Below, piece after piece: positions 1 through 32,430 of a stretch of DNA of 32,430 nucleotides. The notes beneath the pieces were generated by a model that saw nothing but the letters and a program-made list of their open reading frames with translations, made no database searches and was not told the origin of the DNA. The position numbers were made by a program, and so were the translations under genes. How positions within the stretch are numbered: the first letter of the stretch is position 1; every line of letters begins with the position of its first letter. Source of the DNA: an uncultured Planctomycetia bacterium (GTDB lineage Bacteria > Planctomycetota > Phycisphaerae > FEN-1346 > JAACEH01). Location of the stretch: the NCBI GenBank assembly GCA_903929765.1, contig CAIYVX010000101.1:1-32430 (forward strand), written 5' to 3'.

Positions 1-38
1 CGGCACAGTACGCCGGGCCACGCCACCAAGAATGATAC

Positions 39-70
39 GGAGGACCAACTCGCGGACGAGTCGGCCCTCC
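39..70 (-). terminator. RNA hairpin downstream of gspF (possible operon 3' end)
   Basis: Read on the minus strand this is a 14-bp stem with a 4-nt loop UCCG, a member of the UNCG tetraloop class. Two of the 14 pairs are G-U wobbles that exist only in the minus-strand RNA; on the plus strand those positions are A-C mismatches. This suggests the structure is transcribed from the minus strand, about 55 nt past the gspF stop. No U-run follows, so it is not a standard intrinsic terminator. It could be a 3' stabilising hairpin or part of a structured element extending beyond the window. Confidence 0.45.
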
Positions 71-124
71 GAGCGGATAGACCCCTCCATTAGCGCCCGC
101 GCGGGACGCCAGGTTATCCGCATT

Positions 125-1348
125 CTATTTCGTTATCACCCTGCTGATCGTGAAGATCGGCAACAGGAGCGAAATCGCGATGCCGCCGACGATCAGGCCC
201 ATGAAGGCGATCAGGAGCGGTTCGAGCATGGTGGTCAGGCGTTTGGCGGCGTCCTTGAGTTCGCGGTCGCAGAAGCTGCTGACGCGCAGGAGAACGTCGC
301 CGAGGCGGCCGGCCTTCTCCCCGGCGAAGATCATTTGCGAGGTGGTCACGGGAATCAGGTCGGTGCAGAAGAACTGGTCGGCCAGGGTCTCGCCCTCGCT
401 GACGCGTTCGATGGCCCGGTCGAAGACGGCCCGGAAATGTTCGTTGCCGGCGGTGCGACGGGCGATTTCCAGGGCGGTAATCACGGGCACGCCGGCTGAG
501 ATCATCGTGCCCAGCGCGCGGAAGGCCCGGGCAATGTAAAACTTCAGACAGACGGCGCCCAGGAGCGGAGAGCGAATCTTGATCAGGTCGGCCAGGCGCC
601 GGCCCGCCGGATAGCGCAGAAAAAGGATCGCCCCGCCGACGACCACGACCAGGCCCAGGACGAGCAGCAGCCAGTGGCCCGTGACAAAGTCGCTCAGGGC
701 AATCAGCACCCGCGTCGGCAACGGCAACAGGGCCTGTTTGCTGGCGAAGATTTTGGTAAATTTCGGCAGCACGACCGTCATCAGAACCACCACCACGAGC
801 ACGGAGAGGCAGAGCAGGAAAATCGGATAGGTCACGGCCCCGACGATCTTGCGTCGCGTTTCAAACGTCTCGACCAGATAGTCGCTGACGTTGTTGAGCA
901 TCTGGCCCAGGTGGCCGGACGACTCGCCGGCGCGGACCAGGCTGACGAACATGGGATTGAACTGTTTAGGATGCTTTTCGAGGGCCTCGCTCAGGGGCTG
1001 GCCGCTTTCGACGCCGCGGGCGATCTGCCGCAGGATGTCCTGAAAGGTCGGGTTGACGGTCTGCTGGACCAGGGTGTCGAGGGCCTCGGCAATGGGCACG
1101 CCGCTGTCGACCATGACGGCCAACTGGGTGGCGAAGTGGACGATGTCGCTCTGTTTGACGCGCGGGCGGCCGATCTGGAGGTTGAAGAGCCCACCAAGCG
1201 AGCCGCCGGCGCTGCGTACGGCGACCGAGAGGACGCTCTTGCCTTCCTGCCGCAATTGCCGCACGACATCTTCCTGAGAACCGGCGACGAGGACGCCCGA
1301 GGCCAGCCCGCCCCGCGCGTCGCGTGCCCGATAGGCAAATTGTGCCAT
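125..1348 (-). CDS. gspF: Type II secretion / type IV pilus inner-membrane platform protein (GspF/PilC family)
   Basis: A 407-residue polytopic inner-membrane protein of normal family length, the platform onto which the assembly ATPase docks to drive pilus or pseudopilus polymerisation. It has two T2SSF domains, about residues 68-190 and 270-393. Membrane segments are visible near residues 172-196, 223-244 and 374-398. The family-typical DSGVPIAEAL (81-90) and SAGVPVITALEIAR (about 284-297) mark the two repeats. The ATG is preceded by a strong AGGAGG 5 nt upstream. It is the last gene of the minus-strand pilus operon. It is separated from gspE by 191 bp holding a heptamer tandem array and a hairpin repeat, an unusually long gap for this operon. 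Family assignment is secure; whether the machine exports proteins or builds pili is not decided by this gene. Confidence 0.95.
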   Translation of the reverse strand: MAQFAYRARDARGGLASGVLVAGSQEDVVRQLRQEGKSVLSVAVRSAGGSLGGLFNLQIGRPRVKQSDIVHFATQLAVMVDSGVPIAEALDTLVQQTVNPTFQDILRQIARGVESGQPLSEALEKHPKQFNPMFVSLVRAGESSGHLGQMLNNVSDYLVETFETRRKIVGAVTYPIFLLCLSVLVVVVLMTVVLPKFTKIFASKQALLPLPTRVLIALSDFVTGHWLLLVLGLVVVVGGAILFLRYPAGRRLADLIKIRSPLLGAVCLKFYIARAFRALGTMISAGVPVITALEIARRTAGNEHFRAVFDRAIERVSEGETLADQFFCTDLIPVTTSQMIFAGEKAGRLGDVLLRVSSFCDRELKDAAKRLTTMLEPLLIAFMGLIVGGIAISLLLPIFTISRVITK

Positions 1349-1366
1349 AAGAACCTCCTGAAAACA

Positions 1367-1438
1367 GGCTTAAGGCTTAAGGCTTAAGGCTTAAGGCTTA
1401 AGGCTTAAGGCTTAAGGCTTAAGGCTTAAGGCTTAAGG
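1367..1438. repeat. Heptanucleotide tandem array, about 10 x GGCTTAA
   Basis: Ten perfect head-to-tail copies of GGCTTAA followed by a final GG, located 19 bp upstream of the gspF start codon on the 5' side of its ribosome binding site. On the transcribed strand it reads TTAAGCC. There is no spacer diversity, so it is not a CRISPR. Arrays of this sort gain and lose units by slipped-strand replication, so the gspE-gspF distance may vary between cells. Confidence 0.95.
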
Positions 1439-1477
1439 AACAGCAACAACAGCTTCCAATTCTGGTGGTTTATTCTT

Positions 1478-1508
1478 CATGGCCCGTCTTCGCCGGACCA
1501 TGCCACCC
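1478..1508. repeat. Divergent copy of the CATGGCGG hairpin repeat (family R1)
   Basis: CATGGCCCG pairs with CGGACCATG (8 of 9) around a TCTTCGC loop and is followed by CCACCC. The same architecture and trailing CCACC recur at 7087-7118, 18573-18604 and 27262-27292. This copy has diverged most in the stem. It lies in the gspE-gspF gap. Confidence 0.6.
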
Positions 1509-1539
1509 ACGGTTTTTCTTATTCCACAATAACTACGCG

Positions 1540-3249
1540 TTAGCGGTCTTCGCTGGCCTGAATCACTTCTTCCAGCGTAGTGATGCCCGCGCGGACCTTC
1601 TTCATGCCGTCGGTCCGCAGGGTGGACAGATTGTTCCGAGCCGCGGCGGCGCGAATCTCGGCCAGGGCGGCGCCGCTGATAATCAACTCACGAATCTCTT
1701 CATTGACTGACAAAAGCTCATATATTCCGATGCGTCCCTGAAAACCCGTGCCGCGGCACTTCGGGCAACCCCGGCCGCGATAGAACGTTTCCAGGTCTGC
1801 GATGGCGCTGCCGCCCAGTCGGCGCAACGGCTCCGGCGGCGTGTAGGTCTCGCGGCAATGCGTGCAGATTTTCCGCACCAGACGCTGAGCCAGGATGCCG
1901 ACCACGCTGGCGGCGACCAGGTACGGCTCGATGCCGACGTTGGCCAAGCGCGTCACGGCTGAGGCGGCGTCGTTGGTGTGGAGCGTAGTGATGACCAGGT
2001 GGCCGGTCAGGGCGGCCTGGACGGCGATGGCCGCCGTCTCCGGGTCGCGGACCTCGCCGACCATGATGATGTCCGGGTCCTGCCGCAGGAGGCTGCGCAG
2101 GGCCGTGGCAAAGGTGAAGCCGATCTTTTCGTTGGTCTGAAACTGGTTGATGCCGTGGAGGTTGAACTCGATCGGATCCTCGACGGTCGAGATGTTGACC
2201 TCGGGGGAATTCAGTTCGTTCAGGACGCTGTAGAGCGTGGTGGTCTTGCCGCTGCCGGTCGGTCCGGTGACCAGGAGAACGCCGTTGGGCGCGGCGATCA
2301 GCCGCCGGAACTCCACGAGCATGTCCCCCTCGAAGCCGAGTTTCTCCAGGTTTACGAGGGTGCTGCGGTCGTCGAAAATGCGGATGACGACCTTCTCGCC
2401 GTGCGGTCCGGGCAGCGTGCTGATGCGCAAGTCGATGGGCCGGCCTTGCATCATGACGTGGATGCCGCCGTCCTGCGGCAGGCGGCGCTCGGAAATGTCG
2501 AGCTGGCTCATGATCTTGAGGCGGCTGACCAGGGCGGCGTGCATGCGGTGCGGCGGCTTGAACATTTCGGCCAGCGTGCCGTCGACGCGGTAGCGGACGC
2601 GGGTCTCATTGTCGTCCGGCTCGATGTGGATGTCGGAAGCATTCTGCCGCACGGCGTCGAAAACCAGGTAGTTGATCAGCTTGACGACCGGCGAATGGTC
2701 GGAGACGTCCTCGACAGAGATGTCCTCGACCTGCTCCTCGCTCAGGGCGAAGTCGTCCGCGCTGAGGTTATCCATGATGTCGTCGATGACGAAAACCTTA
2801 CCCGTATCGACGTGTGTTTCCAGCGTGCCGACGATGTCGCGGGCCGAGGCGGCCACGACCTGAATCTGGCACTTGGCCAGGGTGGCCATTTCGTCGATCA
2901 GAAACATGTTCGACGGTTCGGTCATGGCCACGGTCAACATGTCCCGGATCTTGAACAGCGGCAGCACTTTGTGTCGCTCGAGAAAATCCCGCGGCAAGGT
3001 GTCGATCACGGACGCGTCGATGAGCTTCGGCGTCAACAGGGCATAGGGCACGCCGAAGCTTTGGGCCAGGGCGTTGACGATGTCGTCCTCGGTGCAACTG
3101 CCCATTTCGATGAGAATCTCGCCGAGCAGGCGGCGCTGGGCGCTTTGGCGCTGCGCCGCCAGAGCGGCGGCCACCTGCTCGGTCGTCACCACGCCCTGGC
3201 GGACCAGGACGTCTCCGAGCCGCAAACGTTCTATAGTTGTCGCCACCAT
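1540..3249 (-). CDS. gspE: Assembly ATPase of type II secretion / type IV pilus (GspE/PilB family)
   Basis: A cytoplasmic hexameric AAA-like ATPase of 569 residues that powers pseudopilus or pilus extension. An N-terminal MshEN/T2SSE_N region (about 10-140) with the LGDVLVRQGVVT signature precedes the motor. Walker A is GPTGSGKT (329-336), the Asp box surrounds IFDDRS (291-296), Walker B is IIMVGE (394-399), and the His box is HLVITTLHTN (417-426). Two CxxC pairs (C462/C465 and C495/C498) form the zinc-binding tetracysteine module typical of extension ATPases and absent from the retraction ATPase PilT. The ATG follows GGGAGG by about 8 nt. The STAS gene ends upstream with a 16-bp gap. The MshEN region binds c-di-GMP in some homologues; with the HD-GYP gene two genes away this is a plausible but unproven link. 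Confidence 0.95.
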   Translation of the reverse strand: MVATTIERLRLGDVLVRQGVVTTEQVAAALAAQRQSAQRRLLGEILIEMGSCTEDDIVNALAQSFGVPYALLTPKLIDASVIDTLPRDFLERHKVLPLFKIRDMLTVAMTEPSNMFLIDEMATLAKCQIQVVAASARDIVGTLETHVDTGKVFVIDDIMDNLSADDFALSEEQVEDISVEDVSDHSPVVKLINYLVFDAVRQNASDIHIEPDDNETRVRYRVDGTLAEMFKPPHRMHAALVSRLKIMSQLDISERRLPQDGGIHVMMQGRPIDLRISTLPGPHGEKVVIRIFDDRSTLVNLEKLGFEGDMLVEFRRLIAAPNGVLLVTGPTGSGKTTTLYSVLNELNSPEVNISTVEDPIEFNLHGINQFQTNEKIGFTFATALRSLLRQDPDIIMVGEVRDPETAAIAVQAALTGHLVITTLHTNDAASAVTRLANVGIEPYLVAASVVGILAQRLVRKICTHCRETYTPPEPLRRLGGSAIADLETFYRGRGCPKCRGTGFQGRIGIYELLSVNEEIRELIISGAALAEIRAAAARNNLSTLRTDGMKKVRAGITTLEEVIQASEDR

Positions 3250-3265
3250 GGCTACGTCCTCCCGG

Positions 3266-3694
3266 TCACGCCTTCACCTTGGATTTCGCCTTCGGCGCGG
3301 CCGTCATCTTCTCGGCCGGCGGACTGGCTCCACTTTCGGCGGCCACGCAGCCGACCGTGTAGCCGTATGACTTCACGGCTTCGGACACGCCGGGGAAAAT
3401 CTCGAACTTACGGTCGAAGCGCGTCAGTTCGAAAATTTTGGCGCAGGTTTGGTCCAGGCCGCAGACCTTGACCAGGCCGGTGTTGCCCTCGACCTGGTCG
3501 CGAAACCAGAGCAAGGCCTCCAGACCGGCGGAATCCATGGTCGAGGTCTGGAGGAAGTTGAGGACGAACCAGAGGTTCTCCGGAACGGCCTGTTGCTCGG
3601 CCACGGCCCGGAACTCCTTCACGGCGTCGCCGGAAAATTCCGCTTCCACGCTGATGACCACCACGTCTCCAAATTTTTCCGCCCTGGTCGGCAT
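3266..3694 (-). CDS. STAS-domain protein (anti-sigma-factor-antagonist-like)
   Basis: 142 residues. The STAS fold covers about residues 6-110, with the conserved DSAGLEALL segment. S55, in the position phosphorylated in SpoIIAA-type anti-sigma-factor antagonists, is present. The last 30 residues form an Ala/Pro/Lys-rich tail. Start chosen: the ATG at 3694 follows GGAGGT by 6 nt, inside the end of the upstream gene, with only 2 bp between that stop and this start, so translation is probably coupled. Longer in-frame starts upstream have no such ribosome binding site and would add a low-complexity Gly/Arg/Ala extension. No partner serine kinase or PP2C phosphatase lies in the window, so its switch partners are unknown. 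Its place between HD-GYP and GspE suggests it helps control pilus assembly. Confidence 0.85.
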   Translation of the reverse strand: MPTRAEKFGDVVVISVEAEFSGDAVKEFRAVAEQQAVPENLWFVLNFLQTSTMDSAGLEALLWFRDQVEGNTGLVKVCGLDQTCAKIFELTRFDRKFEIFPGVSEAVKSYGYTVGCVAAESGASPPAEKMTAAPKAKSKVKA

Positions 3695-3696
3695 GG

Positions 3697-5355
3697 TTAA
3701 GACCTCCGCGGCCCGGTGGCCTGAAGATTCAAGTCCAGTTCCCCGTGCTGGACCGGCAGACGGTCCAGCAATTTTCCCAGCCCGATTTCCATCAGGGCGT
3801 CGACGCAAGCGCCGTCGAACTGCGTGCCGGTGCAGCGGCGGATTTCTCGCTCCACTTCGGCCACGGGAATGGCCGGGCGATAGACCCGCGTGGAGGTCAT
3901 GGCGTCCAGGGCGTCGGCCAGGCCGATGATTCGGCCGTCGAGCGGCAAAGCCCTCTCGGCCAGGCCCTTGGGGTAGCCCCGTCCGTCGAGTCGCTCGTGG
4001 TGGTAGAGTACGCCGGCCATGACGCCCTCGAGTTCCTGGACGCCGGCCAGGATTTTCGCCCCGATCACGGGATGGGTTTTAATGACGTCGTATTCCTCGG
4101 CGTCGAGTTTCCCGGTCTTCATCAGAATCCGCTCGGGCACGCCGATCTTGCCGATGTCGTGAAGCAGTCCGGCCAGGTAGATTCTTTCGACGTTCTCGAC
4201 CGGCTGCCCCAGGCGGCGGGCGATCTCGCGGGAAATAATGGCCACGCGCTCCGAGTGGCCGCAAGTGTAGGGATCTTTGGCCTCGATGGCGGAAACCAGG
4301 GCCTTGATCGCCCCGAGCATCAACCGCCGCAGGTTCCCGTAGAGGTGCGAGTTCTCCACCGAGACCGAGATCGTTCCGGAGAGCGAAGAGACCAACTTCA
4401 CGTCCGCCGAGGCGAACTCCCGATCCTGGCACTTGTTGAAGGCGATGATCACGCCGTAGAGCGTATGGCCCTGCCGCAGCGGCACCAGAATCATGTTCCG
4501 CACGCCCGGGGCCAGACGGCGCAGATGCTCGGAGGAACCGCAATCGTTGGCGATGATCGCTTCGCGGCCGTCCATCAGGTCGCGTTCGTAGTGGCGGTAG
4601 AGGCCGAGCAGGTCATTTTCCAAGAGCGGCGCGGCGCCGACCGTCACCATTCGCGGCACCTGGGTTTGGTTGTCGCGATAGAGCGCCGCCAGGCCTTCCA
4701 CTTCCAGGAACTCCAGCAACTCCGAGCAGGTGGCCATGAAGAAGTCGTCGGAAGGTTCAGAAACGCGAATCTTGCCGGCCATGCGCTGGTAGAGCGTGAT
4801 TTCCTCGTAACCCTGAGAGAGTTCCTGGCTGACCTGGGAGATTTCGTCCTCGGCCTCCAGGCGGCGCACATACTCATCACCGAAGCGGGCGATCAGGCCG
4901 ACCATCCGCCGCCGGGCCGCCCGGTCGAGGACCGGCTCGCCGGCCAGCCGCCCGGACACTTCCGCTTCCGCAACGCCGGACTCGGCGGCCAGACGCGCCG
5001 CTGCGACCGCTCGTTGCTCGGCCGATTCCAGAACCACCGTGGCCACGACCAGGGCCGAGGCGTTGCGGCGGCGGACCGGCGCGGCCAGAGAGATCAGGCC
5101 TTCGGTCAGGGTGGCACTGGCGCCCTGCCCCGACTTGAACACGGCGGCCACCTGCTCCTGCATGGCCCGGCGCAACGAGGGCGTGCGGGCCACCAGGCCC
5201 ACGAGCGTGGTCGAAAATCCGACCGGCATCCAGAACTGGCCGTCGGGCGTCCAGGCCACAAAGGCCAGGCCCGTCAGGTCGGCCAGCTCGCGACACCACG
5301 AGTCGATCCGTTCGGACGGCAGCGGCGGCTGATCCGGCAAATTATCTTTAACCAC
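3697..5355 (-). CDS. GAF + HD-GYP protein, probable c-di-GMP phosphodiesterase
   Basis: 552 residues from a GTG start preceded by GGGGAGAG; the ATG 48 nt upstream would overlap the receiver gene and lacks a ribosome binding site. Order: a poorly conserved N-terminal sensor-like region (about 15-150), a coiled-coil-like stretch (155-195), a GAF domain (205-335), then HD-GYP (345-520). All hallmark residues are present: H367 (GHSER), H399-D400 in LLHDIGKIGVP, HHERLDGRGYP (452-462), and the trailing ADALDAMTS. These bind the metal centre that hydrolyses c-di-GMP in characterised HD-GYP enzymes. No membrane segment is seen. The receiver gene ends 20 bp upstream and the STAS gene starts 2 bp downstream, so the three probably act as one signalling unit in the pilus operon. 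The GAF ligand is unknown. Confidence 0.92.
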   Translation of the reverse strand: MVKDNLPDQPPLPSERIDSWCRELADLTGLAFVAWTPDGQFWMPVGFSTTLVGLVARTPSLRRAMQEQVAAVFKSGQGASATLTEGLISLAAPVRRRNASALVVATVVLESAEQRAVAAARLAAESGVAEAEVSGRLAGEPVLDRAARRRMVGLIARFGDEYVRRLEAEDEISQVSQELSQGYEEITLYQRMAGKIRVSEPSDDFFMATCSELLEFLEVEGLAALYRDNQTQVPRMVTVGAAPLLENDLLGLYRHYERDLMDGREAIIANDCGSSEHLRRLAPGVRNMILVPLRQGHTLYGVIIAFNKCQDREFASADVKLVSSLSGTISVSVENSHLYGNLRRLMLGAIKALVSAIEAKDPYTCGHSERVAIISREIARRLGQPVENVERIYLAGLLHDIGKIGVPERILMKTGKLDAEEYDVIKTHPVIGAKILAGVQELEGVMAGVLYHHERLDGRGYPKGLAERALPLDGRIIGLADALDAMTSTRVYRPAIPVAEVEREIRRCTGTQFDGACVDALMEIGLGKLLDRLPVQHGELDLNLQATGPRRS

Positions 5356-5375
5356 AAGTCTCTCCCCGAACGAAA

Positions 5376-5762
5376 TTAGGCTTCGGCCGCCACACCGACG
5401 CATTCGTTGACTTTGGCCAACAGGTCGCGCGGGCTGAATGGTTTAGTCATAACGTATTTGATATTCGTCCCGGCCGTGGCGGCGCCGTCCACCTCGAAGC
5501 CCTTGGCCGTCAGCAGGATGACCGGTATCTCGGCCGTGGCCGGATTGCGGGCCAGGGCCGCGGCCAGTTCCAGGCCGCTCAGGTAAGGCATCTGGAGGTC
5601 GGTGACGATGGCCAGAGGATGGATGCGGCCGGCCAACTCCAGAGCTTCGCGTCCGTCCAGGGCCATGACCACGTCAAAGCCACCCTTCTGAAGTTTGATC
5701 TGCACCACATGCAGAATGTGTGCTTCGTCATCAGCGATCAGAATTTTCCGGTTGTCGTTCAT
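5376..5762 (-). CDS. Single-domain response regulator (CheY-like receiver)
   Basis: 128 residues, one receiver domain without output domain. Acidic pocket D11-D12 (ILIADDE), phospho-acceptor D55 (VTDLQMP), T85 (LLTAKG) and K107 (MTKPFS) are all in place, so it should be phosphorylatable. The ATG at 5762 follows GGAGAGGGG; a start 27 nt further upstream lacks support. No histidine kinase is encoded in the window. It lies immediately upstream of the HD-GYP gene. Separate receiver and HD-GYP proteins resemble a split version of the common REC-HD-GYP (RpfG-type) fusion, so it may deliver a phospho-signal to that enzyme in trans (inference). Confidence 0.93.
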   Translation of the reverse strand: MNDNRKILIADDEAHILHVVQIKLQKGGFDVVMALDGREALELAGRIHPLAIVTDLQMPYLSGLELAAALARNPATAEIPVILLTAKGFEVDGAATAGTNIKYVMTKPFSPRDLLAKVNECVGVAAEA

Positions 5763-5824
5763 CGTCCCCTCTCCTTGCGCTCCGCGCATTAATTCCCTCG
5801 GCGATCAATCCCTGAGCCGTTTAC

Positions 5825-7063
5825 TTACTGCTTGCTATCTTCCTTCGCCGGGCTATTGGCACCCAGCTTCCAATTTTTCGGTTCGACCGTGGCCATGCGC
5901 GAACCAAGTCCGGTGGCCTTAGCCGTGGCAATGGCGCCGCCGAACTCGGCCCAGACTTCGTTGGCCTCATCGCCGCGACCCTGGGCCTGGAGCGTGCGGA
6001 CCAGCACCACGGCGACCAGCGTCGGATTCGCCGTTCGATCAATGGCGGCCCGCAACCACCCCTCGGCCGCCTTCAGATCGCCCTGAGCATAGTGAACGTA
6101 ACCCAGAAGGGCCTGGGCCTCGGCATGTTTCGGATTAATCTCCAGAACCTTGAGCAGCCGCCCGAGCGCCGCCTGATCGTGATGCTCGGCGACGTACACT
6201 TCCGCCAGATGGAAGTTCCACTCGGCGTTGCCCGGCTCCACCTGGCAGAGTTTCGCGTAGCCCTCTTCGGCTTCTTCGTAGCGTCCCAACTTGAGGTCAC
6301 AGTCGGCCAGGGCGACTTTGAAAGCCGTTTTGTTGCTAGTGTCGCCGCCCTGGGCCATGATTTCCTGGAGCAGCGGACGGGCCAGTTCAGGCTGCCCGCC
6401 GGCCGCCAGGGCCAGGGCCAGCCGCTGCCGGGCGTCGCGGTCGCCCGGCTGTTCCCGCAGGATGCGTCGCAGGCAGGTTATGGCGGCGCTGTAATCGCCT
6501 TTCATCGTGTAAAGATCGGCCAGGGCGCTCTGCACGCCGACGTGGGTGCTGAACTGGCCCTCGTAGCGGGAGAGAATTTCCAGCCCCTTGGCCGCCTTAC
6601 CCTGACGAACGTAGAGTTCCGCCAGGCAGATCAGGTAATCGGGGTCATTGGGGTCGAGGATCTGGGCCTGGGCCAGCGCGGCCAGGGCCTCGTCGGTCTG
6701 GCCGGAAAGTTCCTTGAGCAAGCCCTCGCCGTACCAGACCTCGGCCGTCTTCGGCGCCACCGTGCGGGCCAGGTCGAGATAACCCTGGGCCTCGTGGTAA
6801 TGGCCTTCCTTCATGGCCACCTTAGCCGCCAGGACGTAGGCCGGAATGCAGGGTTCCTTGGAGGCTACGATCCGGGCCAACTGGGCCTTGCAGGAGGGCA
6901 GCTTGTCGTTTTCGTAATCCTCCAGGGCGACCTGGAAGGCGACTTTGTTGCGGGCCAGTTCCCAGTTGGCCCGGACTTCTTCGTTGGCCTTGCGCTGCGC
7001 GTCACATCCGGCCACCAGCGCCGCCAGACCGCCGCACGCCAACAGGTATCCGATTAATTTCAT
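5825..7063 (-). CDS. TPR-repeat lipoprotein of the pilus/secretion operon
   Basis: 412 residues. The N terminus is a lipoprotein signal peptide with lipobox VAGC, acylated Cys at residue 20. The rest is nearly all tetratricopeptide repeats (for example AEVWYGEGLLKELSGQTDEA and the following units), at least six by eye, ending in an Ala-rich tail. Residue +2 after the Cys is Asp, which in enterobacteria would keep a lipoprotein in the inner membrane; whether that rule holds here is unknown. Start: ATG behind AAGGGG. It lies directly downstream of the secretin gene with the R1 hairpin in the 62-bp gap. By position and architecture it resembles the TPR pilotins or PilF-type lipoproteins that help secretins assemble, but sequence alone does not prove that role. 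Confidence 0.8.
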   Translation of the reverse strand: MKLIGYLLACGGLAALVAGCDAQRKANEEVRANWELARNKVAFQVALEDYENDKLPSCKAQLARIVASKEPCIPAYVLAAKVAMKEGHYHEAQGYLDLARTVAPKTAEVWYGEGLLKELSGQTDEALAALAQAQILDPNDPDYLICLAELYVRQGKAAKGLEILSRYEGQFSTHVGVQSALADLYTMKGDYSAAITCLRRILREQPGDRDARQRLALALAAGGQPELARPLLQEIMAQGGDTSNKTAFKVALADCDLKLGRYEEAEEGYAKLCQVEPGNAEWNFHLAEVYVAEHHDQAALGRLLKVLEINPKHAEAQALLGYVHYAQGDLKAAEGWLRAAIDRTANPTLVAVVLVRTLQAQGRGDEANEVWAEFGGAIATAKATGLGSRMATVEPKNWKLGANSPAKEDSKQ

Positions 7064-7086
7064 GGTTTTCCCCTTGTTCTTTTATT

Positions 7087-7118
7087 CATGGCGGCAAACA
7101 GCGGCCGCCATGCCACCC
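7087..7118. repeat. CATGGCGG hairpin repeat (family R1)
   Basis: Perfect 9-bp stem CATGGCGGC / GCCGCCATG with an 8-nt loop, followed by CCACCC. It lies between the secretin stop and the TPR lipoprotein start. It is almost identical to copies at 18573-18604 and 27262-27292, all in the same orientation on the plus strand. Confidence 0.85.
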
Positions 7119-7125
7119 GCGTTCT

Positions 7126-9033
7126 CTACTTGCCCTGGACCGGCGCTTCCTCTTTGACTGGCGCCTTTTTCACCTTCGGCTGCTCCACCGGCGCCGGCGG
7201 CAGATTGTCGAGCAACCCGCTCTGCCGCAACCGCTCCCAGAGTACGTCATCGGTCTGGAGCCGTGGCCGCACGGCACAGTCCTCGGCCTCAAGCTTGTCC
7301 ATCAGGCGGCCCACGGCCACATTGTTCGGGGCCACGTTGCGGGCCAGTTTCAGGTTCCAGAGCGTCAGGTTGCGGTCGGAGCCGCTGCCGGATTCCAGGT
7401 AGCGGTCGTAATATTTTTCGGCCTCGCTCAGATGCATGGTCGTCAGCTTTTCGCGCGTGTAGATCGGGAACCGCGCCTTCAGCCCCGTCGTAATCCGGTC
7501 AACTTCGGCCGCGATGCGCCGGCCTTCGGCGTCCGCGACGCCGTCGTCGACGATGTGCGGCGTCAGGAGCACGATAATCTCCCGCCGCTGAATCGAGGAA
7601 TGATCGAAGCGGAACAGGGCGCCCACCACCGGCAACAACCCCAGGCCGGGCACCTGGGCCTTGTTCATGTCCGAGGTGTCGGCAAAAAGCCCGCCGATGA
7701 CGATGGTGTGCCCGTCGCGGACCATGACGTTGCAGGTCACTTCGGTGGTCTGCTCGCTCGGCAGGCCGAGGCTGCTGATCTGCCCGGTCGAAACCGCCGG
7801 GTGAATCTCCATGCGGATCGTCCCGTCGTCGCTGATGAACGGACGGAACTGGAGCTGGGTGCCGGTATCGAGGAACTGGACCGTCTGAACGGTCGTGGTC
7901 TGCGTGGTCGTGGTGGTCTGGTAGCCCAGCCGCGAGCCGACCATGACTTCGGCCCGCTGCTTGTTGAGGGCCAGCACCTTGGGATTGGCCCGGACGTTGA
8001 TGTCGCTGATCGTCTCCAGGGCCTGAATGAAGAGCGAAACGTTGTTCGTGATCACGCCGACCTGGAAGCCCTGCCCCGGCGTGGCGAAACCGGTCGTGCC
8101 GACGCGGCCGAACGGCATCTTGGAAACCCCCGCCGTCGGCGCCGTCCCCGTGGACCCCGGCTGCGGGATGACGGCTTGCGGATTGGTGAGCGGAAAAGCG
8201 ACGGCGGAAGTCTCGTTGAAGTTGATCCCGGCCAGGACGTTCAGATCAACACCCAGCGAGGTGTCGTCGTTGAGTTGCACGTCGAGAATGGTCGCCTCAA
8301 CCAGCACCTGCTTGGGGCGCACGTCCACCTGCTTGATGATCTCGGCGACGCGGGCGACGTTGGCCTCCAGGTCGGTCACGACCAGAACGTCCTGCTGGCT
8401 GTAGCTGTCGCCGCCCACTTCGTCCCCGCCGGAAGGAATGCCCTTCTGCGAACGCGAGGTCACGGCCACGATCCCCATCTTGGACAAGGCCGGCTTGACC
8501 ACTTCCTTGGCCTCGTCGGTGTTGACGTAGTTCAACCGGAAGACGCGCGTCACGACCCTGGCCTCGCTGACCAGCAGGTCGGCCAACTGCTTCTTGGTGT
8601 AAATGTAAATGAAGTTATCGACCCGGCGATAGCCGTAGCCGTTCATCTCCAGCACGGCGGCCAGGGCCTGGTCCAGCGTAACGCCGAAAAGGTCGGCGGT
8701 AACCTTGCCGGAGACGTCCTTGCCGGCCACAAAGTTGACCTTGTTCCGGTCCGACTGCTGATCGTTGATAATCTTCAGCACTGCCGACAGGTCGGCGTCG
8801 CGGACGTGCAGCTCGAGGCGGTCGCTGCCCGGCTCGGCCAACGGCCCTGAGACAATCGTCTCGGCCGCGGCTCGCGGAAACGGCTCGCTGATGAGCGCCG
8901 CCAGGTGGGCCGGTCCACCACCCGCGGGCAGGTTCTGGCCCGCGGGCATGGCCAGATCCGCCGCCTGGACCGTCCAGGCCAGACCCACCAGACACACCAC
9001 CACGATCACGCAAACTATCGTATTAAACTTCAT
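7126..9033 (-). CDS. Outer-membrane secretin (GspD/PilQ family)
   Basis: 635 residues, the ring channel that lets the pilus or substrate cross the outer membrane. A Sec signal peptide (about 1-24, ending VQA) precedes a secretin/TonB short N-terminal domain (72-148), a secretin_N ring domain (163-240), and the beta-barrel secretin domain (about 330-493). The family signature VPGLGLLPVVGALFR is at 461-475. A Thr-rich hairpin (YQTTTTTQTTTVQ, 371-383) lies in the barrel. The C-terminal 110 residues include a helical, TPR-like stretch and a Pro/Lys tail, longer than in most PilQ. The ATG shares the 4-bp ATGA with the preceding PilP-like stop, so the two are translationally coupled. It fits neither GspD nor PilQ clearly; with PilMNO beside it a pilus-type machine is more likely. 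Confidence 0.93.
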   Translation of the reverse strand: MKFNTIVCVIVVVCLVGLAWTVQAADLAMPAGQNLPAGGGPAHLAALISEPFPRAAAETIVSGPLAEPGSDRLELHVRDADLSAVLKIINDQQSDRNKVNFVAGKDVSGKVTADLFGVTLDQALAAVLEMNGYGYRRVDNFIYIYTKKQLADLLVSEARVVTRVFRLNYVNTDEAKEVVKPALSKMGIVAVTSRSQKGIPSGGDEVGGDSYSQQDVLVVTDLEANVARVAEIIKQVDVRPKQVLVEATILDVQLNDDTSLGVDLNVLAGINFNETSAVAFPLTNPQAVIPQPGSTGTAPTAGVSKMPFGRVGTTGFATPGQGFQVGVITNNVSLFIQALETISDINVRANPKVLALNKQRAEVMVGSRLGYQTTTTTQTTTVQTVQFLDTGTQLQFRPFISDDGTIRMEIHPAVSTGQISSLGLPSEQTTEVTCNVMVRDGHTIVIGGLFADTSDMNKAQVPGLGLLPVVGALFRFDHSSIQRREIIVLLTPHIVDDGVADAEGRRIAAEVDRITTGLKARFPIYTREKLTTMHLSEAEKYYDRYLESGSGSDRNLTLWNLKLARNVAPNNVAVGRLMDKLEAEDCAVRPRLQTDDVLWERLRQSGLLDNLPPAPVEQPKVKKAPVKEEAPVQGK

Positions 9034-9743
9034 GGCTTGACCTCCACCACGTATTCCCTGACACTCCCTTTGAACACCACGAACTGCCGGGCCAACTCCC
9101 GACCGCGCGACGACAGCGCCTTGTGGCCGATTTCTCCGACCACCAGCCGACCGCCGATGGTGTCACCTTCGCCATAGACCCCGTCGTCGATGATGACCAG
9201 CGTCCGCCCGCCTCTGACCAATGTCCCGCGAATTTTGAGCGTTTCGACGAAGCTCATCTCTCGGGCCGCCGTTTCCGCCGCCGTGGCCGCGCCGTCGGCG
9301 GCGGGCTTCCCCCCTGGCCCGCCGATCTCACGACCCGCCGTCTTCGGAGCATCCTTCTGCTTCGCGGCCGGAAAATAGGCCGCCAACGGCTCGAACGGAT
9401 TACGCCCGGGCAAATTGATAGCCAAATCCGGCGTCGCCGCCGTTGCTGTTGAAGCCCCCTGAAATGCTGGGGGATGCTGTTGCTGTTCGCCGTTGTTGTT
9501 CGACACCGCCCCGTAGCGTGGCATTACCGAGGCCGGCGCCGCCTGAGCCGTTTGCACCCCGCCACGCCCTTCATTTCGCAGCACGCTCACGCTGATCACC
9601 GTCACCGTCCAGACCGCCAGCGACACCACCGCCAGGCCGGTCACGAACAGCCGCTTCAACATCGGCGACGACGGGCCGGTCGGCTGCGACGGCAATAGCG
9701 AGATCCGGGGACGATTCTTGTTCGTGCTTATGTTCGTATTCAC
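9030..9743 (-). CDS. Inner-membrane PilP/GspC-like connector protein
   Basis: 237 residues. A cytoplasmic N terminus of about 28 residues precedes one membrane segment (about 32-53, LFVTGLAVVSLAVWTVTVIS), a low-complexity Ala/Gln/Pro linker, then NPFEPLAAYFP (115-125). The compact C-terminal domain (165-237) has short beta strands (LKIRGTLV, LVIIDDGVYGEGDTI, EYVVEVKP). This is the layout of GspC homology-region and PilP proteins, which link the PilNO/GspLM inner-membrane frame to the secretin. The assignment rests on architecture and position between pilO and the secretin; primary sequence similarity is too weak to be sure by eye. The start is a GTG overlapping the pilO stop (GTGA). Confidence 0.72.
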   Translation of the reverse strand: MNTNISTNKNRPRISLLPSQPTGPSSPMLKRLFVTGLAVVSLAVWTVTVISVSVLRNEGRGGVQTAQAAPASVMPRYGAVSNNNGEQQQHPPAFQGASTATAATPDLAINLPGRNPFEPLAAYFPAAKQKDAPKTAGREIGGPGGKPAADGAATAAETAAREMSFVETLKIRGTLVRGGRTLVIIDDGVYGEGDTIGGRLVVGEIGHKALSSRGRELARQFVVFKGSVREYVVEVKP

Positions 9744-10345
9744 GATCGCGCCGCCTTTCCCAACCCGGCCGCAGACTTCACGGCCTCCTGGCCGCTCGGG
9801 TTGCTGTGGAAGACCACGATCTTCACCTCCGCGTGCATCGTCCCCTTACCGTCCGGGACCGACGTCAATTTCAGATTCTCGATGCGGCTGACGCGATCCA
9901 ACGCTTCCAGCCGCACCAGCACCCGGAAAACGGCGGCAAACGTGCCCTCAAATTTGATCTCGACCGGCATCTCTGCAAAGCCCGGTCCGACCCGCTCGGC
10001 TTGCGGCACCACCTCGCGCTTGGCTATTGTTTCCGCGGCCAGGGTGTCGGCAACCTGCCGCAGGAACTCGGCGACACGCGGCTCAGCGGGGATGCGGTCC
10101 AGGTCCGCAGCGTATTCCGGTTTCAGCCGGGCCACCCGGTCCACCAGTTCGGGCAATTGCCGGACCTGGGTCATCTTCTCGGCCAGTTCGGCCTGACGCT
10201 GCTGAAGCTTCTGTGTTGCGGCGCGCGCCGCCCGCGAATCCGGCACGTAGACCAGCGCGAGAAAGCAGCCCAGCATCGCCGCGGCCAGCCCGGCCGTCAC
10301 CAACTGACTGCGATCCGGACGCCACAAATTACGGGGATTGTTCAC
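9740..10345 (-). CDS. pilO: PilO-like (GspM-like) alignment protein
   Basis: 201 residues: short cytoplasmic tail, one membrane segment (about 17-33, TAGLAAAMLGCFLALVYV), a coiled-coil (38-85, KLQQRQAELAEKMTQVRQLP) and a ferredoxin-like C-terminal domain. This is the classical PilO topology; PilO pairs with PilN to form the periplasmic frame between PilM and the secretin complex. GTG start within the 4-bp GTGA overlap with the pilN stop. Sequence identity in this family is low, so the call relies on topology and the M-N-O gene order. Confidence 0.82.
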   Translation of the reverse strand: MNNPRNLWRPDRSQLVTAGLAAAMLGCFLALVYVPDSRAARAATQKLQQRQAELAEKMTQVRQLPELVDRVARLKPEYAADLDRIPAEPRVAEFLRQVADTLAAETIAKREVVPQAERVGPGFAEMPVEIKFEGTFAAVFRVLVRLEALDRVSRIENLKLTSVPDGKGTMHAEVKIVVFHSNPSGQEAVKSAAGLGKAARS

Positions 10346-10995
10346 AGTTGTCCCCCTTGCGGCTTGCCGGCCGCCAATTTTTTCTGATCCAGGTGCGCGA
10401 CATTAAATGTCGCTGCGAAGGTCCGCACGTTCCGGTCGTCAATCTGGGCGTCCTTGGAAAAGGCCAGTTCGCCCTTCTGGAACACACCGCTGTCGCTGAG
10501 TCCCTGGAGGAAGCGGGCCAGAGCCAGATCGTCTGCGGCAAAGCCTTCGATTCGCAGCCGGTCGGTCATTTCGATCCCGGCCGGTTTGGTTCCGGCCTTA
10601 CCGCCCGGGGCCGCCGCCGGCAGGTCACGCTTCTCGATCACCAACTCCAGCCGTGACAGAAAAATCTGATCCGGCAGCCGAGACGCGATCTCACGCACCA
10701 GCAGCGTCCGCGGCTCGCCGCACTTCAACTCCTCCACCAGAAGCCGTTGCGACCGGAATTTTTGGAGTTCGCCGTTCTGGTCCGCGATGCGGCGCAGGCC
10801 GACCTCGATGCCGGCCAGTGAGTTTTCCGTGGCGGCGATCTGGGCCGCCAACCGGGCTTGGCCGCTACGCGCGTAGAGCGTCCAGCAGACCATGACCAGG
10901 GCCATGACAACGAACAGCCACACCCGCACGGACCGCAGCCGCAGATGCGTTTGGGCTCGCAGATATTTTTCCGGAAGAAATTCCAGGTCTTTCAT
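10342..10995 (-). CDS. pilN: PilN-like (GspL C-terminal-like) assembly protein
   Basis: 217 residues. The N-terminal segment MKDLEFLPEKYL matches the short PilN cytoplasmic motif (typically INLLP) that inserts into a groove of PilM. One membrane segment follows at about 24-42, then a coiled-coil (48-80), and a fimbrial-assembly type C-terminal domain (about 90-210). The pilM stop is 4 bp upstream and pilO overlaps downstream, giving the canonical M-N-O order. It recruits PilM to the inner membrane and forms a heterodimer with PilO in characterised systems. Confidence 0.85.
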   Translation of the reverse strand: MKDLEFLPEKYLRAQTHLRLRSVRVWLFVVMALVMVCWTLYARSGQARLAAQIAATENSLAGIEVGLRRIADQNGELQKFRSQRLLVEELKCGEPRTLLVREIASRLPDQIFLSRLELVIEKRDLPAAAPGGKAGTKPAGIEMTDRLRIEGFAADDLALARFLQGLSDSGVFQKGELAFSKDAQIDDRNVRTFAATFNVAHLDQKKLAAGKPQGGQL

Positions 10996-10999
10996 ATTT

Positions 11000-12112
11000 T
11001 TAACTCGCTAACCGTCGGCTGCGGCCGTTCAGGAACGCGCCCTTAAGGCTTAGGCCGAAAGCCACGGTCCATTCGCTCAACATGCCGCGCCGGTCCACGT
11101 CCGATCCCAGGTTCGCCGTGTCGAGGCCGCGGAAAGGCTGGCCGATCACGACGGGCAGTCCCAGCCGTTCGCCGAGCAGGGCGGGGATGCTCCCTTCGTG
11201 CGTTTCTCCGCCGACGAAGGTCAAACACTCCGGCCGCGCGCCGCGAAAGGTCACGCTGTGGTAACGCAGACACTTGCTGATTTCTTCGGCCAACTCGTCG
11301 ATTTCCGGCCGCAGAGCGTCGAGTACGGCCTGCCGGGTCGCCGAATCGGTAGTTTCGTCCGCGTTCGAACTGCGGGACAGCTTCAGCCGCAGCGCCGCCG
11401 CCTCTTCCGAGGTCAGGCCCAGCCGCGCCGAAACCGACTCGTTGAACGACACGCCGCCGCGGGACAGGTTTTTGATGAACAGCACGTCCCGCCCACGGGT
11501 TATAACCACCGTCGTAATACCGCCCATGTCGATGAAAACATTGACCTCGTTCTCGTCCGCCTTGCGCCGCAAGTAACGCTCGAAGGTGCGGAACATGGCA
11601 CATTGCGGCACATCGAGCGAAACGGGGTTCAGTTTCATCCGCCGCAGCCGGGCCACATGGGCTTCCAGGGCCTGATTTTCCGCGGCGAACAGAATCACCT
11701 CCAGCCGCTTGTCTTCGCCGTGATGCACTTCGCCGGCCACGAGGTAATTGAGCGTTGCCTCGGCCAGGTTGAACGAAAACTTATTTTTAGCCTCGTCCCG
11801 CACCACCCGTTCCAACTCCTCCGCGTCAACACATGGCACCCGGACGTTGCGGATGGCCACTTCGGCCGCGGCCAGGGCCGAGATGCAGTCGCTGCCGCGG
11901 AACCGGCCGCTCTTCAACTTCTCCGTGATCCGGCCCAGCAGGGCCTCTTCGCGCGCCGCCGCGGTCATCCCCGACAAGTTCGGCAAATCGACCTTGGCGC
12001 AGGCGATGACCGAATATTTAGAGCCGCTGGCGGCCAACTGCACCAGTTTGGCCCGGCTGGCCCCGACGTCGATTCCTATGGGCAACACTTTACGCACGGA
12101 TTTCTTCCTCAC
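11000..12112 (-). CDS. pilM: PilM, actin-like cytoplasmic pilus assembly protein
   Basis: 370 residues. The phosphate-1 motif IGIDVGASRAKLVQL (about 12-26) and the second nucleotide-binding segment VFIDMGGITTVV (about 190-201) define the FtsA/PilM actin-like fold. The C terminus has FVGGETH and a long helix region ending SEWTVAFGLSLKGAFLNG. PilM binds the PilN tail and communicates with the assembly ATPase. Two starts are possible: GTG at 12112, with a weak ribosome binding site, and an in-frame GTG five codons later at 12097, preceded by GAGGAAG at good spacing. The second may be the real one; the longer form is given. It is 8 bp downstream of the GspH-type gene. Confidence 0.92.
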   Translation of the reverse strand: MRKKSVRKVLPIGIDVGASRAKLVQLAASGSKYSVIACAKVDLPNLSGMTAAAREEALLGRITEKLKSGRFRGSDCISALAAAEVAIRNVRVPCVDAEELERVVRDEAKNKFSFNLAEATLNYLVAGEVHHGEDKRLEVILFAAENQALEAHVARLRRMKLNPVSLDVPQCAMFRTFERYLRRKADENEVNVFIDMGGITTVVITRGRDVLFIKNLSRGGVSFNESVSARLGLTSEEAAALRLKLSRSSNADETTDSATRQAVLDALRPEIDELAEEISKCLRYHSVTFRGARPECLTFVGGETHEGSIPALLGERLGLPVVIGQPFRGLDTANLGSDVDRRGMLSEWTVAFGLSLKGAFLNGRSRRLAS

Positions 12113-12120
12113 TGTTTCCG

Positions 12121-12618
12121 TCAGTTCACCGAAACCGCGCCCGTAATCGCCTCCACCGACACCGTCAACGTCGCGGCCTGCGTCGTCAGCACCACCGAGC
12201 CGCTCAAGGTCGGACTCCCGAAACTGTCGAAGGTGATGTACTTCGTCGGGCTGAACGCCGAGTTCACCACCACCTGCGGCGAACTCATTTGGGCCACCAC
12301 CACTTCGTAGGCGTTTCCAGGTTGCAGCGGGTTGGCCAGGGCCACCAGCGAACCGTAATCGCTCAGGTTCTGCCCGTCGGCCAGGACCACCTTGTATTTC
12401 GTCAGCGTCGCGTTGAAGACCAGGGCCGTCTCGGCCTGCCGGGCCAGGGCTGTGGCCTGAGCCGCTTCCAAATCCGCCGTCAGGATCCGCGCGGCGCCGG
12501 CCACCTGGGCACTCTCCGTGCCCGAGGCCGCCGGAACCACCACCGCGGCCACGATCCCGATCAGCACCAGGACCACCAGCAGTTCGAGCAGAGTGAAAGC
12601 TTTTTCTTTTCGGACCAC
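12121..12618 (-). CDS. GspH-type minor pseudopilin
   Basis: 165 residues with a class III prepilin signal: basic leader MVRKEKA, then FTLLELLVVLVLIGIVAAVV. Glu at mature position 5 is present, but the residue before the cleavage point is Ala7 instead of the usual Gly. The N-terminal helix is followed by a GspH-like pattern (AARILTADLEAAQATALARQ) and a beta-rich C terminus. GspH-type subunits sit at the tip of the pseudopilus. The start is a GTG with GGAG 7 nt upstream. A prepilin peptidase is needed for maturation and is not in the window. Confidence 0.85.
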   Translation of the reverse strand: MVRKEKAFTLLELLVVLVLIGIVAAVVVPAASGTESAQVAGAARILTADLEAAQATALARQAETALVFNATLTKYKVVLADGQNLSDYGSLVALANPLQPGNAYEVVVAQMSSPQVVVNSAFSPTKYITFDSFGSPTLSGSVVLTTQAATLTVSVEAITGAVSVN

Positions 12619-12628
12619 GTGACGACTC

Positions 12629-13006
12629 CTACCGTTTTTCGTCCGACTTCCGCACTTCGACCTTGCCAGCCTCGTCCGCCTTGGCCGGCGGATTCCGTTC
12701 CGCCTGACCTGACGCCTCGCTGGTCACCACCGATAGCTTGCCGCTCTTAAGCAATTCGACGAGGGCGTCAAGTTTCTGGTCGATCGCGGCGAGATGTCCG
12801 TTCGACTCGCCCAGCCGGTCGACCATCTGCTGAAACTGCAGGCCCGAGTCCGGCACGCCACCCTGCGGCAGTTGAGTCCCGACGCTGGTCGTAGCCTGGG
12901 CCGAGCTGACCAACTGGCCAGGACGACCGGAATTAGCAGCGGCATAGACGGCCGCTGCGGCAATGATGGTCAAGATTATTTTGATATACGCCAAGTCAGA
13001 CTTCAT
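12629..13006 (-). CDS. Small membrane-anchored coiled-coil protein of unknown function
   Basis: 125 residues. The ATG at 13006 follows GGAGG by about 8 nt; an upstream ATG would add 29 residues with no ribosome binding site. It has an N-terminal hydrophobic helix (about 7-25, YIKIILTIIAAAAVYAAANS) that is either a signal anchor or an uncleaved signal peptide. A Gln/Ser/Gly linker follows, then an amphipathic helix with heptad-like spacing (57-95, including LAAIDQKLDALVELLKSGKL) and a charged Lys/Glu tail. I do not recognise the family. Its position between the pilin and GspH genes suggests an accessory part of the pilus machine, perhaps a periplasmic scaffold. Confidence 0.65.
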   Translation of the reverse strand: MKSDLAYIKIILTIIAAAAVYAAANSGRPGQLVSSAQATTSVGTQLPQGGVPDSGLQFQQMVDRLGESNGHLAAIDQKLDALVELLKSGKLSVVTSEASGQAERNPPAKADEAGKVEVRKSDEKR

Positions 13007-13147
13007 TGTCTTTCCTCCAACCCCTATATCGCCCATTTTCACCCTATAGCCACAAAAAATCGCGGTTTGTTTTTGCGAACATCCGTTAGCCACACCCCGC
13101 GATAGTTTGCGTTACCGTTGAAGCCTGGAGAGCCGGAAACGGCAGTC

Positions 13148-13211
13148 GGCCCCGGGGCTGTCCGACGCAGATAATGGGTCTTCCCCAGAACCTCCGTCGG
13201 ACCCCGTGGCC
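13148..13211 (-). other. Long stem-loop between pilin gene and the rest of the operon
   Basis: A 64-nt hairpin. On the transcribed minus strand GGCCACGGGG (one mismatch) and TCCGACG pair with CGTCGGA and CCCCGGGGCC, with a 3-nt CAG bulge, giving about 16 pairs. An internal TGGG / CCCA helper stem closes the loop. No U-run follows, so it is not an intrinsic terminator. It could protect the pilin mRNA 3' end after processing, or lower expression of downstream genes relative to the pilin. Confidence 0.6.
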
Positions 13212-13272
13212 GACTTTCCAACTCTCCGCCTCCGGGCGATCGTCCCGAAGGAACTTATTTCTCAACAAGTCA

Positions 13273-13290
13273 GGCGGCTGACTCGCCGCC
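13273..13290 (-). other. Short hairpin just after the pilin stop codon
   Basis: Perfect 6-bp GGCGGC / GCCGCC stem with a 6-nt loop, 12 bp past the pilin stop on the transcribed strand. Only a mixed TGACTTGTTG sequence follows, so termination would be partial at best. Together with the larger hairpin at 13148-13211 it could act as an attenuator. Confidence 0.4.
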
Positions 13291-13302
13291 GGGTCGCGAT
13301 TC

Positions 13303-13767
13303 TTACAGAGCGTTCACCTGCGTGCCGTTGGTCGTTAAGACGGTGTCCGGCACATAGCACTGGAACTGACCAGTGTCGCTGTTGTACCACCACCCGTGGG
13401 TCATGACGATGGGAGCCGCCCAGGCGGTCGTCACAATCGTAACGGTGTTGACACCAGTGTACGGATTGGACGGAATCGCCAGCAAATACGGTCCGTACAT
13501 GAACGTCGTGGTGAAGGTGGCATTCGTGGCGCCGGTCGCGTCGGTGTACCCCGTCAGTTGGGCGGTCGACGTCGGATACGCGCCGCCGTGCTGGGCCGCG
13601 TACAACTGGAGCTGCGACCGGAACGTCTGCAGATCCGCCATCACCGCGGAGGAATTGGCGTCGCTCGATGCCGTGCTGAACTGCGGAATCACGACCGAGG
13701 CCAGGATGCCCAGAATGATCACCACGATCAACAACTCGACCAGCGTAAAGCCACGTTTCCTGCTCAT
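13303..13767 (-). CDS. Major pilin / pseudopilin (type IV pilin-like)
   Basis: 154 residues. Canonical prepilin signal: MSRKRG followed by FTLVELLIVVIILGILASVV, cleavage after G6, Glu at mature position 5. The alpha-helical stalk (to about residue 60) leads into a globular domain with HGGAYPTSTAQL, a YGPYLLAIPSNPYTG loop and a GWWYNSDTGQF strand. This resembles the GspG/PilE-like pseudopilins common in planctomycetes. There is a single Cys near the C terminus, so no disulfide-bonded D-loop. The start ATG follows GGGAGGT; a 9-codon longer reading has no ribosome binding site. It is first in the operon, behind its own promoter region, and is separated from the next gene by 296 bp of structured sequence. 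This fits high expression of the major subunit. Confidence 0.92.
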   Translation of the reverse strand: MSRKRGFTLVELLIVVIILGILASVVIPQFSTASSDANSSAVMADLQTFRSQLQLYAAQHGGAYPTSTAQLTGYTDATGATNATFTTTFMYGPYLLAIPSNPYTGVNTVTIVTTAWAAPIVMTHGWWYNSDTGQFQCYVPDTVLTTNGTQVNAL

Positions 13768-13778
13768 AGCAACCTCCC

Positions 13779-13823
13779 GCTCCTTCCGGAGCACTTCGTT
13801 AGGGCCGGCGGAAACCCGCCAGC
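13779..13823 (-). promoter_or_regulatory. Two-hairpin leader of the pilin mRNA
   Basis: On the minus strand, an 8-bp stem GCUGGCGG / CCGCCGGC with loop GUUU (13804-13823) is followed by a 5-bp stem GCUCC / GGAGC with a GGAA loop (13779-13792). The latter stops right at the pilin ribosome binding site GGGAGGT. This could modulate initiation or stability. I compared it with the c-di-GMP-I riboswitch consensus and did not find a convincing match. Confidence 0.45.
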
Positions 13824-13950
13824 TTTACACCCCAGTTCCCGGCGAAAGTACATGCTCTATCGGTCAACATCAGAACCAACTTAATAAAAATTCTATTCAT
13901 CTTGTTTATACATCCCATCTTAACTGCACTGCCGATCAAATATGCCATTC

Positions 13951-13978
13951 AGTATATTATTAGAGATAGCACTGTCAT
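13951..13978 (-). promoter_or_regulatory. Putative sigma-70-type promoter of the pilin operon
   Basis: On the minus strand ATGACA (5/6 to the -35 consensus) and TATACT (5/6 to the -10 consensus) are separated by 16 bp, inside a locally AT-rich stretch. Transcription from here would give a leader of about 175 nt including the two hairpins. No sigma-54 type GG-N10-GC element was seen in this gap. Confidence 0.4.
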
Positions 13979-14176
13979 TTGTGCCTTCACTCGTGTCACA
14001 GGTGTGGTTGTCGGCTCAGAAATGAGCAAAACAGGCGGAGTTTTCAGATAAAAACCACCGCGTGATTAGCGTAACTATCGCTACAGAAATGAGTTAGCGT
14101 TGAATTCACAAAGCTGACGTGAGAAATCTGCAACACGGCGGTGGGATCAGTCAAAAAAACCAATTCCAGCCGTAGG
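13979..14176. other. AT-richer intergenic region between pilin promoter and birA 3' end
   Basis: Together with 13768-13978 this is the longest gene-free stretch (409 bp). It contains the small palindrome GCTCAGAAATGAGC (14014-14027), a direct repeat CAGAAATGAG (14017-14026 and about 14085), and an inverted TAGCG / CGCTA pair near 14067-14083. An A7 run just past the birA stop would be a U7 run in the birA transcript, but I find no strong stem in front of it. No open frame looks coding. Confidence 0.5.
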
Positions 14177-15241
14177 TCAACTCCGAACCAGACTCACCAG
14201 GGCCGCATCGAATGCCCGTACCGCGCCGCTCTCTAGCCGCAAGACCAGGGCGTAGTCGGGAGATATCGCTTCGACCGTGCCGCGAAATAATCTTGCCCCT
14301 TCCTTGACTGTCACCGCGCGACCGATCATGTCCGAACGGGCCAGGTACTCGGCCATCAAGTCCCCCGCCTCCGCGCCTTCCGCCTGCTGGAGCCGCGATT
14401 CAAGCGCCGCCAGCGTCCGCTCCAACAGCAGCGTCCGGTCCTGCTCTTTTCCAGCGGCCAAAGCCAGCGAAGTGGCCCGCTCGGCGAGTTCCACAGGAAA
14501 CTCCGCCTGGTTGACATTCAGCCCGAGACCGATAACGTAGGGCACGAGCGCCGTCCCAGGCGACCGGCGCTGCCGACCGGCTTCGGCCGACTCGATCAGA
14601 ATGCCGGCGACCTTGCGCCGTTCAATCTCGACGTCGTTGGGCCACTTGATCGTCGCCCGAAGGCCGGTGACCTGGCCAACCGCATCGCAGACGGCGACGC
14701 TGGCCGCGAGCATCAGGCCCGCCTGCGACGCTGTTGCTGTTTCACCCCTCTCCCTTGAGGGGAGAGGGTAGGGTGAGGGTGACATATCTGTCGCCCGCGC
14801 CGCCACGGTCGGCCTCGCCCAGTGCACCACGCTGACCAGGAGGCTCTGCCCGCGCGCCGCCACCCAACAGGCCCCCTGCCGCCCGCGACCCGCCGTTTGC
14901 TCCTCGGCGACGATGGTCAGGCCTTCGGCCTCGCTTTCGGCCGCCACGGCCGCCAGGGCCAGGTCGTTGGTCGATCTGGTCCGCTCATAAATGCGTATCG
15001 TCCGTCCGATCCGACCGTCGCGCCGGGCATAGGCGACTTCATCACGATCAATCGCCTCGGGCGCCCCGGCCAGCCGCAGGCCCATGATCGGATGATGCTC
15101 GAACCGGAACCCGGCCGCCGCCATATCGTCAATCTCGCTATGGATTCGTGATTCAGGCACGCCCGCCTGAGCCGCCAGATCTTCCAGAGAGTGGTAGGCG
15201 GTCGCCTGTCGCCGCAGAGACCAGGTCAGTTGGTAGTTCAT
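14177..15241 (-). CDS. birA: Bifunctional biotin-[acetyl-CoA-carboxylase] ligase / biotin operon repressor BirA
   Basis: 354 residues. An N-terminal winged-helix-like region (about 1-65, SLEDLAAQAGVPESRIHSEI) makes this the two-function BirA type. The catalytic domain has ERTRSTND, the biotinyl-AMP loop AGRGRQG, KWPNDVE followed by KVAGILIES, and IGLGLNVNQ. A BPL_C domain follows at about 305-352. It joins biotin to carboxyl carrier proteins and probably represses biotin genes. Between SVVHWARP and LMLAASVAVCDAV lies an extra stretch, about [14 protein letters not shown], encoded by a 43-bp repeat that also occurs in aroC. It falls in a surface loop of the family, so function may be kept. The start overlaps the nadC stop (ATGA). 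Confidence 0.94.
   Translation of the reverse strand: MNYQLTWSLRRQATAYHSLEDLAAQAGVPESRIHSEIDDMAAAGFRFEHHPIMGLRLAGAPEAIDRDEVAYARRDGRIGRTIRIYERTRSTNDLALAAVAAESEAEGLTIVAEEQTAGRGRQGACWVAARGQSLLVSVVHWARPTVAARATDMSPSPYPLPSRERGETATASQAGLMLAASVAVCDAVGQVTGLRATIKWPNDVEIERRKVAGILIESAEAGRQRRSPGTALVPYVIGLGLNVNQAEFPVELAERATSLALAAGKEQDRTLLLERTLAALESRLQQAEGAEAGDLMAEYLARSDMIGRAVTVKEGARLFRGTVEAISPDYALVLRLESGAVRAFDAALVSLVRS
14741..14783. repeat. Palindromic element R3, in frame inside birA
   Basis: 43 bp with arms CCCTCTCCC / GGGGAGAGGG around TTGA, followed by TAGGGTGAGGGTGAC. It is identical in all 43 positions to 21851-21893 in aroC. Here it is read antisense to its aroC reading and encodes the [14 protein letters not shown] stretch without breaking the birA frame. 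Confidence 0.95.
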
Positions 15242-16120
15242 GTGTTCTGTTCGCGGATGTCCAGAGCGATGTCCAGGGCCGGTGCGGAATGGGTCAAAAC
15301 CCCGACGCTGATGCGGTCCACGCCCGTCTCGGCGAATTCGCGGACGGTCTGAAGCGTGACGCCGCCGCTGGTTTCCAGGAGCGGCAGACCGCCGGGGCGG
15401 AGTTCGTCGCGCAGGGCCACGGCCTGGCGCATCTCGGCGGCGGTCATGTTATCGAGGAGAATGTAATCGACCGGCAGCGGCAGCGCCGCCCGAAGCTGGT
15501 CAAGTGTATCGACCTCGACTTCTATTTTAAACTGCGGCCCGACCCGCGCCCGGGCCTCGGCCACGAGCGCCTCGATGGTTTGACCCGACAGGGCGATGTG
15601 ATTGTCCTTGATCAATATCTGGTCGTAGAGGCCGACGCGATGGTTGGTTCCGCCACCGCAACGGACCGCGTATTTTTCCAGATGCCGCCAGCCGGGAGTC
15701 GTCTTGCGGGTATCGCAGATCACGGCTTTCGTTCCCCGCACCGCCTCGACGAACCGGCGGGTCAATGTGGCGATGCCCGACAACCGTTGCAGAAAGTTCA
15801 GGGCCGTCCGTTCGCCGGTCAAAATGCTCGCCGCCGGCCCGGTCACAACGGCCAACTCCAGCCCGGCCTCAACAGCGTCGCCATCGGCCGCATGGAAAGT
15901 CACTACTACCGTCGGATCAATCCGCTCGTAGACCATTCCAACAAACCAAAGCCCGGCGACGACGCCGGGGCATCGAGCGACAATGGAGCCGCGCCCGGGA
16001 TGATCGGCGGCAAGGCAGACCTGGGTCGTGATGTCTCCAGTGCCGACGTCTTCCACAAGCGCCAGAGCCACGAGAAGCGAGGCTTCGGACAACAGGTCTT
16101 CTTCTGCCGACACCTCCGGT

Positions 16121-18145
<2,025 letters not shown>

Positions 18146-18171
18146 AATTCAACCATTAGTTTACAATAATT

Positions 18172-18639
18172 CTACGGTTTCTCCGGCAGCGTGGCCGGGC
18201 CGACCGTCAGGAACGGTCGCAACTCTTCCAGCCGAATCCGCCCGATCCCGCGTACGCCGCCGCGCTCGCCCAGCAAATCTTCCAGCGCCGCGTAGGGCCG
18301 CTGGGCCACGATCCGCCGCGAAAACGTCCCGCCCAAGCCCGGCACCAGGCTCAGTTCGTACCAAGGCGCCCGGTTCACGTCGACCAGGTATAACGACTCG
18401 TCCTGCGCTGCGGCGCGAAGGTCCGCGCCGGGGTCGGCCGGCCCATAAAACAACTGCCCCAACAGCGCCGCTCCGACCACGAACAGGGCGAGGCTCGCCG
18501 TCACGGCCAAGCCGAGACGGTCGCTGCGCACCAGGAACGGCGGGGCCGGCTGGGCACCTCCCCTGCCCTGAACATGGCGGCAAACAGCGACCGCCATGCC
18601 ACCCGTCGCATCCGTTTCGTTTACCGGTATTCTTTCCAT
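18172..18639 (-). CDS. Membrane-anchored helix-hairpin-helix protein (ComEA-like)
   Basis: 155 residues. One membrane segment (about 43-65, LGLAVTASLALFVVGAALLG) precedes a paired helix-hairpin-helix domain (86-144), with VDVNRAPWYELSLVPGLGGT and the second hairpin GVRGIGRIRLEELRPF. Such domains bind DNA non-specifically; ComEA binds incoming DNA in natural transformation. DNA uptake would suit a genome with a pilus machine but is not shown here. The chosen ATG overlaps the GH10-like stop by 19 bp and lacks a clear ribosome binding site. Residues 12-22 are encoded by an R1 hairpin repeat, which also supplies an alternative ATG (residue 15), so the true N terminus is uncertain. Confidence 0.72.
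   Translation of the reverse strand: MERIPVNETDATGGMAVAVCRHVQGRGGAQPAPPFLVRSDRLGLAVTASLALFVVGAALLGQLFYGPADPGADLRAAAQDESLYLVDVNRAPWYELSLVPGLGGTFSRRIVAQRPYAALEDLLGERGGVRGIGRIRLEELRPFLTVGPATLPEKP
18573..18604. repeat. CATGGCGG hairpin repeat (family R1) in the comEA-like N terminus
   Basis: CATGGCGG and CCGCCATG pair around a 10-nt CAAACAGCGA, followed by CCACCC. It differs from the 7087 copy at a single loop-proximal base. It lies inside the predicted coding region, covering about 11 codons ahead of the membrane segment. Confidence 0.85.
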
Positions 18640-20174
18640 TGTTCATCGGGCCGGGCCGCCGGGAGTTCGGCTTCCACAAGGCCTCCTTCGGGCCAGATTT
18701 CCTTTTTCATCCCGAGCATCATGGCGTACGAACCCTTCGGCTTCAGCCCGGCGTCGAGCAGTCCGGCGTGCGGGAAAAGGTGGCCCGGCCGGTCGCTCAG
18801 TTCGGTCCAGCAGACAGAAGTGACGAAGGGCTTGCCCACGGCGATGTGGTAGAAACTGTCGACCCATTCGCTCTGGACGGTCTGGTCCCACGGTCGGTGC
18901 CAGACGCCGCCGACGGCCACGTCCCGCTGGCCCCGGCCGGCGTCGTTGGCGTCGGGCAAGGTGGACGAGGGCACGCCCGCCGCCGTGATGTGTACGGGCT
19001 TGCCGAACGAGCCGAACAGGTCCAGCAGAGCCGAGACGGCCAGGAGGTCGCGACAATAATACCCTTCGGCCCCCAGGAAAATTTCCAGACCGATGGCGTC
19101 GAACTCGACGCCGGTATTGACACACATTTCCACATATTTCAGCGGCGAGATACTCCGCGGCGGAGCCGCCGCGTACTCGCCCCAGGGCAGCACCACGTCC
19201 AGCACCGCCAGGGCCTGCGGGGCGTGTTTCTTCACCACCCGGGCGCTCATCATCGTCAGTTCGATGATCTGGTCCAGCGTGAACTTCAGGCAGTTCTCGG
19301 CATTGAGGCCCGCGGCCACGTCCCAGTGCTCGATCCGCGGACCGTAACGCCGGACGCAGCGCAGCACGTGCTCGAAGGCGTGGTCCCGGATGCTCTCAAA
19401 ATCGTCTTCCCAGATGTAGAGCCAATCCGGCACCGTCGCTTCGCTGAAGCGCAGCACCTGCCCGGCCTTGATGGCCAGCCCCTTTTCCCGCAGCCACCCG
19501 ACCCAATAGTCCAGGTCCCGCCACTGAAACTCCTGCTCCCGCCCCTCGATCGCCCGCCAGTCCAGCGGCAGCGTCGCATAGTTAAATGACTCGAACAGCC
19601 GTTCCTGGTAGGGCCGCTCGCGGCAGGAAAGTTCCACCCGGCAGCCGAAATCCAGGTCCACCAACTCGCGGTTCGTCCGCCGATAGATCAGCCCGCGTTT
19701 GGCGTGTTCCAGCGTCAGATCCTCGCCCAGCAGCACCGCCGCCTGAAGCCCTTGGGCCGCCAGGTCCGCCGCAGCCGCCGGCGTCGCCGCCGAAAGGGCC
19801 TGGGCCAACTTCTTTTTCACCTCGGCAAAGCCGGCCAGAAATTCCGGCGTCGGCCCCGTGTAGGCGTAGCCCCAATCGTCCTTCTTCCGCCAGTTCTGCA
19901 CTACGCGGCCGCGCAGCAATTCCACCGTCAGGTTGTACGGCGCCTCGCGCTCGGGCAACAGCGTAGTCGAGAGCAGCACGCGACCGAAATCCGGAATCGA
20001 CCACGGAATCACCAGCGCCGCCAGACCCTCCACCCGCTTCTCGCAGAGCAGCAGGTCGCCGCGCAGCGTGACCCGGCCACGGATCACCTCCTCGTCCGGG
20101 CCGAGCAGATATGCGTGGGCCACGTCCAGGTCGGCCGGCGCCCGACCGTTGACCAACACCGAAAACTTCAGCAT
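18621..20174 (-). CDS. GH10-like (xylanase-fold) protein lacking the canonical catalytic glutamates
   Basis: 517 residues from the ATG at 20174, which follows AAGGAGAAGAGG. No signal peptide is visible, so it is probably cytoplasmic. An N-terminal beta-rich region (1-100) and a helical linker (110-160) lead into a TIM barrel resembling glycoside hydrolase family 10 (about 185-510): LPLDWRAIEG, VPDWLYIWEDD, HWDVAAG, VLPWGEYA, FDAIGLEIFLG, KPVHITAAG, SVCWTELSDRPGHLFPHAGL. In true GH10 enzymes the acid/base Glu follows WDVVN and the nucleophile Glu lies in ITE. Here the aligned positions are G289 and A398. I recall similar planctomycete proteins annotated as endo-1,4-beta-xylanase with the same lack. 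Hydrolysis by the normal mechanism is unlikely; binding or another chemistry is possible. Confidence 0.75.
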   Translation of the reverse strand: MLKFSVLVNGRAPADLDVAHAYLLGPDEEVIRGRVTLRGDLLLCEKRVEGLAALVIPWSIPDFGRVLLSTTLLPEREAPYNLTVELLRGRVVQNWRKKDDWGYAYTGPTPEFLAGFAEVKKKLAQALSAATPAAAADLAAQGLQAAVLLGEDLTLEHAKRGLIYRRTNRELVDLDFGCRVELSCRERPYQERLFESFNYATLPLDWRAIEGREQEFQWRDLDYWVGWLREKGLAIKAGQVLRFSEATVPDWLYIWEDDFESIRDHAFEHVLRCVRRYGPRIEHWDVAAGLNAENCLKFTLDQIIELTMMSARVVKKHAPQALAVLDVVLPWGEYAAAPPRSISPLKYVEMCVNTGVEFDAIGLEIFLGAEGYYCRDLLAVSALLDLFGSFGKPVHITAAGVPSSTLPDANDAGRGQRDVAVGGVWHRPWDQTVQSEWVDSFYHIAVGKPFVTSVCWTELSDRPGHLFPHAGLLDAGLKPKGSYAMMLGMKKEIWPEGGLVEAELPAARPDEQWKEYR

Positions 20175-20221
20175 CGCCCTCTTCTCCTTGTCGCACTTGT
20201 CGCCACAGGCCGTCCCGGCGC

Positions 20222-20251
20222 TTGACACCCCCGCGCCGCCGAACCTATGAT
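20222..20251 (+). promoter_or_regulatory. Near-consensus sigma-70 promoter of purC
   Basis: TTGACA (6/6) and TATGAT (5/6) separated by 18 bp, about 48 bp upstream of the purC start. The -10 region is embedded in an 11-bp palindrome CCTATGATAGG. The divergent GH10-like operon starts at 20174 on the other strand, so this 124-bp gap probably serves both directions; I see no equally good promoter for the minus strand. Confidence 0.75.
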
Positions 20252-20298
20252 AGGCTCACGGTCGCATGTGAACCAGCGAAAAATCGAAGGAGTTGCCC

Positions 20299-21189
20299 AT
20301 GACCGCCCCACTCGTTCTGGAAACTCATCTGCCCGGCCTGCCGCGCCGCCAGGGCAAGGTCCGCGACGTTTACGACCTCGGCGACCGCCTGCTCCTGGTG
20401 GCCACAGACCGCATCAGCGCCTTCGATTGCGTCATGCCCAACGGCATTCCCGACAAGGGCCGCATCTTGAACGGTCTTAGCCTGTTCTGGTTCGACCATC
20501 TGTCAAAACTAACGGCGAATCATCTGATCAGCGCCGCCGACGAGGATTTGCGGTCCATCGCGCCGAAGGATTTCGATTCGCTTCGCGGCCGCAGCATGAT
20601 CGTCCGCAAGGCCCGCGTCCTGCCGGTCGAGTGCGTGGTGCGCGGCTACCTGGCCGGGAGCGGCTGGAAAGATTATCACCAGGGCCGGCTCGTTTCGGGC
20701 GTGAAATTGCCGCCGGGACTCCAGCAATGCTCGCGCCTGGCCGAGCCGATCTTCACACCATCGACCAAAGCCGAGGAGGGCCACGACGAGCCGATGACCT
20801 TCACCGACGTGGTCGACTTGATCGGAGTCAAGACGGCGGCGCAACTCCGCGACCTGTCGCTGGCGGTTTATTCCGCGGCGCGCGATTATGCTCTGAAACA
20901 GGGCATCATCATCGCCGACACGAAGTTCGAGTGGGGCGTGGCCGACGGCGGGATTATTCTCGTGGACGAAGTCCTGACGCCGGACTCGTCGCGCTTCTGG
21001 CCGGCCGACGACTACGCCGAGGGCCGCGACCAGGCCTCGTTCGACAAACAGTTCGTGCGAAATTATCTGGAGTCCCTGGACTGGAACAAACAGCCCCCTG
21101 CCCCGCGGCTGCCGGACGAGATCGTCGAAAAAACCCGGGCGCGGTACGTCGAGGCCTACGAACGGCTGACACAAAAGAAGTTCGCTTAA
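20299..21189 (+). CDS. purC: Phosphoribosylaminoimidazole-succinocarboxamide synthase (SAICAR synthetase)
   Basis: 296 residues. It catalyses the ATP-dependent joining of CAIR and aspartate in purine synthesis. Motifs: [66 protein letters not shown], and IADTKFEWG followed by [15 protein letters not shown]. This is the longer, yeast-type single-domain form of about 300 residues. The ATG at 20299 follows AAGGAG by 6 nt; a TTG two codons earlier abuts the ribosome binding site and is rejected. No other purine genes are adjacent. Confidence 0.97.
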
Positions 21190-21206
21190 TGAAAAAAGGT
21201 CTCAGG

Positions 21207-21283
21207 TGTGCCACGGCCGGTTTTGCCCGGCCGTGTTTAGGCCAGTAGATGTTCGCACGGTCGGACAAGCCGACCGTGGCACA
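21207..21283. repeat. Paired hairpin repeat in the purC-aroC gap (family R4)
   Basis: Two stem-loops: CACGGCCGG / CCGGCCGTG (21212-21235, loop TTTTGC) followed by TTTA, and CACGGTCGG / CCGACCGTG (21256-21278, loop ACAAG). The outer ends GTGCCACGG and CCGTGGCAC are also complementary, so the whole region can fold as one large structure. The first hairpin with its following U-run could weakly terminate purC transcription. Confidence 0.75.
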
Positions 21284-21318
21284 TGTTGAAGAAGTTCGTC
21301 AAAAAAAAGGACGCCCAA

Positions 21319-22569
21319 ATGCTAACCTATCGCACCGCCGGCGAATCGCACGGCAAGGCTCTGCTGGCCATCATCGAGGGCTTTCCCGCCGGCGTGCGGG
21401 CCGACCTGAAATTCGTTGACCGCGAACTCGCGCGCCGCCAGGGCGGCTACGGGCGCGGCGGGCGGATGAAAATCGAGACCGACCGCGTCGAAGTCCTCTC
21501 CGGCTTGCGGCGCGGCGTGACGCTCGGCTCGCCCATCGTCCTCCAGATCGCCAACCGCGATTTCCGCATCGACGACCTGAAACGGACGCCGTCGCTATAT
21601 CAGCCGCGACCGGGGCACGGGGATCTGGCGGGGGCGCTCAAGTATCTGACGCCCGACGTGCGGAACATTCTCGAACGAGCCAGTGCCCGGGAAACTGCCG
21701 CGCGTGTCGCCGCCGGTAGCTTTGTGCGCAGCCTGCTCCGCGAGGCCGGCATCGAAGTCTTCGCTCACGTCGTTTCCGTCGGCTCTGCTTCGGTTAACCC
21801 CTCCCCCTTGGGGGAGGGTGGCCCGACAGGGGCGGGTGAGGGGTTGATTCTTCACCCCTCTCCCTTGAGGGGAGAGGGTAGGGTGAGGGTGACGTTGAGG
21901 CCAGAAACCATTCCCCCCGCCCTGCTGCGCCGCCGCAACAAGAGTCCTCTCTACTGCCTCGACTCCGCCGCCGAAACCGACATGATCTCCGCCATCGACG
22001 CCGCCCGCGACGCCGGCGACACCCTGGGCGGCATCTTCGAGGTCATCGCCACCGCCGTGCCGCCGGGCCTCGGCTCGCACGTCTCCGCCGACCGCCGGCT
22101 CGACGGGCGACTGGCTGCCGCCCTGATGAGCATTCCGGCCATCAAGGGCGTCGAAATCGGCCTGGGCTTCGAAGCCGCGCGGCTCCCCGGCAGCCAGGTT
22201 CACGACGCGATTCTCTACCGTCCGGCCGAGCGCCGCTCTTCCACTCTCGGCTACGCCCGGACCTCGAACGGGGCCGGGGGCATCGAGGCGGGCATTTCCA
22301 ACGGCCAGCCCATCATCCTTCGCGCCGCCATGAAACCCATCGCCACGCTGGCCCAACCCCTGCCCTCTATCGACCTCCGCACCAAACGGGCCGTCAAAGC
22401 CGCCTACGAACGCAGCGACTTCTGTGCGGTGCCCGCCGCGAGCGTGGTCGGCGAGAACGCCGTGGCCTTCGAACTGGCGGCGGCGCTGCTGGAAAAAACG
22501 GGCGGGGATTCGCTGGCGGAGGTGAAGGGGAATCTGGCCACGTTCCTGAAGTTGGCCCGCGAAATGTAA
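21319..22569 (+). CDS. aroC: Chorismate synthase
   Basis: 416 residues, longer than the usual 350-390. It is the final shikimate-pathway enzyme, forming chorismate from EPSP with reduced FMN. Motifs: [14 protein letters not shown] at the N terminus, [60 protein letters not shown], and [15 protein letters not shown]. After HVVSVGSA (about residue 157) about 33 residues, including NPSPLGEGG and HPSPLRGEG, are encoded by two adjacent palindromic repeats. Family motifs resume at SPLYCLD, so the frame is kept. The ATG at 21319 follows AGGA by 7 nt; the upstream in-frame ATG would add 12 Lys-rich residues. The stop is 3 bp before the R2 palindrome. Confidence 0.96.
21796..21844. repeat. Palindromic element R3 variant, in frame inside aroC (first of two)
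   Basis: Arms CCCCTCCCCC / GGGGGAGGG around TT, then GGCCCGACAGGGGC and GGGTGAGGGG. This is the same layout as the 43-bp R3 element 7 bp further on, but with a GC-richer stem and an added spacer. It encodes about [16 protein letters not shown] of chorismate synthase. Confidence 0.85.
21851..21893. repeat. Palindromic element R3, in frame inside aroC (second of two)
   Basis: Identical over 43 bp to 14741-14783 in birA. In aroC it is read on the plus strand as [14 protein letters not shown]. The full identity despite opposite coding strands suggests recent spread or active homogenisation. Confidence 0.95.
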
Positions 22570-22572
22570 TTT

Positions 22573-22636
22573 GTAGGGTGCGTGCTTGCACGCACCACGC
22601 GGGCCAAAGAATGGTGCGTGCAAGAACGCACCCTAC
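22573..22636. repeat. 64-bp near-perfect inverted repeat after aroC (family R2)
   Basis: Two 25-bp arms match at 24 of 25 positions around a 14-bp loop. The left arm begins GTAGGGTGCGT and ends CACGCACCA. Each arm also contains a smaller hairpin (GGTGCGTGC / GCACGCACC). It would form a very stable RNA hairpin 3 bp after the aroC stop. Single arms recur at 23130-23154 and 32346-32359. Confidence 0.92.
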
Positions 22637-22657
22637 GAACCGTTCGAGAGGTGAAGT

Positions 22658-23113
22658 ATGGAAGAGGAAGGGCGTCCGTCGCGAAATAAACTCAAGATAG
22701 CCATCATCTGTGGCTTAGTTCTGGTCGGCTGCTTTTTATTCTACATGAGCAGACCGAAACTAATTATTTGTCCTCCCCATAGCAACGCTAAGACTCAGAT
22801 GAGTACGCTCTGCACGGCACTGGAACATTTCAGAATGGAAACCGGACGGTTTCCGACTGAGACCGAGGGGTTGCAGGCGTTGGTTGAGAAACCGGCAGGT
22901 TTGGAGAAATGGGACGGGCCGTATCTGGACCCGCCGAGGATTCAACTCGATCCGTGGGGCATGCCTTACATGTACTACACGCGGGGGACCGGAGAAGAAG
23001 CGGAGTACCTGATTGTTTCTTACGGTCCCAGCAAAAAACCAGGCCCGGGGAACATCGGATCGAAGGACATGGATCCGGCGGCGTGGTTGAGCGGGAAGCC
23101 TGCGGGCCGGTAA
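22658..23113 (+). CDS. Orphan GspG-like (pseudopilin C-terminal domain) protein with a non-prepilin anchor
   Basis: 151 residues. The ATG follows GAGAGGTGAAGT. An N-terminal hydrophobic segment (13-30, KIAIICGLVLVGCFLFYM) precedes a type II secretion GspG-like domain: STLCTALEHFRMETGRFPT, GLQALVEKP, GPYLDPPRIQLDPWGMPYMY, YLIVSYGPSKKPG. The prepilin cleavage motif (G|FTLxE) is missing, so prepilin peptidase should not process it and it cannot enter a pseudopilus in the normal way. LVGC fits a lipobox loosely, but hydrophobicity continues past the Cys, so a membrane anchor is more likely. It lies between two R2 repeat arms in direct orientation and is unrelated to its neighbours aroC and recJ, which suggests an inserted cassette. 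Confidence 0.78.
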   Translation: MEEEGRPSRNKLKIAIICGLVLVGCFLFYMSRPKLIICPPHSNAKTQMSTLCTALEHFRMETGRFPTETEGLQALVEKPAGLEKWDGPYLDPPRIQLDPWGMPYMYYTRGTGEEAEYLIVSYGPSKKPGPGNIGSKDMDPAAWLSGKPAGR

Positions 23114-23129
23114 TTTTCGATAATTGATT

Positions 23130-23154
23130 TGGTGCGTGCAAGCACGCACCCTAC
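23130..23154. repeat. Single R2 arm between the GspG-like gene and recJ
   Basis: 25 bp, 24 of 25 identical to the right arm of the palindrome at 22612-22636 and in the same direction. It forms its own hairpin GGTGCGTGC / GCACGCACC. It ends 17 bp before the recJ start, where no clear ribosome binding site is present. Confidence 0.88.
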
Positions 23155-23171
23155 ATAGAGTTTTAGAAATC

Positions 23172-24926
23172 ATGCTGAAACGCTGGATATTTCTTCCGCC
23201 TGCGGAAAACCTGGAGGTGCTGGGTCGCGCGATTGGCGCGGGGGGGCTGGTGTGTCAGGTGCTGGCGAATCGGGGGATGGTGACGGCGGAGGAGGGAAAG
23301 GCTTTCCTGAATCCGGGGTATAAAGATTTGCATCGGCCGGAGGATATGCCGGGGCTGACAAGGGCGGCAGAGCGGATTGTGGCGGCGGTGCGGGATGGGG
23401 AGAAGATTGCGATCTATGGCGATTATGACGTGGATGGGCTGACGGCGGCGGCGCTGTTGTATCAGTGTTTGGAGCTGGCCGGGACGAAGGCGACGCTTTA
23501 TGTGCCGCATCGGATTGAGGAAGGGTATGGGCTGCACGGCGAAGCTTTGCGGCAACTGGCGGCCGAGGGGCACAAGGTGGTCGTGACGGTCGATTGCGGC
23601 GTGACGAGCGTGAAAGAGGCGGCGCTGGCGCGAGAGTTGGGGCTGGACCTGATTATCACGGATCATCACGAGCCGGAAGCGGAAATTCCAGCGGCCTATG
23701 CGGTGGTGAATCCGAAGTTGCCGGGATCGAGCTATCCGTTCCGCGACCTGGCGGGCGTGGGCGTGGCCTTCAAGCTGGCCTGGGCCATCGGCTTGATGCT
23801 GTCCGGGGACGCGGAGGGAAAAAAATGCACGCCGGCGTTTCAGCGGTTCCTGACCGACGCGACGAGTCTGGCGGCGCTGGGGACGATTGCCGACGTGGTG
23901 CCGCTGGTGGATGAGAATCGGGCCTTGGCGGCGATGGGGTTAAAGGCTCTATCTTCGCGGCGCTATCATCACGGGCTGGAGGCCATCGTCAAGTCGGCCC
24001 GCACCGCCGACGGAAAAGTGAAGGAACACGACGTGGGCTTCATCATCGGCCCGCGCCTCAACGCCGCCGGGCGGATGGGGTCGGCCCACAAGGCCCTGCG
24101 GCTCCTGACCGAGGCCGGGCCGGAAGAGGCGATGGCGATTGCGACGGAATTGGAGGCCGAGAACCGCCGGCGGCAGGACGTGGAGCGGGAGATTTATAAC
24201 CAGGCCGTCGCGATGGTGGAGCGCAGCGGCGGGGTGAAGAACAAGTTCAGCCTCGTCCTGGCGTCGGACCAGTGGCACGCGGGGGTGATCGGGATTGTGG
24301 CTTCGCGGCTGGTGGAGCGGTATTACCGGCCGACGCTGCTGATCGCCCTGGAGGAGGGCCAGGGCCAGGGGTCGGGGCGTTCGATTCCGGGGTTCTCGCT
24401 GTTCCAGGCCCTGACGGCTTCGGGCGGGCATCTGAAAAGTTTCGGCGGGCACGACATGGCGGCGGGATGCCGCCTGGCGGGGGAAAACGTGGCGGCGTTC
24501 GCGGCGGCGTTCGAGGCTCATGCAAAATCGATGCTGCGACCGGAGGATCTGGTGGCGGCGGTGAAGATCGACGCGACGACGGAATTTGCGGCCCTCGGGC
24601 TTACGGCGGTGCGCGAACTGGGGCGGCTGGCGCCGTTCGGTCAGGGCAATCCCCGGCCGGTGTTTGCCGTGCGCGATTGCCAGTTGGTGCGGCCGCCGGA
24701 ACGGCTGGGCAAGGACGGGTCGCACCTGGCGCTCACGCTCACCCAGGGCGGCATTTGTCTGCGGGCGCTCTATTGGAAACAGGGACGGCTGGCCGAGACG
24801 CTGGCCGGGGCCCAGACGCTCGACATCGCCTGCCGGCCGACGATCAATAAGTTCAACGGGCGGGAGTCGGTGGAGTTAGAGTTGGCCGACGTGCATCCTG
24901 GCGGGTATCGCGAGCCGACGAGTTAG
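23172..24926 (+). CDS. recJ: Single-stranded-DNA-specific 5'-3' exonuclease RecJ
   Basis: 584 residues. Used in recombination, mismatch and base excision repair. DHH domain: IYGDYDVDGLTAAALL (81-96), TVDCGVTS and LIITDHHEP. Then GPRLNAAGRMGSA, the DHHA1 domain with HAGVIGIVASRLVERYY and FGGHDMAAGCRL, and an OB-fold C terminus (LAPFGQGNPRPVF). The ATG at 23172 gives the normal N terminus (MLKRWIF); a start 48 nt upstream would run through the R2 repeat. No strong ribosome binding site is seen. The TAG stop straddles the left end of the MITE-like element. The gene uses mostly G-ending codons, in contrast to C-ending codons in aroC. Confidence 0.96.
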   Translation: MLKRWIFLPPAENLEVLGRAIGAGGLVCQVLANRGMVTAEEGKAFLNPGYKDLHRPEDMPGLTRAAERIVAAVRDGEKIAIYGDYDVDGLTAAALLYQCLELAGTKATLYVPHRIEEGYGLHGEALRQLAAEGHKVVVTVDCGVTSVKEAALARELGLDLIITDHHEPEAEIPAAYAVVNPKLPGSSYPFRDLAGVGVAFKLAWAIGLMLSGDAEGKKCTPAFQRFLTDATSLAALGTIADVVPLVDENRALAAMGLKALSSRRYHHGLEAIVKSARTADGKVKEHDVGFIIGPRLNAAGRMGSAHKALRLLTEAGPEEAMAIATELEAENRRRQDVEREIYNQAVAMVERSGGVKNKFSLVLASDQWHAGVIGIVASRLVERYYRPTLLIALEEGQGQGSGRSIPGFSLFQALTASGGHLKSFGGHDMAAGCRLAGENVAAFAAAFEAHAKSMLRPEDLVAAVKIDATTEFAALGLTAVRELGRLAPFGQGNPRPVFAVRDCQLVRPPERLGKDGSHLALTLTQGGICLRALYWKQGRLAETLAGAQTLDIACRPTINKFNGRESVELELADVHPGGYREPTS

Positions 24927-25085
24927 AGCCTATCCGAATAACCCCTCTGGCGTCGGTCGGCTGCGAGGGCCGATGGCGGTGTCGTCCTGCATCGGCGTAT
25001 GCAACTGCATACGCCTGCTTCGGCCTCCGTGCCCTCGGCCCTCTCGCTCGACCTTGGGCCGACGACGGGCTATTCGGATAGGCTC
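24926..25085. mobile_element. MITE-like element, 160 bp, with 15-bp terminal inverted repeats and TTA target duplication
   Basis: Perfect 15-bp terminal inverted repeats GAGCCTATCCGAATA (24926-24940) and its complement (25071-25085), flanked by TTA on both sides (24923-24925 and 25086-25088). The interior is itself partly palindromic: a GCGTATGC / GCATACGC stem and a longer GCGAGGGCCGA / TCGGCCCTCTCGC pairing. It has no open frame of significance. The 3-bp TNA-type duplication resembles those made by IS5-group transposases, so it is probably mobilised in trans by such an element (inference). Confidence 0.9.
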
Positions 25086-25087
25086 TT

Positions 25088-25120
25088 AAAAAACCACGGC
25101 GAACCCGAGGTCCGCCGTGG
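25088..25120 (-). terminator. Intrinsic terminator of the porin gene
   Basis: On the minus strand CCACGGCG pairs with CGCCGTGG across an 11-nt loop, followed directly by TTTTTT. It lies 30 bp past the porin stop. The T-run overlaps the target-site duplication of the adjacent MITE. Confidence 0.9.
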
Positions 25121-25150
25121 CGTTTGCACTTTTCCATTTCTGCGCCGGGA

Positions 25151-26548
25151 TCAGAAGTTGATCTGCACCCGCAGCCCGATCACCGTCGCATCGCTGGTCG
25201 CTCCGCCGCCCGGATGGGCCACATACTGAATATCGGGAATGATCTGGCACCACGGCGTCAGCATGATGTTATAGTAGGCCTCAACCACCGATTCATTATT
25301 TTGCGTAAAGCCCGCCAGGGGCGAGTCGGCCAGCCGGCTGCTCGCGAAGCCCAGGCCCGTCACGTCCTTGTCGCGGCTCGGAATCAGGCCCTGGTACTGC
25401 AGGCCCGCGCTCCAGAAGCCCTTGATCGCGTAGGCGTCGGCGTTGTCCGTGCCCCAGCGGAAGAACGCGCCCAGGCCCTGCCCGTCCTTGGTGTCGTTCT
25501 CGTTCCAGAGCTTCTGATCGCAACTGACGTACAGGCCGAAGTTGTTGTTGGAGATGCCGGTGCCGTCGAGGTCGCGTCTGCTCCCCTGATCGTTCCAGAA
25601 GCCGATGCGGTAGGCGCCCTGCAGCGGGCCGTGGCACGAGGGCATCCTGGGCGTCACGCCGGTTTCATACAGGCTGAAGATCCGGGCGTCGTCGTCGAAG
25701 GTCGTATCGAGGCCATTGGTCCGGAACTGTCCCCGCCCATCCGCCGCAGCCATCGAGACATACCACCATTCCAGCGGTTGAACGTGCACCACCGCCGCCA
25801 GACCCGGCTGCGGGAACGGGATCGTCGGGTTGTCGACCAGGGCCCCGTTGACGAACTGTTCGAACTTGTTGTTGGCGTAGCTGTTGCCGTCGAAGGCGAC
25901 GGGGCAGTCGCACATGCGGAAACCGTCCGTCAGATCGATTTTGCCGACTCGGACGAACACCTTATTGTTAAGGAACATCTGTTCATAGTACAGTTGCTCT
26001 ACCCAAACTGAATGGTCGCCGAAGGCCCAGTTGTTCACGCCCGTCAGGCTGCCCACCGCATGCGGATCCACGCCGCTCGACCAGCTTCCGAAGGTCAGGG
26101 ACCGTATCCGCCCGCCCTGGATTCCCAGAAGTTGTTCGAGATGGAAGTTGACTTCCAACTCGTACAGCCCGGCGTATCGGCCGGCTTTGTTGTGCACGGA
26201 CGTGCCGCCGTTCAACACCTGTTGGTACGCCTGCGTCAACCCGAGGCTGACGTCGACGCCGGCGTCCGAGGCCGCCTTGCCGAGGCCAAAGAAATGGTCC
26301 GTCAACGAGCTGCGCGTCGCCAGATCGTCGAAGAATCCCGTCGGCGCCGGAGCGGGAGCCGGAGTCGCCACCGGCTGCGCTGCCGCAGGCGTCACCGCCA
26401 GTGGCACGACCGCAGGCTGCGCTGCCGCAGGCGGCTGGTCCGCCGCCAGGCACGGTGCCGCCCCGACGATCAGCCATCCCGCAACCAGCATTATCGCAAC
26501 AACCGAAATCCGCACTACCAGCGACTGCCATTTTGCTCGGTGGGACAT
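25151..26548 (-). CDS. OprB-family carbohydrate-selective porin
   Basis: 465 residues. A signal peptide (about 1-35, ending CLAA) is followed by an unusual Ala/Pro/Gln-rich linker (36-70), then an OprB-type beta-barrel (75-465): LTDHFFGLG, GVDVSLGLTQAYQQVLNGG, a long series of alternating strands, GAFFRWG, and the terminal Phe of outer-membrane barrels (RVQINF). In Pseudomonas OprB imports glucose and related sugars. GAGGAGG lies upstream of the ATG and a strong terminator follows the stop. The gene is downstream of a PfkB-type kinase and thpR on the same strand, which may hint at carbohydrate use but could be chance. Confidence 0.92.
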   Translation of the reverse strand: MSHRAKWQSLVVRISVVAIMLVAGWLIVGAAPCLAADQPPAAAQPAVVPLAVTPAAAQPVATPAPAPAPTGFFDDLATRSSLTDHFFGLGKAASDAGVDVSLGLTQAYQQVLNGGTSVHNKAGRYAGLYELEVNFHLEQLLGIQGGRIRSLTFGSWSSGVDPHAVGSLTGVNNWAFGDHSVWVEQLYYEQMFLNNKVFVRVGKIDLTDGFRMCDCPVAFDGNSYANNKFEQFVNGALVDNPTIPFPQPGLAAVVHVQPLEWWYVSMAAADGRGQFRTNGLDTTFDDDARIFSLYETGVTPRMPSCHGPLQGAYRIGFWNDQGSRRDLDGTGISNNNFGLYVSCDQKLWNENDTKDGQGLGAFFRWGTDNADAYAIKGFWSAGLQYQGLIPSRDKDVTGLGFASSRLADSPLAGFTQNNESVVEAYYNIMLTPWCQIIPDIQYVAHPGGGATSDATVIGLRVQINF

Positions 26549-26655
26549 GAATGGGCCTCCTCGATCCAGAGATAGGAAGCGGGCGCAAAGCGTCCGCCGG
26601 ATAAATAAATATCGTGTTTTTGTGCCGTTATGATTCAGTTATTCCGCCGGCCAAA

Positions 26656-27225
26656 TCACCGCTTCAACGCCGAGCGGTGCAGGGTGGTGTAGGTCGGGCC
26701 GGTGCGGCCGAGAACGCTCTGGACCAGGACGATTTCGGAAATGGGAATCTCGGGCGTCGCGGCCAGGCGGTAGGCCTCGATGGCCGTGGCGAGTTTGGGC
26801 AGGTTCTTCGGACCGTTGACGCGGCCGAGCGTCAGGTGCGGAGCGAAGCCGCGCGGGTCGACCGGCGTCAGGTATTTGGTGGCCTCATCGACGCGGCGCT
26901 GAAGTTCGAGCAACCGGCCGCTCGGTTCCTCAAGGCCGGCCCAGACGACGCGCGGCCGCTTGGACGTGGGAAAGGCCCCGACCGCCGCCAGTCGCGAGGC
27001 ACAGGCCTGGCTCTGGGCCGCGGCCTTATCGAGCGCCGCCGAAAGCGTCGGCACTTCGTTGGCCGGCAGGTCGCCGACGAACTTCAGCGTCAGGTGAATC
27101 TGCTGCGGTTTCGACCATTTCACGTCCGACTTGGTCGCAGCAAGGTCCTTCTGCACGGCCGCGAGCAGATCCAGGGCCTCAGCCGGCAACTCCACCGCGA
27201 TGAACAGCCGCAACACGTTACTCAT
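26656..27225 (-). CDS. thpR: RNA 2',3'-cyclic phosphodiesterase (2'-5' RNA ligase family)
   Basis: 189 residues, usual length. Two HxT motifs of the 2H phosphoesterase fold: HLTLKFVG (H44, T46) and HLTLGRVNG (H130, T132). The N terminus LRLFIAVELP is typical of ThpR. The family opens 2',3'-cyclic phosphates on RNA to 2'-phosphates and can ligate tRNA halves in vitro. The ATG at 27225 follows GGGAGG by about 7 nt; an open frame 22 codons longer would run through part of the R1 hairpin and is rejected. It lies between pfkB-family kinase and porin genes. Confidence 0.93.
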   Translation of the reverse strand: MSNVLRLFIAVELPAEALDLLAAVQKDLAATKSDVKWSKPQQIHLTLKFVGDLPANEVPTLSAALDKAAAQSQACASRLAAVGAFPTSKRPRVVWAGLEEPSGRLLELQRRVDEATKYLTPVDPRGFAPHLTLGRVNGPKNLPKLATAIEAYRLAATPEIPISEIVLVQSVLGRTGPTYTTLHRSALKR

Positions 27226-27261
27226 GAAAACGCCTCCCGTTGGCACGTCCCTTCGGCGAAA

Positions 27262-27292
27262 CATGGCGGCAAACAACGGCCGCCATGCCACC
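27262..27292. repeat. CATGGCGG hairpin repeat (family R1)
   Basis: CATGGCGGC pairs with GCCGCCATG around AAACAACG, then CCACC. It lies between the kinase stop and the thpR start and has the same orientation as the other R1 copies. Confidence 0.85.
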
Positions 27293-27297
27293 AGTTA

Positions 27298-28197
27298 TTA
27301 AACTACTAGCATCTTGACATATTCATCCAATCGCCGGTCGATGTCGGCGCGGCTGATCTGCTGGAACCGGTTCAGGCTGAAGTCTTCGACGTTGAACGAG
27401 GCCGCCACCGTGCCGTAGGCCAGGGCCCGGCGGAGGTGGGCTTCGTCGAAAGTTTTCTGCGTGGCCAGGTAGCCCATCATGCCGCCGGCAAAGGAATCGC
27501 CAGCGCCGGTCGGGTCGATCACGCGGTCGGTCGGATAGGCCGGCAGCGTAGCCACGCCCGTGGGCGTGACGAGCATGGCCCCGTGCTCGCCCTTTTTGAT
27601 GACCACGAACTTCGGCCCCCAGGCCAGCACGCGGCGGCCCGCGGCGACAAGATTCGTAATGCCGGTCAACATCCGGGCCTCTTCGTCGTTGAGGACCATG
27701 CCGTCGATGCGGCTCATCAGTTGAATGAGCGGCTCGCGGGCCGAATCGATATAGAAGTTCATCGTGTCGGCCACCACGAGGCGCGGGCGGCGCACCTGGT
27801 CGAGGACGCGGCCCTGGACCTGCGGGCTGCCGTTGGCCAGGAAGACCAGTTCGGAATCGCGAAATTTTTCCGGCAGCTTCGGATCGAACGAGCCGAAGAC
27901 GTTCAGTTCGACGGCGAGGGTCTGGGCGGCGTTCATGGCCCCCTGGTAGGAGCCGCGCCAGCGGAAAGTCTTGCCGGGGGCCACTTCGAGGCCCGCAGTA
28001 TCGACGTTCCGCTTCTCCAGCATTTCGCGGAAAGCCGTGGGAAAATCGGAGCCGACCACGCCCACGAGTCGCACCGGGCCGAAAAAGCTGGCGGCATAAG
28101 AAAAATAGGTGGCCGAACCGCCCAGGACGTCGTCCGCGCGACCGGCCGGAGTTTCCACGGAATCGAACGCGATGCTGCCGACAACGATCAGAGACAT
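27298..28197 (-). CDS. PfkB-family carbohydrate/nucleoside kinase
   Basis: 299 residues. Ribokinase fold: VVGSIAFDSVETPAG at the N terminus, GGSATYFSYAAS (26-37) in the substrate loop, VLNDEEARMLTG, and the signature DPTGAGDSFAGG (228-239) with the catalytic base D234. The substrate cannot be read from sequence; the closest pattern is the adenosine kinase / sugar kinase branch with GGSATY, often annotated as PfkB family or sugar kinase. The start ATG has GAGGGCGG upstream. It begins the minus-strand run kinase-thpR-porin and diverges from the sulfatase-fold gene. Confidence 0.9.
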   Translation of the reverse strand: MSLIVVGSIAFDSVETPAGRADDVLGGSATYFSYAASFFGPVRLVGVVGSDFPTAFREMLEKRNVDTAGLEVAPGKTFRWRGSYQGAMNAAQTLAVELNVFGSFDPKLPEKFRDSELVFLANGSPQVQGRVLDQVRRPRLVVADTMNFYIDSAREPLIQLMSRIDGMVLNDEEARMLTGITNLVAAGRRVLAWGPKFVVIKKGEHGAMLVTPTGVATLPAYPTDRVIDPTGAGDSFAGGMMGYLATQKTFDEAHLRRALAYGTVAASFNVEDFSLNRFQQISRADIDRRLDEYVKMLVV

Positions 28198-28235
28198 AAT
28201 CCGCCCTCACCAGGTTGATACGACTGAAGTTACAT

Positions 28236-28264
28236 AGGATACCCGAAAACGGCGGCCATCGCAA
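28236..28264 (-). promoter_or_regulatory. Possible weak promoter of the pfkB-family kinase
   Basis: On the minus strand TTGCGA (4/6) and TATCCT (4/6) with 17-bp spacing, about 40 bp upstream of the start codon. Weak match; given because of correct spacing and position. Confidence 0.3.
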
Positions 28265-28317
28265 GGTCCGAAACCGCCGGCCAAACGTGTTCTCACCAAG
28301 ACCACAAAAATTGCCCG

Positions 28318-28346
28318 TTGGCGCACTTGCCCCCATTATGCATAAT
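28318..28346 (+). promoter_or_regulatory. Possible promoter and palindromic operator of the sulfatase-fold gene
   Basis: TTGGCG (4/6) and CATAAT (5/6) with 17-bp spacing. The -10 hexamer is half of a perfect 12-bp palindrome ATTATGCATAAT (28335-28346), which looks like a site for a dimeric regulator. The start codon is 60 bp further on. Confidence 0.4.
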
Positions 28347-28406
28347 AGCCGGGCCTATTCTCTTACCTTTGCGTGAACGTGGTGAATTGCGTCGCGAGGA
28401 CTCGCC

Positions 28407-30641
28407 TTGACCGACTCGGTCACAAGAATCGCCCCTGGCCTGTCCCCACCGCCCGCCCCATCCTGGCGGGTCTGGCTCCGTTGCGTGCTCACCGCCGAAA
28501 TCATCCTGATCGCCGTCTTCGCCGCCTGTACCTTCCGTCTGCTTCATAAAAATGCCGACGCCAACCCCACCATCACCACCGAAGTCACCAGGAATTACCT
28601 CGCCTTCACCTACTGGTACTCCGCCGGTATTCTGGCCGGCTATTGCCTGGTTGGACTCGTCTGGGGCTCCTTCTGCTGGGCCATCGTCGCCTCCTGGGGC
28701 GCCGTCAGAAACCGGCCGCCCTCCAAACGCGGCGCCATTCTCGCTTCCGCCCTCCTCATCGCCCTCATGTCCCTCTACATGACCGCCGCCTACGCCGTCC
28801 ACTCCCCGCAGGTGCTCGAAAACATCCTCACTTCCGACGACGGTCTCCAGGCCATTGTCTCGCTCGGACGCTGGACGCCACCCTGGCTCCTCACCCTCCT
28901 GCGCGGCGCCTTCGAAGCCGCCTCCTGCGTCCTCATCGTCGCCGGTCTCACCTGCGCCATCCGCCGCATGAACCACCCACGCCGCCGCGCCGCCCTCACC
29001 CTCACCGCCACCCTGCCCATCATCGCCGCCGGTCTCGGTCTCGGCCTCGCCATCGACCGCCTGCCCGCCAAAAATCGCCACGACAGCCACCCCAACATCC
29101 TCATTCTCGCCACCGACGGCCTGCGCCAGGATCACCTCGGCGCCTACGGCTACCCCAAACCCACCAGCCCCAACATCGACCGCCTGGCCGCCGACGCCGT
29201 CCGCTTCAACGAAGTCTATGTCCCTCAGGCCCGCACCCTGCCCAGTTGGACCTCCATCCTCACCGGAACCTATCCCCACACCCACGGCCAGCGCTTCACC
29301 TGGCCGCGCGAATCGCACATCCCCATGCCCCTGGCCACCCTACCCCGCGAACTGGCCCGCCAGGGCTACGCCAGCTACGCCATCAGCGACTGGGTCGGCG
29401 GCGACTTCGCCAAGGTCGATTTCGGCTTCACCGCCGTCCACGTCGCCCCGGAAGCCTGGAGCCTCAAAACCTGGATCGCCCAGGCCATCTGCCAGGGCCA
29501 CCCGCTCCTCGTCGCCCTGGCCGACAACCCGCTCGGCTACCGCCTCTACCCCGCCATGGAAGGCATGCCCATCAACCCCAACCCCGAAAACGTGACCCAG
29601 GAAACACTTTCCACGCTCGGCCGCCTGGCCCGCCGCGACCAGCCCTTCTTCATGATCGTCTTCTACAGCGAAACTCACCTGCCCTACGCCACCCGGTATC
29701 CTTATTATCAAACCTTCGCCAGTCCCGCCTACCAGGGCCGACAGAAGCTCAACGCCGTCCCGCCCAGCCTCGAAGACGCCGCCGGCGGAAAGTTCGACCC
29801 CGACGCCTACTTCAACGTCGCCCAACTCCGCGCCCTCTATGACGGCGCCATCCTCAGCTTCGACGACCAGGTCGGACAGGTCGTCGCCTCACTCAAAAAC
29901 CTCAACCTCTGGGACGACACCATCGTCATCATCACCAGCGACCACGGCGAAAACCTCCTCGAAAGCCCCAGCAGTTGGGGCCACGGCAATTTTCTGTTCG
30001 ACGCCAATTATGACTCACGCATTCCCCTGATCATCTCCGATCCCGCCCTGCGCGGAAGCTCGCCCCGCTCCATCGACGAAGTCACCAGTTCCGTCAACCT
30101 CATGCCCACCCTGCTCCAACGCCTCGGCCTCCCCGCCCCCGACTCCTGCGAAGGACGCTCCTTCGCCGACCTCCTGCGCGGCCAACGCCCCCCGCGCGAC
30201 GGAACCATCTTCGCCGAAAGTGCCGAACTCCTCGGCGGCGAAAAGCAATTGACCTGGGACAGTTACCTGCGCTATCCGCCCCTGGCCAAAATGCTCGAAG
30301 TCACCGAACCCGCTTCCGGCCTGATTGGCATTAAGAAGGAATATTTCGACCTGCTGATCGAAGCCCGCCAGCGCATGGTCCGCACTTCGCGCTGGAAGCT
30401 TCTCTACGCCCCGCTGGTCGAGGGCGCCCGCTACCAACTCTTCGACTTGCAGGCCGACCCGCTCTGCCGCTCGGACGTGCAGGACGCCCACCCGCAGGTC
30501 TTCGCCGATCTGCGGGCCGCGCTCTGGGATTGGATGAAAGGCGATTCCCAACGACGACAGCGCGGGGACCATCTGGTCCCTCGCGCCTTGGTCGGGAAAA
30601 TCGAAACTGCTGGGAACATCGGGGAATCTGGGCTTAAATAA
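28407..30641 (+). CDS. Membrane-bound sulfatase-fold (alkaline phosphatase superfamily) enzyme with Thr nucleophile
   Basis: 744 residues. The TTG start has GAGGA 6 nt upstream and is the first usable codon after an in-frame stop. Five membrane segments (about 24-43, 69-98, 109-131, 159-185, 195-216) precede a catalytic domain (228-640), probably periplasmic. Metal ligands typical of the superfamily: D237 (LATDGLR), D512-H513 (SDHGEN) and H526. At the nucleophile position the sequence is ARTLPSWTSILTG, so T277 replaces the Cys/Ser of the sulfatase CxPxR motif and W281 replaces its Arg. It therefore cannot be a formylglycine sulfatase. Thr nucleophiles occur in LtaS and EptA type phospho-group transferases, which share the five-helix topology. 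A transferase or phosphodiesterase on envelope material is a reasonable guess. Confidence 0.85.
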   Translation: MTDSVTRIAPGLSPPPAPSWRVWLRCVLTAEIILIAVFAACTFRLLHKNADANPTITTEVTRNYLAFTYWYSAGILAGYCLVGLVWGSFCWAIVASWGAVRNRPPSKRGAILASALLIALMSLYMTAAYAVHSPQVLENILTSDDGLQAIVSLGRWTPPWLLTLLRGAFEAASCVLIVAGLTCAIRRMNHPRRRAALTLTATLPIIAAGLGLGLAIDRLPAKNRHDSHPNILILATDGLRQDHLGAYGYPKPTSPNIDRLAADAVRFNEVYVPQARTLPSWTSILTGTYPHTHGQRFTWPRESHIPMPLATLPRELARQGYASYAISDWVGGDFAKVDFGFTAVHVAPEAWSLKTWIAQAICQGHPLLVALADNPLGYRLYPAMEGMPINPNPENVTQETLSTLGRLARRDQPFFMIVFYSETHLPYATRYPYYQTFASPAYQGRQKLNAVPPSLEDAAGGKFDPDAYFNVAQLRALYDGAILSFDDQVGQVVASLKNLNLWDDTIVIITSDHGENLLESPSSWGHGNFLFDANYDSRIPLIISDPALRGSSPRSIDEVTSSVNLMPTLLQRLGLPAPDSCEGRSFADLLRGQRPPRDGTIFAESAELLGGEKQLTWDSYLRYPPLAKMLEVTEPASGLIGIKKEYFDLLIEARQRMVRTSRWKLLYAPLVEGARYQLFDLQADPLCRSDVQDAHPQVFADLRAALWDWMKGDSQRRQRGDHLVPRALVGKIETAGNIGESGLK

Positions 30642-30651
30642 AAACGACCGG

Positions 30652-30960
30652 TCAGCGACTCATCTTCCGGTCGAGCGTCTTGCCCAGCGAATCGAGAAAT
30701 TCCAGAACGCTGCTCATGGCCACGCGGTAATAGACGCACCGGCCCCGCTTGCGCGCCGCCAGAACGCCCGCCCGACGCAGAATACCCAGGTGCCGCGAAA
30801 CATTCGCCGCGTTGGTGTGCAGATATTCGATGATCTCGGACACCTGCCGCTCCTTGCCGCCGATATACATTAACATCTGTATACGCAGCGGATGACCGAC
30901 CGCTCGCACCACACCTGCCTGAAACAACACCGCTGCTGGGGACATCGTGCCTTTTTTCAT
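30652..30960 (-). CDS. ArsR/SmtB-family winged-helix repressor
   Basis: 102 residues. The helix-turn-helix is at about 37-60 (QVSEIIEYLHTNAANVSRHL), followed by the wing (RKRGRCVYYRV). The N-terminal VRAVGHPLRIQMLMYI is family-typical. The metal-binding ELCVCDL motif is absent and only one Cys is present, in the wing, so it does not use the classical ArsR metal site; it may sense another ligand or redox state. Start ATG with AAAGGAG. It converges with the sulfatase-fold gene (10 bp between stops), and no terminator is visible between them. Its target is unknown. Confidence 0.93.
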   Translation of the reverse strand: MKKGTMSPAAVLFQAGVVRAVGHPLRIQMLMYIGGKERQVSEIIEYLHTNAANVSRHLGILRRAGVLAARKRGRCVYYRVAMSSVLEFLDSLGKTLDRKMSR

Positions 30961-31067
30961 CGCCGTCTCCTTTGCCTAAAGGCCCTCTGTTGTCACGACA
31001 CGAACCTGCCCCAACCCTGTTGGCCACCTCCGTCCAAATTGTCTAGATCTGACCTACAACTTCGACT

Positions 31068-31096
31068 AATTTAATCCCGTTTCCGATACAAGTCAA
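31068..31096 (-). promoter_or_regulatory. Putative promoter of the arsR-family gene
   Basis: On the minus strand TTGACT (5/6) and TAAATT (4/6) with 17-bp spacing. Between the promoter and the gene lie small inverted repeats (TGTCACGACA at 30995-31004; TCTAGA and AGATCT near 31043-31050) that could be autoregulatory operator sites. Confidence 0.5.
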
Positions 31097-31134
31097 TCCT
31101 TTAAACCGGCCCCGTCGAGTTATTTTTTCCCGCC

Positions 31135-32328
31135 CTACTCCACCGTGATCAAGGTAACTTCCGGCGGCGAAAACAATCGCACTGGCGGTCCCCACGTCCC
31201 TGTCCCCCGATGCACGTAAATCTGCGGCCCCTCGCCCGCCGGACCCGTCGCGTACCGCCCCGCAAAAAGTGGATAAATCCACTTCACCACCAGGTGAAAC
31301 GGAAATACCTGCCCCCCATGCGTATGACCCGAAAGCTGCAAATCAATATGCCCGACCGACCTCGCCTCGATCCGCGGCTGATGCTTCAGGAGAATGGTCG
31401 TTGCCCCCTCCCCCTTGGGGGAGGGGGGCCGCTTTAGCGGCCGGGTGAGGGTTTGAAGCTCTATGCTCCCGTCACGCCAAAGAGCTTCCTCCTCCGCAAA
31501 ACACTCCACCCTCTTCATCCCCTCCCCCGCCGGATCGTCCACACCTGCGATCCGCAACCCCTCCATCACCGTCGCCGCCGTGCCGCGCAGCACCGTGAAC
31601 CCCGCCGCCTCGTGAAACCGCAGCGACTCCGCCACCCCGGCGTAAAACTCGTGATTGCCCAGCACCGCGAACTTGCCGCGCGGCGGATTGATCTCCCGCA
31701 ACTCCTCCGCGAACCACCGGATATTCTCGAACGCCGAATCCGTCAGATCCCCCGTCGAAATCAACACGTCCGCCTCGGCCTCGCGCACCAACTCCAGCAC
31801 CCGCCCCAGCCGCCGCTGCCCCATGTGCACGCCCAGGTGCAGGTCCGAAATCTGGAGCAGCTTCAGCCCGCGCACATTTTCCGCCAACCCCGGAATCCGA
31901 ATCGTCACCCGCTTCAGCCGAATCCGCTGCGCCCCCAGCACCCCCGCCGCCAACCCGACCGCAATCACCACGCACGCCGCCGCAAACCCCGTCCGATGCG
32001 TGATCGTCGCCGCCAGGATTCCCGGCCACTTCATCCCCAGCGCCGCCACCGCCAGGTTCCACGCCCCCGCCGCCAGCGCCAGCGAGCAGAACCAGAACAG
32101 CCCCGCCATCCACAAATACCCCGGCAGCGCCGCCGCCTGGGCCCATCGGAATTTCAGCCGCCGGTCCAGTTGCACCACAATCACCGGCGCCAGAAACATC
32201 AGCGTCAGAAATCCATAAATCGGCGCCCGCCACCACCCCAGCCCCGCAAAAACCTGGTCCACCTCCCAACCCAGGTAAACATACATCGCCGCATAGATAA
32301 ACAGGATTACGATCAGAAATACCGGCAC
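31135..32328 (-). CDS. Membrane-anchored metallophosphoesterase (YkuE/YaeI-like)
   Basis: 397 residues. The GTG start follows GGAGG. Four membrane segments (about 3-20, 35-53, 65-95, 114-133) precede a calcineurin-like phosphoesterase domain (155-397). All metal ligands are present: D162-x-H164 (SDLHLG), D194 (GDLTD), N225-H226 (GNHE), H316 (KHQP), H335-x-H337 (GHTHGG). Relatives include lipid-linked phosphoesterases such as UDP-diacylglucosamine or phosphatase-type enzymes; the substrate is unknown. Residues 294-310 ([14 protein letters not shown]) between GSIEL and the KHQP motif come from an R3-type palindromic repeat in frame. Codon use is G-ending, unlike the nearby sulfatase-fold gene. 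Confidence 0.92.
   Translation of the reverse strand: MPVFLIVILFIYAAMYVYLGWEVDQVFAGLGWWRAPIYGFLTLMFLAPVIVVQLDRRLKFRWAQAAALPGYLWMAGLFWFCSLALAAGAWNLAVAALGMKWPGILAATITHRTGFAAACVVIAVGLAAGVLGAQRIRLKRVTIRIPGLAENVRGLKLLQISDLHLGVHMGQRRLGRVLELVREAEADVLISTGDLTDSAFENIRWFAEELREINPPRGKFAVLGNHEFYAGVAESLRFHEAAGFTVLRGTAATVMEGLRIAGVDDPAGEGMKRVECFAEEEALWRDGSIELQTLTRPLKRPPSPKGEGATTILLKHQPRIEARSVGHIDLQLSGHTHGGQVFPFHLVVKWIYPLFAGRYATGPAGEGPQIYVHRGTGTWGPPVRLFSPPEVTLITVE
31404..31451. repeat. Palindromic element R3 variant, in frame inside the metallophosphoesterase gene
   Basis: Two adjacent palindromes, CCCCTCCCCC / GGGGGAGGGG and GGCCGCTTTAGCGGCC, then GGGTGAGGG. Layout and flanks match the R3 copies in aroC. 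It is read on the minus strand and keeps the frame. Confidence 0.85.
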
Positions 32329-32430
32329 GCCAGCCTCCGGTTTATGTAGGGTGCGTGCTGGGGGGTGTAAAATCCTTTCTGTAAATTGATCTTCCTGGGG
32401 CGGCGGAGCGGAGGCGAGCGTAGCGAGCCG
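32329..32430. other. Window end: partial R2 repeat and low-complexity GC-rich sequence
   Basis: Upstream of the metallophosphoesterase start there is a partial R2 arm, GTAGGGTGCGTGCT (32346-32359), and the end holds a short-period GAGCG/GCGAGC sequence. No coding region is visible before the window ends. Confidence 0.5.

Follow-up and report, generated by a model that had tools for sequence, protein, structure and literature searches.

Tandem triplex-motif-like repeat elements in frame within the chorismate synthase gene of an uncultured Phycisphaerae-like bacterium

The chorismate synthase gene aroC of an uncultured Phycisphaerae-like bacterium carries 99 extra bases that consist of two direct repeat elements, here called A and B, lying side by side in this order, and the reading frame of the gene is unbroken across both. 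Very likely, this tandem pair belongs to the intrastrand-triplex-motif (TM/PIT) family, is of non-coding origin, landed in a tolerant loop of the enzyme, was filtered for reading frame and is mostly neutral, with A probably arriving first. In-frame intragenic palindromic repeats are already known, both from REPs (PMC3733652) and from the palindromic elements of Rickettsia; what is new here is the presence of triplex motifs in coding frames, their hairpin-loop subtype and their direct pairs. No previous description of triplex motifs inserted in frame into coding sequence turned up in a literature search that covered few subscription journals.

An insertion into a variable loop of AroC

The window, a stretch of 32,430 nucleotides, is contig C101 of a 3.83-Mb genome in 116 contigs (G000). 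The aroC gene occupies positions 21319-22569 on the + strand and encodes a protein of 416 amino acids with a match to Pfam PF01264 at residues 2-391 (E 5.9e-112); it is the only recognisable copy, no second chorismate synthase having been found in this 96% complete assembly. The insert comprises 33 codons (S158-R190, at about 21790-21888, + strand, give or take a few codons at either end). Both the Pro/Gly/Glu/Arg-rich composition and the size of about 33 added residues given in the original prediction were borne out, the latter by a count between the flanking anchors: 48 residues in this AroC, 15 in its nearest relative, 14-20 in the remaining aligned relatives. An AroC match is present in all 52 good-quality genomes searched, and alignments to the matched relatives typically stop at residue ~157 and restart at ~200 of this AroC. 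The insert is missing from 29 aligned relatives as well as from all 41 homologues in a wider alignment of 42 sequences that reaches other phyla, and nothing in the solved chorismate synthases found by sequence matching corresponds to it. The nearest named AroC relative, from a Phycisphaerae metagenome-assembled genome, is 66% identical, which makes an uncultured planctomycete close to that group the most likely host. Strains with zero or one copy had been proposed as a check; none was seen among same-genus genomes, and the zero-copy state is found in the only same-family genome compared, which has no element at the aroC site. Taken at the level of sequence, these comparisons show that the elements entered a pre-existing aroC and left its frame intact.

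Could the loop instead be ancestral to, or have a function in, the AroC of this lineage? In favour of this, the loop keeps the reading frame and the ORF is unbroken; but it is missing from the same-family genome and from every other aligned homologue, its DNA is part of a repeat family found across the genome, intergenic regions included, and the segment is predicted to be disordered. The homologue alignments, all without the insert, led us to reject this reading, whose probability is minute; the expectation of the original prediction that the loop is not ancestral thus held.

The insert falls in the least conserved stretch of the protein, since the 42-sequence alignment contains no nearly invariant column from G155 to I226. 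In an AlphaFold2 model of AroC (pTM 0.90), which aligns with the best solved chorismate synthases at TM-scores around 0.9 on target, the insert sits between strand 146-154 and helix 200-208, and pLDDT drops below 50 only at residues 162-191, a segment modelled as disordered. The encoded peptide would most likely be a tolerated disordered loop without an enzymatic role; that the insert is neutral, and that it is translated into protein, we infer. It is scarcely credible that aroC is a pseudogene and its insert a sign of decay: nothing beyond the insertion itself points that way, against which stand the intact frame, the full Pfam match, the conserved invariant residues, the high-confidence fold and the lack of a second copy in the genome at its given completeness.

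A repeat family with three arms

Element A (21796-21845 including the outer arms, + strand) is triplex-motif-like, with eight of nine canonical triads and a mini-hairpin (GCCC-GACAG-GGGC) in its second loop; its stem is formed by CCCTCCCCC (21799-21807) and GGGGGAGGG (21810-21818), and its third arm is GGGTGAGGG (21834-21842). The element B unit (21848-21894, + strand) reaches nine of nine canonical triads, has the second loop TA and ends with ...GTGAGGGTGACG; its layout is CCCTCTCCC-TTGAG-GGGAGAGGG-TA-GGGTGAGGG, with the stem arms at 21856-21864 and 21870-21878 and the third arm at 21881-21889. The linker (21846-21855) ends with TTCTTCAC, which is typical of the 5' side of B units. The sequence and the coordinates of two different adjacent elements, as originally predicted, hold, with A and B being subtypes of one family; the predicted distance of 7 bp, by contrast, varies with the choice of element ends, the gap between the matched cores being 12 nt. 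At this linker length, A and B are each kept in a stop-free frame; the claim of a preserved frame was confirmed in the sequence.

The family is defined by a C-arm/G-arm hairpin plus the third arm, the second loop being about 15-20 nt long with a mini-hairpin in type A and 2 nt long in type B. The stem of the A mini-hairpin varies in matched pairs (GGCCC/GGGCC, GGCAC/GTGCC, GGCCGC/GCGGCC). A T-A to C-G change in the main stem, which turns CCCTCTCCC/GGGAGAGGG into CCCTCCCCC/GGGGGAGGG, leaves the third arm as it is in 20 copies (13 of type A and 7 of type B), at the cost of one triad. Because the third arm does not track the change in the stem, the hairpin appears to be more strictly maintained than the triplex; to go by their sequences, A and B would be hairpin-forming DNA, possibly with triplex formation.

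The B pattern has 112 exact matches in the genome and the A pattern 163, vs none for the reversed control pattern in either case, and hence these matches are not due to chance. With a wider pattern there are 321 exact matches here, against 16 in the same-family genome; other members of the order have 1-44. The B pattern is also present in 42 of 294 genomes from the phylum, so that the family as a whole is widespread and its expansion lineage-local. Its significance is that this expansion (321 vs 16 in the same-family genome) puts triplex motifs into the coding frames of essential-type genes, in contrast to the motifs previously described as intergenic in E. coli. Copies are also found between genes, where some regions (e.g. 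L040, L043, L070) consist of several palindrome families in a mosaic, with TTCTTC/GTTGCTG spacers linking them. The element survey sampled about 80 stretches of the genome, picked for containing elements.

Several contigs (C20, C43, C55, C63) have one of their ends within an element or close beside one, which indicates that the elements disturb assembly and raises the question of whether the aroC insert could be a chimera created at a repeat in a metagenome-assembled genome. Both halves of aroC, however, stay in one frame and match a single AroC, that of the nearest relative (77% and 71%), and the same insert pattern is seen in more than 12 genes, making a chimera very improbable.

In-frame copies in other genes

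Element B is stop-free in only one of its three sense frames, and the A-B composite has a single open sense frame, which is that of aroC. Close direct pairs occur at 26 exact places, seven of them with a 10-nt gap (GTGAGGG to CACCCC) and the others with gaps of 11, 14, 15, 22 or 23 nt. All seven 10-nt-gap pairs fall within long ORFs, of which Pfam supports six (aroC, TauE, PD-(D/E)XK, HTH/S24, BadF and ScpB) while the seventh (L073) has no match, which is the pattern that survival of in-frame insertions would leave; survivorship accounts for part of these frame and spacing statistics, and open frames were part of the basis on which elements were called genic.

At least 13 Pfam-supported ORFs in the sampled stretches, many of them housekeeping genes, carry in-frame inserts. 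In the window these are aroC, a birA-like biotin ligase gene (14177-15241, - strand), in which a B element (14741-14783, + strand) lies antisense, in frame, and encodes 14 residues, and a metallophosphoesterase gene (31135-32328, - strand) with an A element (31404-31451, + strand), likewise antisense and in frame. Elsewhere, Pfam identifies as carriers an AddA-type UvrD helicase, PD-(D/E)XK/AddB (probably a single gene divided between two contigs), BadF/DUF2229, HTH/S24, ScpB, TauE, PriA, Lon, DnaX and valyl-tRNA synthetase. For Lon there is a second copy in the genome; none was found for AroC and valyl-tRNA synthetase. In-frame insertions with empty sites in relatives offer natural tests of how well enzymes tolerate a disordered loop, and they carry a warning for annotators, as peptides such as two of 13 and 14 residues are translated repeats and not conserved domains.

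If the inserts were removed from the RNA or the protein, by splicing or translational bypass, AroC would never contain them, and the tolerance of so many inserts in conserved genes, such as the roughly 265 extra residues of valyl-tRNA synthetase, would be easier to understand. Removal from RNA, however, predicts no constraint on frame or stops, yet the composites occupy their stop-free frames, and we give this alternative next to no weight.

The valyl-tRNA synthetase gene (L004; G000:C82:71100-73979), the only copy found, contains about 265 in-frame residues absent from relatives, in which the positions matching residues 252 and 518 of this protein are adjacent. The extra stretch is a REP/IS200-type transposase domain flanked by the repeat peptides TGILPVSPTGVPPV and GQDAPATHGQDARATV, and a triplex-motif A element lies further on, at about 694-736. 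On contig C86 (L097, L113; G000:C86:1-5549), the AddA-type helicase ORF of 1367 amino acids and the nuclease ORF beside it bear four in-frame elements each; several of these elements are preceded by another repeat, read as GGMAAAVCRHES. The DNA behind GGMAAAVCRHES is apparently a second dispersed palindrome, CATGGCGGCAAACAGCGGCCGCCATGCCACC, which in the window occurs at 7067-7120, 18553-18606 and 27242-27295.

Order of insertion and orientation of pairs

Did A and B enter aroC one after the other or together? The arrangement of A, exactly 12 nt and B is found in five ORFs, in which the B parts are 100% identical and the A parts 80%, while the linkers differ among the five composites. At the aroC site, the tail TTGAGGCCAGAAACC (21895-21909, + strand), which elsewhere normally lies directly 3' of the GTGAGGG(G) of A, stands downstream of B, and a similar tail likewise follows B in BadF. 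Identical B parts, diverged A parts and a tail of A that comes after B together argue for the order A first, B later, so that, on these sequence grounds, A was probably present first and B was added later at its 3' side. Against this order it must be said that B is homogeneous elsewhere too, with 22 distinct sequences in 104 copies.

It is conceivable, if rather doubtful, that A and B formed one composite mobile unit that entered aroC in a single event. The recurrence of the A-12 nt-B arrangement in the five ORFs would fit such a unit, as would the A-A pairs with the same 12-nt gap in two more ORFs (TauE and HTH/S24); it is less easily reconciled with A parts that are only 80% identical between sites where the B parts are identical, with the differing linkers, or with an A-type tail positioned in aroC and BadF as if B had been placed between the A core and its tail. 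Somewhat more weight is therefore given to A followed by B than to a composite moving as one. The pentamer GTTGA is found on both sides of B in aroC (21843-21847 and 21894-21898) and is absent at the other composites, and for this reason no target-site duplication is claimed.

In the sampled stretches, 36 of 36 close pairs have the direct orientation, and at distances of up to 40 bp the count is 25 of 25. Neighbouring elements up to 10 kb apart are, however, mostly co-oriented anyway (89-100% of cases), and direct orientation alone is therefore no proof of seeding; as evidence for local duplication it is weakened by the long co-oriented domains. The original suggestion of a preferred target, or of one element seeding the second, accordingly stands in part: close direct pairs are common, and the contrast between identical B and 80% identical A speaks for it, but orientation does not, and A and B may have spread together. 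Along the element strand, 72 of 80 stretches are biased towards C, a further reason to expect same-direction pairs in any case. Co-oriented element domains extend over tens of kb (e.g. on C39, C1, C62 and C13) and flip inside contigs; the orientation of the elements follows the local GC skew, which in places reaches 0.2-0.36 over more than 10 kb.

Relation to known repeats and possible mobilisation

Intrastrand triplex motifs (TM, TM-ECO or PIT) are high-copy repeats with a three-arm layout (Holder et al. 2015, PMC4666352). The family described here shares with them the layout CCCTCNCCC - GGGNGAGGG - GGGNGAGGG, the high copy number and the lack of a transposase found adjoining. As in TM-ECO, both B (9/9) and the A of aroC (8/9) combine one C arm with two G arms, each of 9 nt, in a pattern of canonical purine-motif triads with at most one mismatch. 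The TM-ECO pattern, however, has a first loop of 3-6 nt and a second loop of exactly 3 nt (PMC4666352), whereas the loops are 5 and 2 nt in B and 2 and 15 nt in A (the second loop of type A generally being about 15-20 nt with its mini-hairpin), and because of these deviations A and B are called TM-like and not strict TM-ECO. Triplex motifs, moreover, are reported to be always intergenic in E. coli MG1655, and the pairs described in E. coli are inverted (PMC4666352), whereas here close pairs are direct and many copies lie in frame inside genes.

Intragenic GTAG/CGTC REPs are palindromic repeats that sit in frame in conserved genes, among which those for DNA repair and replication stand out; often they come in pairs, which lengthen the protein by 20-30 residues (Di Nocera et al. 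2013, PMC3733652). In all these respects, in-frame palindromic repeats in conserved genes, frequent pairing and the prominence of repair and replication genes, the present family is similar, and it too consists of short palindromes in high copy number. It lacks, however, an unpaired GTAG/CGTC at the stem foot, where the 5' side reads TTCAC or TTAAC; GTAG arises in B only across the G arm and the second loop (GGGTAGGG), where A has GTGG. REP pairs are mainly inverted, head-to-head, in contrast to the direct, untagged pairs seen here, and membership in the GTAG-REPs was rejected on both counts, tag and orientation. Palindromes of the form CCCTCTCCC-N2/3-GGGAGAGGG have been described in Enterobacter sp. 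638 with the same hairpin arms and about one hundred copies, but these are reported at gene 3' ends, with a presumed role in transcription termination (PMC2869309).

Rickettsia palindromic elements (RPEs) are in-frame, repeat-derived segments that add an extra peptide to genes that look functional. In-frame insertion into genes whose homologues lack the insert is seen likewise in aroC and valyl-tRNA synthetase; the likeness is one of description, and the present host, an uncultured Phycisphaerae-like bacterium, differs in phylum and lifestyle.

According to the preferred reading of a tandem TM/PIT-family pair, short elements of non-coding origin would have landed in aroC, and their survival would have been aided by a site in a variable loop that strand 146-154 and helix 200-208 flank, by the net length of 99 bp and by a pair that reads through in its one stop-free sense frame, with the A-type element coming first and the B-type element later at its 3' side. 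What might have moved them? Either single-strand (HUH/RAYT-type) transposition or copying coupled to repair may be responsible. Genes for REP-associated tyrosine transposases are present in the genome; of these, L006-L008 score above the NCBIfam cut-off and L002-L003 just under it. Among the eight Y1_Tnp matches, elements lie within ~1.5 kb only of the one inside the valyl-tRNA synthetase ORF and flank none of the others; with this exception the elements do not adjoin RAYT genes, and RAYTs, though conceivable as the mobiliser, are not adopted as such here. One may speculate, tentatively, that triplex-motif repeats are mobile and behave in this lineage like RPEs, entering housekeeping genes in frame with a constant orientation relative to local strand asymmetry, as in single-strand (HUH-type or replication-coupled) insertion.

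Other repeats are present in the window as well. Inverted copies of the palindrome TGTAGGGTGCGTGCTTGCACGCACCA (22572-22639 and 23130-23155) flank the gene after aroC, and a perfect 7-bp tandem repeat of AGGCTTA lies between two pilus-type genes (1366-1435); CCTTAAG runs, similar to this repeat, follow some of the element-rich intergenic regions.
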